Shown here piece by piece: positions 1-64,000 of a DNA stretch of 64,000 nucleotides. The translations under genes and the position numbers were made by a program. The notes beneath the pieces are model-generated. The model saw only the letters and a list, made by a program, of their open reading frames with translations. It did not search any database and was not told where the DNA came from. Each line of letters opens with the position of its first letter. Position 1 is the stretch's first letter. The DNA is from Cyclobacteriaceae bacterium (GTDB lineage Bacteria > Bacteroidota > Bacteroidia > Cytophagales > Cyclobacteriaceae), in contig CATQIH010000029.1 in NCBI GenBank assembly GCA_958296015.1, positions 1 through 64,000 of the forward strand. Reading direction: 5' to 3'.

Positions 1-2519
1 GGCAGACTTCTGTTTAGATATCTGAGATCTTCAGGAGCACCATTGGCACCATAGTACCGCTCATAGCTTCTTCCGTACAGGTTGCCATAAGCATCGCCAT
101 CAATGAGCTGCATGGTCACTGTACTGCTGGCATAACCGTATTGAGAACCTACTACAATATTATCTATACCTTCACGAATATCTACAATACGGTTTCTGTT
201 TCTGGAAAAGTTGACGGTTAGGTCCCAACTGAAATCACCGGTTTGCACAGGTGTGGCACCCAGAATCAACTCCAGCCCTTTGTTTTCTATTTCTCCGGCA
301 TTGGTGATAAAGGTGCTAAAGCCGGTGGCATTAGATACAGGTACGTTAATGATCTGATCTCTGCTATTAGACTTATAATAGGTGATATCAGCACTCAGCC
401 GGTTGTTGAAGAAGCGCAGATCAGCACCAAATTCCAGCGATACCGTGCGCTCCGGCTTCAGGTCGGGTAGCCCCAATGTATTGCTACGGGTAAATCCTAC
501 CTGGCCATTCAATGGGAAATAGACGTTGCCTGAGCCATCAGCAGGAATCGTATAAGTGATATTGGTAGAGTACGGCTCAGCATCTTTTCCTACCTCTGCA
601 TACGAAGCCCTGATCTTGCCATAGCTTAGCACTTCCGGCAGGTTTAGCTTATCATTGAACACAAAGCCCAGGTTGATAGCAGGATAGAAGAAAGACCGGT
701 TACCTTTGGTCAGCGTAGAGGTCCAGTCGTTTCTACCAGTAATACCCAGGTACAGAAAATTATCATAGTTCAGTTGCAGGTCTCCATAAGCACCTATCAG
801 TCTGCGCTGAGAGTATCTTTGCCCGGTAGAAATGTTAGTAGTATACCCCACATTGTAAAAGCCCGGAACAGTCAAGTTTTGTCCTCGTGAAAACAAGGTA
901 TTTCTGCTACGGTCAAATATATCATTTCCCAAACGCAGTGTTGCTTCCACCTTATCACCAAACTTATGGTTGAGGGTAACGTTAAGCGTGGAGTTCAGAT
1001 CGCGGCTGTTGATGCGAGTTTGTTCAATAAATCCCTGCGCATCTAAAGATACTTCTCCCTCAATACCTAGTGGTCCAGGCTTTATTTCTGTTCGCTGGTC
1101 GCTATAAAAATCAGTACCAATTCTGTACAGGAAGCTCAGCCACTCGGTAGGCGCATAGTTTAGCGTGATGTTTCCGATGGCACGGTTCACATCATCTTTA
1201 TAAGTCCAGTAACGGGCAGTATAGAGCGGGTTGTTGTTACCATACGTTTTCATGGTACCATCCGGATTCTCATAATCTGTAGCATCCTGGGTAACGGCCC
1301 AATACATCAGGTTTTCCATAATACGTTCGTGGGGTACCCGATCTCCACCTGAGTTGATATAGTTGATAGAGCCGCTCATGTTAAACTTTTCACCAATATT
1401 AGCCTGTCCGGATAGTTTGGCAGAGGTTCTGCCCCAGTTGCTGAAAGGAATTACGCCTTGCTGGTACAAATTGGCAAATGACGCATAGAATGTAGCATCT
1501 TCGCTTCCGCCCGATATATTGACAGTATTGTCTGTACGCATACCAGTGCGCATCACATTGCGGGTGTTATCATAATAACGCACATTAGGATCAACTACCT
1601 GATCGGCAATGATCGGCGCGCCCCAGCTGGGCCAGAAACTGGTAGGCTCAAACGCACCTGAAAAGCCCTGTCCGTATTGCTTCTGAAATTCAGGGTACTT
1701 ATTGATATTCTCAAAGCCTACGGTGCCAGCATAATTTACTTTAACCCCACCTGCTTTTCCTTTTTTGGTGGTGATGATCACTGCGCCGTTGGCTGCTCGC
1801 ACTCCGTACAGGGCAGTAGCTGCGGCACCTTTCAGCACGTTGATAGATTCAATATCATTTGGGTTGATATCGGCTGCACGGTTGCTGAGGCCGCGGGGCG
1901 TATTGCCCGAACCTTCGTCTATTGTACTGTTGTCAATAGGCACACCATCGACAACAAACAAAGGCTGATTATCTTTAGTGGGGTCCAGTGAGGTGATACC
2001 ACGGACGATGATACGGGAACTCATACCAGGTGCACCACCTGCGTTGGTGATTTGTACCCCTGCTACCCGGCCCTGCAAGGCGTTTACTAAGTTGGGCTGC
2101 TGGGTTTGGGTGATCTCTTTTCCCTGTAGCTCCTGTACCGAATAACCCAGAGCTTGCTTTTGCTGCTCAATACCAAAAGAAGTCACCACAACTTCCTGTA
2201 GGGATTGGATATCCGGCAAAAGGGATATGTCAATTGTTGAGCTAGAGCCTATATTTGCTTCTTCTGTGGTGTAGCCTACAGAAGAAAAAATAAGGGTCTT
2301 TGCTCCTTCGGGCACAGTCAGGCTATACTTGCCATCAACATCAGTGACGGTTCCGGCAGTAGTGCCTTTCACCAGTACGTTGACACCCGGCAATGAAATT
2401 TCTTCTGCTCCGTCCATGACCGTCCCGGAAACCGTCGCTGAAGATTGCGCCCAGGCAGGAAACTGCGTACTACATAAGCCCATTATCAGCATAATGAGTG
2501 CGTAAAAAGGTTTTTTCAT
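1..2519 (-). CDS. SusC/RagA-type TonB-dependent receptor (partial, C-terminus beyond window)
   Basis: Not in the ORF track because it runs off the left edge. Reading back from the ATG at 2519 gives a signal peptide (MKKPFYALIMLIMG), a CarboxypepD_reg-like domain (about residues 28-110), the SusC hallmark plug region (residues about 115-245, with LQGRVAGVQI and VLKGAAATALYG) and the start of a long beta barrel; about 840 residues are visible. SusC proteins are outer-membrane, TonB-energised channels capped by a SusD lipoprotein. Its N-terminus closely resembles the SusC at 4100-7330, so the two look like diverged tandem paralogues. Its own SusD would lie beyond position 1. A terminator-like hairpin separates it from the upstream susD, so it may have its own promoter. 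The substrate cannot be read from the sequence. Confidence 0.93.
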   Translation of the reverse strand, partial: MKKPFYALIMLIMGLCSTQFPAWAQSSATVSGTVMDGAEEISLPGVNVLVKGTTAGTVTDVDGKYSLTVPEGAKTLIFSSVGYTTEEANIGSSSTIDISLLPDIQSLQEVVVTSFGIEQQKQALGYSVQELQGKEITQTQQPNLVNALQGRVAGVQITNAGGAPGMSSRIIVRGITSLDPTKDNQPLFVVDGVPIDNSTIDEGSGNTPRGLSNRAADINPNDIESINVLKGAAATALYGVRAANGAVIITTKKGKAGGVKVNYAGTVGFENINKYPEFQKQYGQGFSGAFEPTSFWPSWGAPIIADQVVDPNVRYYDNTRNVMRTGMRTDNTVNISGGSEDATFYASFANLYQQGVIPFSNWGRTSAKLSGQANIGEKFNMSGSINYINSGGDRVPHERIMENLMYWAVTQDATDYENPDGTMKTYGNNNPLYTARYWTYKDDVNRAIGNITLNYAPTEWLSFLYRIGTDFYSDQRTEIKPGPLGIEGEVSLDAQGFIEQTRINSRDLNSTLNVTLNHKFGDKVEATLRLGNDIFDRSRNTLFSRGQNLTVPGFYNVGYTTNISTGQRYSQRRLIGAYGDLQLNYDNFLYLGITGRNDWTSTLTKGNRSFFYPAINLGFVFNDKLNLPEVLSYGKIRASYAEVGKDAEPYSTNITYTIPADGSGNVYFPLNGQVGFTRSNTLGLPDLKPERTVSLEFGADLRFFNNRLSADITYYKSNSRDQIINVPVSNATGFSTFITNAGEIENKGLELILGATPVQTGDFSWDLTVNFSRNRNRIVDIREGIDNIVVGSQYGYASSTVTMQLIDGDAYGNLYGRSYERYYGANGAPEDLRYLNRSL

Positions 2520-2604
2520 AAGTGTTAGTAGTTTGAGAAAATAAGCGTGTAATTGTCTAGGATACTTAGACGTCTGAAAAATAGGAGATAGATTGATGTA
2601 ATAC

Positions 2605-2639
2605 AAAAAAAATCCCTACCAGTTTTACACCAGCAGGGA
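2605..2639 (-). terminator. Intrinsic terminator downstream of susD
   Basis: On the minus strand TCCCTGCTGG and CTGGTAGGGA form a stem of about 10 pairs, including some G-U pairs, around a 7-nt loop. Eight T follow immediately. It lies 25 nt after the susD stop and before the second susC, so the first SusC/D pair is probably a closed transcription unit or is attenuated here. Confidence 0.7.
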
Positions 2640-2663
2640 AATATTATGCTTTGAGCAGCTTTA

Positions 2664-4088
2664 TCAGGGTTTATCCCACCATACAGGTTCGTACAAATCG
2701 TCTGTACCTCCCAGCGAACGCTGCACGGCCTCATTGTAGTTGGCCGTGTTGTTCTGGTCTTCCTGCGTAGGATAAGCCTGCCGCAGCGGAATTTTCCTTC
2801 CGCTGTTGTTCTCAGGTGCCTGCAATTCGGGGTAGCCGGTACGCCGCCATTCGGCCCAGGCTTCGTATCCATTCATGTACAAGTGTACCCATCGCTGGTA
2901 GCTGATCTGCCGAATAGCATTGGCCGCATCATACGCAATGGCAGGATAAGCCATCATCTCTGTCAAACCGGTAATATCATCATTGTTCCATTGCCTGACC
3001 GACTGCTCTATGGCAAGGTTATAGTAATTTGCTGCTGCCGCATCGCCTCCGGGTATCCACCCTCTCTGAGCAGCTTCTGCCTGGGCAAAGAGTGCTTCGG
3101 CATAAGTGACCAGATAAACCGGTGACGTGGGCTGCCGGATCGCCTGCCCCAGCAGAGAAATGCTGTCTTTGCTGTATTTCCCAGTGTTTACTATATCGCC
3201 AGGCAAGCCATATTCTAATCCTACGTATTCTCCTGCCGCATTGGGTTCTGCATAGGTAGGCAGGCGTGGGTCTTGCACGGGTTTCATATAATCTACCATA
3301 GGTTTGCTAATGGCATACCACTCGCGGTTGAGGATGTCGAAGGTACTATACCAGTAGTTCCAGTTGTTGGCATCAGAGAGGTGCTGGTATACCAGGTTGT
3401 CTTCGTTGGCAGCAATCACTCCGGCATTCAGAGCTTTGTTAAATTCTGCTTTTCCTTTGGCAGCATCTACCTCTGATAGCCGCAGTGCCATCAGCATATG
3501 AAGCGTGTTGCCTAGATGCCGCCACTTTTCAGGATCACCGCCATAGACAATATCGTTGTCTATCACTCCGGGTACTATTTTGGCATTGGCTTCATCCAGC
3601 AAAGCAAAAAGCGCGTTGTAGATATCCTGTTGAGTATCATAAGCCGGGGTGAAGTTATTTTTTCCCTGCAACGACTGGCTATAGGGCAAATCTCCCCACC
3701 GGTCGGTCATAAACCAGAAAAAGTAGGCTTTCATGATCTTTGCCACGGCCAATTGGTTGGCTACAGGGCCTTCGGTAGCATTCAGGTTGTCAGACTCCAG
3801 CACCGTTTGCAGGTTCATCAGCGGATCTGCATAGTAGCCGTAAAAGTCAAAGCTGATCGTATTGTACCGAGAATCATCTGTATACTCGGTTTCTGACAGC
3901 TGCTGCGCATACAGCGGGCCATGAGCCGAAGAACTGATGCCTGGCAGACTTCGCATCGCATAGGCAAGCAGTTGGGTATTGGATGCCTCACTGGGCTGAT
4001 TAGGATTGACGTTGATGTCATCATCAAAGTCATTGCAGCCGGTCAGTAACAGAATACAGCTGATGGCTGAGATTAGTATTTTTTGCAT
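2664..4088 (-). CDS. SusD/RagB-family nutrient-binding outer-membrane lipoprotein
   Basis: 474 aa with a lipoprotein signal peptide ending in LLTGC, so the mature protein should start at Cys18. The body fits the SusD-like family of about 450-550 residues built from TPR-like helices, for example the N-terminal segment around AYAMRSLPG and the tryptophan-rich C-terminus ending in YEPVWWDKP. It should cap the SusC channel encoded directly upstream; the gap is only 11 nt, so the two are co-transcribed from 7330. SusD proteins bind glycans or peptides at the cell surface. No glycoside hydrolase or protease is linked to the pair in this window, so the ligand stays open. Confidence 0.93.
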   Translation of the reverse strand: MQKILISAISCILLLTGCNDFDDDINVNPNQPSEASNTQLLAYAMRSLPGISSSAHGPLYAQQLSETEYTDDSRYNTISFDFYGYYADPLMNLQTVLESDNLNATEGPVANQLAVAKIMKAYFFWFMTDRWGDLPYSQSLQGKNNFTPAYDTQQDIYNALFALLDEANAKIVPGVIDNDIVYGGDPEKWRHLGNTLHMLMALRLSEVDAAKGKAEFNKALNAGVIAANEDNLVYQHLSDANNWNYWYSTFDILNREWYAISKPMVDYMKPVQDPRLPTYAEPNAAGEYVGLEYGLPGDIVNTGKYSKDSISLLGQAIRQPTSPVYLVTYAEALFAQAEAAQRGWIPGGDAAAANYYNLAIEQSVRQWNNDDITGLTEMMAYPAIAYDAANAIRQISYQRWVHLYMNGYEAWAEWRRTGYPELQAPENNSGRKIPLRQAYPTQEDQNNTANYNEAVQRSLGGTDDLYEPVWWDKP

Positions 4089-4099
4089 GATATGTTGTT

Positions 4100-7000
4100 T
4101 TAGAAAGTAACGTTTAAGTTAAGGCCATAGGAACGAACCGTGACCAGTTGGCCTGTTTCTAACCAGCTGATGGGCTGGCTCCCCGTAGAAAGTTCGGAAG
4201 GGTTCAGCCCTTTGGGAGCTTTTTGCCAGATCATCAACGGATTACGGGCAATAATTCCTACCCTGATGGCACGGAAAGGCAGATTGCCCAGCCTTTCTTT
4301 GGTAAAATTATAGGCCAGCCGAAGCTCCCTCAGATTGACATAAGACGCGTCATACAGCCATTCTTCATACACATGCGTTCCTAATACCGTTCTGTAATAG
4401 GAGCGGGCATTTACGTAAGCGGTTACGTATTCACCGGTCTCGGCAGAAACCCCTGTTACCTTTACGCCACCACCTTCGTCTACCGGTTCACGCACATTTT
4501 TGCCACGGTCATTCGTAGCGGCTGTTTCCACGGCCTGGCCAGTCTTGGTGGCAAGCATACGAGACCAGCTAAAGAACTGCCCCCCTACCTGGAAATCTAT
4601 CATGGCATCCAGGCTAAGTGGCCCATAGGCAAATGAGTTCTGGAAACCTCCGGTAAACCTGGGCAGGGCACTGCCAAAGCTATGGTTAGGTTCGTAAAGC
4701 GGCAGGTTGTCTTCGTCCAGCAGGATTTTGCCACTTTCAGGATCACGCTGGTATGCTTTTCCTATCAGTATGCCATACGGCTCTCCTACCTGGGCATTTA
4801 CTGTAACAAGCACACCTGAATAACGATTAGAAGCTATCTGATAGTTATTGATCTCGGTACTGCCCTCTTTGTACAACTCCTTCACCATGCTCAGGTTTCT
4901 GCTGATATTGAAGTTGGCATTCCAGTTGAACTTGCTGCCCCGCACTGGGTTGGCTGTCAACGTAACTTCATAACCTTTGTTTTCTATTAGTCCGGCATTG
5001 ATGATGGTAGAGGTATAGCCACTGGCTCCGGATACCGGAAGCGAAATAATCTGATTGCGGTTTCGCTGCTGGTAGAGCGTCAGGCTGGCCCCAAAACGGT
5101 TATCAAAAAACCTCAGGTCCATACCTGCTTCCAGAGAGTGGCTGAAGGAAGGCTGTATATTCGGATTGTTCAACTCATTGGGAACATACAGAGAATTGAT
5201 GGTCTGGTTATCAGAGGAATACACATCTTCTGCATCCAGTTTGTAGTTGAGGGATGTCTGGTAAGGGTCTAGGTCGGCACCTGCCTGTGCATAGCTAAGC
5301 CTTAGTTTACCCAGGTTCAGAGGCTTCCAGTCGAGGATTTCGCTAAACAAGGCACTGCCCGAAACAGAGGGATACCAGTAAGAGTTGTTGTTTTCCGGCA
5401 GAGTAGACGAGTTATCGTTTCGAAGAGATGCATCCACAAACCAGATTTCGTTGTAGCCTAGTGAAACCAGCCCATACATACTGCGAATTTCTCTCCGGCG
5501 AAGATAAGAGGCAGTCAGCGGACGGTCGATAGAGGCTTCTATGTTGTAAAATCCCGGGCTGGCAAGTCCTCCCTGGGTTTCTTCCCGGAGGTAAGAATAC
5601 TCCTGAGTCATCAGGTTGGCTCCCAGGTTGGCACTTAGCGAAAGCTTACCCCAATATTTGGTATATTGTGCCAGAAACTCGTAATTCATCTCCTTGTTCT
5701 GATACTTTCCTACCCAGTAAGCTGGCTGCTCCCTTCCGCCAAAGGCAGTGCGCTTATCAATATTCTGGACAAACATATCTGATCTCACATGCCCGCTCAG
5801 GGTCAGTGCCGGTAACACCTGGTAGGTCAGCCCCACATTGCCAAAGAACCGGTCGCGCCTGTCCTGCGAGAAACTTTCGTAGGCATCAAAATAAGGGTTG
5901 TTCCAGTAAAGCGGCTCAGAGCTAACGTTGCCCTCATCGTCGGGGTCTCCCAGGTTCCAGTGCAAAAAGGTGCCATCCGGATACCGGTAGTTTTTCATAC
6001 GACTGATATCTACACTTCGCTGAAACCACTGTGTCAGATAGGTTGAGCCGTAGTCGTATCCCTGGGGAGGGCGCTGCGCTGCGTTGTTTGCGTAGTTGAG
6101 ACTGGTAGATACGGTTACTTTTTCGTGCGCTTTCAGTGAGCCGTTGAAGCCCAGGTTGTTTCGCTTCAGCCAGGTGTTGGGTTCTACCCCCTCAATGTTG
6201 GTGTGATTAAAACTCAATCTGAAAGATGATTTTTCTCCTTCTCCGCTTACGGCAATGTTATTGTTAAACGTGTTGCCCAGTTCGTAATAATCTTTGATAT
6301 TGTTCGGGTGCGGGCTAAAGGGAGTAAGCTTTCCATAGTCAGGGTCGTTGGGGTAAAAGCTGTAAAACTGCCTGACCGGTGTCCCGTCCATCTTGGGTCC
6401 CCAGCTTTCGTCTACGCCCATATTGACATAAAGCTGCCCATTGGTCAGCGTGTTAAACTCCTGGCTGCTTCCCCCTCCGTACAGGTTCTGTAGGGGCATA
6501 AAGTTGCTGGCCTTTTCTACCGAATAAGCACCGCTGTATTCTAAAGTCACTTTCTCCTTACCTTTTGCGCCATTTTTGGTTGTAATCATAATCACGCCAT
6601 GTTGCCCGCGCAAACCATACAAAGCCGAAGCTGCCGGGCCTTTCAGCACGTTGACCGATGCAATGTCATCGGGATTAATGTCCTGAATCACGTTTCCGTA
6701 GTCCTGACCGCCGGCTTCGGCAAAATTGATATTAGACATAGGCGTACCGTCCAGTACAATCAAAGGCTGGTCTTTTCCGGACAGAGAATTGACACCACGT
6801 ATCTTGATTTTTTGCGTGCCTCCCATACTGGCTCCTGATGCGCCTACTACCTGCACACCGGCTACTCTGCCTGCCAGCGAACCCAGCACATTTTGCTCTT
6901 TGGTAAACGTCAGGTTTTCTCCTTTTACCTGTTGTGTGGCATAGCCCAGCGAGCGTTCATCGCGGGTAATTCCCAGGGCAGTAACCACCACTTCCTGTAG

Positions 7001-7330
7001 CGAAAGGATATCTGGCAGAAGTACCTGGTTTATTTCGGTACGGTTGCCAATGGTTACTTCTTCTGAGGTATATCCTATCGAGGAGAAGATCAAAATGTCT
7101 GCGTTTTCGGGAACGCTCAGACTGTAACGGCCTTCGACATCCGTGACAGTACCATTGGTTGTGCCTTTGACCAATATATTGACGCCGGGCAGAGTAGTAT
7201 CATATTCGCCGTCTGTCACCGTTCCGGAGATCGTTCTGGAGCTGCTACTCTGGGAAGATTGTGCCCAGATGGGGTAGGCAAAGCATATACCCATAAACAG
7301 CATAATACATGCGTAGATTTGTTTCTTCAT
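4100..7330 (-). CDS. SusC/RagA-type TonB-linked outer-membrane receptor
   Basis: 1076 aa, full length. Signal peptide (about residues 1-24, ending PIWAQ), CarboxypepD_reg-like domain (about 33-112, with LPGVNILVKGTTNGTVTD), plug domain with GRVAGVQVVG and VLKGPAASALYGLRG, then a beta barrel ending in the aromatic GLNLNVTF typical of outer-membrane barrels. It imports a substrate handed over by the SusD lipoprotein encoded 11 nt downstream, using TonB energy. It is the first gene of the susCD operon and has a plausible Bacteroidetes promoter about 85 nt upstream. No FecR/anti-sigma or HTCS regulator is adjacent, so regulation is not evident from the neighbourhood. Confidence 0.96.
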   Translation of the reverse strand: MKKQIYACIMLFMGICFAYPIWAQSSQSSSSRTISGTVTDGEYDTTLPGVNILVKGTTNGTVTDVEGRYSLSVPENADILIFSSIGYTSEEVTIGNRTEINQVLLPDILSLQEVVVTALGITRDERSLGYATQQVKGENLTFTKEQNVLGSLAGRVAGVQVVGASGASMGGTQKIKIRGVNSLSGKDQPLIVLDGTPMSNINFAEAGGQDYGNVIQDINPDDIASVNVLKGPAASALYGLRGQHGVIMITTKNGAKGKEKVTLEYSGAYSVEKASNFMPLQNLYGGGSSQEFNTLTNGQLYVNMGVDESWGPKMDGTPVRQFYSFYPNDPDYGKLTPFSPHPNNIKDYYELGNTFNNNIAVSGEGEKSSFRLSFNHTNIEGVEPNTWLKRNNLGFNGSLKAHEKVTVSTSLNYANNAAQRPPQGYDYGSTYLTQWFQRSVDISRMKNYRYPDGTFLHWNLGDPDDEGNVSSEPLYWNNPYFDAYESFSQDRRDRFFGNVGLTYQVLPALTLSGHVRSDMFVQNIDKRTAFGGREQPAYWVGKYQNKEMNYEFLAQYTKYWGKLSLSANLGANLMTQEYSYLREETQGGLASPGFYNIEASIDRPLTASYLRRREIRSMYGLVSLGYNEIWFVDASLRNDNSSTLPENNNSYWYPSVSGSALFSEILDWKPLNLGKLRLSYAQAGADLDPYQTSLNYKLDAEDVYSSDNQTINSLYVPNELNNPNIQPSFSHSLEAGMDLRFFDNRFGASLTLYQQRNRNQIISLPVSGASGYTSTIINAGLIENKGYEVTLTANPVRGSKFNWNANFNISRNLSMVKELYKEGSTEINNYQIASNRYSGVLVTVNAQVGEPYGILIGKAYQRDPESGKILLDEDNLPLYEPNHSFGSALPRFTGGFQNSFAYGPLSLDAMIDFQVGGQFFSWSRMLATKTGQAVETAATNDRGKNVREPVDEGGGVKVTGVSAETGEYVTAYVNARSYYRTVLGTHVYEEWLYDASYVNLRELRLAYNFTKERLGNLPFRAIRVGIIARNPLMIWQKAPKGLNPSELSTGSQPISWLETGQLVTVRSYGLNLNVTF

Positions 7331-7646
7331 AAGTGTTTGTGGTTTGAAAAAGATAAACGGACAATAACTGGTAGTGACCAGTTGTGCGAAAAATAGGCTA
7401 ATTATTTATTCGATGCAAATACATAAGATGTACTAAAAACGCAAGGAAAACACCTTTTTACTTAATTGGCTTTTTCACAAAATTGCAATGACAACTAATT
7501 CGTGCAGGATATATTGTCTGCATGTAATACTTTGTATAATTAATCTTTGATATTCTACAATGAAAGTTTAGAAGCTGCATTCAACAGATTGAAGTGAGCT
7601 TTTGCTGCATATTACTATAAAACCATGCCTGTACCTTGTATTAAGT
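7331..7646. other. Intergenic region (316 nt) upstream of susC
   Basis: No coding potential seen. It is AT-rich and holds the candidate susC promoter at 7416-7444 in its left part. The right part (7500-7640) shows no hairpin or repeat that I could identify. Confidence 0.6.
7416..7444 (-). promoter_or_regulatory. Candidate promoter of the susCD operon
   Basis: On the minus strand TTG, an 18-nt spacer and TGTATTTG match the Bacteroidetes sigma-ABfr pattern (TTG-N19/20-TAnnTTTG) with one mismatch in the -7 element. It lies about 85 nt upstream of the susC ATG. Confidence 0.4.
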
Positions 7647-7997
7647 TCAAACAAACTTTTTGTAATACCTAAAACCAAAACGAGGGCGGGTGGAGAGATA
7701 ACTGAGATCATGTTCGTTTTGAAAAGCTTCCTGCTCAAAACGAATGTTCAGATATGCCTGTAGGTGTGATTTGCCACGCAGCCGCCCCGCCATATATTCC
7801 AGCAGGTAGCCTACGTAAAAGGGCAGCACCAGCAGTTCTGCTTGTTGCCGGATATGGATTCTTTCGTGGTTGATCAGTACAGCGTCTGCCTGATCGTGCG
7901 GATGGTGCAGCAGTATGAAGGGATATAGTGTAATGGCCCGCGCAAAATCGCGTGTGATAAACCTGACCAGGCGCGGTGCACACACAATTTTGCTCAT
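7647..7997 (-). CDS. Small HExxH-motif protein (putative mini-metalloprotease)
   Basis: 116 aa. The centre carries INHERIHIRQQAEL, a clear HExxH zinc-protease motif (His-Glu-Arg-Ile-His) followed by a hydrophobic helix LLVLPFYVGYLLEY. A glutamate-rich segment after it (FEQEAF) could supply the third zinc ligand. The layout resembles the catalytic helix pair of BlaR1/M56-type proteases cut down to a minimal domain, but I do not recognise a named family. Its ATG overlaps the stop of the exported protein gene upstream (ATGA), so the two are translationally coupled. Function is unknown; a protease role is inferred from the motif only. Confidence 0.75.
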   Translation of the reverse strand: MSKIVCAPRLVRFITRDFARAITLYPFILLHHPHDQADAVLINHERIHIRQQAELLVLPFYVGYLLEYMAGRLRGKSHLQAYLNIRFEQEAFQNEHDLSYLSTRPRFGFRYYKKFV

Positions 7998-8410
7998 GGT
8001 TTTGCTACACTACTTAATATAGTTGTAAAATCATGGGTCTGATTATCCAGGTAGATATTATCACAATGCACGTTATAGATATCTTCTGAAAGGATTGTCA
8101 GCAGGGAATGTCGCAGGTTGGCGGCTCTGCCATACGATCGCCAATTGTCGCCTACCTCACGGTCAGTTGTATTGTATACATACTGCTTGCCGATGATGTC
8201 AGGCTCAATAAAATACTCGTCGTTCAGCTCTATAATGCCGAAAAATATTTCTTGCACAAGGGCCTCAGGAAAGACCGTGACCGAGGCGCGATAAACAATA
8301 GTATCGCTTTCTATGCCGGTAAGGCGCTCGAGCTGGCAGGTGCAGAATTTCTGCGCCCAGCCGGTGGTGGCGGTGAAGAGTATCAGCAATATTCCAAAAA
8401 TGCTTTTCAT
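7994..8410 (-). CDS. Exported protein of unknown function
   Basis: 138 aa with a Sec signal peptide (MKSIFGILLILFTATTGWAQ, probable cleavage after residue 19) and a mature part starting KFCTCQLERL. Three cysteines (two in CTC near the mature N-terminus, one in NVHCDN) could form disulphides in the periplasm. I do not recognise a domain. It overlaps the downstream HExxH gene by 4 nt (ATGA) and starts 30 nt after the SDR gene ends on the same strand, so all three may share a transcript. The coupling suggests it works with the small HExxH protein, but this is inference. Confidence 0.75.
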   Translation of the reverse strand: MKSIFGILLILFTATTGWAQKFCTCQLERLTGIESDTIVYRASVTVFPEALVQEIFFGIIELNDEYFIEPDIIGKQYVYNTTDREVGDNWRSYGRAANLRHSLLTILSEDIYNVHCDNIYLDNQTHDFTTILSSVAKP

Positions 8411-8440
8411 AGGTGTAGGGCTAAAGTGTTCTGATGGCCA

Positions 8441-9481
8441 TTATAGCTGATTATTGCGCCGGGCGGCCTGCTGGCTTCTTATTGTCAGGAAGGAGGGTGC
8501 CAGCCACGACTTGCTTTGATAGCCCTTCTTCTGTTGTTTGCCAATACCTCCGGCTGAGGGCAACGCCCGGTTGACAAGTCCTAGCACATCTGCCATCAGG
8601 CCGGGCAACAGGTTGTTCAACCCTGCCAGCAATACGGCCTGCGCAGAAATAGTTACATCACTCTTGCCATAGCGGCAGGCCCTGATGATCTGCCGGGCCG
8701 CATCATAGGCATTTACAGAAGACAGAGGTGATGAATCACCTATGGTAAACCAGGCGTACTCCTTGCGGTGCTTCCCTTTGAAGATAGCATTGCGCGGACT
8801 GCCGGTACGCATCAGTCCAGGACATACCGTGGTAACATAGATATGATCTTTGAGCAGCTCGGCATGGTACCCTCGGGATAGCCCTACCAACGCATGTTTG
8901 CTGGCACTATACGGCACCAGGTGCGGAATACTTACTTTGCCACCGATGGAAGCGATGTTCACAATGCGCCCGGCCTGGCGTTTGCGCATGTCTGGCAGCA
9001 CGGTTTGCATGGTATACAACGGTCCCCAATAGTGGGCGTTCAGTGCTTCTGCGTGGTCGCTGAGCTGTACTTCTTCCACTGGGCCTACCTGTATGGTGCC
9101 TGCATTATTGATCAGCACCTCTACAGGGCCAAGCTTTCGGGTGATCTTTTGTATCATAGCTTCTACCTGTTTCAGTTTGCCCACATCACAGGTAAAGATT
9201 AGCACTTTGTGCGGGTTTCCGCTCTTCTTAGCCAGGGCATTCAGTATATGTTTTGCTTTTTTGAGGTCTGCCGCGTTGCGGGCACAGATAGCCATCTTTG
9301 CGCCTTCTTCCACCAGCACACGCGCCAGTTCCAGCCCCAGCCCACGCGAACCACCTGTCACCAAAGCTACTTTGTTCTGAAGGCTCATGGCCCTTTGCTG
9401 CCTGCTGATCAGCTTTGCCCCTAACAGGCCAGCCAATCCAATAACTGCCCATCGCAGCAGCCCCTTTTGTGTAGCTTTCAT
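8441..9481 (-). CDS. Short-chain dehydrogenase/reductase (SDR), membrane-tethered
   Basis: 346 aa. A short N-terminal hydrophobic segment (about residues 9-23) precedes a classical SDR Rossmann fold: TGGSRGLG cofactor loop at residues 42-49, NNAG at 125-128, the catalytic serine in NIASIGG, and YSASK at 191-195. This is an NAD(P)-dependent oxidoreductase; the GSRG loop is common in NADPH-preferring members. The C-terminal 80 residues are basic and extend beyond the normal domain of about 250 residues. The substrate is unknown. The next gene, at 9696, is divergent. Confidence 0.92.
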   Translation of the reverse strand: MKATQKGLLRWAVIGLAGLLGAKLISRQQRAMSLQNKVALVTGGSRGLGLELARVLVEEGAKMAICARNAADLKKAKHILNALAKKSGNPHKVLIFTCDVGKLKQVEAMIQKITRKLGPVEVLINNAGTIQVGPVEEVQLSDHAEALNAHYWGPLYTMQTVLPDMRKRQAGRIVNIASIGGKVSIPHLVPYSASKHALVGLSRGYHAELLKDHIYVTTVCPGLMRTGSPRNAIFKGKHRKEYAWFTIGDSSPLSSVNAYDAARQIIRACRYGKSDVTISAQAVLLAGLNNLLPGLMADVLGLVNRALPSAGGIGKQQKKGYQSKSWLAPSFLTIRSQQAARRNNQL

Positions 9482-9695
9482 AGATTAAAAAGTAATAGCA
9501 TGACAATTAATCCCCTCAATATCTACCGTAAATTTAGGCATATTTAACCATTTTCTATTCATACTTCTACAAAATGTTACACAGCGCATATTTCTTCGAA
9601 AACAGGTTTTATGGAGGCTTGGGATATATATAGCTTAGCTAACAGTTTTACAACGCTAAATTCTTGAAAAAGCAGTCTATTAACTTATTCCGATT

Positions 9696-12092
9696 ATGAA
9701 GAAAGTGATTAATAAAAGAGTAGCAGACACCAATGCAGGTTTCCTGGATATCAGACCCTATACAAGATTTGAATTGGGAATACTTAAACTCTTATTTTTT
9801 GTGATAATCCACCTTTGTATTACATATGCCTCTTATGCGCAAAGTGCAGATGATGCTCTGATAGACCGTGCCAATAAATTCTTTGAACTGGCAAAAAACT
9901 ACGAAGCTGCTCTCCCGCTGTATCAGCAGGTAGTAGACCGTGGCAACAAAGACCCTTTCATTCACTACAGGCTGGGCGTGTGCTACACGCAGGCACCTTT
10001 TCTCAACAACCAATATAAGGGAATTGCCTACCTGGAAAATGCCCTGGCAGGAAAACAAACCGGTAAAGTACCCGAAGAGGTCCATTATTACCTGGGCGAA
10101 ATGTATCATAAAGACATTAGGATAGAACAGGCCATCAACCAATATCAGCAGTACAAAAAGAGCCTGAAACCAACCCAGAAGAAAGAACTGGACGATGTGA
10201 ACCAACGTTTGCAAATCTGCAATAACGCACAGTTTTTTATCAACGAAAAAAGGGGTATCGTCATCAATAACTTTGATGAGATCAACACACCCTCTATTGA
10301 GTACAACCCGCTGGTGACTGCCGACGAAAGTATGCTGGCCTATACAGCGGTGATCAGCGAAGGTGGTAAAGTGAAAGAGAAGATATACACTGCCAACAGA
10401 GAAGGCAGCAAGTGGAGCAAACCGGAAGCTATAGATATCAAAAGCAACAGCAACGTAGGCACAGCTGGTTTGTCTGCCGACGGACGAGAGATGATGATCT
10501 TCATCGGTGGCGAAAATAAGACAGGTAGCATCTATGCTATTCAAAAAAGCGGAAAAAGCTGGACACCCCCCACCTCTATCGGCAACCATGTCAACTCCCG
10601 GTTTCTGGAATCAACAGCCAGTACCACGCCGGATGGAAAAACCATCTATTTTGCCAGCAACCGCCCCGACGGATACGGTGGTATGGATATCTACAAATGC
10701 GAAAAGGATGAAAAAGGTGCATGGGGAAAACCTGTGAACCTAGGCCCTAAGATAAACTCCACAGCCAACGAAGACGCTCCATTCATTCACCCGGACAGCA
10801 AAACGCTGTTTTTCACTTCTGACGGGCACAACACGATGGGCGGTGCCGATATTTTCAAAACTTATAACATTGGAGGCAAGTGGGAAGCACCAGAAAACAT
10901 GGGTTATCCTATCAACACGCCTACCAACGACAATTACTTTACCCTTACCGCCAACGGTAAGACCGGCTATTTTTCTTCCGAAAGAAAGGGTGGAAAAGGT
11001 GGACAGGATATTTACTATTTTGAGATGCCCGCCAGCGAAGCCAATATCCCGCTGACGATGATCAAAGGACGCATTTTGGCCGGAGAAACTGAATATAAAC
11101 CCGTGCCTACCAATATCAAAGTGGTAGATGTGGAGGCCAGCCGCAAAGTAGATTATGTATACAGCCCCAACGAGGATGGCAACTACCTGATCATTCTTTC
11201 ACCTGGCAAAAACTACGATCTGGTGATCGAGTCTGAGGGCTATCTACCCTACACGGTCAATGTTAATATACCCAACCAGGACTATTTCTACCAGTTATAC
11301 CAGGAAATCATCCTCAAACCGATCAAACAGTTTGATATTGTGGTAGGCCAGGAAGTAACTGTGAAGAATGCATTTTATGATACGGGCGAAAAATCCAAAA
11401 CAACTATCCGGCAAGCCAACGAAGCCATGCTGATACAAAATGACAGCGTAGATCTGTATGACATGATGGAAGCGATCATCGCAGCTTCTGACACCACAGC
11501 TTATCAGTACCTGCTGGACCTGATGTACAACGTGGCCCCTATTGAGAACGTGAACTTTGATGCGTTGCAAAATGATAAGATAGAGGCAGCTGCGGTTTCT
11601 TATTTTTATGATGAAACCGGAGAAGATGATTTGGTGGCTAAAAAAGTAGGTAGCGAGACGGTATACACCTTGCCTACTTTCTATGTGACGGAGGAAGCCG
11701 TGAAGCAGAAAAACAAAAAGACACTGGCATCCGGCTATGATGCAAGCCTGCTGGGCAAAACGCACAAAGTGTATTTTGGCGTGGGCGAAAGCAAAGTAGA
11801 TGCATCGGCACAAGAGCAGATGAAAGCCATCTTACAGGCACTGAAAAAGTATCCGGTGCTGGGCATAGAAATATCCGGTTACGCTTCTCCGGAAGGGGAT
11901 GAAGAAACCAACCGAAGACTCTCCAACCAGCGAGCTATTGAGATTCTCAACTACTTCAACCAGAGCGGTATCGTAAGGCGAAGGATCAAGGCCAGAGGAT
12001 ACGGTGCTACCAAACTGGAAAAAGTAAGCGCAGAAGAAAGCCGCCGCGTAGAAATCAAACTGGTAGACCTCAACCAATACACTGAGTTGTAA
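9696..12092 (+). CDS. PorE-like OmpA-family protein (TPR, PD40 propeller, carboxypeptidase-regulatory, OmpA)
   Basis: 798 aa. The order is an N-terminal hydrophobic segment (about residues 28-48), TPR repeats (about 50-180), a WD40-like PD40 propeller (about 200-440, repeated YFASNRPDGYGG / FFTSDGHNTMGG motifs), a carboxypeptidase-regulatory-like domain (about 455-540) and an OmpA C-terminal peptidoglycan-binding domain (about 685-798, with EISGYASPEGDEETNRRLSNQRA). This order matches PorE of the type IX secretion system, which links the outer-membrane complex to peptidoglycan. Many Bacteroidota also carry PorE paralogues of unknown role. T9SS cargo with C-terminal sorting domains is encoded elsewhere in the window. 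An extra region of about 140 residues lies between the regulatory and OmpA domains. I do not see a lipobox, unlike PorE itself. Confidence 0.9.
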   Translation: MKKVINKRVADTNAGFLDIRPYTRFELGILKLLFFVIIHLCITYASYAQSADDALIDRANKFFELAKNYEAALPLYQQVVDRGNKDPFIHYRLGVCYTQAPFLNNQYKGIAYLENALAGKQTGKVPEEVHYYLGEMYHKDIRIEQAINQYQQYKKSLKPTQKKELDDVNQRLQICNNAQFFINEKRGIVINNFDEINTPSIEYNPLVTADESMLAYTAVISEGGKVKEKIYTANREGSKWSKPEAIDIKSNSNVGTAGLSADGREMMIFIGGENKTGSIYAIQKSGKSWTPPTSIGNHVNSRFLESTASTTPDGKTIYFASNRPDGYGGMDIYKCEKDEKGAWGKPVNLGPKINSTANEDAPFIHPDSKTLFFTSDGHNTMGGADIFKTYNIGGKWEAPENMGYPINTPTNDNYFTLTANGKTGYFSSERKGGKGGQDIYYFEMPASEANIPLTMIKGRILAGETEYKPVPTNIKVVDVEASRKVDYVYSPNEDGNYLIILSPGKNYDLVIESEGYLPYTVNVNIPNQDYFYQLYQEIILKPIKQFDIVVGQEVTVKNAFYDTGEKSKTTIRQANEAMLIQNDSVDLYDMMEAIIAASDTTAYQYLLDLMYNVAPIENVNFDALQNDKIEAAAVSYFYDETGEDDLVAKKVGSETVYTLPTFYVTEEAVKQKNKKTLASGYDASLLGKTHKVYFGVGESKVDASAQEQMKAILQALKKYPVLGIEISGYASPEGDEETNRRLSNQRAIEILNYFNQSGIVRRRIKARGYGATKLEKVSAEESRRVEIKLVDLNQYTEL

Positions 12093-12148
12093 ATGACGCG
12101 GGAAGCCGGTAGATATACACAAGAAAACTCCGGTCTTCGGTCTCCTGA

Positions 12149-12164
12149 CTCCGGTCTTCAGACT
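12149..12164 (+). repeat. Dispersed intergenic repeat CTCCGGTCTTCAGACT, copy 1
   Basis: This 16-mer occurs identically at 47489-47504 inside another intergenic gap. The surrounding text (12126-12170) is built from degenerate CCGGTCT units, and a looser relative lies at 37425-37457. Its function is unknown; it looks like a small interspersed element. Confidence 0.5.
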
Positions 12165-12218
12165 TCCATCTCCAAACTAATATCCGCCGGTGTGTGTTAG
12201 GCATACTAAACTGGCAGA

Positions 12219-13169
12219 ATGCATTTAGCCAACAAATCCGATTATACAAGTTTCATCAAACACAAAGCTGCCGAGCTTGGCTTTGATTTTTGTGGTATGG
12301 CAGCAGCAGGCTTTCTGGAAGAGGAAGCCCCTCGCCTGGAGCAATGGCTCCGCCAGGGAATGCACGGCGAGATGTCGTATATGGCCAACCATTTCGACAA
12401 ACGCCTAGACCCAACCAAGCTCGTAGAAGGTGCCAAATCGGTGGTGACTTTGCTGTACAACTACTATCCGGAAAATACGCCGGATCAGGAAGACCATTAC
12501 AAAATATCCAAATACGCCTACGGAGAAGACTATCACTTTGTCATCAAGAGAAAATTACATGCACTGCTGGAGGCTATACGGGAAGAGATCGGGGAAGTAC
12601 ATGGCCGGGCATTTGTAGATTCTGCTCCCGTGATGGAACGGGCCTGGGCCAAAAAAAGTGGCGTAGGATGGATTGGCAAAAACAGCCTGCTGCTCAACAA
12701 GCAAAGAGGCAGCTTTTTCTTTATTGCCGAGCTGATCATAGACCTGCCCCTGGAATACGACGGTCCGGTTAAAGACTACTGCGGCACTTGTACCCGCTGC
12801 ATAGATGCCTGCCCAACGGAGGCCATCCGGCAACCCTACGAAGTGGATGGCAGCCGCTGTATCTCTTACTTCACCATAGAACTGAAAGACGCTATCCCGG
12901 AAGCCTACAAAGGAAAATTCAACGACTGGATCTTTGGCTGCGACATTTGCCAGGATGTGTGTCCGTGGAACCGTCATGCCCGTCCGCATCAGGAGCCTGC
13001 TTTTGAGCCTCACGAAGATTTACACCAGATGAAAAAGCAAGACTGGGAAGAGATCACAGAAGATGTTTTCAGGAAAGTCTTCAAGCGTTCGGCAGTTAAG
13101 AGAACCAAGCTGGCTGGTCTGCAAAGAAATATTGCGTTTGTAGCAGCAAAAAAAGATGCCAGCGAATAG
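12219..13169 (+). CDS. queG: Epoxyqueuosine reductase QueG
   Basis: 316 aa, the usual length. QueG reduces epoxyqueuosine to queuosine in tRNA (wobble G34 of GUN anticodons) using cobalamin and two [4Fe-4S] clusters. Visible are the cobalamin-binding N-terminal half with the conserved [17 protein letters not shown] and WIGKN segments, and two ferredoxin-type cysteine motifs, [12 protein letters not shown] and [11 protein letters not shown]. The ATG at 12219 gives a normal N-terminus. The C-terminus lacks the HEAT-like extension found in some proteobacterial QueG, which is normal for this phylum. It is preceded by a short repeat-rich gap after the OmpA gene. Confidence 0.96.
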
Positions 13170-13352
13170 CAACATTACCAGTAGGAAATCAGGATATCAG
13201 CCTTGGTCGCCTGTGGGCAAAGCAGTGGTGCAATAAATTTGCCTAGTTGCTTGGGTTAAAGACTAAAAAAACAAAATTTTACATCAGATAATTTTTCGAG
13301 CGCATATACAGTTCTGTATGCACAACCGTTATTGCAAAAAAAGAAACGCAAC

Positions 13353-14810
13353 ATGAGAATGAAGGTGTATCGATTTTATGCTATTTTCTTGACACTCATT
13401 GCTTTGTCCGTACTTCAGCAGGTACAGGCGCAAAGTGTGTCAGTTGAACTGGGCGAAGGTCAGATTGGTATCAACGAGCAGTTTACAATCACTGTGAAAG
13501 TAGAAAATGAACGGTTGCAGCGTTATGGCGACTTTCCACAGATACCGGGCTTTGAGCAGGCCGGCACCTCTTCTTCTTCTTCTACCAACATCATCAATGG
13601 TAAGGTTTCCTCTTCGCAAAGCGTCATACAAACCTATATCCCCACCCGAGAGGGTACCTTTCGTCTCCCTGATTTTCAGATAGAAGTTAATGGCAAAGCT
13701 GTGCGCGCCACAGGCACCACCATCACTGTAGGGCCAGCCCAGCAACAAAGCCGCAACAATAATAATCCGTTTGGCTCAGACCCCTTTGAAGATTTTTTTG
13801 GCAACAAAGGCCAGTCTGATGAATTTGTCGATGTGGATGATGAAGCTTTTGTGGCCCTGTCCAACAGTAAAGATACTGTGTATCTGGGCGAAGGGTTTAC
13901 CACCACGCTGGCTTTTTATGTAGCAGAAAAGAACCAGGCACCGCTCCAGTTTTATGATCTTGGCAAACAGCTAACAGACATTCTGAAGGAGATCAAACCT
14001 TCTGCGGCCTGGGAAGAAAACTTTAATATTGAGAATATCAACGGTGCGCCCGTCAAAATCAACGGAGAGAACTTCACACAGTATAAAATATACCAGGCTA
14101 CTTTTTATCCCTTCAACCTGGATAAAATCAAGTTTCCGAGTGTGTCGCTGAAGATGATCAAATACAAAGTGGCCAAAAACTCGTCGTTCTTTGGCAGAAG
14201 AAAGCAGGAAAGTTTTAAAACTTTCTACAGCCAGCCCAAAGAAGTTGTGATAAAACCGCTACCGCCTCATCCGTTGAAAGATGAAGTGCCGGTTGGTAAT
14301 TATAAGCTGGAAGAAAACGTGAGTGCTAAAACGTTGGAAACAGGCAACAGCTTCAACTACACCTTTAAAGTGACAGGCGAAGGAAACATATCGGCTATCG
14401 ACAAGCCTACGGTGCGGCAGGCGGAGTCGCTGGAAGTTTACGCGCCCAACGTAGAGCAGAACATCAGCCGACGCAACAACACAGTGCAAGGCTCAAAGGC
14501 TTTCTCCTACTATGTCGTTCCCAGCGAACCTGGCGACTACAAGCTGTCTGATTATTTCAGCATGGTCATATTTAATCCTACTACGGAGCAATACGACACG
14601 CTTACTTCTGATGTTGAAGTGCATGTAGAAGGTAAAAGCTTGAAAAATGCATCCATTAGTTCCCAGGATGTAGGCAACTTTTATGAAGAACTGACCAACA
14701 CGGATAACCAGCTCAGAAGCCGGAGCCAGAGCGGATGGCTGCAACTGACTGCCAATATCCTGATCTTGGTGATGTTGCTGATCACGATTGTGCTGGTATT
14801 CAGGAAATAA
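13353..14810 (+). CDS. batD: BatD family protein
   Basis: The ORF track starts at a TTG (13332); the ATG at 13353 (MRMKVYRFYAIF) leads directly into the signal peptide ending VQAQ and is preferred, giving 485 aa. BatD proteins are periplasmic multi-domain proteins anchored by a C-terminal transmembrane segment, visible as LTANILILVMLLITIVLVF followed by a basic tail. They belong to the Bat aerotolerance set with MoxR ATPases and BatA/BatB von Willebrand proteins, none of which is adjacent here, so this is a stand-alone copy. Low-complexity stretches (SSSSST, NNNNPFG, DPFEDFF) near residues 75-160 are typical of Bacteroidota BatD. Confidence 0.85.
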   Translation: MRMKVYRFYAIFLTLIALSVLQQVQAQSVSVELGEGQIGINEQFTITVKVENERLQRYGDFPQIPGFEQAGTSSSSSTNIINGKVSSSQSVIQTYIPTREGTFRLPDFQIEVNGKAVRATGTTITVGPAQQQSRNNNNPFGSDPFEDFFGNKGQSDEFVDVDDEAFVALSNSKDTVYLGEGFTTTLAFYVAEKNQAPLQFYDLGKQLTDILKEIKPSAAWEENFNIENINGAPVKINGENFTQYKIYQATFYPFNLDKIKFPSVSLKMIKYKVAKNSSFFGRRKQESFKTFYSQPKEVVIKPLPPHPLKDEVPVGNYKLEENVSAKTLETGNSFNYTFKVTGEGNISAIDKPTVRQAESLEVYAPNVEQNISRRNNTVQGSKAFSYYVVPSEPGDYKLSDYFSMVIFNPTTEQYDTLTSDVEVHVEGKSLKNASISSQDVGNFYEELTNTDNQLRSRSQSGWLQLTANILILVMLLITIVLVFRK

Positions 14811-14871
14811 ACTTGGGGGTTTGTTTTTTAGCAATTAGTTTTGCTTAAACACAGATTACGCACCAGCATTC

Positions 14872-15948
14872 ATGGGAAACAGTTACGGCACCTTATTCAA
14901 GATCACCACCTTCGGGGAATCGCACGGCAAAGCCATTGGCGTCATCATCGACGGATGCCCGGCAGGTATGCCTGTTGACGAGGCTTTTATCCAGCAGGAA
15001 CTGGACAGGCGCAAGCCAGGGCAGTCGAAGATCACCACGCAGCGCAAAGAAAGTGATACCTTCCAGGTGCTGTCAGGCACGTTTGAAGGCAAAGCCACCG
15101 GCACACCCATCATGCTGCTCATTCCCAACGAAGACCAGCGCAGCAAAGACTACTCGCACATCGCCGATAAGTTTCGCCCCTCTCATGCCGATTATACCTA
15201 CCATACCAAATACGGTGTGCGCGACTACCGTGGTGGCGGACGAAGCTCAGCACGGGAAACAGCCGCCAGAGTAGCCGCAGGTGCCGTAGCCAAACTGTTT
15301 CTGCAACACAAACACATCAGCATCAATGCGTACGTGTCGCAGGTAGGCAGCCTGAAGCTGGACAAACCTTACCAGGAGCTGGACTTTACCCAAACAGAAG
15401 CCACCCCCGTGCGCTGCCCCGACCTGGAAACTGCCGAACAGATGATCGAGCTGATCGACCGGACGCGCAAGCAGCAGGATACCATTGGTGGCATTGTGAG
15501 CTGCGTGATACAGGGGGCACCTGCTGGCCTGGGCGAGCCTGTTTTTGATAGGCTCCATGCAGAACTGGGCAAAGCCATGCTAAGCATTAATGCCGTGAAA
15601 GGCTTTGAATACGGCAGCGGTTTTGAAGGAGTGGCATTGAACGGTTCTCAACACAACGATGCCTTTTACCAGGAAGCCGGGCAAGTCAAAACCCGCACTA
15701 ACTTCTCGGGAGGCATCCAGGGTGGCATCTCCAACGGCGAAGACATCTACTTCCGCGTAGCCTTCAAGCCCGTAGCCACCATCATGCAAGACCAGGAAAG
15801 TGTAAACGAGGCAGGCAAAACCGTCTCCGTCTCCGGCAAAGGTCGCCACGACCCCTGCGTGGTGCCCAGAGCCGTGCCCATTGTTGAGGCGATGGCCGCT
15901 TTGGTAATGGCAGATTTTTATCTGAGAAACCAGACAGTTAAGTTTTGA
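14872..15948 (+). CDS. aroC: Chorismate synthase
   Basis: 358 aa, normal length. It converts 5-enolpyruvylshikimate-3-phosphate to chorismate with reduced FMN, the last step of the shikimate pathway. The signatures are [18 protein letters not shown] at the N-terminus, [19 protein letters not shown] in the middle and [18 protein letters not shown] near the end. It starts 61 nt after batD on the same strand. Its TGA stop is followed in the same frame by an open stretch encoding a HicB-like remnant (see next feature). Confidence 0.98.
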
Positions 15949-16152
15949 ACAATTAGAATCAGTAGTAAATTATACAGAACAAGTTATTATTTAGCGGTTT
16001 TTGAAAAATCAAGCACGGGTTACAGCGTGTATGTTCCTGGTCTGCCCGGATATATTTCTACCGGTGCTACTAAAGAGGAAGCCAAGAAAAATATCAAAGA
16101 AGCTATTGCGCTTCATTTAGAAGTGATGGCAGAAGACGGGTTAACCCTTTAA
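15949..16152 (+). pseudogene. HicB-like antitoxin remnant without a start codon
   Basis: Absent from the ORF track. The frame directly after the aroC TGA is open to a TAA at 16150-16152 and reads ...YYLAVFEKSSTGYSVYV then PGLPGYISTGATKEEAKK and NIKEAIALHLEVMAEDG. This is the small HicB antitoxin fold (RNase H-like) seen in HicAB systems and in orphan HicB-like proteins. There is no ATG, GTG or TTG before the conserved part and no HicA partner on either side, so it looks like a 5'-truncated remnant. A non-canonical start such as ATT cannot be excluded. Confidence 0.6.
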
Positions 16153-16459
16153 TAAAATACCATAAAAGCCACACTGACAGCCATTTCGTTGCGGCATCCG
16201 TCACTGCCCGACGACCCAGGGTGGATCATTCTAACCGGGGGTGTTCCACATTGAGTCACGATGTGTTGATTTGAAGATTTCTTTGTGAGGTCTTTCTATT
16301 TAGGAAACGCTACTTCTTAACAGACAACCAAGCAGTACCACATTCCTTCAACAGCACATATCCCAGCAACCGATAGCAGCCAGGTGACAGCAATTCTATA
16401 TCTTTGTTTTGCATCTTTGTATTTTTGCCGCAACTTAGACAGTTACCTGACCTACATAT
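16153..16459. other. Intergenic region (307 nt) upstream of the symporter
   Basis: No gene seen. Two sequences matching the TAnnTTTG -7 element occur at 16399-16406 (TATCTTTG) and 16420-16427 (TATTTTTG), 33-60 nt before the symporter ATG. Neither has a TTG at the usual spacing, so the promoter assignment is weak. Confidence 0.35.
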
Positions 16460-17782
16460 ATGAAGAAAAAGATACCGCTGCACACCCAGATTATCATTGG
16501 TTTGGTTTTAGGGTTGGTTTTCGGCCTGGCCAGTATCAAATTTGGCTGGCCACCGGAGTTTACCGCCAAATACATCAAGCCTTTCGGCACAATCTTTATC
16601 AACTCATTGAAAATGATTGCCGTTCCACTTGTGCTGGCATCATTGATTACAGGCATTTCCAACTTGGGCGACATCTCCAAACTCTCACGCATGGGCGGCA
16701 AAACGATTGCGGTATACCTGGCGACCACCACTATTGCCATCACCATCGGCTTGCTATGTGTCAACATTTTGCAGCCTGGCAAAAAACTCCCTCAGTCTAC
16801 CCGCGACAACCTGATGGCACTCTACAGCGGCGATGTGGAAAGCAGAGAAAACGTAGCTCAGAATGTTAAAGATGCCGGTCCGCTGCAACCACTGGTAGAT
16901 ATCATCCCGGAAAACATCGTACAGTCAGCTACCGACAATGGCAATATGCTACAGGTAGTCTTTGTAGCGATGATCATCGGCATTGCCTTATTGAAAATTC
17001 CCAAAGAGAAGGGCCAGCCGGTCATTGCTTTCTTTGACGGGCTGAATGATGTGATCATCAAGATCGTGGAGTTTATCATGATCCTTGCCCCGTATGGTGT
17101 CTTCGCCCTGATTGCTGCGCTGATTGTAGACATAGGCGGGAATAATCCAGACAAAGCTTTTGAACTGCTGTACGCCTTGCTGTGGTATTCCGTTACAGTG
17201 CTTATCGGCTTGGCATTAATGATGGCGGTTGTTTATCCGGCTTTTTTCAAGATTTTTACCAAAGTAAAGTACAAAGACTTCTTCAAGGCCATGCAACGTG
17301 CACAGTTGCTGGCGTTCAGCACCAGCTCGAGTGCTGCCACGCTGCCTGTCACGATGGAGGTGGTAGAAAAAGATCTGAAAGTTTCTGAGGAAGTATCCAG
17401 CTTTGTGCTGCCGCTGGGTGCCACTATCAATATGGACGGCACCAGTCTCTATCAGGGCGTGGCAGCAGTATTTATTGCGCAGGCACTTGGCTTGGGTTTG
17501 TCCATCGCTGATCAGCTTATGATCGTGCTCACCGCCACGCTGGCTTCTATCGGTACGGCAGCCGTTCCCGGTGCCGGTGTGGTGATGCTCGTGATTGTGC
17601 TAGAATCAATTGGTGTGCCCACCGCCGGTATTGCCCTCATCCTGGCTCCCGATAGAATCCTGGATATGTGCCGCACCGTAGTCAATGTGACCGGCGATGC
17701 CGCTGTAGCCATGATTGTCGCCAGCACGGAAGGCGAGCTTCCCGATGAACTCATCCGCGATAATGTAGTCAAGACGAGCTAG
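16460..17782 (+). CDS. Dicarboxylate/amino acid:cation symporter (DAACS family)
   Basis: 440 aa, multi-pass inner-membrane protein. The DAACS (GltP/GltPh-like) hallmarks are all present: the serine-rich re-entrant loop STSSSAATLP, the NMDGTSLYQG motif binding cation and substrate, and VPGAGVVMLVIVLESIGVP in the second hairpin. It takes up glutamate, aspartate or C4-dicarboxylates with Na+ or H+. The ion and the exact substrate cannot be told from sequence alone. An 81-residue loop after about residue 105 (LQPGKKLPQSTRDNLMALY...) is longer than in archaeal homologues but common in Bacteroidota. Confidence 0.95.
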   Translation: MKKKIPLHTQIIIGLVLGLVFGLASIKFGWPPEFTAKYIKPFGTIFINSLKMIAVPLVLASLITGISNLGDISKLSRMGGKTIAVYLATTTIAITIGLLCVNILQPGKKLPQSTRDNLMALYSGDVESRENVAQNVKDAGPLQPLVDIIPENIVQSATDNGNMLQVVFVAMIIGIALLKIPKEKGQPVIAFFDGLNDVIIKIVEFIMILAPYGVFALIAALIVDIGGNNPDKAFELLYALLWYSVTVLIGLALMMAVVYPAFFKIFTKVKYKDFFKAMQRAQLLAFSTSSSAATLPVTMEVVEKDLKVSEEVSSFVLPLGATINMDGTSLYQGVAAVFIAQALGLGLSIADQLMIVLTATLASIGTAAVPGAGVVMLVIVLESIGVPTAGIALILAPDRILDMCRTVVNVTGDAAVAMIVASTEGELPDELIRDNVVKTS

Positions 17783-17827
17783 GAATTGTTTGCTTTTTGT
17801 TATTTGATCTCTGAGATTTAACCCCTT

Positions 17828-18850
17828 ATGGCGCGCCTACCTGTTGATCAGTTTATACGTTTATCGCGGCAGATGCCGGTGATAGATGTACGTTCTCCTG
17901 CCGAACACGCCAGCGGCCATATACCCGGTGCCCATAATATACCGCTCTTTGATAATGAAGAAAGAAAACAGATCGGTACCACTTACAAGCAGATAAGCCG
18001 GAAAGAAGCCTTGTTGCAGGGCCTCGACCTGGTAGGCCCGAAGATGCGTTCTTTCGTTGAACAGACACAAGCCATTTCTTCCGACAGGGAAGTGCTGGTA
18101 CATTGCTGGCGCGGCGGTATGCGCAGCGAAAGTTTTGCGTGGCTGCTCAACATGGCAGGCTTCCGCACACATACGCTGGAAGGAGGTTACAAAGCCTACC
18201 GCAACCATATGCATACAGCCTTTGAACAGGCTAATAATATTATAATTTTAAGTGGAGAAACCGGCAGCGGCAAAACAGCCATCCTTCATGCGCTGACAGC
18301 ACTGGGTGAACAGGTGATCGACCTGGAAAAGCTGGCCAACCACCGGGGTTCTGCTTTCGGACACATCGGACTGGAACCGCAGCCTACCACCGAACAGTTT
18401 CACAATAACTTATACCACGCGTGGCAGGAGCTGGATACAAGCCGCAGGGTTTGGCTGGAAGATGAGTCGTTCAACATAGGGCAGGTAAAGCTTCCACCTG
18501 CGCTATGGAGCCGCATGGAAACAGCCCCTGTTATCAAGATCACGTTGCCCAGGGAGGTGAGGGTGCACCGATTGGTAGAAGAATATGGCCGCCTGGACAA
18601 AGCCCTGCTGCAATCGGCTATCCTGAAACTTGAAAGACGGCTGGGCGGACTCAAAACAAAAGAGGCAATAGAAGCACTAGAAACCGGACAACTGGCAGCA
18701 GTAGCCGATATTTTGTTACATTACTACGACAAAGGCTATCAGCGATGCCTGGCCAGAAAACCCAATAATGCTACTATCAAAGAAGTGTTATCAGACACCG
18801 GAGATGCTGAGGCAAATGCTGTAAGAATAATGGGTTTGGTTAAACGTTAG
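17828..18850 (+). CDS. mnmH: tRNA 2-selenouridine synthase MnmH (SelU)
   Basis: 340 aa. An N-terminal rhodanese domain carries the catalytic cysteine in VHCWRGGMRSESFAW (Cys near residue 97) and is followed by a P-loop domain with GETGSGKTAIL (about residues 141-151). MnmH replaces sulphur in 2-thiouridine at tRNA position 34 with selenium through a geranylated intermediate, using selenophosphate. The selenophosphate synthetase gene selD follows 138 nt downstream, which supports the assignment. Substrates are the tRNAs for Lys, Glu and Gln; tRNA-Glu is encoded later in this window. A perfect hairpin separates the two genes. Confidence 0.96.
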   Translation: MARLPVDQFIRLSRQMPVIDVRSPAEHASGHIPGAHNIPLFDNEERKQIGTTYKQISRKEALLQGLDLVGPKMRSFVEQTQAISSDREVLVHCWRGGMRSESFAWLLNMAGFRTHTLEGGYKAYRNHMHTAFEQANNIIILSGETGSGKTAILHALTALGEQVIDLEKLANHRGSAFGHIGLEPQPTTEQFHNNLYHAWQELDTSRRVWLEDESFNIGQVKLPPALWSRMETAPVIKITLPREVRVHRLVEEYGRLDKALLQSAILKLERRLGGLKTKEAIEALETGQLAAVADILLHYYDKGYQRCLARKPNNATIKEVLSDTGDAEANAVRIMGLVKR

Positions 18851-18879
18851 GATAACCACACCTTTACTACCCTCTACTA

Positions 18880-18900
18880 GCTTCAGATTGTATCTGAAGC
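18880..18900. repeat. Perfect inverted repeat between mnmH and selD
   Basis: GCTTCAGAT-TGT-ATCTGAAGC is a 9-bp perfect stem with a 3-nt loop, 30 nt after the mnmH stop. No U-run follows, so it is not a standard terminator. It could be an RNA-processing or stability hairpin, or a protein-binding site. Confidence 0.55.
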
Positions 18901-18988
18901 TTCTCAATACTATCAAGTTTTTAACTTTAATGTATTGCTTTGCCCCAGTCTTAAGCCAAAGGGTTACACACTTAATAATATAAAAACG

Positions 18989-20032
18989 ATGACCAACGAC
19001 ATCAATAATATCAAGCTTACACAATTTAGCCACGGGGCGGGTTGTGGCTGCAAAATATCGCCCAAGGTGCTGGAAGAAATACTGGCAGGCGACGACAAAG
19101 GGCTGGAAGACGCACGGCTGCTGGTAGGCAACAGCACCAAAGACGATGCAGCCGTCTATGCCATAGACAACGGCCAGGCCATCATTAGCACCACCGATTT
19201 TTTTATGCCCATTGTAGACGATCCCTTCGACTTTGGCCAGATTGCTTCTGTCAATGCCATCAGTGATGTGTATGCGATGGGTGGCAGGCCACTGATGGCA
19301 ATTGCCATTCTGGGGTGGCCTATCAACAAAATTCCGGCAGCAGTAGCACAGCAGGTATTGCAGGGAAGCAGAGCCGCCTGTAGCAAAGCAGGCATCACAC
19401 TGGCCGGTGGGCACAGCATCGACTCGCCGGAACCTATCTTCGGACTGGCCGTCACAGGGCAGGTGGCGGTGGAGCACCTGAAGAAAAACGACAGTGCTAC
19501 GCCTGGTTGTGTACTTTTTCTGACCAAACCTCTGGGCGTAGGCATCATCACCACAGCACAAAAGAAAGGTTTGGTGAAAGAAGAAGACCTGCAACTGGCA
19601 AAGCAAAGTATGCTCACCCTCAACGATGCAGGCTACCGGTTTGGCAAGCTGCCCTACGTCAAAGCCATGACTGATGTTACCGGGTTTGGTCTGCTGGGGC
19701 ACCTGAGTGAGGTGTGTGAGGGCAGCGGCATCAGTGCTGTCATACAAAGTGCGCAAGTGCCGCGTTTTGATGTGGTGGATCAGTATATCGAGCAGGGGAG
19801 CATTCCGGGAGGCACAAACCGCAACTGGGATAGCTACGGACACAAGATAGGAGACATCACCGCAGCACAGCGCGCCTTACTCTGTGATCCGCAGACCAGC
19901 GGTGGTTTGCTGGTGGTGGTGGAAGAAGCGCATGTGGATGATTTTGTCAGAGAAGCACAGTCACTGCAACTGCATTTAACGCCGTTTGGTAAAACTATTC
20001 AGCAGCAAAATCCTTTAATTACTGTACTATAG
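18989..20032 (+). CDS. selD: Selenide, water dikinase
   Basis: The ORF track begins at a TTG (18935); the ATG at 18989 ([22 protein letters not shown]) matches the family N-terminus, giving 347 aa. SelD makes selenophosphate from selenide and ATP. The catalytic Cys/Lys pair lies in GAGCGCKI; this is the cysteine form, not selenocysteine. AIR-synthase-fold motifs are [24 protein letters not shown] and [12 protein letters not shown]. No selA, selB or tRNA-Sec is seen in this window. With mnmH just upstream, the selenophosphate is presumably used for selenouridine in tRNA. Confidence 0.96.
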
Positions 20033-20064
20033 CTTTTATATTTTAACGTGTTGTTAGCCTAACC

Positions 20065-20655
20065 ATGAAACATTCATTACTGTATTCATTAGCTATCCTG
20101 TGGCTGTGTGCCTGCGGTACGCCTGGCGAAAAGATAGACCAGCAGGCGGTGCGGCAGGAGATGGAAGACCGGGAGATCAAAAGGGTGTTGCCCGGACAGA
20201 TCATAGAAGCTGCCAATGAGCAGGGCGACAGCATCGCTGCCATTCTTCGCCAGCAGTTGCAGCAGCAAAACCCACCTGTTACTTCTGCCGATCAGTTTTC
20301 AGCTTTTGCACAAAAAATGATCCGCCGTACCGATGATTCTTTGCGTAGCCTGCATGGCACCCGGATCGGATGGGCCGCTCCCCGCGATACCGCCAGCAAT
20401 AATCTGACAACGCTCGAACGGCAGGTGCTAAGTGCTTATTTATATAACGTTGACAAAAAGATAGCCGTTAACAATAATGTGCAGAAACTCCATGATACAG
20501 CTTACCTGTATACCAGTCCGCTGTTTTATAACAAAGCCCAGCAGGAGGCCCGGCAGGCATTTACGCAATCGGGTGCTGCGCAGCCAGACTCGGCCCTATT
20601 TTTAGGTATGTGGCGTATCCGGCTTTCTAAAAAACATATTATACAAGGCATGTAG
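20065..20655 (+). CDS. Putative lipoprotein of unknown function
   Basis: 196 aa with a lipoprotein signal peptide (MKHSLLYSLAILWLCACG; lipobox LCAC), so probably attached to the periplasmic side of a membrane. The mature part is helical and glutamine-rich (AILRQQLQQQNPPV) and ends in WRIRLSKKHIIQGM. I do not recognise a domain. It lies 32 nt after selD and 48 nt before the M42 peptidase on the same strand, so it may be co-transcribed, but nothing ties it to selenium metabolism. Confidence 0.75.
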   Translation: MKHSLLYSLAILWLCACGTPGEKIDQQAVRQEMEDREIKRVLPGQIIEAANEQGDSIAAILRQQLQQQNPPVTSADQFSAFAQKMIRRTDDSLRSLHGTRIGWAAPRDTASNNLTTLERQVLSAYLYNVDKKIAVNNNVQKLHDTAYLYTSPLFYNKAQQEARQAFTQSGAAQPDSALFLGMWRIRLSKKHIIQGM

Positions 20656-20703
20656 CCCTGTAAGCCGACTCAACGGCATCATATAATCAATAACCACGTT
20701 TTT

Positions 20704-21774
20704 ATGCATCAAGATAGCAAAGAATTTTTAGTGAAGTATTTGAATAACGCTTCCCCTACGGGTTTTGAATCCTCTGGCCAGCAAATATGGCTCGATTACC
20801 TGAAGCCTCATGTGGATGAGTACTTTACAGACACTTACGGCACCGTAGTAGGGGTGGTCAATCCGGATGCCAAATACAAAGTGGTGATAGAGGCACACGC
20901 CGACGAAATATCCTGGTTTGTCAACTACATCACTGATGATGGTTACATTTACGTACGCCGCAACGGCGGATCAGATCACATGATCGCGCCCTCCAAACGG
21001 GTGAACATCCACACCAAACAGGGCATGGTGAAAGGTGTGTTTGGCTGGCCGGCCATCCATGTGCGGGATGCTGCCAAAGAAGAAGCTCCTTCGCTCAAGA
21101 ACATTTTCATCGACTGCGGATGCAGCTCCAAAGAAGAAGTGCTGGAAAAAGGCATACACCCCGGCTCGGTCATCACCTTCGACGATGAGTTTATGGAAAT
21201 GAACGACCGCTATTATGTAGGCAGGGCACTCGACAACCGCGTTGGTGGATTTATGATCGCTGAAGTAGCCCGTAGGCTGAAAGAAAACAACCAGCGTCTG
21301 CCCTTTGGCCTGTATGTGGTCAATGCCGTGCAGGAAGAAATCGGGCTGCGGGGTGCCGAGATGATCTCCCGACGTATCAAGCCCGATGTAGCCATCATCA
21401 CAGATGTGTGCCACGATACGGCTTCACCGATGTACGACAAAAAGGTGAGCGGCGACCAGAAAGCAGGCAAAGGCCCCGTGCTCACCTATGGCCCGGCAGT
21501 GCAGAACAACCTGCTGGACATGATCATAGCCACTGCGCAGACGAAAGATATTCCTTTTCAGTGGGCCTCTGCCTCCAGGGCCACCGGCACCGATACCGAT
21601 GCTTTTGCCTACTCCAGCGAAGGCGTAGCCTCTGCGCTGATCTCTTTGCCATTAAAATACATGCATACAACCGTAGAGATGGTGCATCAGGAAGACGTAG
21701 AAAACGTGATCCGGCTCATGTACGAATTTCTGGTACAGCTCAAAAGCGAGCACGATTTCCGGTATATTAAATAA
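20704..21774 (+). CDS. M42-family metallopeptidase (glutamyl aminopeptidase/endoglucanase-like)
   Basis: 356 aa. M42 enzymes are cytosolic di-metal aminopeptidases that form large tetrahedral assemblies and trim peptides. The metal-binding and catalytic segments are visible in order: EAHADEISWFV (His), GRALDNRVGGFM (bridging Asp), NAVQEEIGLRGAE (catalytic Glu and ligand Glu), ITDVCHDT (Asp) and MHTTVEMVHQEDV (His). Length and order are normal. It is the last gene before an AT-rich accessory locus whose promoter starts about 10 nt after this stop codon. Confidence 0.93.
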   Translation: MHQDSKEFLVKYLNNASPTGFESSGQQIWLDYLKPHVDEYFTDTYGTVVGVVNPDAKYKVVIEAHADEISWFVNYITDDGYIYVRRNGGSDHMIAPSKRVNIHTKQGMVKGVFGWPAIHVRDAAKEEAPSLKNIFIDCGCSSKEEVLEKGIHPGSVITFDDEFMEMNDRYYVGRALDNRVGGFMIAEVARRLKENNQRLPFGLYVVNAVQEEIGLRGAEMISRRIKPDVAIITDVCHDTASPMYDKKVSGDQKAGKGPVLTYGPAVQNNLLDMIIATAQTKDIPFQWASASRATGTDTDAFAYSSEGVASALISLPLKYMHTTVEMVHQEDVENVIRLMYEFLVQLKSEHDFRYIK

Positions 21775-21780
21775 AACAAC

Positions 21781-21813
21781 CTTTTGTAAATACAAAAGAA
21801 TCATGTACTTTTG
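21781..21813 (+). promoter_or_regulatory. Strong Bacteroidetes promoter with an overlapping palindrome, upstream of the AbiF-like locus
   Basis: TTTTG (TTG at 21784-21786), a 19-nt spacer and TACTTTTG (21806-21813) match the TTG-N19-TAnnTTTG consensus exactly. The -33 box lies inside a perfect palindrome, CTTTTGTA-AA-TACAAAAG (21781-21798), which could be an operator. CTTTTGTAA is repeated at 21781 and 21808. Transcription should begin near 21818-21821, just before the hairpin RNA. Confidence 0.7.
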
Positions 21814-21817
21814 TAAC

Positions 21818-21871
21818 AACATGTTCACCCCCCTTCTCGTTAGATCAGGGCGCTTAGGGTGAACTTTTTTT
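21818..21871 (+). ncRNA. Putative small structured RNA (candidate AbiF-associated RNA antitoxin) ending in a terminator
   Basis: Between the promoter and the toxin-like gene lies a unit of about 50 nt. GTTCACCC (21823-21830) pairs perfectly with GGGTGAAC (21857-21864). Inside it CCCT (21831-21834) can pair with AGGG (21847-21850) and TCT with AGA around a CGTT loop, leaving a 6-nt bulge (CGCTTA) and a 2-nt bulge on the 3' side. Seven T follow the outer stem, so it should end transcription here. HEPN proteins of the AbiF type are reported to pair with a small RNA that neutralises them. The position and form fit that arrangement, but a simple leader attenuator is the alternative. Confidence 0.55.
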
Positions 21872-21875
21872 ATTG

Positions 21876-22814
21876 ATGCCTATGCCTAAAGTGCGATATA
21901 ACAAGCCAGCACTCACTTATGAAGAACAACTCCAGCAATTAAAAAATAGAGGTCTTCGAATAGAAAACGATCAAAAAGCTCTTCATCTTTTAGAAAATAT
22001 CAGTTACTATCGTTTGAGTGCTTATTGGTATCCCATGTTAGCCTATCCAAAATCTGCGCATACTTTTAAACAAAATTCGTCTTTTGACGAATCATTTAAA
22101 TTGTATTGTTTTGACAGAGAATTAAGGAAACTGATCGTTGGAGAGCTTGAAAAAATAGAGGTGTCTGTTAGAGCGAAGATGAGTTATATTCTTGCTCATA
22201 GGCATGGGCCATTCTGGTATGAAAATAAGGATCTTTTCAAAGATCAAGATAAACTTGCTAATACTATACAAAAGCTAAAACAAGAACAACTTAGGTCTGA
22301 TGAAGAATTCATTAAAGCGTTTCGAAAGAAATACGCTAATCCTTACCCTCCAAGTTGGATGCTTTTAGAAGTTTCGTCTTTTGGCATTTTATCTAATTTG
22401 TATAAAAACCTAAGTGCTGGACGAAACAAACGAGATATAGCTAGTTACTTTGGCTTAGACGATTCTACTTTTGAGTCATGGCTTCATAGCCTTACTTATG
22501 TGAGAAATATATGTGCACATCACTCAAGGTTATGGAACAAAAAAATGAGTATACAACCTCAAGTACCACTGAAGCCATCAAACTTGTTTATCACAATTGT
22601 TAAACACCCAGACTCACTTCCGGGAAAAATGTCAGCAAGGCTAAATGATAAGACATACTTTATTTTGTGTATCATCATTTACTTGCTCAATACCATCAAC
22701 CCCAACCATACATTTAAGGATAAATTACAAAATTTATTCCTTAAATATCCAAATGTAGACAAAAGGGCCATGGGTTTTCCGGCAGGATGGGAAGAAGAAC
22801 TTATTTGGAGTTAG
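21876..22814 (+). CDS. AbiF/AbiD-like Abi_2 family HEPN protein (abortive-infection RNase candidate)
   Basis: The track starts at a TTG (21873); the ATG at 21876 or 21882 is more likely, giving about 310 aa. The N-terminus (LTYEEQLQQLKNRGL and ISYYRLSAYWYPM) is diagnostic for the Abi_2 family of phage abortive-infection proteins. The HEPN catalytic motif Rx4H is intact in YVRNICAHHSRLW (Arg near residue 210). Members are thought to cut RNA and stop growth on infection. The start codon lies only 5 nt after the U-tract of the upstream hairpin, leaving no room for a ribosome site downstream of it. Expression therefore needs read-through. The gene is much more AT-rich than both neighbours, which suggests transfer. 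Confidence 0.88.
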   Translation: MPMPKVRYNKPALTYEEQLQQLKNRGLRIENDQKALHLLENISYYRLSAYWYPMLAYPKSAHTFKQNSSFDESFKLYCFDRELRKLIVGELEKIEVSVRAKMSYILAHRHGPFWYENKDLFKDQDKLANTIQKLKQEQLRSDEEFIKAFRKKYANPYPPSWMLLEVSSFGILSNLYKNLSAGRNKRDIASYFGLDDSTFESWLHSLTYVRNICAHHSRLWNKKMSIQPQVPLKPSNLFITIVKHPDSLPGKMSARLNDKTYFILCIIIYLLNTINPNHTFKDKLQNLFLKYPNVDKRAMGFPAGWEEELIWS

Positions 22815-22913
22815 CATATACCTAGATACTATATTCTTTTGAAGCTTGATTTACATATATAGTGCAAATCAATTAAAAGCTAAGCCCACAATGCCTATCA
22901 AACGGCATCATGA

Positions 22914-25277
22914 TTATTCATCTCTCAAACTCTCCACAGGGTTGGCCAGTGAGGCGCGGATGCTGTGGTAGCTTACGGTGAGGAAGGCGATCAGGATGCC
23001 TAGCAGACCGGCCATCAGGAATACACCCAGCCCGAGGCTGGTGCGGTAGGCAAAGTTGTCCAGCCAGCGGCTCATCAGGTACCAGGCCAGCGGCGAGGCA
23101 ATGAGCAGCGACAGCAGCACCAGTTTCATAAAATCCAGGGCAAACAGCCGTACGATGCCGCTGATAGAAGCACCGAGCACTTTGCGGATACCGATCTCTT
23201 TTACCCGCCGCTCCGCAGCAAAGGTAGCCAGGCCAAACAGTCCCAGACAGGAAACGAAGATGGCAATGCCTGCAAAATAGCGGAAGATACGGCCTGTGCG
23301 TTGGTCGGATTTGTACAATTGATCGTAGGCATCATCCAGAAACTCGTAGTCGAACGGATAATTGGGATTGTATTTGTTCCACTGTTCCCGTGCGGCGGCA
23401 ATGGCCTGGCTGGCTTCTGCATTGGTGGTTTTGATATACATGCTCCAGCCTTCAGGTACATAGTAAAACGCAGAGGGTTCTATCTTCTGATGAATAGAGG
23501 CAAAATGAAAATCTTTGACGACCCCGATGATCGTGGCCTCTCTCCCCCACAGTGAAAACCGCTTGCCTATCGGGTCTGTAATACCAGCCTCTTTCACTGT
23601 TGTTTCATTGAGCAGGATGTAGGCAGAATCAGCCGGAGCACCACTGAAACTTCGTCCGGTAACCAATGTCAGTTTCATATCATCTATAAAATGCTCATCG
23701 ACGCCCATCGGATGAATCAGAAACGTGCTGGTGGGTTCTTTGCCGTCCCAGTCCGTATCTCCGGTGGTGCTGCCAATATTGGTCAGTTGCTGGTCGGCGG
23801 AGGTGACCGCCAGGATGCCGGGTTGTTGCAATAGCTCGTTGCGGATGCTTTTATAATGCTCTTTCATGTCTCTCATGCCAAAGACAAACACATTCTCCCG
23901 GTCGTAGCCCAGCTTTTTGCTTCTCACGTATTCCATCTGCTGGCTGATGATCAACGTGCCGATGATCAGCGTGAGGGACAAGGTAAACTGAATCACCACC
24001 AGCGACTGTCGGAACGTGCTGTTGCCACTACTGATCTTGCTATGGCCTTTCAGCACATCGAGCGGCTCAAACCCGGAAAGCAGCAATGCCGGATAAATAC
24101 CTGCCGTCACCACCGTAAAACCAAAAGCAGCGGCCAGGGTATACAGCACGGTAGTATCCAGTGCATTGAACGACATCTGCTTGCCCACCAGGTTGTTGTA
24201 GGCAGGCATCAGCAGGTCGGCAGCCACCAGCGTAATGGCCACAGCGATGGTAAATAACAGCATGGATTCTGCCAGCAGCTGCCAGAACAATGTTCTCCTG
24301 TCGGCACCGATCAGCTTTCTCAGGCTGATCTCTTTAGCTCGCTTGGTAGCCCGTGCCGTTGCCAGATTGACATAGTTGATGCAGGCGATCAGCAGAATCA
24401 CAAAGGCGATGATGGCAAAGATGCGCACCTCCTGCATCCCTGCTTCCGTACCGTCTGCGTTGTACAGGTGCGTTTGCAACAATGGTTGAAGGCTGAAGAA
24501 AAAGTCACTTTCATCTTCCGCTTTGGCAGCATGTATTGCTTCTGTTAGTTTATTGCTTACTTCCTTCACAGAGGCTTCCGGTTGCAGCAACAGGTAGGTG
24601 GATTGGTCAAAATTACCCCAGTCGTTGGCCATGTCTTTGAAGTAGCCATTGCCCCAGAATTTCTGTGCAAAAAGGTCCATGCTAAACAGCATATCATATC
24701 GGATGCTGGAATTTTCAGGAAAATCTTCTACAACGCCACTCACCACATAATCCTGTTTGCCATCGGCCTGCATCACCTTGCCCATCGGGTCAGCCTCCCC
24801 AAAGTATCGTCTGGCTGTAGATTCAGTGACGATGACGGAGTACAGATCAGGAAAAGGCTGCTGCTGGTTTCCCTGTAACAAAGGAAAATCAAAGACGGAG
24901 AAGAAAGAAGTGTCTACATAAGCTTTCTCTGATTCGGTGAAGGTCTTGTTCTGGTATTTGAAAAGAGAGACATCGTAATTGTTGTGGATACGCACGGCAT
25001 TTTCCACCTCAGGAATAGATTCCCGGCCCACCCTGGCAACCGGAGCAGGCACACTACCCCAGGTATCTACTGCCCCATTTACGGTAAAGTTGCCATTGAC
25101 ACGATAGACACGGTCGGCTTGGGTGTGCATCGTATCATAGCTTAGTTCGTCCTGCACCCATAGCAGAATGAGCAGGCTGGTGGTGAGGCCCAGCGTGAGG
25201 CCGGCGATGTTGAGGATGCCATACGTTCTTTGCTTCCAGAAATGGCGAAGGGCGGTGGTCAGGTAATTTTTGAGCAT
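22914..25277 (-). CDS. FtsX/MacB-like ABC transporter permease
   Basis: 787 aa. The architecture is an N-terminal transmembrane helix (about 20-40), a MacB-type periplasmic domain, three transmembrane helices with an FtsX domain (about 285-430), a second periplasmic domain and a final FtsX domain (about 670-787) ending ANPVESLRDE. Proteins of this double-FtsX type are abundant in Cytophagales, usually without an adjacent ATPase. Their role is unknown but probably involves export or envelope mechanotransmission. It is a paralogue of the gene at 29340-31715. Both carry the same upstream arrangement of a -24-like GG element and two TGT-N10-ACA sites. Confidence 0.92.
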   Translation of the reverse strand: MLKNYLTTALRHFWKQRTYGILNIAGLTLGLTTSLLILLWVQDELSYDTMHTQADRVYRVNGNFTVNGAVDTWGSVPAPVARVGRESIPEVENAVRIHNNYDVSLFKYQNKTFTESEKAYVDTSFFSVFDFPLLQGNQQQPFPDLYSVIVTESTARRYFGEADPMGKVMQADGKQDYVVSGVVEDFPENSSIRYDMLFSMDLFAQKFWGNGYFKDMANDWGNFDQSTYLLLQPEASVKEVSNKLTEAIHAAKAEDESDFFFSLQPLLQTHLYNADGTEAGMQEVRIFAIIAFVILLIACINYVNLATARATKRAKEISLRKLIGADRRTLFWQLLAESMLLFTIAVAITLVAADLLMPAYNNLVGKQMSFNALDTTVLYTLAAAFGFTVVTAGIYPALLLSGFEPLDVLKGHSKISSGNSTFRQSLVVIQFTLSLTLIIGTLIISQQMEYVRSKKLGYDRENVFVFGMRDMKEHYKSIRNELLQQPGILAVTSADQQLTNIGSTTGDTDWDGKEPTSTFLIHPMGVDEHFIDDMKLTLVTGRSFSGAPADSAYILLNETTVKEAGITDPIGKRFSLWGREATIIGVVKDFHFASIHQKIEPSAFYYVPEGWSMYIKTTNAEASQAIAAAREQWNKYNPNYPFDYEFLDDAYDQLYKSDQRTGRIFRYFAGIAIFVSCLGLFGLATFAAERRVKEIGIRKVLGASISGIVRLFALDFMKLVLLSLLIASPLAWYLMSRWLDNFAYRTSLGLGVFLMAGLLGILIAFLTVSYHSIRASLANPVESLRDE

Positions 25278-25316
25278 AGCATAAGAAGTTGTGTATATGC
25301 TCTTTATAAAAAAAGT

Positions 25317-25322
25317 GTGCCA
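25317..25322 (-). promoter_or_regulatory. Possible sigma-54 -24 element of the permease gene
   Basis: On the minus strand TTTGGCACACTTTTTTT contains the TGGCAC core of sigma-54 promoters, about 40 nt before the ATG. The -12 GC is degenerate. The second permease has TGGCACACTTTT at the matching position. The shared sequence, more than the consensus match, supports function. Confidence 0.4.
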
Positions 25323-25365
25323 AACGCGCTCAGGTACTACCAGGCGGTATCTCAGCTTTGTATAT

Positions 25366-25401
25366 TGTCCGCATCAGAACAGTTGTGTGCGATAATGGAC
25401 A
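25366..25401 (-). promoter_or_regulatory. Tandem TGT-N10-ACA operator/enhancer sites (permease 1)
   Basis: Two 16-bp imperfect palindromes, TGTCCGCATCAGAACA (25366-25381) and TGTGCGATAATGGACA (25386-25401), begin 20 bp apart, so they sit on the same DNA face. They start 44 bp upstream of the TGGCAC element. The second permease gene has the same pair at the same 44-bp distance. Confidence 0.55.
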
Positions 25402-25407
25402 CAAAGT

Positions 25408-25911
25408 TTACCCCTTTTTATTAGTCAGAGAAGCTTTTAACTTCTGAAGGAATGATAGATCCTCAGTGTCACGTGCTTTGTCACGACCTTTTACAGCAGC
25501 TTGTTTGAGCAGGATAAGATCATCTAGGCTTACTACGCGCAGCGGCAGTTTGTCTACCTGCACTGTTTTTACTCTGGCATAAGCATACTGAAAATCGACA
25601 GTATCCAGCTTTTTGAGTACTTCAATACGCAAGGGTGGTTCTCCAATCACCACCATTTTAGGCACCAAAAACATATCAAGTTCAATGTGTTTTTCGTCAA
25701 TGCCATAAGCAGCACATGCCTGTCTCATCTTTTGAGCATTTTCAGGTGTAGCATTGATGAAGATGTCCAGATCGTTGGTACCTCGCGCATACCCATAAGC
25801 ACCGATAGCATACCCACCGATAATCATGTATTCTACCTGAAAGCGGTTTAACACAATGATGAACTCCCGAAAGTTTTCAGGAAACCGCATGTTAGAATTA
25901 CTCGTCGGCAT
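25408..25911 (-). CDS. Nucleotidyltransferase-fold protein (MNT-like)
   Basis: The track start (25917) is a TTG; ATGs lie at 25911 (MPTSNSNMRF) and 25890 (MRFPENF). About 160-167 aa. The nucleotidyltransferase signature GGYAIGAYGYARGTNDLDIF, with Gly-Gly and the Asp-x-Asp metal pair, is near residues 32-51. A third acidic residue may lie in LRIEVLKKLD. Stand-alone proteins of this fold transfer NMP groups in some toxin-antitoxin systems (MntA with a HEPN partner) and are also common orphans in Cytophagales. The 64-aa gene upstream overlaps or abuts it and is probably the partner, although it lacks an obvious HEPN motif. Confidence 0.82.
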   Translation of the reverse strand: MPTSNSNMRFPENFREFIIVLNRFQVEYMIIGGYAIGAYGYARGTNDLDIFINATPENAQKMRQACAAYGIDEKHIELDMFLVPKMVVIGEPPLRIEVLKKLDTVDFQYAYARVKTVQVDKLPLRVVSLDDLILLKQAAVKGRDKARDTEDLSFLQKLKASLTNKKG

Positions 25912-26092
25912 AAGCAATACACCGTTTTATCGGATAATTTAATACATCAATCTCTGCCATAGCATACAATGCTACAATTGTCTCACAATACGCCTGAAAG
26001 TTCTCTTCCATAGAGCGAGCGATCGCAATGTCTACTTCTATCTGGAGCAGGTCTTCTTCCGGGTCAGCATATTGTATCTTTCTTGTATTCAT
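25898..26092 (-). CDS. Small protein paired with the nucleotidyltransferase
   Basis: 64 aa, starting MNTRKIQYADPEEDLLQIE; acidic and helical, with no signal peptide or recognised domain. It overlaps the track start of the nucleotidyltransferase gene by 20 nt, or ends 7 nt before the ATG at 25890, so the two are translationally coupled. Two-gene units of a short acidic protein and a nucleotidyltransferase are known in toxin-antitoxin settings, but the length here is short for a HEPN partner and no Rx4-6H motif is visible. Function is unknown. Confidence 0.65.
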   Translation of the reverse strand: MNTRKIQYADPEEDLLQIEVDIAIARSMEENFQAYCETIVALYAMAEIDVLNYPIKRCIAYADE

Positions 26093-26360
26093 TACAACTT
26101 TATTTTATTGATGTTATTTTCCTCTATAAACAGCTTGATTTTTTTGGTTCAAACCGTCTAACTTAGATTTTGGCAATATAAACATAAATGAACATCAAAC
26201 CGGTTCTGAAAAACCATAACTGTCTGCTCTACATTTTGATCAAACCTTACATAAAAAATGGTCAATATAGATCATCTAAGATTATTTATGTATATCTTTA
26301 TTTGTTCGCTTTTTGATTGAAACTATTTCATATACCTTTCCATTTTTTGATAACCTAACC

Positions 26361-27842
26361 ATGAAATCATTCTATAAATTAATCACAGTCATCCTGCTGT
26401 TTGCTGGCTGTATTGTCTCGGCAGCTTGGGCTGCCCCTCTCAAAAGCGAGGTTTATACAGCTGCTGACCCAATAAAAATTGTTGTCATTGGGTCTTCTAC
26501 AGCGGCTGGCTACAAGGTCAAACCGGCAGACGCTTGGGTGAGCCGCTACCGTGCTTACCTGCAAGCTATTGATCCTACTGTGGAAGTGATCAACCTGGCG
26601 GAGGGAGGTTTTAATACTTATCATCTGATGCCTACGGGATTCAGTAAGCCCGGCAGAGAATCGCCGGATGTAAATCGCAACATCACCAAAGCACTGTCGC
26701 TCCACCCGGATGCCATCATCATCAATCTGCCCTCCAATGATGCGGCAAAGAACTATGGCAAAGCAGAACAGATGCAAAACTTTGCTGTTATGTACGAAGC
26801 AGCCCGAAAGCAAAACGTGCCGGTCTGGATCACCACCACGCAACCCAGAAATACCCTGACCAGCGCACAAAACAAAATACAGCTATCAGTCAAAAATGCT
26901 ATCCTTGCTACCTATGGCGATCATGCGCTGAATTTCTGGGGACCGCTGACTACTTATAAAAACAGCCAGCCCATCATCAAACCCGCGTTGAACAGCGGCG
27001 ACGGTATCCATGTGAATGCTGAAGGGCATCGTTTGTTGTTTGAAGAGGTCAAAAGTCAGCAAATATACGAGCAGCTTGCTCCCACACTACTCACCTCTGC
27101 TACCACTTATCTTTCTGACCTCGCCTGGTATGGCACACCGCACAACGATCTGGGACCAATAGAAAAAGACCAAAGCAATGGCAAAGCGGCTGCTGGAGAT
27201 GGCGGACCGATCACCATCAGAAGCAAGACGTACAAAAAGGGGCTTGGCGTACATGCTAACTCGTCTGTCACCTATCAGCTCAAAGGACAATACCAGACTT
27301 TTTTTACCAGCATAGGGCTAGACATCAACGCCAGATCCAAAGGCACGGTGGTCTTTGAGATTTATACAGACAACAAGCTGGCATACCGCAGCTCAGTGAT
27401 GACCGGCAAGATGAACGACGTGCCAGTAAAAGTCTCTGTGTCAGGCGTCAATCTACTCAAGCTGGTCGTCACCGATGCAGGCGATGGCTACGGCTACGAC
27501 CATGCCGATTGGGCAGATGCCCGGCTGGAAGGTAGCCAAACAAACAAGCAGGCACTTCTGGCAACTACAACATCAGCAAAGCTTATAATGTCTGATACAG
27601 CACTGGCTACAGCACCACTGTTCAGCCTCTTTCCCAACCCTGCCAGTCAGCAGGTGCAGGTAGTGGTAGATGCTGGCAAGAAAGCGGTGCTGCGTATCTA
27701 CAATGCACAAGGCCAGCAGGTATACCTCCGGCCACTGGCCGCTACTTGTGAGCTGGACATAGCAGCCCTTACGCCCGGTATCTATCTGATCAAAGTGCAA
27801 CAAGGTAGTGTGATGCAGACCGAGAGGCTGGTGGTGGAGTAA
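26361..27842 (+). CDS. Secreted SGNH/GDSL-type hydrolase with NPCBM domain and T9SS sorting signal
   Basis: The track start is a TTG (26313); the ATG at 26361 (MKSFYKLITVILLFAG) begins a signal peptide and gives 493 aa. The SGNH hydrolase domain (about residues 30-250) has block I around VVIGSSTAAGYKV, the N in NLPSNDAAKN, and the Asp-x-x-His end block DGIHVNAEGH. An NPCBM carbohydrate-binding domain follows (about 255-390, with KGLGVHANSSVTYQL). The C-terminal domain (about 415-493, LFPNPASQQVQV... ending ERLVVE) is a type A T9SS sorting domain. It is therefore a surface or secreted esterase acting on glycans, probably deacetylating them. Confidence 0.9.
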   Translation: MKSFYKLITVILLFAGCIVSAAWAAPLKSEVYTAADPIKIVVIGSSTAAGYKVKPADAWVSRYRAYLQAIDPTVEVINLAEGGFNTYHLMPTGFSKPGRESPDVNRNITKALSLHPDAIIINLPSNDAAKNYGKAEQMQNFAVMYEAARKQNVPVWITTTQPRNTLTSAQNKIQLSVKNAILATYGDHALNFWGPLTTYKNSQPIIKPALNSGDGIHVNAEGHRLLFEEVKSQQIYEQLAPTLLTSATTYLSDLAWYGTPHNDLGPIEKDQSNGKAAAGDGGPITIRSKTYKKGLGVHANSSVTYQLKGQYQTFFTSIGLDINARSKGTVVFEIYTDNKLAYRSSVMTGKMNDVPVKVSVSGVNLLKLVVTDAGDGYGYDHADWADARLEGSQTNKQALLATTTSAKLIMSDTALATAPLFSLFPNPASQQVQVVVDAGKKAVLRIYNAQGQQVYLRPLAATCELDIAALTPGIYLIKVQQGSVMQTERLVVE

Positions 27843-27959
27843 CGTTGGTGGTTAAGAGTAGAAAATGTTTTTGTAAAGATGGATTATTTGTTAGCTTGAA
27901 TGAGAAATGATTGACGAACATGTTTATTTGATTACTAGCTGTTATTTAGATATGAGTCT

Positions 27960-29150
27960 ATGCACTACAGAATTATCCTTTTGATCATATCATGGTTAGC
28001 CTTCTTGCCTGGGTATGGACAAGATAAGCCTGAACTACTTCCAGAATTGCTTGTGAGTAAAGATGGAAAGACTATCCGTACGAGTAATGACTGGACCAAT
28101 GTCAGGCGCCCGGAACTCCTGCGCTTGTTTGAAGACAACATATACGGACAACTGCCCCAGGATTTTGACAGCATCCGGTTTGAACTGGAACGGCAGGGTC
28201 AGAAGGCCATGCGTGGAAAGGCTATGCTCAAAGAGGTGGACATTATAGTGTACCGTCGTGGGCAATCGGTTAGGATTGGTCTGGTATTGTTTGTTCCTGC
28301 GAATACTTCCAAACCCTCGCCGGTATTTTTGTTGATCAACCATCGGGAAAAAGACAATACTGACCCTAGCCGTGAAATAAAGAGAGCATTTTGGCCAGCT
28401 GAAGAAGTCATTGATAGGGGGTATGCCGTGGCTGCCTTTCAGGTAGGCGATCTGGCGGCTGATAACCCTAAGACTTACGATCAGCAAGTACTTAGGCTCT
28501 ATCCGGAGCAGCTAAAGCAGGACAATGGGATGAAAGCCATAGGGGCCTGGGCATGGGGAGCCAGCCGCGTGATGGACTATTTTGAAACTGATAAGGACCT
28601 GAATGCTACTCAAGTAGCCGTAGTGGGGCACTCCCGCGGTGGAAAAGCTGCATTGTGGTGCGGAGCGCAGGATGAACGTTTTGCCATAACCATCTCCAAC
28701 GACTCAGGCTGCACAGGAGCCGCCCTGTCCAGACGCAAAGTAGGAGAAACCATATCGGATGTTAATACAAAGTTTCCTCACTGGTTTTGTACAAAGTATA
28801 ACCAATTCAACAGCAAGGAAGAAGATTTGCCAGTAGACCAGCATATGCTGTTGGCCCTTATAGCTCCCCGGGCAGTGTATGTAGCCAGTGCCTCCAAAGA
28901 TACCTGGGCTGATCCTAAGGGCGAATTTTTGTCCATGAAGTATGCCGAACCTGCTTTTCAGCTTTTTGATTTGGCTCCTCTTCCAATTGAAGAACAACCT
29001 CCGGTTAATACTCCAGTGAGCAGTGTTCACCTAGGTTACCACATGAGAGAAGGAGGGCATGGATTAGAGCTATATGATTGGAAACAGTATATGAATTTTG
29101 CCGATACCTATTTTCCCTCCATTTCTTCGGACCACTATATTAACAAGTAA
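27960..29150 (+). CDS. CE15-like glucuronoyl esterase family protein
   Basis: 396 aa with a signal peptide (residues 1-20, ending PGYGQ). An alpha/beta-hydrolase core has the nucleophile elbow GHSRGGKAALWCGAQDERFA (Ser near residue 224), the sequence around the Ser expected of CE15 glucuronoyl esterases, followed by SNDSGCTGAALSRRKVGE and FPHWFC. The catalytic His is probably in GYHMREGGHGLE near the end. CE15 enzymes cut ester bonds between lignin and glucuronoxylan side chains. A general acetyl-xylan esterase is the alternative. It is separated from the SGNH esterase by 117 nt on the same strand, so the pair may be a small carbohydrate-esterase unit. Confidence 0.8.
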   Translation: MHYRIILLIISWLAFLPGYGQDKPELLPELLVSKDGKTIRTSNDWTNVRRPELLRLFEDNIYGQLPQDFDSIRFELERQGQKAMRGKAMLKEVDIIVYRRGQSVRIGLVLFVPANTSKPSPVFLLINHREKDNTDPSREIKRAFWPAEEVIDRGYAVAAFQVGDLAADNPKTYDQQVLRLYPEQLKQDNGMKAIGAWAWGASRVMDYFETDKDLNATQVAVVGHSRGGKAALWCGAQDERFAITISNDSGCTGAALSRRKVGETISDVNTKFPHWFCTKYNQFNSKEEDLPVDQHMLLALIAPRAVYVASASKDTWADPKGEFLSMKYAEPAFQLFDLAPLPIEEQPPVNTPVSSVHLGYHMREGGHGLELYDWKQYMNFADTYFPSISSDHYINK

Positions 29151-29304
29151 ATTATCATCTGCCACTTGATAACAGATAGCCATAAGCAAGCACTACTAAC
29201 CAGTATCCACAACCACAAATGCCATCAGAATACTGGCACTAAACAACTATCCTCGTGAGGTCATATCAGAAGCACAGCAACTGTCAGCACAGATCAACAG
29301 TAAA

Positions 29305-29322
29305 GCCGCCATGCATGGCGGC
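29305..29322. terminator. Perfect 18-bp palindrome between convergent genes
   Basis: GCCGCCATGCATGGCGGC is self-complementary and lies between the convergent esterase (+) and permease (-) genes. The minus strand continues with TTTA and the plus strand with TCAAC, so it is at best a weak bidirectional terminator. Confidence 0.45.
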
Positions 29323-29339
29323 TCAACAATCATACTACC

Positions 29340-31715
29340 TCACTCACTCCGCAGGCTCTCTACCGGGTTCACTTTGGCAGCGCGTATGGCTCTCATGCTT
29401 ACGGTGAGGAAAGCAATGAGCACAGCCAGCAGGATGACCAGCACAAAAGGCAGCCAGGTCATGTTCATATGGTAGGCGAAGCCAGATAGCCAGCTTTTGG
29501 CCAGCCAGAAAGCAATAGGTACGGCTATGGCGCCGGCAATGAGTACCAGCTTCAGGAAATCTTTGCCCATCAGCACGACAATCTGCGGTACGGAAGCTCC
29601 CAACACTTTGCGTACACCGATCTCTTTGGTACGCTGCTCAGCCATGTAGGAGGCCAGTCCAAACAGACCCATGATGGCAATCAGCAGCGTGAGCAGGGTG
29701 GCATACAGCAGGGTTTGCCCCAACTGCTGCTGCGCTGTATACAGCCTGCTGAAATCATCGTCCAGGAAGGTGTAGCGCATCGGGTGTTCGGGTTCTATCT
29801 GCTTCCAAAACTGCTCTATCTCAGCCAGAGTGCTGTGCATATCCTGTGAAGAAACCTGAAAGGCTACATCGCCTATCCAGCCACCCACCACCTGACTGAT
29901 GGCACCTGAAATCACCAGCGGTTCTATCTGTTGTGTCAGGCTAAACACATGGAAATCCTGCATCACGCCAATGATCTCTCCCGGTTCCTCTATGCCGCTG
30001 AACTTCATATGATGCCCTATAGGGTCTTTCAGGTTATATTCTTTGACGAATGCTTCGTTGACCACAAAAGTGTTGGCTGTAGTGTCAGCATCAGACAGAA
30101 AACGACCTTGTTTCATGGTAAGGCCCAGCACATCCATGTATTCTGCATCAGTGAAATAAATGTCGACAGATGGATCATTCTGCTCACCTTCAATATGAAA
30201 AGAGTAATCCGCCGTTGGCTGTCCAGGCATGGTAGAAGCCGCGCTGATGCTGTTGATGTGCGTACTTTGCAGCAACTGCTGTTTGAGTGCCTTTATCTTT
30301 TGGTAGGTCTGGCTGGTATTGGCTTTGACCACCAGTACCTGTTCCGGCTGAAAGCCCAGCTCCTGCTGCTGCATATACTGCACCTGCCAGTAAATAAAGA
30401 ACATGACAATGGCAACGACCATAGCACCCGTAAATTGGGTAACAACCATCCCGTGCCGCAAAAGCCTGCCCCGATCCTTGCGCAGCCACTGCCCCTTAAG
30501 CACTTCCGACGGATGGTAGGCCGACAAGAACAACGCCGGATAGGCACCTGCCAGCAGGCCCAGCACCGTGACCAGTACCAGAAGGTACACGCTCAGGGCT
30601 TTCCATGTTGCCCAATCAAGTACCAACTCCCGATTTATGATGCTGTTGAAGGCAGGTAATACCAGGTCGGCCAGCAGCATGGCCAGCGGCAGAGCGATCA
30701 GTGCCTGTATCCAGGCTTCTGCCAGAAACTGCCCAATCAACTGCTGATGCGTGGCACCGGTTACTTTTCGTACGCCTACTTCCAGTGCCCTCCGGGTGGC
30801 CTGTGCAGTAGCCAGATTGATATAATTGATGGTGGCAATAGCCAGCACCACCAAAGCAACCAGTCCGATGATGTAGACCATGCGCATACTGCCTTTGCCT
30901 GTATACGGAACACTCACATGCGCTTCATTCAGGTGGATGGCCGACCAGGACTGCAAACGCCAGTCAGGGTATTTTTCCCAAGAATCTTCCACTTCTGCTT
31001 TAATGCGCGGGTTGATGTTTGCTGTGATCTTTTTTTCCAGGGCTGCTATGTCTGCGCCTTTGTGCAAAGCCACAAAAGTTGCCAGATTATTACCCGACCA
31101 GTACTCTCCAACAGAGGTCGTATCTCGTAGGATAATATCAGCCTGGAAATGCGAGTTGCCAGCATTGGGTTCCAGCACGCCGGTCACCTGGAAGTCTGTG
31201 CTGTTGTTGAATACGATCACTTTTCCTACCGGATTTTCCTGACCAAAGAGCGTATGCGCCAGTTCGTTGCTAAGCAAAGCAGACAAAGGTTGCTGCAATG
31301 CCGTGGCAGCATCACCATATTTGAGCGGAAAAGGCAACACCTGGAGAAAACTGCTGTCGGCAAAGGCAGCATTTTTGATGTACAGCGACTTTTGCCGATC
31401 GGCAGTAGATACCAGTACGTCTTCATATTCATATGCGCCAGTAGCATATTGCACCTCCGGGAAATCCATGCGTAGCACTTCTGCCAGCGGAGAAGGTGTA
31501 TGCCCGGTGCCTCTTCCCGGCTCCCACTGCCGGTATACTTTGTAGATATTTTCATAACCGGGAAGCCAGGTATCGTAGCTTAGCTCATGGCGTATGAAGA
31601 TGATGGCCAGTATGGCCACCGCCAACGCGATAGTCAGTCCCACCATATTGACCACTCCGTATACTTTCTGTTTTCGGAAGCTTCGGAGCGCAACAAGTAA
31701 ATAATTTTTTAGCAT
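29340..31715 (-). CDS. FtsX/MacB-like ABC transporter permease (second copy)
   Basis: The ORF track extends to 31793, but the ATG at 31715 (MLKNYLLVALRSFRKQKVYG) matches the start of the paralogue at 25277, giving 791 aa. The topology is the same: one N-terminal helix, a MacB-type periplasmic domain, FtsX helices near residues 280-420, a second periplasmic domain, and a C-terminal FtsX domain ending NPVESLRSE. No ATPase gene is adjacent. The two paralogues share upstream sequence elements with identical spacing, so they are probably co-regulated. Cargo is unknown. Confidence 0.92.
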   Translation of the reverse strand: MLKNYLLVALRSFRKQKVYGVVNMVGLTIALAVAILAIIFIRHELSYDTWLPGYENIYKVYRQWEPGRGTGHTPSPLAEVLRMDFPEVQYATGAYEYEDVLVSTADRQKSLYIKNAAFADSSFLQVLPFPLKYGDAATALQQPLSALLSNELAHTLFGQENPVGKVIVFNNSTDFQVTGVLEPNAGNSHFQADIILRDTTSVGEYWSGNNLATFVALHKGADIAALEKKITANINPRIKAEVEDSWEKYPDWRLQSWSAIHLNEAHVSVPYTGKGSMRMVYIIGLVALVVLAIATINYINLATAQATRRALEVGVRKVTGATHQQLIGQFLAEAWIQALIALPLAMLLADLVLPAFNSIINRELVLDWATWKALSVYLLVLVTVLGLLAGAYPALFLSAYHPSEVLKGQWLRKDRGRLLRHGMVVTQFTGAMVVAIVMFFIYWQVQYMQQQELGFQPEQVLVVKANTSQTYQKIKALKQQLLQSTHINSISAASTMPGQPTADYSFHIEGEQNDPSVDIYFTDAEYMDVLGLTMKQGRFLSDADTTANTFVVNEAFVKEYNLKDPIGHHMKFSGIEEPGEIIGVMQDFHVFSLTQQIEPLVISGAISQVVGGWIGDVAFQVSSQDMHSTLAEIEQFWKQIEPEHPMRYTFLDDDFSRLYTAQQQLGQTLLYATLLTLLIAIMGLFGLASYMAEQRTKEIGVRKVLGASVPQIVVLMGKDFLKLVLIAGAIAVPIAFWLAKSWLSGFAYHMNMTWLPFVLVILLAVLIAFLTVSMRAIRAAKVNPVESLRSE

Positions 31716-31766
31716 AGCATTGAGAGAATAATACTTTTGTAGGATACACTTTCTTTTGAGAAAAGT

Positions 31767-31772
31767 GTGCCA
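31767..31772 (-). promoter_or_regulatory. Possible sigma-54 -24 element (permease 2)
   Basis: The minus strand reads ATGGCACACTTTTCTCA about 50 nt before the ATG. TGGCACACTTTT is shared with the promoter region of the first permease gene. The -12 element is not a clean TTGC. Confidence 0.4.
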
Positions 31773-31815
31773 TCTGCTCACAATAAGCACCAAGCAGGTT
31801 TTGGGTTTTTTCTAC

Positions 31816-31852
31816 TGTCCGAATTAGGACAAAGTATGTACGATTGTGAACA
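31816..31852 (-). promoter_or_regulatory. Tandem TGT-N10-ACA operator/enhancer sites (permease 2)
   Basis: TGTCCGAATTAGGACA (31816-31831) and TGTACGATTGTGAACA (31837-31852) start 21 bp apart. They begin 44 bp upstream of TGGCAC, exactly as at the first permease gene. The sites lie in the gap shared with the divergent TspO-like gene and could also act on it. Confidence 0.55.
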
Positions 31853-31924
31853 GTTGAGCTTAGCAGGTTCCATAACTTTTTACGCGCTGTTTAGTCTTGT
31901 TTATGGAAACATCTTATTGCAAAC

Positions 31925-32719
31925 ATGAAAAGCATTCGGACAATCAATGGCTGGCGTTGGGGCGTCGTCATTTTTTATGTACTACTTATTGTTGTCAACT
32001 ATCTCTCGCAGACGTTGCCTTTCAACGGGCAGACCAATGGTGAAGTGTCTAACCAATATAGCACCTTGATGACACCGGCAGGCTATGCGTTCTCCATCTG
32101 GGGTCTGATTTATTTGGCGTTAGGCGTATACGCTTATTTTCAAGCATTTCGTGCCGATAACAATCAGCCGGTCTATGATAAGATTGCCCCGCTGCTGATC
32201 ATTAACTTCATCTTCAACGGGCTTTGGCTGGTTGTTTTTCAGTATGAGTATATTGCACTAAGCGTGATTGTGATGGCGGTGATCCTGGCGACGCTGATCA
32301 GAATAGAAATGCTGCTGGTCAAGGATATTTTACTTCCCCCAAAAGAAAGAAACGGGGTGCGTATCCCTTTTGGCTTATATTTGGGCTGGATATCCGTGGC
32401 TACCATTGTTAATATCAGTGTATGGCTCAAATACAGCGGCTGGCAACTGCCTGATTTTAGCGAAACCGCCTGGGTAGTAATCATGACAGTGATTGGTGCT
32501 GGCTTGGCTTACTGGGTCTTGAAATCTGCGCGGGAAGTTTTTTATCCACTGGTGTTTGTCTGGGCTTATGTGGCCATTGCCGTCAAACAATATGAGAATA
32601 GCACCATCCTACAGGTAACCTCGGGACTGGCTATGATGCTGCTCGTGCTGACTATCATAGAAGCGTGGAGAAATTACAGAAAAACAACAGCCAGCGAACC
32701 AATGAAAATCAACTACTAA
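31925..32719 (+). CDS. TspO/MBR-like tryptophan-rich membrane protein
   Basis: 264 aa with about seven predicted membrane segments. The segment TPAGYAFSIWGLIYLALGVY is characteristic of the TspO/MBR (peripheral benzodiazepine receptor) superfamily, in which the Pro-x-Gly-x-x-Phe-x-x-Trp stretch lines the porphyrin pocket. The protein is longer than classical TspO (about 160 aa), like other extended family members in Bacteroidota. Porphyrin or lipid binding in the inner membrane is the family role; the actual ligand is unknown. It is divergent from the FtsX-like permease, with two operator-like palindromes in the shared gap. Confidence 0.8.
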   Translation: MKSIRTINGWRWGVVIFYVLLIVVNYLSQTLPFNGQTNGEVSNQYSTLMTPAGYAFSIWGLIYLALGVYAYFQAFRADNNQPVYDKIAPLLIINFIFNGLWLVVFQYEYIALSVIVMAVILATLIRIEMLLVKDILLPPKERNGVRIPFGLYLGWISVATIVNISVWLKYSGWQLPDFSETAWVVIMTVIGAGLAYWVLKSAREVFYPLVFVWAYVAIAVKQYENSTILQVTSGLAMMLLVLTIIEAWRNYRKTTASEPMKINY

Positions 32720-32736
32720 TACTTTCTGAAACAGTA

Positions 32737-32909
32737 ATGAAAAAATATAACCTGCCTCTTGCCTTACTTCTAAGCCTATCCATCGTGTTGGCCTGACCAA
32801 AGACAACCAGCAGGTGGTTTCTCCCAACAAAAACCACTGGTTACTACAGCCACAGAATGCGCTCATCTGGCAGCACGAATTTTTCAAATGGCTGAAAGAA
32901 ACATTGTAG
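32737..32909 (+). pseudogene. Small lipoprotein gene broken by a one-base frameshift in the lipobox
   Basis: Not in the ORF track. ATG at 32737 encodes MKKYNLPLALLLSLSIVLA, then TGA at 32794. Inserting one base after TG restores a lipobox cysteine (VLAC) and continues in the other frame as TKDNQQVVSPNKNHW to KWLKETL with a stop at 32907-32909. The intended product would be a lipoprotein of about 57 residues. The clean join at the cysteine codon makes a single-base deletion, or a sequencing error, the best reading. Confidence 0.6.
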
Positions 32910-32913
32910 GAAG

Positions 32914-33543
32914 CTACAATTGGAATAGTTCATTCAACCAATCAACGAACTGTTGGCATAACTCTTCATTCGTTGTAAGACAGCTTTTTGTAATGGCTAG
33001 TCCAAGAGGCGTTCCCGGACTTTCCTGCCATGCCAGCCAGGTATGGATCAGGGCTTTGGCTCTGTGTACTTCCTGATAACCATGAAGCTCTTGTTTCTCT
33101 AACTCGGCTAAAGTTTGTTCTGCAAATGGAAGTGTCTTATCATGATGAGGAATCAACGCCTTGATAAAGTCTTCTATCATGCCGTTGGTTTGATTATTGG
33201 GCATGATCCATATGCCTACAGTAGGCAAATCCTTTTGTCTAAAGATGCTGCCAGAGGGCGCAGGTTGAGCAGGCACATTGTACCCAGACTTTGTTAACGT
33301 ATCTTTGAGTGACTGCCAGCGAAAGGCTAAATCAGTGTCAGCATCTACCACAATTCCTACTTTCTCAATACCAGATTGTTTCAGACGTACTGATATTTGG
33401 CTCAAGAGTTTATCTATTCCTTCGCAGTCAATTACATCAAAGGTTTCGCTGACACCAAATTTTTGACATAATGCCTATATAACATGCTGATCATCTTTAC
33501 CTTCAACCAGAAGTTTACTGTTAAACTCTTCTGCGATCTTCAT
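32914..33543 (-). pseudogene. DUF3226-family TOPRIM protein interrupted by an in-frame amber codon
   Basis: The frame from ATG 33543 reads MKIAEEFNSKLLVEGKDDQHVI, then TAG (33475-33477), then ALCQKFGVSETFDVIDCEG and on through VGIVVDADTD to the stop at 32914 (209 codons). VEGKDD carries the TOPRIM glutamate and VDADTD the Asp-x-Asp, so a full TOPRIM fold was present. The track ORF (33405) begins at a TTG after the break and lacks the glutamate. The ATG lies 1 nt after the AAA ATPase stop, so the two genes were coupled. This is a split OLD-like AAA/TOPRIM pair of the kind found in phage defence; the nuclease half is probably inactive unless the stop is suppressed or is an error. Confidence 0.72.
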
Positions 33544-33544
33544 G

Positions 33545-34651
33545 CTAACGTATCTCGATATCTTGTTGGGTAGTAATATCTAATTCCGAAGCAGTGAAAG
33601 AAACTGGTTTGATAACATCATTTACTCTGTCTAACCTGATAAATTTGCCTTGCTGATCATTTACCGTGTCATTCATTACACGCTCAAAGGCATAAATACA
33701 ATCGTTGCTGTGGGTGGTGGCAAATACTTGTACATTAAGTGACTGCGCTAATTTAAAGATCATTTTCCATAAATCTTCCTGCACAGTATAGTGTAGTCCG
33801 TTTTCAAATTCATCTATTAGTAGAAACCCATTTTCAGCATTGACCAATGCCAAAATGATGGTAAGAATACGATTCATACCATCTCCCATGCTTTTGAGGG
33901 GTACGGGCTGACTGTTGTTTGATAATTTAACTACAGCATTTCTTCTTTGTGGTAATTCGTCATTGACAAAAGCTATCCTTTCAACTTTCTCATCTATAAT
34001 CTTTAAAGCATCTATCACATATGCTTCCTTTTCTGTTAATGCAATAATATCCCAGAGCAAACTATTATCTGTGATGCTATTACTGGTTGTATCTATAAAC
34101 TGGCAATTCTGCTTAAAAAGGCTTTTATTATATCTTTCATACGGAAACAATGATTCCAAGTCCTTTTCTAATGGATATACTATCTCATAAGACAAGGACT
34201 TCTGATATGTTTTGGTGTAGTATGTAAATCCAACTTCCAAACCAATACTATAAACTACATTGGAAGGTTTACCTTCTTCTTTCAATTCTATGAAGCGTAC
34301 GGATAGCATACTATCGCTTCTTTCTTTTATACAGTCTACTTTCTCCCCTATAATTAAACAATTTTGCTCAGAAATATCGCTTTTCCTATCGTAAAAGAGA
34401 GAAGAAAACAATGATAAGTTACTCTCAAAGTTATCTTCCTTTTTCTTTCCAAATAATTCGCCTCTCTTTCTAAAAATACCAAGAAGTGTATTTAAATCGC
34501 CCCCCGAAGCATACAGAGAAACTGCCTCTAGCAAGGAGGTTTTGCCTGTATTATTTTTACCGGCAATAAGATTAACTCTAGCTAGAGAGTCAATCTCGAG
34601 GCACTTAAGATTTCTATAATTCCTGATACTTAACAAAGGTAACATAGACAT
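33545..34651 (-). CDS. AAA family ATPase (OLD/ABC-like, partner of the TOPRIM protein)
   Basis: 368 aa. Walker A is GKNNTGKTSLLEA at residues 31-43, the signature-like segment is SMGDGMNRILTIILAL near 256-271, and Walker B is FLLIDEFENGLH near 277-288, followed by the ATTHSND switch histidine. This is the AAA15/OLD-type ATPase used as the sensor half of two-gene AAA + TOPRIM modules. The downstream DUF3226 TOPRIM gene begins 1 nt after its stop but is interrupted. The pair is AT-rich compared with aspS next door. The likely role is anti-phage defence or DNA damage surveillance, inferred from architecture. Confidence 0.88.
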   Translation of the reverse strand: MSMLPLLSIRNYRNLKCLEIDSLARVNLIAGKNNTGKTSLLEAVSLYASGGDLNTLLGIFRKRGELFGKKKEDNFESNLSLFSSLFYDRKSDISEQNCLIIGEKVDCIKERSDSMLSVRFIELKEEGKPSNVVYSIGLEVGFTYYTKTYQKSLSYEIVYPLEKDLESLFPYERYNKSLFKQNCQFIDTTSNSITDNSLLWDIIALTEKEAYVIDALKIIDEKVERIAFVNDELPQRRNAVVKLSNNSQPVPLKSMGDGMNRILTIILALVNAENGFLLIDEFENGLHYTVQEDLWKMIFKLAQSLNVQVFATTHSNDCIYAFERVMNDTVNDQQGKFIRLDRVNDVIKPVSFTASELDITTQQDIEIR

Positions 34652-34706
34652 TCAAATGACTTTTTCATATTCAACGGTTAATGTTATGCCTTTGCGGTAA
34701 AAAAAG

Positions 34707-36455
34707 TTACTTCTTTACCTGTATGCTTAATTCATTCAACTGCTCCTGCGAAATAGTAGAGGGTGTGTCTATCATCACATCCCGGCCTGCATTGTTTTTG
34801 GGAAAGGCAATGTAATCGCGGATAGAGTCTGCACCGTCAAACAAGGCACACATGCGGTCGAAGCCAAAAGCAATGCCGCCGTGCGGAGGTGCACCATATT
34901 CAAAAGCCTCCAGCAGAAAACCAAACTGCTTCTGTGCTTCTTTTTCGGTGAAGCCCAGCTCTTTGAACATACGGTTTTGCAGCTCGCGGTTGTGAATACG
35001 GATAGAGCCGCCACCAATCTCTACGCCGTTGATTACCAAATCATAAGCATTGGCACGCACGCTGCCCGGATCGGTATCTAGCTTCTCAATATCTTCCGGC
35101 TTGGGTGAGGTAAATGGATGGTGCATGGCATAGTAACGCTGCGTGGCATCGTCCCATTCCAGCAACGGAAAATCTACCACCCAAAGTGGCTTAAAGACAT
35201 TTTTATCACGCAAACCCAGCTCACTACCCATGTGCAGGCGCAGTTCGGAAAGAGCTTTACGGGTACGGTGGGCATCGCCTGACAGTACCAGCAGCAGGTC
35301 GCCAGGAGTAGCATCCATTTTCTGGGTCCACGCTTTCAGGTCATCTTCGCTGTAAAATCTATCTACCGAAGATTTGAACGTGCCATCGGTATTGTATTTA
35401 ACATACACCAGCCCTTTGGCACCAATCTGCGGACGCTTTACAAATTCCGTTAAGGCATCCAGTTGCTTGCGGGTATATTCTGCACAACTTTTGGCGCAGA
35501 TACCTACCACCAGTTCGGCCTGATCAAACACATTAAAGCCTTTTCCTTTGGCTATATCGTTGAGTTCTGTGAACTTCATCTCAAAACGGGTATCCGGCTT
35601 ATCGTTGCCATACCGTTGCATGGCTTCTGCATAGTTCATGCGCGGAAAATCTGCAAGCTCCAGATTCTTTACTGTCTTGAAGAGGTATTGGGTAAGCCCT
35701 TCAAACATGCTTAGGATATCATCCTGTGTCACAAATGACATCTCGCAGTCTATTTGTGTGAACTCCGGCTGGCGATCGGCCCGAAGGTCTTCATCTCTGA
35801 AACACTTCACGATCTGAAAGTAGCGGTCGAAGCCCGACACCATTAGCAGTTGCTTAAAGGTTTGCGGCGACTGTGGCAAGGCATAAAACTCACCCGGCTG
35901 CATCCGGGAAGGCACTACAAAATCGCGGGCTCCTTCGGGTGTAGACTTGATCAGTACAGGTGTTTCCACCTCAATAAATTGCTGGCCGTCCAGGTATTTG
36001 CGGGTTTCCTGCATCATCCGGTGGCGAAGCTGTAGCTTCTGGCGCACCACGGTTCTGCGCAGGTCGAGGTAGCGGTATTTCATGCGCAGGTCTTCGCCTC
36101 CATCCGTATCGTCTTCAATCGTGAAGGGAGGCACTTTGGAAGTGTTCAGCACTGTGAGTTGCGTTACTTCTATCTCAATATCGCCGGTAGCCATTTTTGG
36201 GTTTTTAGAGTAACGCTCAATCACTTTTCCCTGCGCTTTGACAACAAACTCGCGTCCTGTAGATGTAGCCTGGTCAATGAGTTCCTGCGCAGTCTCACCC
36301 TCCTTAAAGATGAGTTGCGTGATGCCATATCTATCGCGCAGATCTATCCAGATAACACCCCCTTTGTCTCTTACACGTTGTACCCAGCCAGTGAGGATCA
36401 CTTCTTTGCCTGCATCTTCCAGACGCAATTCACCACAAGTATGCGTTCTTAGCAT
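34707..36455 (-). CDS. aspS: Aspartate--tRNA ligase
   Basis: 582 aa, bacterial-type length. An N-terminal OB-fold anticodon-binding domain (residues 1-110, with [22 protein letters not shown]) is followed by the class II catalytic core with motif 2 ([22 protein letters not shown]) and motif 3 ([10 protein letters not shown]). The inserted bacterial GAD domain lies between about residues 290 and 420. It charges tRNA-Asp. A good Bacteroidetes-type promoter lies about 45 nt upstream. Confidence 0.98.
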
Positions 36456-36494
36456 ATGATATCAGGTTTGTATTCGGTTGATAAAATTGTGCGC

Positions 36495-36523
36495 TAAAGT
36501 TATCGGTTTTTTACCGGCTTCAA
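36495..36523 (-). promoter_or_regulatory. Candidate aspS promoter
   Basis: On the minus strand TTTTG, an 18-nt spacer and TAACTTTA match the Bacteroidetes pattern with one mismatch. The spacer contains a small inverted repeat, CGGTAAAAAACCG. It is about 40 nt upstream of the aspS ATG. Confidence 0.5.
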
Positions 36524-36572
36524 AAGCAGATGTTGCGTAGTTTTGCGCTATGCCCAATTAATATGATCCGGC

Positions 36573-37397
36573 GTGGAGCGCAAGACTATCAAGGAAAACC
36601 TGGAAGCGGTACTGCTCCCGTTAATCCGTAAAATGCTGCACATAGAACCCAAAAGTGTAGAGGAAATGCCGGATGACCTACAGGTTACATTAGAAAGAAA
36701 ACCGGATTTGCTGAAAAAGGTAATTGTTCTGCCAGAAGATGTTTTTATTCTGCACGTTGAATTTCAAACGGTAGATGATGCTCTGATGCACTACCGTATG
36801 CTGGAATACCGGGCATTGCTCATGAGGAAATATTTGTTACCAGTTAAACAAGTAGTACTTTATTTAGGAAAGGGAGCTTCCTCTATGCCTTACCATCTCA
36901 CAGTGGAGGATTTGTCTTTTCGCTTTATGTTAAAGAACATACAAGAGTATCACTATTCAACATTGCTTTCTTCTGAAATACCGGAAGAGATCATACTGGC
37001 TGTATTAGGAGATTTTGATCAGGAAAGACCTGTAGAAGTAGTAAAGAAAATTTTGGAACGCTTGCAGAAACTTTCTGGTAACAAACAAAAGTTACAACGG
37101 TACATCCGGCAATTGACAGTATTATCAAATTTGCGTAATTTACGTGAAGAAACCATTAATCAGTTGAAAAGCATGAACATCACTTATGATATCACAAAAG
37201 ACGTTTTATACCAGGAAGGTATAGAAAAGGGGATAGAAAAAGGCATAGAAAGGGGCATAGAGAAAGGCAAGCGAGGAGTAATTCTCAAAATGTTGAAATC
37301 AGGGACATTAACTGTGGCCCAAATTGCAGAGTTTACCGAGGTTTCAGAAAAATACGTGAAACAGCTTGAGAAGAAGATCAATGGAAAAGAGAAATGA
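36573..37397 (+). CDS. Rpn/PD-(D/E)XK-like nuclease family protein (RpnC-type)
   Basis: 274 aa with a GTG start; an in-frame TGA lies 3 codons upstream and no ATG is available. The N-terminal domain has the PD-(D/E)XK-like pieces KPDLL and VFILHVEFQTVDD (hVEFQ motif) seen in Rpn recombination-promoting nucleases and their DUF4351 relatives. The C-terminal part has the typical GIEKGIEKGIERGIEKGKR repeat followed by a helix-turn-helix-like segment (LTVAQIAEFTEVSEKYVKQL). Such proteins are common, fast-evolving accessory genes in Bacteroidota, linked to recombination or phage resistance. Divergent from aspS. Confidence 0.8.
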   Translation: MERKTIKENLEAVLLPLIRKMLHIEPKSVEEMPDDLQVTLERKPDLLKKVIVLPEDVFILHVEFQTVDDALMHYRMLEYRALLMRKYLLPVKQVVLYLGKGASSMPYHLTVEDLSFRFMLKNIQEYHYSTLLSSEIPEEIILAVLGDFDQERPVEVVKKILERLQKLSGNKQKLQRYIRQLTVLSNLRNLREETINQLKSMNITYDITKDVLYQEGIEKGIEKGIERGIEKGKRGVILKMLKSGTLTVAQIAEFTEVSEKYVKQLEKKINGKEK

Positions 37398-37456
37398 ACA
37401 AAGCCTTTGTGCTCTGCCTTCTTCCGGTTTCCGGTTCCCAGACTGCCGTTTCCGAG

Positions 37457-39340
37457 CTACACATCTACCCGCACACTATTATTACCGATCAGAATAGGCT
37501 CACCAAAGCGGTCCTTCTCTTCCGCATTTTCTAATTTTAATACACCACGAGGGCATACGGAAGCGCATACACCGCAACCTACGCAGGAGGCGCGCACGAT
37601 ATTCTGCCCCCGCTGTGCATACCACCTCACATCAATGCCCATCTCGCAATAGGTAGAACAGTTGCCGCAGGAAATGCACTGGCCGCCATTGGTGGTGATG
37701 CGAAAGCGCGACTTAAAACGCTGCACAATACCCAAATATGCTGCCAGCGGACAACCAAACCGGCACCATACCCGGTTGCCCATGAGCGGATAAAAGCCGG
37801 TGCCGATCACGCCTGCAAAACCAGCTCCAATAAAAAATCCATAGGCTTCTGACACAGCATATACCGGAATACCCAACAGGCTACCGCTACCGGAGAAAAA
37901 GGCGTACAACATGCCAGCTGTCATTAGCACGGCAAAAACCAGCACACCATGCACCAGGTAGCGTTCTACCTTCCAGGCACGCAGCGACTTATCCGACAGC
38001 TGCCGGTAAGGGTCGCCCAGGGTTTCGGCCAGGCCACCACAGCCGCATACCCAGGAGCAGTACCAGCGTTTGCCAAAGAAATAGACCAACACCGGTACGG
38101 CAATAATGATTAGGATGATGCCCCACACCAGCATAAAAATGCCCAGACCACCGTTGTCTATCAACTGGCTCAGGCTGCTGGGAAAAAAGAAACTATAGTT
38201 CAGCGGCCAGATATTTTTGAAATCGTAATAAGGATAGTTGAGCCGCACCAGGATTTCGGGTAGCAAAAAGGCAAGCGAGGTCTGGAAAAACATGACCGAC
38301 AATGTGCGGATGATGTGATAGTTGCTGTGCCGATAGTTGATGATCATGCGGATGCCCATCACCAGGATGCAAAGTGTGTAGAGAAAGCCGTACAAAAAGA
38401 ACTCCCCTGCCGGGCCACCATTGAGCATTCGGCTTAGCGGATCTACTACCAGAATCCAGTTGGTCATGTAATAAGGATAAAAATACAGAAACACATAGAA
38501 TACGATCAGAAACGAACCTAGGAGAATGCCGATCCATCCCCGATGTTTCAGTGCGCTATGGAAAATATGGTTATTCTTGATGCCCGGATGCTCTTTGGTG
38601 CGTGGCAGCAGATACAGCAATGCGCCTAAAATAGTAACCCCGTAAGAAAGCAGCAGCACGAGCAGTTTGTGATCAGCCACAAAACCGATGGTTGAAGCTT
38701 TGACGATACTCGTATTAATTCCCTTCTGTTGATAACTGCCTATGCCTTTTTGCTGTGTCACGTTGCGGTTGATGCTTGCAATGGTACCTTCCAATTGTGA
38801 CCGAAGCTTTTCCTTGCTGTCAAACTTCTGGCCTTCCATCCAACCGGTGTAGTCCTGCAACATCTTTTCCCTGAACTCTCCTACTTCATTGTCTGGAAAA
38901 ACGGTAGCCGCAGATGCTACTGAATAGGTCAGGTCATTCTTTGCTGCCAGCGTATTCACCATGTTGTCTAGTTCATCAGGTGTGATGCCATAGATTTTCT
39001 GCACTTCCTGGTTGGCTTTATCCGTCACTTTATTCAGGTCGCGAATAAAGCTGAAATTGAAAGTATACACCTTGCCGGTCATCGCACTGGCCGCTTCGCT
39101 CATAAGCTGATACGTACTTTTGGGCATTCTTCTATCATCATCCGGCTGATCGCTTGTTTGCTGACTGGCAGCATTGGGTGCCTGCGATGGGTCGGCTTGC
39201 TCATCGTCTTTTTGTAGTTCCTGCTTCAGAATATCATCGGTGAGCCGGTAGCTTGACAGGAAAAAAACGGCAATAAAAAAACCAAACCCCGCCATGAACA
39301 GGGCCAATCCGAGAAGTCTGATAGAAGATAAATATTTCAT
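37457..39340 (-). CDS. Membrane-bound 4Fe-4S polyferredoxin (NosR/NapH-like)
   Basis: 627 aa. One N-terminal transmembrane helix (about residues 8-28) and a periplasmic helical domain (about 30-220) are followed by several transmembrane helices. Membrane-embedded cysteines occur in CSWVCGCGG and CRFGCP, and two ferredoxin motifs, CISCGNCSTYCEMG and CVGCGVCASVCPRG, lie near the C-terminus. This is the NapH/NosR-type electron-transfer module that passes electrons across the cytoplasmic membrane. The FAD-dependent oxidoreductase gene is 92 nt upstream on the same strand, so the pair probably forms a redox unit. The partner acceptor is unknown. Confidence 0.85.
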   Translation of the reverse strand: MKYLSSIRLLGLALFMAGFGFFIAVFFLSSYRLTDDILKQELQKDDEQADPSQAPNAASQQTSDQPDDDRRMPKSTYQLMSEAASAMTGKVYTFNFSFIRDLNKVTDKANQEVQKIYGITPDELDNMVNTLAAKNDLTYSVASAATVFPDNEVGEFREKMLQDYTGWMEGQKFDSKEKLRSQLEGTIASINRNVTQQKGIGSYQQKGINTSIVKASTIGFVADHKLLVLLLSYGVTILGALLYLLPRTKEHPGIKNNHIFHSALKHRGWIGILLGSFLIVFYVFLYFYPYYMTNWILVVDPLSRMLNGGPAGEFFLYGFLYTLCILVMGIRMIINYRHSNYHIIRTLSVMFFQTSLAFLLPEILVRLNYPYYDFKNIWPLNYSFFFPSSLSQLIDNGGLGIFMLVWGIILIIIAVPVLVYFFGKRWYCSWVCGCGGLAETLGDPYRQLSDKSLRAWKVERYLVHGVLVFAVLMTAGMLYAFFSGSGSLLGIPVYAVSEAYGFFIGAGFAGVIGTGFYPLMGNRVWCRFGCPLAAYLGIVQRFKSRFRITTNGGQCISCGNCSTYCEMGIDVRWYAQRGQNIVRASCVGCGVCASVCPRGVLKLENAEEKDRFGEPILIGNNSVRVDV

Positions 39341-39432
39341 GAGCGACTGTGTTAACGTGTTATTCTATAAAAGTATGAGGCTGTAGTATCGTAGCGGCTT
39401 TAGAAGATACTTCCAATGATATTAGCTGTTTA

Positions 39433-40776
39433 TCATCCAAATATACTTGCCAGCAGCCCTTTCTTCTTCCTGAGTGCCACTTTCCGTTCGGGATAAGTCT
39501 GGTTAAATGTGTCAATAATCTCTTCTTCGTACTGTTTGAAAAACTCAGGATCAAAATTCGCTTCTTTTAGATGCGACATCACATGCTCAATGGTCGCTTT
39601 TTCTTTGATCCATCGGTCGCAGACCACGTGTTTGTAGCGGATACCCATCAGGTTGAAGCCTCGCACAGCACCACTTGCCCGTTCGAATACGATTCTTACT
39701 GCTTTTTCTCCAGCTTCATGCTTCCAGTAAAAGTGCTCTTCATCGTCTGCCGGTTTGGCATTGACCGTGCCATACACTTGATATTCTATATCGATGAACT
39801 TAGCAGAATTGAAGAACACGCCAGGAATATATTTCGTCTTTTTTCCGCAGATAGTCTGGGCCACCGTTTCGCCTTGCATGCGGGCACTGTACCAGATTTG
39901 CTCTATGTTTTTTCTGCCGACAGGTGCCGTCTGATGTTGCGCACAGTCGCCTACGGCATACACATCAGGAATGTTTGTTTGCAAAAACTCATTCACCACA
40001 ATGCCTTTGTCTGTAGCAATTTCAGCGTTTTCAAGAAAAGCAATATTAGGCTTCACACCAATGGTGATACCCACAAACTGGCAGGGAATTTCTTCATCGT
40101 GTATGGTGATCACAGAACGAACCCGCCCCTGCGCATCTCCTTTGATTTCTTTAAGTCCTGACTGGGTTTTTAAATTAATGCCATAATTCTGCAAGTGGCG
40201 GCTTACCATATAGGCTTCTTCAAGGGGCAACGTATTTTGCCAGTAGGCATCTTCTCTGATCAGGATGGTGACCGGAATATGCCGTGAGTGCAGGCATTCA
40301 GCCATTTCTACACCGATAAGTCCACCGCCTACGATCACTGCCCCAAAGATGTGCTGTGTATTTTGCTCCATCAGTTCAATATCCTGAAGCGTAACCATAC
40401 CTTGTACGCCCTGTAATTCTTCTCCAGGCCAGCCTGCTCTGTTGCCCTGCGAACCGGTAGCCAGGATAAGCGTGTCGTAAGATATAGGTTCCTGCTGCTG
40501 AAGCTTGAGCTGCTTGTTGGCGGTGTCTACCTGCGTTACATAGTCTCTGACGAGTTGTATGTCATTTTTTTGCCAGAACCAGTCTTCGTAAGGTTTGGTA
40601 TGCTCATAGGTCATGTGACCCATGTAGATATACATCAGCGCAGTGCGCGAATAAAAATAATCGGTTTCGGCAGAGATGACTACGATCTGGCAGTCAGCTG
40701 TACTTTGCTGCTTGCGAATATGCCGTGCCGCTGTGATGCCTGCTACGCCATTGCCAATGATACAGATTTTTTTCAT
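39433..40776 (-). CDS. NAD(P)/FAD-dependent oxidoreductase (pyridine nucleotide-disulphide family)
   Basis: 447 aa. The FAD-binding motif is ICIIGNGVAGITAARH (residues 4-19), the NAD(P) motif is VIVGGGLIGVEMAECL (about 147-162), and the second FAD motif is VYAVGDCAQ (about 273-281). It resembles the NADH-dependent rubredoxin or nitrite-reductase-type reductases and should feed electrons from NAD(P)H to a partner. Immediately downstream is a membrane polyferredoxin, which is the most plausible acceptor. The C-terminal 60 residues are charged and extend past the usual dimerisation domain. Confidence 0.9.
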   Translation of the reverse strand: MKKICIIGNGVAGITAARHIRKQQSTADCQIVVISAETDYFYSRTALMYIYMGHMTYEHTKPYEDWFWQKNDIQLVRDYVTQVDTANKQLKLQQQEPISYDTLILATGSQGNRAGWPGEELQGVQGMVTLQDIELMEQNTQHIFGAVIVGGGLIGVEMAECLHSRHIPVTILIREDAYWQNTLPLEEAYMVSRHLQNYGINLKTQSGLKEIKGDAQGRVRSVITIHDEEIPCQFVGITIGVKPNIAFLENAEIATDKGIVVNEFLQTNIPDVYAVGDCAQHQTAPVGRKNIEQIWYSARMQGETVAQTICGKKTKYIPGVFFNSAKFIDIEYQVYGTVNAKPADDEEHFYWKHEAGEKAVRIVFERASGAVRGFNLMGIRYKHVVCDRWIKEKATIEHVMSHLKEANFDPEFFKQYEEEIIDTFNQTYPERKVALRKKKGLLASIFG

Positions 40777-40876
40777 GTGCGAAGAAATATTTTAGCTTTC
40801 TAAGTTAGTGTTCAAACGATAGCTCAAATGTCAGACATACGACAGCCGATCATATTTTGTACCCTATACACAACTG

Positions 40877-41473
40877 CTACCCAACTTTTTTATGCGCATC
40901 AGACGCAGAATTTCCGGAAATATCCGTTCCGGGAACCTCCGTTCCGGGAACCTCCGTTCCGGGAACCTCCATGACGGTACCACATTGGTTGCAGGTGCGT
41001 AGCTCTAGTGAATTGTGAAACTTATTGATCACAACGGGGAGTTCCTCTACGATATTGGTGAGTGGAAAAAATTCTTCATACAACTTGTTGCCGCAATTTT
41101 CACAAAACCAAAGCAAGCCATCGGTATGTTCTTCCGAGCGTTTTTTCTCTATCACAAGTCCAATCGTATTGGCAGGTCGGCGCGGACTATGGGGTGTTTT
41201 GGCAGGACATAGGAAAATATCGCCTTCGCTGATGACAATATCGCGGGTTTCACCATTTTCCCGTATCTTTACAGTGATTTCGCCTTCCAATTGATAAAAG
41301 AATTCCTCTGTTTCGTTGTAATGAAAATCTTTGCGTGCATTGGGCCCGCCTACTACCATCACAATAAAATCTCCGGCATCCTGGTATATTTGTGCATTGC
41401 CTACGGGAGGCTTAAGTATATCACGATGTTCGTCTATCCATTTTTTCAGGTTGAAAGCACCGGTAATTGCCAT
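40877..41473 (-). CDS. nbaC: 3-hydroxyanthranilate 3,4-dioxygenase
   Basis: 198 aa. It opens the ring of 3-hydroxyanthranilate in the kynurenine route towards quinolinate and NAD or towards degradation. The non-haem iron ligands are in the cupin: HYNETEEFFY (His and Glu) and KTPHSPRRP (His). The bacterial C-terminal rubredoxin-like zinc/iron site has CENCGNK and CNQCGTV. The last 25 residues contain the repeat EVPGT three times, encoded by a 15-bp tandem repeat absent from usual family members. No other kynurenine gene is adjacent. Confidence 0.94.
   Translation of the reverse strand: MAITGAFNLKKWIDEHRDILKPPVGNAQIYQDAGDFIVMVVGGPNARKDFHYNETEEFFYQLEGEITVKIRENGETRDIVISEGDIFLCPAKTPHSPRRPANTIGLVIEKKRSEEHTDGLLWFCENCGNKLYEEFFPLTNIVEELPVVINKFHNSLELRTCNQCGTVMEVPGTEVPGTEVPGTDISGNSASDAHKKVG
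40911..40970. repeat. 15-bp tandem repeat inside the dioxygenase gene
   Basis: Three identical copies of GTTCCGGGAACCTCC (40926-40970) are preceded by one degenerate copy (40911-40925). Each unit holds the palindrome GTTCCGGGAAC and, on the minus strand, encodes EVPGT. It is in frame and changes only the C-terminal tail. Confidence 0.85.
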
Positions 41474-41601
41474 ATTTGCTGATTTTTGATGTTTATTAAA
41501 TGATGAACCCAGTGAGATTGTGTGTCAAACAATCTGCTCGTAAATATTATTGAATATTCACGGAAAGATATAATATTGTAAGCAAAAATATACGCGCAAC
41601 T

Positions 41602-41994
41602 ATGGTAATAATGATTGATGACGATGAAGATGCTTTGGAGATTTATCAGCTACTGCTCGATAAGACAAGCTGTGCACAGCATTTTTATACCTTCAATAGT
41701 GGTAATAAGGCATTTGATTTTCTGGATCAGTGCATCAAAGAAAAGCAAACATTTCCAAAATATATTTTGCTGGACCTGAATATGCCGGGTATCAGTGGCA
41801 TTGACTTTATAGAAAAATATGAAAGTCAATACACGCCGCAATATGCAGACACAAAAATCATCATGCTCACCAGTTCTGTCAGAGAATCAGATAATGAAAT
41901 TGCTTTAAGCTACAACGCGGTAGCGGCATTTAAAAACAAGCCAATGGCAAAAAATGATTTGATGGCCATGATTCAGGAGAGTATTGAAAGCTAA
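41602..41994 (+). CDS. Single-domain response regulator
   Basis: 130 aa, one receiver domain and no output domain. The acidic pocket is IDDDEDALEIY near the N-terminus, the phosphoacceptor Asp is in YILLDLNMPGISG, and the conserved Thr/Ser and Lys are in IMLTSS and FKNKPM. Stand-alone receivers of this type in Bacteroidota relay phosphate or bind a partner; no histidine kinase is adjacent. A bidirectional hairpin terminator just after the stop separates it from the convergent tRNA genes. Confidence 0.9.
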   Translation: MVIMIDDDEDALEIYQLLLDKTSCAQHFYTFNSGNKAFDFLDQCIKEKQTFPKYILLDLNMPGISGIDFIEKYESQYTPQYADTKIIMLTSSVRESDNEIALSYNAVAAFKNKPMAKNDLMAMIQESIES

Positions 41995-42007
41995 AATCCC
42001 ACTTCAT

Positions 42008-42036
42008 AAAAAAAGCCTTCAAAAATGAAGGCTTTT
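42008..42036. terminator. Bidirectional intrinsic terminator
   Basis: AAAAGCCTTC-AAAAAT-GAAGGCTTTT forms a strong stem. On the minus strand it is followed by seven T, so it ends the tRNA-Glu transcript. On the plus strand it serves the response regulator gene. Confidence 0.85.
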
Positions 42037-42039
42037 CTG

Positions 42040-42111
42040 TAGTCCGTAGGGGAATCGAACCCCTGTTACCAGGATGAAAACCTGGCGTCCTAACCCCTAG
42101 ACGAACGGACC
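42040..42111 (-). tRNA. tRNA-Glu (anticodon UUC), copy 2
   Basis: The reverse strand folds as a 72-nt tRNA: acceptor GGTCCGT with ACGGACT, D-arm with TTCGTCTAGGGGTTAGGA, anticodon loop TTTTCAT with anticodon TTC, and T-arm with GGTTCGATT. No CCA is encoded. It is identical to the copy at 42203-42274. The product is a natural substrate of the 2-thio/2-seleno and mnm5 wobble-uridine pathways, two enzymes of which are encoded in this window. Confidence 0.95.
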
Positions 42112-42202
42112 AGGCCATAAAGACCATCACTTGTGCAAGCAGCGATAGAAGGTTAAAATAATTGAAAATAAGCGTCAATCCATTGTGCGACGTGCCGCTT
42201 AG

Positions 42203-42274
42203 TAGTCCGTAGGGGAATCGAACCCCTGTTACCAGGATGAAAACCTGGCGTCCTAACCCCTAGACGAACGGACC
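42203..42274 (-). tRNA. tRNA-Glu (anticodon UUC), copy 1
   Basis: Identical over 72 nt to the copy at 42040-42111 and 91 nt upstream of it on the same strand. The two probably come from one precursor transcribed from the promoter at 42366-42396. Confidence 0.95.
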
Positions 42275-42365
42275 GAGTTGTGCAAACCGTCAGTCACCAT
42301 TTAAAGTAGAAGCTAAAATGTTAAGCTTTAACGCAAATCATATAGCCTTTTCCCATTTGAGAGTG

Positions 42366-42396
42366 CAAATATAGCAGAGACATTTTATTTTTCCAA
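42366..42396 (-). promoter_or_regulatory. Promoter of the tRNA-Glu pair
   Basis: Minus strand: TTTTG, a 20-nt spacer (counted from the TTG) and TATATTTG, a full match to the Bacteroidetes promoter consensus, about 90 nt upstream of the first tRNA. Confidence 0.7.
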
Positions 42397-42599
42397 AATC
42401 GTCAAAAAGAATTTGAGGCTTCTGCCGTAAAATTGACTGGTGAGAATTTATTCCTGAATAACCCGTACTAATTGAAGTTGACATAGTACAATGTGTTTTC
42501 ATACGAATATTCCACAATAGCAGGCTATTTTTAACGCCTTCATCATTTCATTTGCAGGAACTATTCCCTTCAGCAGTTCCGACTATCACGTTTAATCCT

Positions 42600-42607
42600 T
42601 ACTTTTG
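42600..42607 (+). promoter_or_regulatory. Candidate lysS -7 element
   Basis: TACTTTTG matches TAnnTTTG exactly, 44 nt before the lysS ATG. The -33 region has no clear TTG. Confidence 0.45.
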
Positions 42608-42651
42608 CTGTTTAAAAATACGCTATCCAACAGATTATCTGATAAATTCAT

Positions 42652-44406
42652 ATGCCACTAAGCGATCAGGAAGTTAGAAGACGCGAGGAACGGGAAGAAC
42701 TGGAGAAACTAGGAATTAATCCTTATCCCGCAGAGCCTTTTGAGATCAATGCAAGTGTAGAAAATATCTTGCAGCATTACAACTCAGAAAACCAGACCAA
42801 CAAGGCTAAATATGAGGATGTAAGTTTGGCTGGGCGCATCATGAGCCAGCGTATCATGGGTTCGGCTTCTTTTGCCGAAATTCAGGATGCCACCGGGCGC
42901 ATTCAACTCTACATACAACGCGATGAGATCTGCCCGGAAGAAGATAAAACGCTCTACAATACGGTCTTCAAAAAACTGCTAGATATTGGCGACATTGTGG
43001 GTGTTAGAGGTTATGTATTCACCACCCAAACCGGCGAGACCACCATTCATGTCAAAAGCTTTAAACTGCTGACCAAATCGCTGCGACCTTTGCCCATTGT
43101 AAAGGAGGCAGAAGATGAGGAAGGAAATATGGTCACGTACGATGCCTTCGCCGATCCTGAGCAACGTTACCGCCAGCGTTATGTAGACCTGATTGTGAAT
43201 CCGCAGGTGCGGGAGACTTTCAAAAAACGCACGCAACTGGTCAATTCCATGCGTTCATTCCTCACCGATCAAGGTTATATGGAAGTGGAAACGCCCATCT
43301 TGCAACCTTTGTATGGTGGTGCAGCGGCGCGTCCTTTCAAAACACACCACAATACGCTCGATATGACGCTTTACTTGCGTATTGCCAATGAATTGTACCT
43401 GAAAAGGCTAATCGTGGGCGGCTTTGATGGGGTTTTTGAGTTTGCCAAAGATTTCCGCAACGAAGGCATGTCGCGTTTTCACAACCCGGAGTTTACGCAA
43501 GTAGAACTGTATGTGGCCTACAAAGACTACAATTGGATGATGGACCTGGTGGAAGAAATGGTAGAGAAAGTAGCCATCGCCCTGCATGGCACCACAGAGG
43601 TGCAGGTAGGCAAAAATATAATCAACTTCCAGCGTCCCTGGAAACGCTTTACCATGTTTGAAGCCATTGAGCACTACACCAACATCGATATCAGTGAAAT
43701 GAATGAGCAGCAGCTCCGCGAAACCTGTAAGAAGCTAAATATCAAAGTAGACGATAGCATGGGTAAAGGCAAACTGATTGATGAGATATTTGGCGAATAT
43801 GGCGAACCAAAACTCATCCAGCCTACTTTTATTACAGATTATCCGATAGAAATGTCACCGCTGGCCAAGAAGCACCGCACCAAAGAAGGGCTGGTAGAGC
43901 GGTTTGAAGCGATCTGCAACGGCAAAGAGATTTGCAATGCCTTCTCCGAACTCAACGACCCGATAGACCAGCGTGAGCGATTTGAAGAGCAGCTTACCCT
44001 GGGCAAACGAGGCGATGAAGAAGCAATGGTGCTCGATGAAGACTTTTTGCGTGCCCTGGAATATGGTATGCCGCCCACCGCAGGGTTGGGCATCGGCATA
44101 GACCGCCTATCGATGATCATGACCAACAGCCAGTCTATCCAGGATGTGCTGTTCTTCCCGCAGATGAAACCCGAAGTAAGAAAAAAAGAATCTACCGACG
44201 AAGAGTTTGTCAGCCACGGCGTGCGTGCCGAGCTGGTGCCTATTTTGCATAAGCTGGGCATCTTAAATACAGAGCAGTTTGCCAAATCTTCACCCAGCAA
44301 GCTACACAACGATATCTGCGGTATGCGCAAAAAGATGAAACTCAAAGACGTGAAAAATCCTACAAAAGAAGAAGTAGCGGAGTGGATTGAAAAAGCACAA
44401 CAGTAG
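42652..44406 (+). CDS. lysS: Lysine--tRNA ligase (class II)
   Basis: 584 aa. An N-terminal OB-fold anticodon domain (about residues 50-155) is followed by the class II core with motif 2 [20 protein letters not shown] and motif 3 [10 protein letters not shown] near residue 485. About 75 residues follow motif 3, including a helical extension from about residue 515 ([20 protein letters not shown] to the end) that makes it longer than the roughly 505-aa E. coli enzyme; this extension is usual in Bacteroidota. It charges tRNA-Lys. An AT-rich accessory cassette starts 7 nt after its stop codon. Confidence 0.97.
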
Positions 44407-44413
44407 CATTGGG

Positions 44414-44893
44414 ATGGACGAATATGAAATAGATAAGCTTATAAAAATAGATAAAACTATTTATCCACCTCTTCCTAGAGATTATAAGATAGAGGGGAAT
44501 CATAAGAGAAAAAATTTTAAAATCTAGACTGCGGATAGTAAAGAAATTTTTTCTGTATTTATGCGCCAAAATTTAGATTTTCATGAAAATTTCTCCATAG
44601 GACTGATCTACCATGCGCTAGATGGGCGCAAAATACATCTTCTAAGAATGAATGGCAATCACGGGGAAACAGTAGAAAACCCTTTGCGCCCATCACCTCA
44701 TTTTGGTTATCATATCCACAAAATAACGCCAGAAGAGATCGCAGATGGAGCATATTATGAACCCAAATTTAGTCAGTTAACTAATAAGTATGAATCCTTT
44801 GATCAAGTGATCTATTATTTCTTAAAATACGTTAACATTGTAGATTACAGTTCTTATTTTAAGAACACTGATCAACTTTCTATCTTTGATTAG
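44414..44893 (+). pseudogene. DUF6978-like protein gene with an in-frame amber codon
   Basis: The frame from ATG 44414 reads MDEYEIDKLIKIDKTIYPP to GNHKRKNFKI, then TAG (44525-44527), then TADSKEIFSVFMRQNLDF and on to the stop at 44893 (159 codons). The track lists only the part from 44561. The combined sequence (GHKRKNF, FSVFMRQN, ENFSIGLIY, LRMNGNHGE, HYHIHK-like GYHIHK) fits the DUF6978 family from end to end, so the stop breaks one gene. CAG to TAG is a one-base change. A restart at 44561 would give a 110-aa product without the N-terminus. Its neighbour is a DUF1828 gene, the usual partner. Confidence 0.7.
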
Positions 44894-44896
44894 ATA

Positions 44897-45685
44897 GTGA
44901 ATATAGAAAAGGAAATAACAGAGAAAATAGGTAAAAATTTCAGGTTGAAAGAAAAACGTCCTGGGGTTTATCAACTTTTTGCGCCTTTCTATCATGAAGA
45001 TGGTGATATGTATGATATATTTCTTAAAAGGACAGAGCATGTTCAATCAGAAGATAAGTTTTTGAAACTAACTGATTATGGAATGACTTTGATGAGACTT
45101 TCCTATGCATATGACTTGGATACTCCAAACAAAGAAAAAATACTTCATAAGATATTAGCTTCAAATTACCTTAAACTAGATGAAAAGGGTAGGATATACC
45201 TTGAGACTGATTTAGAAAATCTCATTTCATCCATATTAATCTTTGCCCAGGGAATAGCAAAAGTCAGTAACATGAAGTTATACCAAAGAGAAGTTGTTCA
45301 TAGTCTGTTTTTTGACACGCTGAAAGAATTTATTGAAAACAGTTTAGCCCAATACCAACCTGTAAAGAATTACCATCCTCTTTCAAATGAAGCAGAGTAT
45401 GAAGTAGATTACTTCTTCAACAATAGACAAAGACCTTTATATCTTTTTGGCGTAAACAGCAGCTCGAAGGCTAAACTTGCCACTATATCTTGCTTAAAGT
45501 TTCAAAATGAAAAGGTTCCGTTCAAAAGTATTATTGTTTTAGAAGATATTGATGTTCTTCCTAAAGAGGACTCTAAAAGATTGATGTCAGTTTCAGATAA
45601 GCAATTCCCTTCTATTGAGGACTTTGAGAAAAATGGACAAAAGTACTTCGAGCGGGAATCAGAGCTTGAAGTAGGAATCAGATAA
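44897..45685 (+). CDS. DUF1828 domain-containing protein
   Basis: 262 aa with a GTG start 3 nt after the preceding stop codon. The N-terminal half carries the DUF1828 segment (KFLKLTDYGMTLMRLSY), and the C-terminal half (NRQRPLYLFGVNSSSKAKLAT) looks like the accompanying DUF1829-type domain. Such proteins occur next to DUF6978 proteins on mobile or accessory islands, and the pair has the form of a toxin-antitoxin or defence module; no activity is established to my knowledge. It is very AT-rich compared with lysS and ispF, which flank the two-gene cassette closely, so the cassette was probably inserted into a housekeeping gene row. Confidence 0.75.
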   Translation: MNIEKEITEKIGKNFRLKEKRPGVYQLFAPFYHEDGDMYDIFLKRTEHVQSEDKFLKLTDYGMTLMRLSYAYDLDTPNKEKILHKILASNYLKLDEKGRIYLETDLENLISSILIFAQGIAKVSNMKLYQREVVHSLFFDTLKEFIENSLAQYQPVKNYHPLSNEAEYEVDYFFNNRQRPLYLFGVNSSSKAKLATISCLKFQNEKVPFKSIIVLEDIDVLPKEDSKRLMSVSDKQFPSIEDFEKNGQKYFERESELEVGIR

Positions 45686-45693
45686 ATAGTAAG

Positions 45694-46176
45694 ATGAACA
45701 TACGCATAGGCTTTGGATACGATGTACACCAGCTGGAAGCAGGCCGAGACTTCTGGCTGGGTGGTATAAAATTAGACCATACACATGGGGCCAAAGGGCA
45801 TTCGGATGCCGATGCGCTTATCCATGCTATCTGCGATGCCATCCTGGGCGCAGCCGACCTGCGCGATATTGGCTACCATTTTCCAGATACCGATCCGAAA
45901 TACAAAGGCATAGGCAGCAATATTCTGCTGAAAGAAGTGATGATACTGCTGCGCAAAGAAGGTTATGAATTAGGCAATATAGATGCTACCGTGTGTCTGG
46001 AAGCACCCAAAGTGAATCCGCACATAGTAGCTATGAAAAAGTGTATGGCAGAGGTGATGAGCATAGAGGAACACAATATCTCTATCAAAGCTACCACATC
46101 CGAGAAAATGGGCTTTGTAGGCCGCAAAGAAGGCGTGGCTGTTCATGCAGTGGTGCTGATCTACCGGGAAAAATAA
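45694..46176 (+). CDS. ispF: 2-C-methyl-D-erythritol 2,4-cyclodiphosphate synthase
   Basis: 160 aa, the normal length. It catalyses the fifth step of the MEP isoprenoid pathway. The zinc and substrate motifs are visible: GYDVHQLEAGRDFWLGGI (Asp and His ligands), HTHGAKGHSDADALIHAICDA and DIGYHFPDTDPKYKG. The C-terminal family motif is IKATTSEKMGFVGRKEG. It starts 8 nt after the DUF1828 gene and may depend on read-through from lysS or the cassette. Confidence 0.98.
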   Translation: MNIRIGFGYDVHQLEAGRDFWLGGIKLDHTHGAKGHSDADALIHAICDAILGAADLRDIGYHFPDTDPKYKGIGSNILLKEVMILLRKEGYELGNIDATVCLEAPKVNPHIVAMKKCMAEVMSIEEHNISIKATTSEKMGFVGRKEGVAVHAVVLIYREK

Positions 46177-46225
46177 AAACGCTTTGGGCTCGTTTACGTT
46201 AATTTTCTAAAAACTGATAACTATT

Positions 46226-46918
46226 GTGAATAAAGATATTCAGCTTATGGAAACCCGCGATGGCTCGCATACTTTATTAAATGTGGCCATGGACGAAACC
46301 TATCATTCCCGACATGGGGCCTTGCAGGAATCAGAGTACGTCTTTATCGAAAAGGGCTTGTATCACTGGATGGAGCACCATCAGCAGGAGCAGGAAATCA
46401 ACATTCTGGAAGTGGGTATGGGCACCGGCCTGAATACGATACTGACGGTCAGGGAAGCACTCCAGCACTTACACATTCATTTCCATTATACCACGCTGGA
46501 GCCTTACCCGGTAGACGAAGAAATGGTAGAAAAGCTCAACTATCTACGATTTCTGCCTAAAATCTATACCATACAAGCCAAGTTCAGGGAGTTGCATGCC
46601 TGCGCCTGGGAAGAAACCGTGCCTTTGCTGGATAACTTTACGTTGCTCAAACTCAAGCAGAAGCTGGAAGATATAGACTCGCAGCCCTGCTGTTATGATC
46701 TGGTATATTTCGATGCCTTTGCGCCTAACAAACAGGAGGAAATGTGGGTGCCCGAAATTCTGGAAAAGGTAGTCCATATGATGCGCCCCTCCGGCGTGTT
46801 TGTCACCTATTCTGCCAAAGGCCAGGTCAAAAGAGACCTAAAAACATTGGGTCTTACAGTGGAAACGCTGCCAGGTCCGCCACACAAAGCAGAAATGGTA
46901 AGAGCCACGAAACCATAG
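46226..46918 (+). CDS. mnmD: tRNA U34 methyltransferase MnmD
   Basis: 230 aa with a GTG start; the N-terminus (IQLMETRDGSHTLLN) agrees with the family, so the GTG is preferred over the ATG at 46247. It is an SAM-dependent methyltransferase with ILEVGMGTGLNT as motif I and DLVYFDAFAPNKQEEMW as the motif IV region. It corresponds to the C5-methylating half of MnmC without the FAD oxidase domain, and finishes the mnm5 group on wobble uridine of tRNA-Lys, -Glu and -Gln. The mnmH gene in this window modifies position 2 of the same base. Confidence 0.9.
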   Translation: MNKDIQLMETRDGSHTLLNVAMDETYHSRHGALQESEYVFIEKGLYHWMEHHQQEQEINILEVGMGTGLNTILTVREALQHLHIHFHYTTLEPYPVDEEMVEKLNYLRFLPKIYTIQAKFRELHACAWEETVPLLDNFTLLKLKQKLEDIDSQPCCYDLVYFDAFAPNKQEEMWVPEILEKVVHMMRPSGVFVTYSAKGQVKRDLKTLGLTVETLPGPPHKAEMVRATKP

Positions 46919-46927
46919 ATCATGGTA

Positions 46928-47350
46928 CTATTCAGCCGCAAAGATACGGCTCTTGTCTTTGAAAGATTTGAACTCCAGGGCATTGCCACTGGGGTCTAGA
47001 AAAAACATGGTGGCTTGCTCACCTACCTGACCTTTGAATCGCACGTGCGGCTCTATGACAAAGACAATGTCATGCTGCCGTAGCTTTTCTGCCAGTGCTT
47101 CCCACTGTTCCCAGTCCAGTATAGCCCCAAAATGGCGTACCGGCACCTGGTCGCCATCCACTTCGTTGGCAGCAGCTTTTCTTACTTCTTCCGGCTTGAG
47201 GTGCGCTGTGATCTGATGGCCAAAAAAATTGAAGTCAATCCATTTTTCAGATGTTCGGCCAATACTGCATTCCAGCAAGTCGCCATAGAAATCTCGGGTC
47301 TCTATCAGACTGGCTACCGGAAAAGCTAAGTGAAAAGGTGTGTTACTCAT
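46928..47350 (-). CDS. VOC family protein (glyoxalase/dioxygenase superfamily)
   Basis: The track start at 47386 adds 12 residues; the ATG at 47350 ([23 protein letters not shown]) matches the family N-terminus, giving 140 aa. Two beta-alpha-beta-beta-beta repeats of the vicinal oxygen chelate fold are recognisable. His in FHLAFPV and in FGHQITAHL, and Glu in [10 protein letters not shown], could bind the metal. These proteins act as lactoylglutathione-lyase-like or ring-cleaving enzymes or as resistance proteins; the substrate is unknown. It is convergent with mnmD. Confidence 0.85.
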
Positions 47351-47488
47351 GATATTTCGTAAGTTTGATGCTCTTAATGTTAACAAGTACCTACGTAAAG
47401 TGTCTTTAAATTTATAAAAAAAGAAACTATACTACTGAAACGCGTTCTAGAAGATTTTACTCTGGTCCCGGTGGGGCATCAGTTCCGT

Positions 47489-47504
47489 CTCCGGTCTTCA
47501 GACT
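47489..47504 (+). repeat. Dispersed intergenic repeat CTCCGGTCTTCAGACT, copy 2
   Basis: Identical 16-mer to 12149-12164, located 7 nt upstream of the methyltransferase start codon. Confidence 0.5.
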
Positions 47505-47511
47505 ATAAAAC

Positions 47512-48126
47512 ATGACATATCAGGAAATCAACCAGGCTATCGGCAATATAGATATTTATCTGCTGGATCAGATCTTAAAAGGAAGATTCATACCTCCTGC
47601 CCGTGTGCTGGATGCTGGCTGCGGAGAAGGGCGCAACCTGACATATTTTATCCGCAACGGCTTTGATGTGTGGGGCGTAGATACCAATCCGTCGGCAATT
47701 CGCATGATGCAAATGATGGGTAAATCACTGCATCCTTCTTTTGATGCCGAAAAACTGATGGTCAGTGATGTAGCCGATATGCCTTTCCCACCGGAAAGTT
47801 TTGATGTTGTGATCAGCTCGGCGGTGCTGCACTTTGCCAGTGATGAAGCAAATTTTAACGACATGTTCCGGGAAATAGCCCGCGTATTGAAGCCTGGGAG
47901 CATCTTGTTTGCCAGGCTGGCTACCACCTACGGTGTGGAAAATAACCTTGAGCCGCTGGGCAACCATTGGCACAAGATGAAAGATGGCAACGAGCTTTTC
48001 CTACCTTCCCGTGAGATGTTGCATGAAACCTGCCAAAAGCTATCGTTCAACTATCTAGAACCCTTTAAGACCGTTGTGGTAGAAGACATCAGGAGCATGG
48101 CTGTGCTGGTGTTGCAAAAAAAATGA
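47512..48126 (+). CDS. Class I SAM-dependent methyltransferase
   Basis: 204 aa. Motif I is VLDAGCGEGRNLTYF (about residues 31-45), the acidic residue after beta 2 is in VWGVDTNPSA, and the motif IV region is DMPFPPESFDVVISSAVLHF. This is a methyltransferase domain 11 type, similar to TehB-like or small-molecule methyltransferases. Substrate unknown. It is preceded by a 16-bp repeat shared with another gap of the window and followed 48 nt later by a lipoprotein gene. Confidence 0.88.
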   Translation: MTYQEINQAIGNIDIYLLDQILKGRFIPPARVLDAGCGEGRNLTYFIRNGFDVWGVDTNPSAIRMMQMMGKSLHPSFDAEKLMVSDVADMPFPPESFDVVISSAVLHFASDEANFNDMFREIARVLKPGSILFARLATTYGVENNLEPLGNHWHKMKDGNELFLPSREMLHETCQKLSFNYLEPFKTVVVEDIRSMAVLVLQKK

Positions 48127-48173
48127 CTGCCTGCTTAGGCAAACTTATTCTGCTGATGAAAAGTTAGAGAGTC

Positions 48174-48722
48174 ATGCGCAAAATCATGTTTTTTAGCCTT
48201 GCCTGCCTGCTCTTCGCCTGCAACCCTGACAAGTCGAGGAAAGTGGCGGCTAATCAGGCAAAGTTTACTACTTCTGACGCTTCCGAGCTATTCTTCAAAA
48301 ATGTACGGCAGCTTTACTATGATAAAAATACGCTTGAAGCAGCCAAACTGGACATATATAGAAGTACCGATCGGGATACCAACAGCACTGATACCGTGCT
48401 GAACCTTGCCATTGTTATCAACTGGCGATATGATGAGGCTTATTTGCTGGTAGAGCCAAGCGAACCCCTACAGGCACTTGATACTATCAAAATTTTGTGG
48501 AAAGATACCGCAGACCAGCAACAGGGATATTACTTGTATGCGGGCGGAAGCAAAGAAGATCAGTTTAACTTTGCAGCCACACTTTACGAGGGTATACAAA
48601 ATGGGCAGCAGTTTTTTTTAGATATACAGGGAAACCAGACAAAACTTATGGCAGACCGTAAGTCCAGAGAAGCATTTCGCAAAACCATGTTTGACTACTT
48701 CCGATTAGTAGATTTATTATAG
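48174..48722 (+). CDS. Putative lipoprotein of unknown function
   Basis: 182 aa with a lipoprotein signal peptide MRKIMFFSLACLLFAC (lipobox LFAC, Cys16). The mature part has a beta-rich look (LNLAIVINWRYDEAYLLVEP, LFLDIQGNQT-like segments) and no domain I recognise. It follows the methyltransferase gene in the same direction. Confidence 0.75.
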   Translation: MRKIMFFSLACLLFACNPDKSRKVAANQAKFTTSDASELFFKNVRQLYYDKNTLEAAKLDIYRSTDRDTNSTDTVLNLAIVINWRYDEAYLLVEPSEPLQALDTIKILWKDTADQQQGYYLYAGGSKEDQFNFAATLYEGIQNGQQFFLDIQGNQTKLMADRKSREAFRKTMFDYFRLVDLL

Positions 48723-48977
48723 CCATTGGTAGATAAGGTATTCCCTATAGCCTAATGCGATCAAACTAAATACAACCTAAACAGTTGCCAATAGTTAAGA
48801 GTATAAGGTATCATTTGGCAATCATGATGATACGCTCATTTCCATTAATCACCATATCTATATATCAACCACTATTGATATTTGCTTTGTAAATATTTTA
48901 TAGATTTTTGGGCAAATCCTAATGAGGCAAATATCAGACTAGCTATTGCTAATAAAGTATTAACCCTGATAAGTTTT

Positions 48978-50096
48978 ATGAAAAACCGTTTTCCGATACA
49001 ATATAAACCCCTCTTATGGTTTATCCTCATACCAATAGTAGCTACAATACAGTCATGTGGCGGAGAAACAGACCAAGCTACTGCAAAAAATGTAGAGAAA
49101 CCCCAATCGCAGGTAATTGCTATAGAAGGTATGATTGTTAGTGCAAGCAAGGTGAACGATAAAATATTTGCTACAGGCACTTTGTTGCCTAACGAAGAAG
49201 TGGAGCTTCGTCCTGAAATATCCGGCAGGGTGACAGGAATTTATTTTGAGGAAGGAAACAAAGTAAAAGCCGGGCAATTGCTGGTTAAGATGGATGACAG
49301 CGAACTGAAAGCGCAGTTCAAAAAAGTGAAAGTACAGGAAAAACTAGCCAAGAGCGAAGAGCAACGCCAGCAGCAGTTGCTGGATATTGATGCGGTGAGC
49401 CAGGAAGAGTACGATATTTCTCTGAATCAGCTCAACACCCTGGAAGCAGAAATGGATTTGCTGGAAACACAAATCAGGAAAACCAGTATCTACGCTCCCT
49501 TTAGTGGCATTATTGGCCTGAGAAATGTGAGCAAGGGCGGCTACATCACGCCGTCCGACATAATTGCTTCTCTGCTACAGATTGACCCTATCAAGCTGGA
49601 ATTTTCTGTTCCTGAAGTATACAGCAGCAAGCTGAAAGACGGCGCCAAAGTAGATTTTGCTGTTTCCGGTATAGATAAAACTTTTACTGCCTCCGTCTAC
49701 GCCGTAGATTCCAGAATAGATATTAATACAAGAACAGTGAAAGCCAGGGCAAAGAGTGCCAACCCCGGCAATATCATGAGTCCCGGGGCATTTGCCAGAG
49801 TAGAAGTGGTGCTGCAAACCTATGAAAATGCGTTGCTCGTGCCTAGTGAAGCGATTCTAACAGAGCTTCAGGGGCAGAAAATATTTGTCGCCAAGAATGG
49901 CAAAGCACAATCGCAGCCTATCAAAACCGGTGTGCGTACGCAAAGTGCCGTGCAGGTGACAGAAGGACTAAGTGCGCAGGATACCGTGATCCTGACCGGT
50001 CTGATGTCGCTTCAGGACGGAGCCGCTATAGAGCTTAAAGAAATTAAGCAGCCGGATTTGGAAATGCATGTCGAACAACCTAATGTAGCTCTTTAA
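48978..50096 (+). CDS. RND efflux periplasmic adaptor (membrane fusion protein)
   Basis: The track begins at a TTG (48882); the ATG at 48978 (MKNRFPIQYKPLLWFILIPI) starts a lipoprotein-type signal peptide ending in IQSCGG, giving 372 aa. The HlyD/AcrA layout is clear: biotinyl-lipoyl half (GTLLPNEEVELRPEISGRV), a short coiled-coil hairpin (about residues 105-160), the second lipoyl half (IYAPFSGIIGLRNVSKGGYI) and beta-barrel and membrane-proximal domains. It connects the RND pump and the TolC-like channel encoded just downstream. Confidence 0.95.
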   Translation: MKNRFPIQYKPLLWFILIPIVATIQSCGGETDQATAKNVEKPQSQVIAIEGMIVSASKVNDKIFATGTLLPNEEVELRPEISGRVTGIYFEEGNKVKAGQLLVKMDDSELKAQFKKVKVQEKLAKSEEQRQQQLLDIDAVSQEEYDISLNQLNTLEAEMDLLETQIRKTSIYAPFSGIIGLRNVSKGGYITPSDIIASLLQIDPIKLEFSVPEVYSSKLKDGAKVDFAVSGIDKTFTASVYAVDSRIDINTRTVKARAKSANPGNIMSPGAFARVEVVLQTYENALLVPSEAILTELQGQKIFVAKNGKAQSQPIKTGVRTQSAVQVTEGLSAQDTVILTGLMSLQDGAAIELKEIKQPDLEMHVEQPNVAL

Positions 50097-50100
50097 CTCT

Positions 50101-53100
50101 ATGAACTTATCATCTACCAGTATTGATCGTCCGGTACTTGCCACCGTTCTGTCTGTTGTGGTCGTATTGTTTGGCGTAATTGGCTTTACTTATCTGGGCG
50201 TGAGAGAATATCCCAGCGTAGACCCACCCATTATTTCCGTGCAAACCAATTACACCGGTGCCAGTGCCGATGTGATAGAATCGCAGATCACCGAGCCGCT
50301 GGAGGAAAGTATCAATGGTATCTCCGGCATTCGTTCGCTTTCCTCGATCAGCAGCGACGGCAGAAGCACTATCACCGTAGAATTTGAACTGGGCGAAGAC
50401 CTTGAGGCTGCTGCCAACGATGTACGGGACCGTGTGGCGCAGGCGCAGCGCAACCTGCCGGAAGATGCCAATCCGCCCATCGTTACCAAGGCCGATGCCG
50501 ATGCCACCACCATCCTGGCACTTACCGTGCAGAGCGACAAGCGCAGCCTGCTGGAGCTAAGTGATATTGCCACCAATACTTTCAAAGAACGCCTGCAAAC
50601 CATCCCCGGCATCAGCAATATCCGCATATGGGGTGATAAGAAATACGCGATGCGGCTGCAAATGGACCCGTCTAAGTTGGAAGCCTACCAGCTAACTCCG
50701 CTGGATGTCAGAAATGCCTTGCGCGCTCAAAACGTGGAACTTCCTACCGGCAATATCGAAGGCTACCGCAGCTACCTGACCATCCGCACCATGGGCAGGC
50801 TGATCACAGAAGAGCAGTTTAATAATATGATCATCAAAGAGGAAGATGGTGCGGTGATTAAGTTCAAAGATATTGGCACGGCACAACTGGAAGCCGAGAA
50901 CCAGCGGTCTATCCTTCGGGGAAATAATAAAACGCCTATGGTGGGCGTAGCAGTAACACCACAGCCCGGAGCCAACTATATTGCCATTGCCGACCAGTTC
51001 TACGAACGGGTAAAGCAAATAGAAAAAGAATTACCGGATGACTTGAAGCTGGGCTATGCCATGGATACCACCACCACCATCCGCAAAGCCATTACCGAGG
51101 TGGAAGAGACCATTCTTATCGCGTTTGGGTTGGTCGTTATCGTTATTTTTGTATTCCTACGCGACTGGCGCACGACGCTGATTCCGGCGGTAGCTATTCC
51201 CATCTCACTGATAGGCACTTTTTTCATCATGTACTTTGCAGGATTTTCTATCAACATCCTCACGCTGCTGGGTATTGTGCTGGCGACTGGCCTGGTGGTA
51301 GATGATGCCATTGTGGTACTGGAAAATATTTATCAGAAGATCGAGAACGGGATGTCTCCCCGAAAAGCCGCACATGCCGGGGCCAGTGAGATCTACTTCG
51401 CCATCATTTCTACCACGGTTACGCTGGCAGCTGTGTTTCTTCCTATCATATTTTTGGAAGGTGTAACAGGTCGTCTGTTCAGAGAATTTGGGGTAGTAGT
51501 AGCCGGTGCAGTGTTGATTTCTGCCTTTGTCTCGCTCACCCTCACACCCATGATGAGTTCGCTTTTGCTGAAGAAGAAAGAAAAGACCAGCAGGTTCTAT
51601 GCGTATACCGAACGCTTTTTTACCGGACTTACCAACAATTATAACCGCACCTTGCAATATTTTATGAAGCACCGGTGGATAGCCATCGTGGTAATGGTTG
51701 TTTCGTTTGGAGGCATTGTCTGGATAGGCTCTCTCCTGCCCTCTGAACTAGCACCACTGGAAGATAAAAGCCGTGTGCGGATATTTACCACCGCTCCGGA
51801 AGGCACCTCTTATGAACTAATGGATCAGTACATGCTGCAAATGCTGAGCGTGGTGGATACGATGCCAGAACGCGAGTCTATTATTGCTGTCACCTCGCCG
51901 GGCTTTGGCAGCGGCACGGCGGTGAATACTTCCTTCGTTAGAATCACGCTGAAGCAGCCTTCTGAGCGGGAAAAATCGCAGCAAGAAATAGCCCAGGAGC
52001 TTACCAAACTGACCAAAGAAATGAATTTTGCCCGCTCGTTTGTCACCCAGGAGCAAACCATAGAAGCAGGCCGTAGTGGCGGTTTACCGGTACAGTTTGT
52101 CATACAGGCACCCAATATCGAGAAGCTGAAAGAGGTATTGCCCAAGTTCATGGAACGAGCCAACCAGGACCCTGCCTTTGAAGTAGTAGACCTGGACCTG
52201 AAATTCAACAAACCGGAACTTGCCGTCACCATCGATCGGGAAAGAGCCAGAGCTTTGGGTGTATCTGTCCGAGACATTGCCGAAACCATTCAGCTACTTT
52301 TCAGCGGACAACGCTTCGATTATTTTGTCATGGATGGTAAACAATACCAGGTGATCGGAGAAGCCGACCGTGCAAACAGGGATGAGCCGCTGGATCTGCG
52401 GTCTGTCAGTGTTAGAAATACCGATGGCAACCTCATCACACTCAACAATCTGGTGACAACATCAACGCAAAGCACTTCGCCGCAACTGTACCGGTACAAC
52501 CGCTACATTGCTGCTACCGTTTCTGCTTCGCCGGCGCAGGGAGTCACGCTGGGGCAGGGCATTGAGGCAATGGATAAGATAGCAGGAGAAGTGCTGGATG
52601 AAAGCTTTTCTACCGCCTTGTCGGGCACATCCAAAGACTACAACGAGAGTTCGGGAAGCTTGTATTTTGCTTTTGGCCTGGCATTGGTGCTGATCTATCT
52701 GGTGCTTGCTGCCCAGTTTGAGAGCTTTATAGATCCGCTGATCATCATGTTTACTGTGCCTCTGGCAATTGCAGGAGCCTTGCTCACGCTATGGCTGTTT
52801 GGTCATACCCTCAATATCTTCAGCCAGATTGGTATCATTGTACTCATTGGTATTGTCACCAAAAACGGTATTCTGATCGTAGAATTTGCTAACCAGCGCA
52901 AAGAGGAAGGACTCAGCAAGATGGATGCTGTCATGGAAGCTGCCACACTCCGGCTGCGTCCTATCCTGATGACTAGCCTGGCCACCATCCTGGGAGCTTT
53001 GCCTATTGCCCTGGCCCTGGGAGCTGCCTCTACCAGTCGTATTCCTATGGGCGTTGCCATCATCGGTGGATTAATATTCTCGCTGATACTTACGCTGGTG

Positions 53101-53187
53101 ATCATTCCTGTCATTTACTCTTATATGTCAAGGAATATCAAGGCAACCAAACCATCAGGCACTACAGCCAGCAAAAACTTAAACTAA
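50101..53187 (+). CDS. RND-type multidrug efflux transporter (HAE1 family)
   Basis: 1028 aa, 12 predicted transmembrane helices and two large periplasmic loops. It starts 4 nt after the adaptor gene. Helix 4 carries the proton-relay GLVVDDAIVVLENI (paired Asp), and the end of the second half has the characteristic LIGIVTKNGILIVEFANQ. It is a proton-driven inner-membrane pump that exports drugs, detergents or lipids through the adaptor and TolC partner. Substrate range cannot be read from the sequence. No local regulator gene (TetR or two-component) is adjacent. Confidence 0.97.
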   Translation: MNLSSTSIDRPVLATVLSVVVVLFGVIGFTYLGVREYPSVDPPIISVQTNYTGASADVIESQITEPLEESINGISGIRSLSSISSDGRSTITVEFELGEDLEAAANDVRDRVAQAQRNLPEDANPPIVTKADADATTILALTVQSDKRSLLELSDIATNTFKERLQTIPGISNIRIWGDKKYAMRLQMDPSKLEAYQLTPLDVRNALRAQNVELPTGNIEGYRSYLTIRTMGRLITEEQFNNMIIKEEDGAVIKFKDIGTAQLEAENQRSILRGNNKTPMVGVAVTPQPGANYIAIADQFYERVKQIEKELPDDLKLGYAMDTTTTIRKAITEVEETILIAFGLVVIVIFVFLRDWRTTLIPAVAIPISLIGTFFIMYFAGFSINILTLLGIVLATGLVVDDAIVVLENIYQKIENGMSPRKAAHAGASEIYFAIISTTVTLAAVFLPIIFLEGVTGRLFREFGVVVAGAVLISAFVSLTLTPMMSSLLLKKKEKTSRFYAYTERFFTGLTNNYNRTLQYFMKHRWIAIVVMVVSFGGIVWIGSLLPSELAPLEDKSRVRIFTTAPEGTSYELMDQYMLQMLSVVDTMPERESIIAVTSPGFGSGTAVNTSFVRITLKQPSEREKSQQEIAQELTKLTKEMNFARSFVTQEQTIEAGRSGGLPVQFVIQAPNIEKLKEVLPKFMERANQDPAFEVVDLDLKFNKPELAVTIDRERARALGVSVRDIAETIQLLFSGQRFDYFVMDGKQYQVIGEADRANRDEPLDLRSVSVRNTDGNLITLNNLVTTSTQSTSPQLYRYNRYIAATVSASPAQGVTLGQGIEAMDKIAGEVLDESFSTALSGTSKDYNESSGSLYFAFGLALVLIYLVLAAQFESFIDPLIIMFTVPLAIAGALLTLWLFGHTLNIFSQIGIIVLIGIVTKNGILIVEFANQRKEEGLSKMDAVMEAATLRLRPILMTSLATILGALPIALALGAASTSRIPMGVAIIGGLIFSLILTLVIIPVIYSYMSRNIKATKPSGTTASKNLN

Positions 53188-53204
53188 ACTGTTGATTCAC
53201 TACC

Positions 53205-54530
53205 ATGAGATTATATGGCTTCACGCTTAGCATATTCCTACTTATTTCTAACCATACCTTAGTACTATCGCAGGATACCCTTACATTGTCTGATGCGATA
53301 CAAATCGGGATGGAGCGAAACTTTAATATTCGCATTGCACAAAAGAATCAGCAGGTAGCCGAAAATAATTATTCACTGGGTAATGCAGGTTTTTTGCCTA
53401 CCGTGGGCGTAGATGCCTCCTATCTGCGCGAGATACAGGATACACGACAGGTTTTTGCCAGCAGCGATACGCCACCTCAAGTAAGAGATAATGCCAAATC
53501 CAGCAGTTTGTCTGCCGAAGCTGCTGTCAACTGGGTGATCTTTGATGGCACACAGATGTTTGTCAACTACCAACAACTGCAAGAGTTGAAAAACGTGGAA
53601 TCAGCCAATGTCAAAGCAACCATAGAAAACTCGATTGCTGATATTTCCGGTGCATATTATGCGGTAATTCTGGCAAAAGCGCAGCTGGATGTTTTCAAAG
53701 AGACGCTGGATGTATCCAAAGAGCGGATGACCATTGCACAAGCAAAATACAAAGTGGGCAAAGCATCCAAGCTGGAGTTTCTTACCGCCCAGGTAGATTA
53801 TAATGCAGACCGTGCGGCACTCATCCAACAGCAGGAAGTGTTGTACAATGCTAAGGTTGACCTTAACAACCTGCTGAACCGCGATCCGGCAACTGATTTT
53901 AATGTGCCGGGCACCATCGCCCCCAACCTACAGTTGGACAAAGAGGTTTTACAAGACCAACTGACTTATAATAACCCGACAATTATTGCAGCGCAAAACA
54001 ACCAGAATGTAGCTTACCTGGAAATGAAAAGGCTCCGAACCCAATATCTGCCCATTCTTTCTCTCAATGGAGGATACCGGTACAATTCGCTGGAAGCACA
54101 GGCAGGGTTTATATTATCTCGCCAATCGCACGGCCCTTACTACGGTGCTACGGCCAGTTGGAACATCTTTGATGGGTTCAATAGAAGCCGGAATGTGCAA
54201 AATGCCCGTGTAGGTATTGAAACTTCGCAACTGGAAGTAGAAAGTACGCAGCAGTCTTTGCTTGCCGACCTGGAAAAGAATTTTGCCAGCTATCAGAACA
54301 GTATTCAACTGGTAGAGCTGGAACGGGCTAACCTGGAATTAGCCAAAGAAAACACCCAGATTGCCCTGCAAAGATACAAGCTAGGCAACACCAATAACCT
54401 GGAACTCCGCGAAGTGCAGCAAAATGCAGTGCAGGCAGAAAGCAGGCTGATCAATGCCATTTACAATACCAAAATAGCCGAAATCGAACTACTCCGCCTT
54501 AGCGGACAAATCATTGATGGCGATGGCTGA
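53205..54530 (+). CDS. TolC-family outer-membrane efflux protein
   Basis: 441 aa with a signal peptide ending near HTLVLSQD. Two OEP repeats of the TolC family are visible (LTLSDAIQIGMERNFNIRIAQ in the first; the second repeat begins around NPTIIAAQNNQNVAYLEMKRL), each giving the long coiled-coil of the periplasmic tunnel. It starts 17 nt after the pump gene and completes the adaptor-pump-channel operon. Confidence 0.96.
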   Translation: MRLYGFTLSIFLLISNHTLVLSQDTLTLSDAIQIGMERNFNIRIAQKNQQVAENNYSLGNAGFLPTVGVDASYLREIQDTRQVFASSDTPPQVRDNAKSSSLSAEAAVNWVIFDGTQMFVNYQQLQELKNVESANVKATIENSIADISGAYYAVILAKAQLDVFKETLDVSKERMTIAQAKYKVGKASKLEFLTAQVDYNADRAALIQQQEVLYNAKVDLNNLLNRDPATDFNVPGTIAPNLQLDKEVLQDQLTYNNPTIIAAQNNQNVAYLEMKRLRTQYLPILSLNGGYRYNSLEAQAGFILSRQSHGPYYGATASWNIFDGFNRSRNVQNARVGIETSQLEVESTQQSLLADLEKNFASYQNSIQLVELERANLELAKENTQIALQRYKLGNTNNLELREVQQNAVQAESRLINAIYNTKIAEIELLRLSGQIIDGDG

Positions 54531-54660
54531 ATACTTACCCATAGCCTAAATATGCTAACGCAAGCGTCTCGCCAGGACACCGAGTCGCTTGTGCTTTTGA
54601 AGAACCACATAGTGGCTTGCGCCAGATTAAGGAAAATTTTTTAACCTAATCTTTCTCATT

Positions 54661-55092
54661 ATGAAAGCAGTCATTGTATCACCCCCCGGAGATGCCGGGC
54701 AACTGAATATTAGCTCATGGGAAAAGCCGGTTCCCAACCAGCATGAGATACTGGTAAAAGTAGCTGCCACAGCCATCAACCGTGCCGACATTCTCCAGCG
54801 GAAAGGAAGCTACCCGCCACCAAAGGGCGCAAGCCCTATCCTCGGCCTGGAAATAAGCGGTGAGGTAACCAAAGCAGGAAAAAATGTAACTCGATGGAAG
54901 GCAGGTGACAAAGTATTTGGGCTTTTGCCGGGCGGTGGCTATGCACAATACGCTGTCATCCATCAGGATATGGCCATGCCCAACAACCTGAGCTTTGAGC
55001 AGGCAGCAGCCATTCCCGAAGTTTTTCTCACTGCCTACCTGGCGTTGCAGTGGCTGGCAAGCTTGCAAAGCTTACTATACAGACTCATGTAA
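54661..55092 (+). pseudogene. Truncated quinone oxidoreductase gene (duplicate of 58211-59194)
   Basis: The first 318 nt differ from the complete gene at 58211 by two bases. After 54978 there is a 6-bp gap and about 14% divergence over the next 80 nt, then homology ends near LQWLASLQ. A 7-codon unrelated tail (SLLYRLM) leads to TAA at 55092. Only the GroES-like N-terminal part (143 codons) remains; the NAD(P)H-binding Rossmann domain is missing. It cannot be a working enzyme on its own. Together with the full copy it flanks the metalloprotease and lipoprotein genes. Confidence 0.85.
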
Positions 55093-55433
55093 GGAAAACC
55101 AGTAATAGTTACTTTTATAAGTAGCTGCGAAGAGAAGCTTATCATTTCTTTTCGATCTATTTGCACAAATTTTTATCCCTTTTAACGCATTGAGCTTGCT
55201 TCTTACGTGCTTTCAAACTTACAAAAAGCAGGTGAGATAAGTGTAAGTTTTTGATTAATTTAACATCTTATTGGTATAAGATTTACTTGAAAAAATCCCC
55301 CCCCCCCTCTATATTTAATACTATAAAGCAAACAGATGTTGCCGCTATGACTGAAGCATGTGTGTGAAAGAGCGACTCGTTAATCTACTATCGTATTTAA
55401 TAGTTATTTATAACCCTAAAACTTTTTTCACTC
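55093..55433. other. Intergenic region (341 nt) with poly-C tract
   Basis: No gene. It contains a small hairpin, ATCTTAT-TGGT-ATAAGAT (around 55265-55282), followed by the candidate promoter with an 11-C spacer tract. The rest is AT-rich leader sequence up to the metalloprotease ATG. Confidence 0.6.
55287..55317 (+). promoter_or_regulatory. Candidate phase-variable promoter with an 11-C spacer
   Basis: TTG (55287-55289), a 20-nt spacer and TATATTTA (55310-55317) fit the Bacteroidetes promoter form with one mismatch. Eleven of the spacer bases are an uninterrupted C run (55297-55307). Slippage in the run would change the spacing between the two elements and so the promoter strength. Confidence 0.45.
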
Positions 55434-57368
55434 ATGAAAACTTTTATCTATGCATGGCTGATTGCTATGCTTTTTGTTTCTGCTACTGTACACGCACAAG
55501 ATACAGCCAACAAAGCTGATAACGAATGGATGATTCCCTTAAAAGGAAATCGTCTTGATGCTCAAGTCTTTGATAAAGCCAGCTTTTTAAAAGACGAAAA
55601 ACACTATGCTGATGTAGAATATGTGTACTTAAAGTTGGTGGCTGATGCGCAGCAAGATGGTAAGCTAACCTTTAGATTACCCAACACGGAGAGAAAAGTT
55701 AAAGCATAAGTTATTGAAGTAAGAGCTACCTCTAAAAAGGATTACGAGTGGGAGGGGCAATTTCCAGACTATGGTGGTAGTATGCTCATTGTTTCACAGA
55801 AGGGGCAGGTGCGCGCTCATATCAGTTATGATGGCGAAGAATACGAAATTTTCCCTTTAGAAGAAGGCGTACACGCAGTAGCCAAGATAGTACCTGCTGA
55901 TAGCGCAAATACAGGAGTTTGTGGTATTGGTACGCTGGTGGTACCTACAGGAGATAGCAGTCCTCAAGTGCCTGAAGATGGATACAAGAGAAAAGAAAAC
56001 ACAGATTTGAAATCTTCAAGAGTGGTTGCTTGTAACCCAGCCGCCACGCGCGTGCGTGTATTAGTATTGTCAACAGCACGAGCCAGGGCTACAGGTTTAG
56101 ACCCCACGCAGACCGCTCAGTTAGCCATCAGCCAATTTAATCAAGCGGTTACCAACAGCCAAGTGGGAACGGACGTTGCCCGTTTAGAACTCGCCGGTGT
56201 ACAGAATTTTGATTTTGCGGAAAGGCAAACTCAGCCTATTGCAGATATTGAAAATTTAAGATCAAATCCTCAAATACAGCAATTGCGGAACGCAGCAAGA
56301 GCTGATTTGGTAGTGCTGCTTACGGATGGAAATTATATTGTTGGCAATGGAGACTTGTATGGAATAGCCGGTAATTATGATGCAAACTTTAACTTGGGCT
56401 TTTTTTCCAATCTTTCATCTGCCATTGTGGAGATTGATCAAGCTACTGCTAGCTATACGTTTGCTCACGAAGTAGGCCACCTATTTGTAGCTCGGCATCA
56501 AAGCTGTAATGTGTCTGCTAATGGGTGTGATCAGAATGGAACCTTTGGACATGGGTTCAGCTTTACCCGGCCCGGAGCACTCTTCAGAAAGACCCGGCGG
56601 TACCGCACCATCATGCAGGTAATACGCAATGATTACTCATTAATCCCTTACTTTTCTAATCCTGATGTGGTTTACGATACTAGGGCGACTGGTACGGCTG
56701 CTGAGAATGACAATGCTCGGCAATTGGAGGTGGGTGCCCCTATTGTATCTCGTTATATCGCAGAGGTTCAAACCCTTACCGCTAGTATTGACGGCCCTAC
56801 GCAGGCAAGGCTAAATACTACTTATACATGGGAGGCAGTGGTAAGCTGTGGCGGTGCCTATACATATCGTTGGGAGACTAGCAACGATGGCTTTACCTAT
56901 GTGCCTGGTGGTACCAGTGATAGAATAAACCTTTCTTTTTCTGTGCCACCGCCTTCCAACTATCTGTACCTTCGTTTAACGGTTACTTCTAACGGACAGA
57001 CACGTACTGTTTACCGTACCGTATACATACAAGGTAATGCCCGTATAGCTCAAACGAGTAAAGACACGTTGGAATGGACTGAAGCCGTGGAGCTAGAAGT
57101 ACCGAAAGAAGTGTTGTTAGAACAGGCTTATCCAAATCCTCTTACCAAACAAACCCAAATAGGTTTTTATCTACCGAAAGCACAAACTATCAGCTTGGAT
57201 ATTTTGAACCAAAGCGGTAAATTAATTAGAAATGTAGCGGACGGCTCAATGGAGGCTGGTCCTTACAAATTTACAATCAATCGAGGCGACTTGCCTACAG
57301 GGCTGTACTTTTATCAGCTATCAGTAGGCGACCACCGGTACGTTAGACGTTTATTGATTAAAGATTGA
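55434..57368 (+). pseudogene. Secreted metzincin-type metalloprotease with T9SS sorting domain, interrupted by an ochre codon
   Basis: One frame runs from ATG 55434 to 57368 (645 codons) with a single TAA at 55707-55709 that splits it into the two track ORFs. The second starts at an internal codon 72 nt later. A signal peptide (MKTFIYAWLIAMLFVSATVHAQ) and a pro-region precede the protease domain with the zinc motif HEVGHLFVARH (HExxHxxxxxH) and a Met in YRTIMQVI as a possible Met-turn, as in reprolysin-type metzincins. An Ig-like domain (about 470-545) and a T9SS sorting domain (LEQAYPNPLTKQTQIGFYL to RRLLIKD) follow. The intact protein would be a secreted endopeptidase. The stop could be real decay or a read error. 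Confidence 0.8.
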
Positions 57369-57432
57369 GTTCATTACCAACTGTCTTGCCTGGCCAATAT
57401 TGCAGCCAGGCAAGCTTAAAAAAAATTCATGT

Positions 57433-57966
57433 ATGAGACGATTAGTAATGGCTATTGTACTTTTGTGGGGAATGGCCGCATGTTGTCAAGAAGAAAATGA
57501 AGAGGTAACGCCTGCTTATGGCACTGCTAGTGCATTGCTCAACGGACAGCCTTGGGAAATCAAACCTAGCGGTGCTGGCAACTCAGCTTGTTATCCTACT
57601 CGTTTGAGTATGAATTTTGCCTACTCTAATAAAGAAGGTCTCTTGCGAAACTCACTTGAAATAGGCAACTTTCCTAAAAGTATCGGAACTTATAATTTGC
57701 TTCGCTTCAACCCCTTAGAAAACGATTGTTTTTCAGAACGCATTACGGCATTGTTTGGAACGTGGCAAGAGGATGGAGATGTAGTGGGAGAAATTTATGA
57801 TGTGGATGAAGAAGCGCGCAATGAACTGGTCATCACCGTATACGATTCATCAGCCCAGCGGTTGGAAGGAACCTTCCAGGCCACGATGGTAGCCAGGAAT
57901 ATGAAAGACCAAATGATCTTGGACTTGCAGACACCTTACAAATACAAGGTTTATTTTCAGTTGTGA
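57433..57966 (+). CDS. Putative lipoprotein of unknown function
   Basis: The ATG at 57433 (MRRLVMAIVLLWGMAACC) is preferred over the track start at 57400 because it begins a lipoprotein signal peptide with lipobox MAAC; 177 aa. The mature part starts with an acidic stretch (QEENEEVTP), then ASALLNGQPWEI, a motif common at the start of small Bacteroidota lipoproteins of the DUF6252 kind. The rest is beta-rich. It lies 64 nt after the metalloprotease and inside the segment flanked by the oxidoreductase duplication, so it probably travels with the protease gene. Confidence 0.75.
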   Translation: MRRLVMAIVLLWGMAACCQEENEEVTPAYGTASALLNGQPWEIKPSGAGNSACYPTRLSMNFAYSNKEGLLRNSLEIGNFPKSIGTYNLLRFNPLENDCFSERITALFGTWQEDGDVVGEIYDVDEEARNELVITVYDSSAQRLEGTFQATMVARNMKDQMILDLQTPYKYKVYFQL

Positions 57967-58210
57967 TACGCCCTCCTTTTGATAAATAGTACAAGCTACC
58001 ATCTTTTAGCCCATAATATCAAGGAGATTTTTAAGTAACTATTTGTTTCTACAATTGCCTACCATCTAATTTTTTCTAGCATCTATTGTTAATATTAACA
58101 ACAATGTTTCAAAATTGATTTGAGTCATTGTAAAAACATAATCCTCCAAATTATAAAATAAAATGCGGAAATTTATCCCAATCTATATTTAAAACCTAAC
58201 CCTGTTCACT

Positions 58211-59194
58211 ATGAAAGCAGTCATTGTATCACCTCCCGGAGATGCCGGGCAACTGAATATTAGCTCATGGGAAAAGCCGGTTCCCAACCAGCATGAGATA
58301 CTGGTAAAAGTAGCTGCCACAGCCATCAACCGTGCCGACATTCTCCAGCGGAAAGGAAGCTACCCGCCACCAAAGGGCGCAAGCCCTATCCTCGGCCTGG
58401 AAATAAGCGGTGAGGTAACCAAAGCAGGAAAAAATGTAACTCGATGGAAGGCAGGTGACAAAGTATTTGGGCTTTTGCCGGGCGGTGGGTATGCACAATA
58501 CGCTGTCATCCATCAGGATATGGCCATGTCCATGCCCAACAACCTGAGCTTCGAACAGGCGGCAGCCATTCCGGAGGTTTTTCTTACTGCCTATCTGGCG
58601 TTGCAATGGCTAGCAAATTTGCAACCTAAAGAGAAGCTGCTGATCCATGCAGGTGCAAGCGGAGTGGGCACCGCAGCCATTCAGCTCGCCAAACATATGC
58701 AGGCAGGCCAGATCATTATCACCGCATCAGCCCCCAAACATCCGCTTTGCCTCAACTTGGGTGTAGATCATGCTATTGATTACAAAACCCAGGATTTTCA
58801 GGAGAAGGTACTTGCGTATACACAACAGGAAGGCGTGGATGTGATCATAGATTTTATAGCCGCTCCTTATCTGCACAAAAATATGCATTGCTTGCGCACT
58901 GATGGTCGCCTTGTGCTGCTGGCCTTGCTGGGTGGCGCAAAGGCAGATAGCTTTGATATGGGTGAGGTGCTGCAAAAACGGTTGCAGATTATTGGATCAA
59001 CGCTGCGTTCCCGGTCGCTCGATTATCAGATCAGGCTTACCAAAGACTTTGCCGACTTTGCGCTTTCTAAATTTCAGCACCAGCAACTACACCCTGTCAT
59101 CGACAAAGTATTTGACTGGCAGGACGTACAGCAAGCTCACAAATATATGGAATCCAACCAAAATACCGGAAAGATTGTCATGAAGGTGCATTGA
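58211..59194 (+). CDS. NAD(P)H:quinone oxidoreductase, zinc-independent MDR family (complete copy)
   Basis: 327 aa. The GroES-like N-terminal domain (about residues 1-125, with ATAINRADILQRKGSYPP) is followed by a Rossmann domain with the nucleotide motif HAGASGVGTAAIQLAK (about 144-159). No zinc ligands are visible, as expected of the quinone oxidoreductase branch (Qor, zeta-crystallin, PIG3). It reduces quinones or enones with NADPH. A truncated copy of its first 400 nt lies at 54661. The start is common to both copies. Confidence 0.93.
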   Translation: MKAVIVSPPGDAGQLNISSWEKPVPNQHEILVKVAATAINRADILQRKGSYPPPKGASPILGLEISGEVTKAGKNVTRWKAGDKVFGLLPGGGYAQYAVIHQDMAMSMPNNLSFEQAAAIPEVFLTAYLALQWLANLQPKEKLLIHAGASGVGTAAIQLAKHMQAGQIIITASAPKHPLCLNLGVDHAIDYKTQDFQEKVLAYTQQEGVDVIIDFIAAPYLHKNMHCLRTDGRLVLLALLGGAKADSFDMGEVLQKRLQIIGSTLRSRSLDYQIRLTKDFADFALSKFQHQQLHPVIDKVFDWQDVQQAHKYMESNQNTGKIVMKVH

Positions 59195-59238
59195 TACGTT
59201 GTAGCGAACATTTTCGTTTTAATAGAAAAATGTGATCC

Positions 59239-59793
59239 ATGATAAGAATATTCAATATTATTTTGTTGCTGTCATCCGTTGCTGCCTTTTCCTGTTCTTC
59301 TATTAAAGTATTTTCTGAAAATGAACATAGCGGCCAGCTGGCAGATTATCAGACCTATGCCTTTGTAAAGGTACCTCTGGACCAGCTTGATCAGGCCACG
59401 GCCATTTTGTATGAAGAAGTGCGCAAAAGAATCGCTGCTGAACTTAATGGCAAAGGTTACAAACCGGATACGGAGAAGCCCGATCTCTATGTGACGTTCA
59501 ATATGCTTACCGAAGAACAAAGGAAAGAAGTCACCAAAAGTACCAATCCTTATAGCCCTTACGGCATGGCAGGCATGTGGCCTTCTCCCTACACTTATCC
59601 GGGCATGTATAATTATCGTTACAAGGAAATTCAGATCAAAAAGACAGGTACGCTGGTAGTAGACCTGATTTCCCGTGAACTCAAAGAACCGGTTTGGAGA
59701 GGGATAGGCATTGGCCCTACCAATGACCCGGAGGAACGCTTTGAAACAGCCTATAAAATAGTGGAAAAGCTTTTCAGGAAGTTTCCATCCTGA
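59239..59793 (+). CDS. DUF4136 family lipoprotein
   Basis: 184 aa. A signal peptide with lipobox AFSC (Cys19) is followed by a DUF4136 domain (DYQTYAFVKVPLDQLDQ, RIAAELNGKGYKPDTEKPDLYVTFNM). These are outer-membrane or periplasmic lipoproteins of unknown role, common in Bacteroidota. A low-complexity segment rich in Pro, Tyr and Gly (NPYSPYGMAGMWPSPYTYPG) sits in the middle, normal for the family. It is 44 nt downstream of the oxidoreductase gene. Confidence 0.88.
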   Translation: MIRIFNIILLLSSVAAFSCSSIKVFSENEHSGQLADYQTYAFVKVPLDQLDQATAILYEEVRKRIAAELNGKGYKPDTEKPDLYVTFNMLTEEQRKEVTKSTNPYSPYGMAGMWPSPYTYPGMYNYRYKEIQIKKTGTLVVDLISRELKEPVWRGIGIGPTNDPEERFETAYKIVEKLFRKFPS

Positions 59794-59898
59794 TTTTTCT
59801 GTGCTATTTTTTGATTTAGCCAGGTCAAATACTTGCGCATCCGTAGTTATATGGTTATTTTAGTTGATAAACACACAAGCTTAAATCATCACAATATT

Positions 59899-60366
59899 AT
59901 GGCTAAACCAACACCCGCCCTGATTGATGCCATCAGGAAAACAGCCCGCAAACTGCAAACCAGTACCGCCTATCAGTGGGGCCATATGGGAAGCTGCAAC
60001 TGCGGTCATCTGGTACAGGAAATCACCAAACTCAGCAGAGCGCAAATCCACGATTATGCGATGCGCACCCGTGGGGGCGACTGGAGTGAGCAAGCACTGG
60101 ACTATTGCCCTACCAGCGGTTACCTCATGGACCAGGTCATATCCATCATGCTGGATGCCGGTATGGACCTTCCGGATTTTGAGCATCTGGAAAAACTATC
60201 TGACAAAAGAGTATTGAACAGACTTCCCTACGAATTGCGGCATCTCAGATACAATAACCTGGCAGACGTGGTAACCTACATGAATACCTGGGCTGACTTG
60301 CTACAGGAAGAGCTAATACAACATGTAAAGCTGCCATCTATAAAAGACTATGAGGCTGTGTTGTAA
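59899..60366 (+). CDS. Conserved cytoplasmic protein of unknown function
   Basis: The track starts at a TTG (59833); the ATG at 59899 (MAKPTPALIDAIRKTARKL) is more natural, giving 155 aa. There is no signal peptide. A Cys-rich spot HMGSCNCGHLVQEI could bind a metal. The C-terminal part is helical (ELRHLRYNNLADVVTYMNTWADLL). I do not recognise the family. A strong terminator follows the stop codon by about 30 nt. Confidence 0.75.
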   Translation: MAKPTPALIDAIRKTARKLQTSTAYQWGHMGSCNCGHLVQEITKLSRAQIHDYAMRTRGGDWSEQALDYCPTSGYLMDQVISIMLDAGMDLPDFEHLEKLSDKRVLNRLPYELRHLRYNNLADVVTYMNTWADLLQEELIQHVKLPSIKDYEAVL

Positions 60367-60393
60367 ATAATATAACATCAGCATATTAACAGA

Positions 60394-60421
60394 GCCAGGC
60401 AAAAAAGCCTGGCTTTTTTTT
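60394..60421 (+). terminator. Intrinsic terminator
   Basis: GCCAGGC-AAAAAA-GCCTGGC followed by eight T, just after the 155-aa gene; a textbook rho-independent terminator. Confidence 0.9.
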
Positions 60422-60615
60422 ACCCAAATAGAAGTAGTTTGCATGTTAAATCGCTTTTGTTCCGGTATAATCTCACCAACTATACAACACCAACCTTACA
60501 TTTCACCCAAATTCTCATAGTCAGCTATTATCTTTAAAGCACTATACAACTACATATCAACATTTAACTTAACCTATATGATAAAAGCAGAAGACTTATT
60601 TAAAGATATTAATAT

Positions 60616-61761
60616 ATGTTTAGTGATTTACCGGAGTCTGTATGGGTTATGTTGTTTGCGCTCATGTCTTCTTATGCAGTAGTACGTATCATCATTCCTG
60701 TAGTCGTTAGAGTATCCCGGGAAAAACATCTGATGGATGAGCCTAACAACCGAAGCTCCCATACACAAAAAACGCCCAGTCTTGGTGGCGTAGGTATATT
60801 TGCCGCCATAGCCATTGTATTCACCACTGTTACCAGCCTGACAGGCCAGCAAAACCAGGCACATCTTATCTTACCCTCTCTTGTCATTTTATTTTTTATC
60901 GGCCTCAAAGACGATATCCTTGTCATAGACCCTTATAAGAAATTAATTGCCCAGCTGCTGGCAGGTGCTTTGATGATCATTTGCACCGACATCCGTATGG
61001 GCAGTTTGTATGGATTGTTTGGCATCTATGAATTGCCTTACATTGCCAGCTTCCTGTTCACCTTGTTTTTCATTATTGTCACAGTCAATGCCTATAACCT
61101 GATTGACGGAATAGATGGCCTTGCCGGAGGGCTAGGGATCGTCGTATGTGTTACATTTGGCATTTACTTTTACATGGCTGGCCTGCTTTGGGCTACCGCT
61201 CTTTGCGCTACGCTTACCGGGGCTTTGGCAAGTTTTGTACGGTTCAATTTTTCTCAGGTCAACAAAATATTTATGGGCGATTGCGGCTCGCTCACCGTTG
61301 GATTTGTGCTGGCATTGCTGGCAATCAAATTTCTACAGGTGAACGAAGTAAGCCCACACACTGCTTATGTTCAGAACGCTCCTGCTTTGGCTATTGCCAT
61401 ATTGTTTGTGCCGCTTTTTGATACTTTGCGATTGTTCATACAACGCATAGCCAGTGGCAGAAAGCCCTTTCATGCCGACCGCAACCATATACACCACTTC
61501 GTTATCGATAGCGGCTTTTCGCATTTGCAGGCCAGCATCATACTCTGTAGCACCAATGCAGTAGTCATCAGCCTGGCATTCGTTGCTTTCGCTCAATCAT
61601 CAGTCACCGGTTCATTGCTATTCCTGGGAGTATTGTTTGTAACCTATCTATTAGTTGTACGAAGGAAAAACCCAACAGCAAAGCCTCACACCAAATATTC
61701 CAAATACTACGTGAGCAAGCCTGTAGCGGCGAAAGAGCTACAGCGGGAACCGGTGAATTAA
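60616..61761 (+). CDS. WecA/MraY-like undecaprenyl-phosphate sugar-1-phosphate transferase
   Basis: 381 aa, about 11 predicted transmembrane helices. The glycosyltransferase family 4 motifs are present: the DD pair in FIGLKDDILVIDPYKK, NAYNLIDGIDGLAGGLG, the catalytic Asp in NKIFMGDCGSLTVGF and the HADRNHIHHFV loop typical of WecA/TagO. It starts polysaccharide or O-antigen synthesis by moving a HexNAc-phosphate from UDP-sugar to undecaprenyl phosphate. It is convergent with purH, and the two coding regions overlap by 4 nt. Confidence 0.93.
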   Translation: MFSDLPESVWVMLFALMSSYAVVRIIIPVVVRVSREKHLMDEPNNRSSHTQKTPSLGGVGIFAAIAIVFTTVTSLTGQQNQAHLILPSLVILFFIGLKDDILVIDPYKKLIAQLLAGALMIICTDIRMGSLYGLFGIYELPYIASFLFTLFFIIVTVNAYNLIDGIDGLAGGLGIVVCVTFGIYFYMAGLLWATALCATLTGALASFVRFNFSQVNKIFMGDCGSLTVGFVLALLAIKFLQVNEVSPHTAYVQNAPALAIAILFVPLFDTLRLFIQRIASGRKPFHADRNHIHHFVIDSGFSHLQASIILCSTNAVVISLAFVAFAQSSVTGSLLFLGVLFVTYLLVVRRKNPTAKPHTKYSKYYVSKPVAAKELQREPVN

Positions 61762-63296
61762 TGCTTAAAATGCCTGAATCCTGTACAGACCATCGCCATA
61801 TCATGCTGATCGCAGAACGCTATGGAGTCCTGGTCACGGATGGAGCCGCCAGGCTGAATCACCGCCTGAACGCCTTCTTGCTGGGCTATTTCCACACAAT
61901 CGGGGAAAGGGAAAAAGGCATCTGATGCCATCACGGCCCCGTGCAAGTCAAAGCCAAACACTTTTGCTTTTTCTATTGCCTGCCGCAGCGCATCTACCCT
62001 GGAGGTCTGCCCCACGCCGCTGGCTAGTAGCTGCCCTTTTTTTGCCAGAATGATTGTGTTGGACTTGGTGTGCTTGCAGATTTTGCTGGCGAATAATAAT
62101 ACCTCATTCTCTTCATCAGTAGTAGCTCTTTTGGTCACTACCTTCAGGTCTTCCAACGTATCGGTTTTCAAATCTCTGTCCTGTTCGATCACGCCATTGA
62201 GCAACGTTTTAAATTGTGTCTTGGTGGCCAGTGGTTGCTTTTGCACCAGCAGCACCCTGTTTTTCTTTTGTTTCAGCAGTTCCATCGCGTCATCAGTATA
62301 GGCAGGCGCGATCAGCACTTCCACAAAGAGTTTGTGGATTTCTTCGGCAGCGTCCACATCCACTTCCTTGTTGGTGATCAGCACACCGCCAAAAGCAGAA
62401 ACGGTATCGGCTTCAAAGGCTTTCAGATAGGCTTCTTTCACGCTGTGGCCGGTTGCTACACCACAGGCATTGGTGTGTTTGAGAATAGCAAAAGCAGTTT
62501 CGCTTTCAAATTCTCCTATCAATGCCACCGCCGCATCAATATCTACCAGGTTGTTATAAGACAACTCCTTGCCGTGAGTCTGCTCCAGCATGGCCGCCAG
62601 ATCGCCATAGAAAGCCGCCTGCTGGTGTGGATTTTCGCCATAGCGAAGTGTCTGCTTTGGCATGTTGGTTTTATCAAACCCTTCGGAACTAGCTTCTGAA
62701 CCAGCATTGCCCGTTGCAAAGTACTGGTGAATGGCTGTGTCGTAGTGCGAACTGGTAGCAAAAGCTTCCATAGCAAACTTTTTGCGGTCTTCCAGATCAG
62801 TAGCACCGTCTTTTTCGCTCAATAGTTGCGTCAACCACTGGTATTGGTTGCGGGAAGATACGATCACCACATCCTGGAAATTTTTGGCTGCTGCACGGAT
62901 CAGAGCAATACCGCCAATATCTATCTTCTCTATCACGGTCGCCTCCTCTGCACCGGAAGCCACAGTTTCTTCAAAAGGATACAGGTCAACAATGACCAGA
63001 TCAATAACAGGAATCTCATATTGTTGTATCTGCTGCTGGTCTTCGGCATGATCGCGCCTGTTTAGGATCCCACCAAAAACTTTAGGATGCAGCGTCTTTA
63101 CTCGTCCGCCCAGAATAGCAGGGTAGCTGGTGAGATCTTCTACCGGCACCACCTGTGCACCTTGTTCTTCTATAAACTGCTGTGTGCCACCCGTAGAATA
63201 GATGGTGATGCCATGCTGCTGTAGTAATTTAACAATAGGGGCCAGGTGATCTTTGTAGTATACAGAAATAAGGGCCGAACTGATTTTCTTGTGCAT
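61758..63296 (-). CDS. purH: Bifunctional AICAR formyltransferase/IMP cyclohydrolase
   Basis: 512 aa, the standard length. The N-terminal IMP cyclohydrolase domain (residues 1-195, MGS-like fold with TGGTQQFIEEQGAQ and LGGRVKTLHPKVFGGIL) and the C-terminal AICAR transformylase domain (LRYGENPHQQAAFYG, NAYGVATG-like NACGVATGHSVKEAY, SDAFFPFPDCVE) catalyse the last two steps of IMP synthesis. It lies 37 nt downstream of purN, an arrangement consistent with co-transcription. Confidence 0.98.
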   Translation of the reverse strand: MHKKISSALISVYYKDHLAPIVKLLQQHGITIYSTGGTQQFIEEQGAQVVPVEDLTSYPAILGGRVKTLHPKVFGGILNRRDHAEDQQQIQQYEIPVIDLVIVDLYPFEETVASGAEEATVIEKIDIGGIALIRAAAKNFQDVVIVSSRNQYQWLTQLLSEKDGATDLEDRKKFAMEAFATSSHYDTAIHQYFATGNAGSEASSEGFDKTNMPKQTLRYGENPHQQAAFYGDLAAMLEQTHGKELSYNNLVDIDAAVALIGEFESETAFAILKHTNACGVATGHSVKEAYLKAFEADTVSAFGGVLITNKEVDVDAAEEIHKLFVEVLIAPAYTDDAMELLKQKKNRVLLVQKQPLATKTQFKTLLNGVIEQDRDLKTDTLEDLKVVTKRATTDEENEVLLFASKICKHTKSNTIILAKKGQLLASGVGQTSRVDALRQAIEKAKVFGFDLHGAVMASDAFFPFPDCVEIAQQEGVQAVIQPGGSIRDQDSIAFCDQHDMAMVCTGFRHFKH

Positions 63297-63333
63297 AACT
63301 TTTGGTGTGTTATTCTATTAAAATTTCAAAGGT

Positions 63334-63903
63334 TTATGATTGAGTAACTAACTTTTCAATCACTTCAGGATAATACTGATGTTCGAGTTGGTGTACTTTG
63401 TTGGCTACCTGCTCCGGTGTATCGGTAGCCTCTACCGGGCAATTTGCCTGAAAAATGATCTTTCCTTCATCATAGTTTTCATTGACCAAATGAATGGTGA
63501 TGCCAGTAGACGTTTCTTTGGCAGCAATCACTGCCTGGTGTACCCGCACTCCATACATGCCTTTGCCGCCATAAGCAGGCAACAGGGCCGGGTGAATATT
63601 GACAATGCGGTTTGGATATGCCTGGATCAGGTTGTCAGGGACTTTCAGCAGAAAGCCAGCCAATACAATAAAATCAATGCTTGCTTCCTGTAGCCATTGC
63701 AACACAAGGCTAGTATGCAATAAAGTATGTTTATCAAAAATCTTTGCTGGTACACCAAAGCGGGCAGCTCTGGCAATGGCTCCGGCTTTAGGGTTATTGG
63801 TGAGCAGCATACCAACTTGCATGGCTTTGTGTTGGGCAAACCGCTCAAAAATCTTCTCGGCGTTTGTACCGCTGCCCGAAGCAAAAACCGCTATGTTTTT
63901 CAT
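63334..63903 (-). CDS. purN: Phosphoribosylglycinamide formyltransferase
   Basis: The track start (63918) adds five residues; ATG 63903 (MKNIAVFASGSGTNAEKI) is the family start, giving 189 aa. PurN transfers a formyl group from 10-formyl-THF to GAR in purine synthesis. Visible are the phosphate loop ASGSGTN, the catalytic Asn/His/Asp set in NIHPALLPAYGGKGMYG and HLVNENYDEGKII. A promoter-like TATATTTG ends 4 nt before this ATG, so the mRNA may be nearly leaderless. Confidence 0.97.
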   Translation of the reverse strand: MKNIAVFASGSGTNAEKIFERFAQHKAMQVGMLLTNNPKAGAIARAARFGVPAKIFDKHTLLHTSLVLQWLQEASIDFIVLAGFLLKVPDNLIQAYPNRIVNIHPALLPAYGGKGMYGVRVHQAVIAAKETSTGITIHLVNENYDEGKIIFQANCPVEATDTPEQVANKVHQLEHQYYPEVIEKLVTQS

Positions 63904-63907
63904 GGCG

Positions 63908-63915
63908 CAAATATA
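63908..63915 (-). promoter_or_regulatory. Candidate purN -7 element
   Basis: TATATTTG on the minus strand matches TAnnTTTG and ends 4 nt upstream of the purN ATG. The -33 region has TTT instead of TTG at 19 nt. Confidence 0.35.
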
Positions 63916-64000
63916 CAAACAACCCTGCTACTTAAAAAAGATCATACTCAACACACCACTCAACATCAGCACCTTGCAGAAATCGCTCAAAAAACCAAAT

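Follow-up and report, generated by a model that had tools for sequence, protein, structure and literature searches.

Phased tandem activator sites before double-FtsX permease genes suggest a two-component sigma-54 regulon in a Cyclobacteriaceae bacterium

NtrC/AtoC-type regulons bring together a receiver-AAA+-Fis activator, a histidine kinase, paired upstream sites, and a -24/-12 promoter, and enhancer-binding proteins (EBPs) carry a canonical GAFTGA loop. The candidate system described here is built from the same parts. It differs in that its loop reads G[AS]FTDA, in a class of tandem promoters without the -12 G, and in its targets, which are double-FtsX permeases and envelope proteins. Bce/Lia modules of Bacillota, whose kinases have two transmembrane (TM) helices joined by a short loop, offer a second comparison. 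Such a short-loop kinase, an FtsX-type permease, and a LiaG-like toastrack protein (below the LiaG cut-off) recur here, whereas the predicted regulator is a sigma-54 activator and not of the OmpR or LuxR type, and the permeases are of the MacB/ADOP double type. In Bce modules a permease acts as the sensor of the kinase, a role to which nothing in the sequences analyzed here points. The darobactin exporter DarBCD and MacAB-TolC likewise combine an adaptor, a separate ATPase, a double permease, and TolC. NCBIfam Dar models gave the best score for the adaptor and both ATPases of our set, all below curated cut-offs, and for this reason we do not count the regulon proteins as Dar members.

An earlier paper predicted, at the COG level, that the FtsX-like permeases of COG0577 in Bacteroidia are under sigma-54 control (PMC12316311). 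That prediction agrees with ours in gene family, phylum, and -24/-12 promoter, and the accessible part of the paper names no activator, upstream site, phasing, or defined regulon for these permeases. In Flavobacterium psychrophilum, sigma-54 (SM4) starts were mapped experimentally for envelope-stress and protein quality-control genes (PMC9723704), which shares with our set the use of sigma-54 in Bacteroidota and the envelope-stress theme; its main text, as far as accessible, does not mention permeases and leaves the activators unassigned. The literature searched held no description of the activator proposed here, its site, its phasing, or its regulon. Orphan double-FtsX permeases are present in many copies in many Bacteroidota with roles largely uncharted, and our analysis proposes a likely regulator for a large group of these transporters. 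The candidate activator, site, and promoter together provide a handle on which permeases one regulator controls and which stress is tolerated. The regulon would also help to tell which ATPases serve the orphan permeases, and whether sigma-54 promoters work without a -12 G given two activator sites.

Promoters upstream of the two window permeases

The window, the whole 64-kb stretch of DNA that was analyzed, contains two double-FtsX permease genes, and the minus-strand letters upstream of both (22914-25277 and 29340-31715) were read directly (Table 1). The -24 element TGGCA is present in both promoters, within TGGCACACTTTT, which begins at 25322 in promoter A and at 31772 in promoter B; the start codons follow at 25277 for permease A and 31715 for permease B. 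TGGCAC is separated from the inner palindrome edge by 44 bp in both cases (25366-25322 and 31816-31772), and the paired palindromes are offset by 20 bp in promoter A and 21 bp in promoter B. This is the arrangement that a sequence-only reading had reported, with paired palindromes 20-21 bp apart at an identical 44-bp spacing from TGGCAC in otherwise different flanking DNA, and all three of these points are confirmed by direct reading, the permeases themselves being only 34% identical. That reading wrote its consensus on the strand opposite to the one read towards the genes; for a palindromic motif this makes no difference.

Each of the four sites is a 16-bp palindrome of the form TGTNC-N6-GNACA. 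Strict matches to this form occur in the 64-kb window at these four places only, with about one expected, and a search of the whole 5.9-Mb genome for TGGCACACTTTT without mismatch returned two places only, both of them window promoters. In the same-genus genome G248, the permease B orthologue (locus L315) retains both palindromes together with TGGCAT, at 79 and 59 bp, as well as the block CAGATGGCAYAYTTTTYTCAAA, in surroundings that have otherwise diverged. The permease A orthologue of the same-genus species sits behind another permease and has neither palindromes nor TGGCA upstream, and the full layout was not found at more distant permease orthologues.

Table 1. Features of the two window promoters and of the candidate regulator locus
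Feature	Location	Strand	Description	Basis or status
Permease A	22914..25277	-	double MacB_PCD-FtsX, 787 aa; no adjacent ATPase gene	Pfam; NCBIfam; orthologues
Distal activator site, promoter A	25386..25401	-	TGTCCATTATCGCACA; 79 bp start to start from TGGCAC	putative
Proximal activator site, promoter A	25366..25381	-	TGTTCTGATGCGGACA; 59 bp start to start from TGGCAC	putative
Sigma-54 -24/-12 region, promoter A	25306..25322	-	TGGCACACTTTTTTTAT; without G at -12	putative
Permease B	29340..31715	-	double MacB_PCD-FtsX, 791 aa; no adjacent ATPase gene	Pfam; NCBIfam; orthologues
Distal activator site, promoter B	31837..31852	-	TGTTCACAATCGTACA; 80 bp from TGGCAC; kept in same-genus L315	putative
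Proximal activator site, promoter B	31816..31831	-	TGTCCTAATTCGGACA; 59 bp from TGGCAC; kept in L315	putative
Sigma-54 -24/-12 region, promoter B	31756..31772	-	TGGCACACTTTTCTCAA; without G at -12; block CAGATGGCAYAYTTTTYTCAAA common with L315	putative
Candidate activator	G000:C14:111.97-113.38 kb (L124:4469-5884)	minus	receiver-AAA+-Fis, 471 aa	Pfam
Candidate kinase	L124:3127-4479	minus	450 aa; adjoins activator	

A genome-wide promoter set and its helical phasing

The genome was scanned for the palindrome followed by TGGCA, as exact patterns with a variable gap of 22-50 or 50-80 bp and with the reversed pattern as control. The shorter range gave 8 matches (1 for the reversed pattern) and the longer range 27 (2 for the reversed pattern), or 35 against 3 in sum, mostly before double-FtsX permeases or permease operons. 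The strong enrichment, chiefly before double-FtsX permeases, is what the sequence-only reading had expected of such a scan. The variable-gap exact patterns were used in place of a composite pattern with one fixed spacing and 2 mismatches, which had returned 76 matches against 51 reversed. Inspection of the downstream genes left about 17 plausible promoters, a classification made by reading and unscored, and about a dozen of them drive a double-FtsX permease gene or an operon that includes such a gene. Further targets are an ATPase-TolC operon, a pentapeptide protein, an outer-membrane protein, and a toastrack protein (DUF4097) whose match to LiaG scores below the cut-off. One permease operon in the set starts with a small secreted protein that, by eye, is apparently of the DUF2807 type. 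By the same unscored reading, the remaining matches, mostly off phase or intragenic, look like chance.

Individual loci show further peculiarities. In this genome (G000), a near-identical palindrome-TGGCA promoter segment is present in two copies (C20:139864 and C20:194769), one preceding an outer-membrane protein and the other without a clear gene. At locus L109, a GC-rich, MITE-like stretch bounded by the inverted repeat ATACTACGGTACATTT ... AAATGTACCGTAGTAT separates the promoter (4860) from its permease (5248).

In this genome, distances from site to TGGCA cluster near 48, 59, 68, 79, and 89 bp; relatives have a further cluster near 102 bp. Phasing was measured by a Rayleigh test with a period of 10.5, which gave R=0.56 in this genome (n=34), R=0.65 in relatives (n=51), and R=0.66 for matches near activator genes (n=41). 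In each of these three sets, the observed value was unreached in 2000 trials of random distances over the same range; we quote R values and not p-values because related sequences are non-independent. The best-fitting period was 11.1, rather than 10.5, in the two related sets. Matches in genomes without a close activator homologue were unphased (n=27, R=0.12, not significant). Measured in this way, the putative enhancer-type sites sit on one helical face relative to the promoter.

A candidate activator and the regulon it would control

We propose, with a probability of roughly 85%, that the paired palindromes are tandem upstream activator sequences, phased with a -24/-12 promoter and recognized by a two-component enhancer-binding activator. 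The best candidate for this activator is encoded with its kinase near 112 kb on contig C14. Pfam identifies receiver, sigma-54 AAA+, and Fis HTH domains in this protein. The activator and kinase genes sit between two palindrome-TGGCA promoters, with strict sites on both sides, one of which drives an adaptor-DUF5694-ATPase-permease operon and the other ATPase-TolC. An enhancer-binding response regulator had been suggested from the window, together with the remark that the window has no sigma-54 regulator; the C14 pair supports the suggestion and, as it lies on another contig, accounts for the regulator's absence. We infer that the C14 activator is the cognate activator of the sites and binds the palindromes, and that one kinase-activator pair, elsewhere in the genome, probably runs the network.

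The loop of the C14 activator was found to be GAFTDA and not GAFTGA. G[AS]FTDA is present in 80 of 80 activator relatives (L163-L242), and, of this genome's further EBPs that were inspected, all but one paralogue have GAFTGA. Across the 80 relatives the recognition helix is near-constant, mostly LTR[AS]SLYRRL. Hydropathy scans of the kinases at related loci mostly gave two TM helices with very short loops, usually of 4-9 residues, a layout typical of intramembrane-sensing histidine kinases; in the kinase of this genome the first helix alone passed the threshold. The candidate kinase seems to have a pair of TM helices with few residues between them and no periplasmic sensor domain.

The paralogue with the GAFTDA loop (C14:17.9-19.2 kb), which is 53% identical to the candidate, could in principle read the sites alone or together with the C14:112 kb activator, and its subfamily, similar recognition helix, and position beside a permease cluster speak for such a role. 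We nevertheless consider it unlikely, given that the permease by this paralogue has a variant site, TGTCTCGAAAACGATACA, without a strict TGTNC-N6-GNACA pair, and that strict sites flank the C14:112 kb pair on both sides, unlike the paralogue. The variant palindrome, with 7-bp half-sites, lies at L104:12535 (G000:C14:20534), upstream of that permease, and possibly represents a second binding specificity. With up to 3 mismatches allowed, 15 stretches contained one match to it with 1 mismatch and four others with 3.

The 80 activator loci represent Cytophagales, Bacteroidales, and further groups. At many of them the same promoters precede the adaptor, the ATPase, or the first permease, and in many relatives, too, the activator and kinase are flanked by two such promoters; some close relatives of the activator, such as the Roseivirga loci, have no strict site nearby. 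We divided 248 Bacteroidota genomes by the presence of an activator homologue at E <= 1e-100 (75 with and 173 without), a division under which genomes without a match may still hold a more distant homologue. Composite matches numbered 190 in the 75 genomes with a close homologue, where the reversed pattern had 48; the 173 genomes without one showed little excess, with 166 against 133. Among the matches listed from homologue-bearing genomes, 26 of 101 have an activator gene within 500 bp.

The best reading of the whole set is a putative two-component sigma-54 envelope-stress regulon, in which envelope stress is suggested as the signal because of the target genes. The kinase would sense envelope stress and then phosphorylate the activator, which would bind TGTNCG-N4-CGNACA and remodel the sigma-54 polymerase by looping. 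The neighboring adaptor-ATPase-permease and ATPase-TolC operons would thereby be switched on, as would a dozen or so scattered permease genes, many of which lack ATPases and which include the window pair, and likewise toastrack-type envelope proteins.

The -12 element and the supply of ATPases

The sigma-54 promoter consensus joins a -24 to a -12 element. Relatives supplied 43 promoters, picked only by palindrome, phase, and TGGCAY so that the -12 was unselected. Of these, 98% have T at position 12 and 95% (41/43) have G at position 14, exactly at the expected -12 spacing, and none has C at position 15. The window promoters read TTTTA and TCTCA and lack the -12 G (position 14, counting from the T in TGGCA), with T in its place. 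This G is also missing in the tandem promoters C14:102314, L315, and L335. Tandem promoters with sites at 57-59 and 77-80 bp are without it in 5 of 5 cases, compared with 2 of the 43 promoters from relatives, although this subclass was defined after the data were seen and its numbers are small. The genome has an rpoN gene. The proposal that TGGCAC marks a sigma-54 promoter is supported: the -24 element, the phasing, the -12 element in relatives, and rpoN favor it, with the qualification that the window promoters lack the -12 G. Because this G is absent, the assignment at the two window promoters draws on TGGCA at -24, the phasing of the sites, and the footprint at permease B, from which we infer sigma-54 dependence.

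IHF-like WATCARNNNNTTR elements lie between the activator site and TGGCA in 7 of 23 Flavobacterium-type promoters, against 0.2 in shuffles. We do not use them as evidence because those promoters come from related genomes and because visual inspection of the window linkers revealed none.

Window promoters without a -12 G would also suit ordinary promoters at which the palindromes serve as repressor operators, for instance for a PadR-type protein tied to such permeases. HAAS-PadR systems have been linked to FtsX/MacB permeases (PMC11237479), and one promoter of our set drives a PadR gene and a permease with an N-terminal extension. No PadR gene, however, is present among the scanned neighbors of the window permeases, and a fixed helical phase to the -24/-12 elements, together with adjacency to sigma-54 activators across the phylum, would be unexpected of a repressor, making this explanation highly improbable. 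Chance or recent duplication can be practically dismissed as the source of the shared layout: the two genes belong to one family and lie about 4 kb apart, but their low protein identity makes a recent duplication unlikely, and the differing flanks, the excess of genome matches over control, and conservation in another species contradict both; on this sequence evidence the layout is real and no chance product.

The proposed sigma-54 regulon bears on how its permeases are energized. The scanned neighbors of the window permeases encode a DUF2204 nucleotidyltransferase, a GDSL lipase, a glucuronyl esterase-like protein, and a TspO-like protein, with no ATPase gene among them. Permease A matches an NCBIfam ADOP/DarB-like model below its cut-off, and against the ADOP duplicated permease model TIGR03434 the window permeases score 304 and 275 bits, below the cut-off of 622. 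A search with one regulon ATPase found two ATPases in the genome at >50% identity, the query included, and both are in the regulon. Since there are two such ATPases and roughly 29 double permeases in the genome, ATPase sharing by orphan permeases is plausible, and the orphans may use ATPases of the same regulon. More tentatively, and with the odds somewhat against it, we suggest an envelope-stress system found across Bacteroidota, in which G[AS]FTDA activators and a short-loop kinase would replace Bce/Lia, at least a dozen double permeases, many of them orphans sharing one or two ATPases, would be controlled, and tandem promoters would work without the -12 G. Two permease genes, L054 (C18:162572) and L058 (C1:91859), have an in-frame TAG within the matched region.
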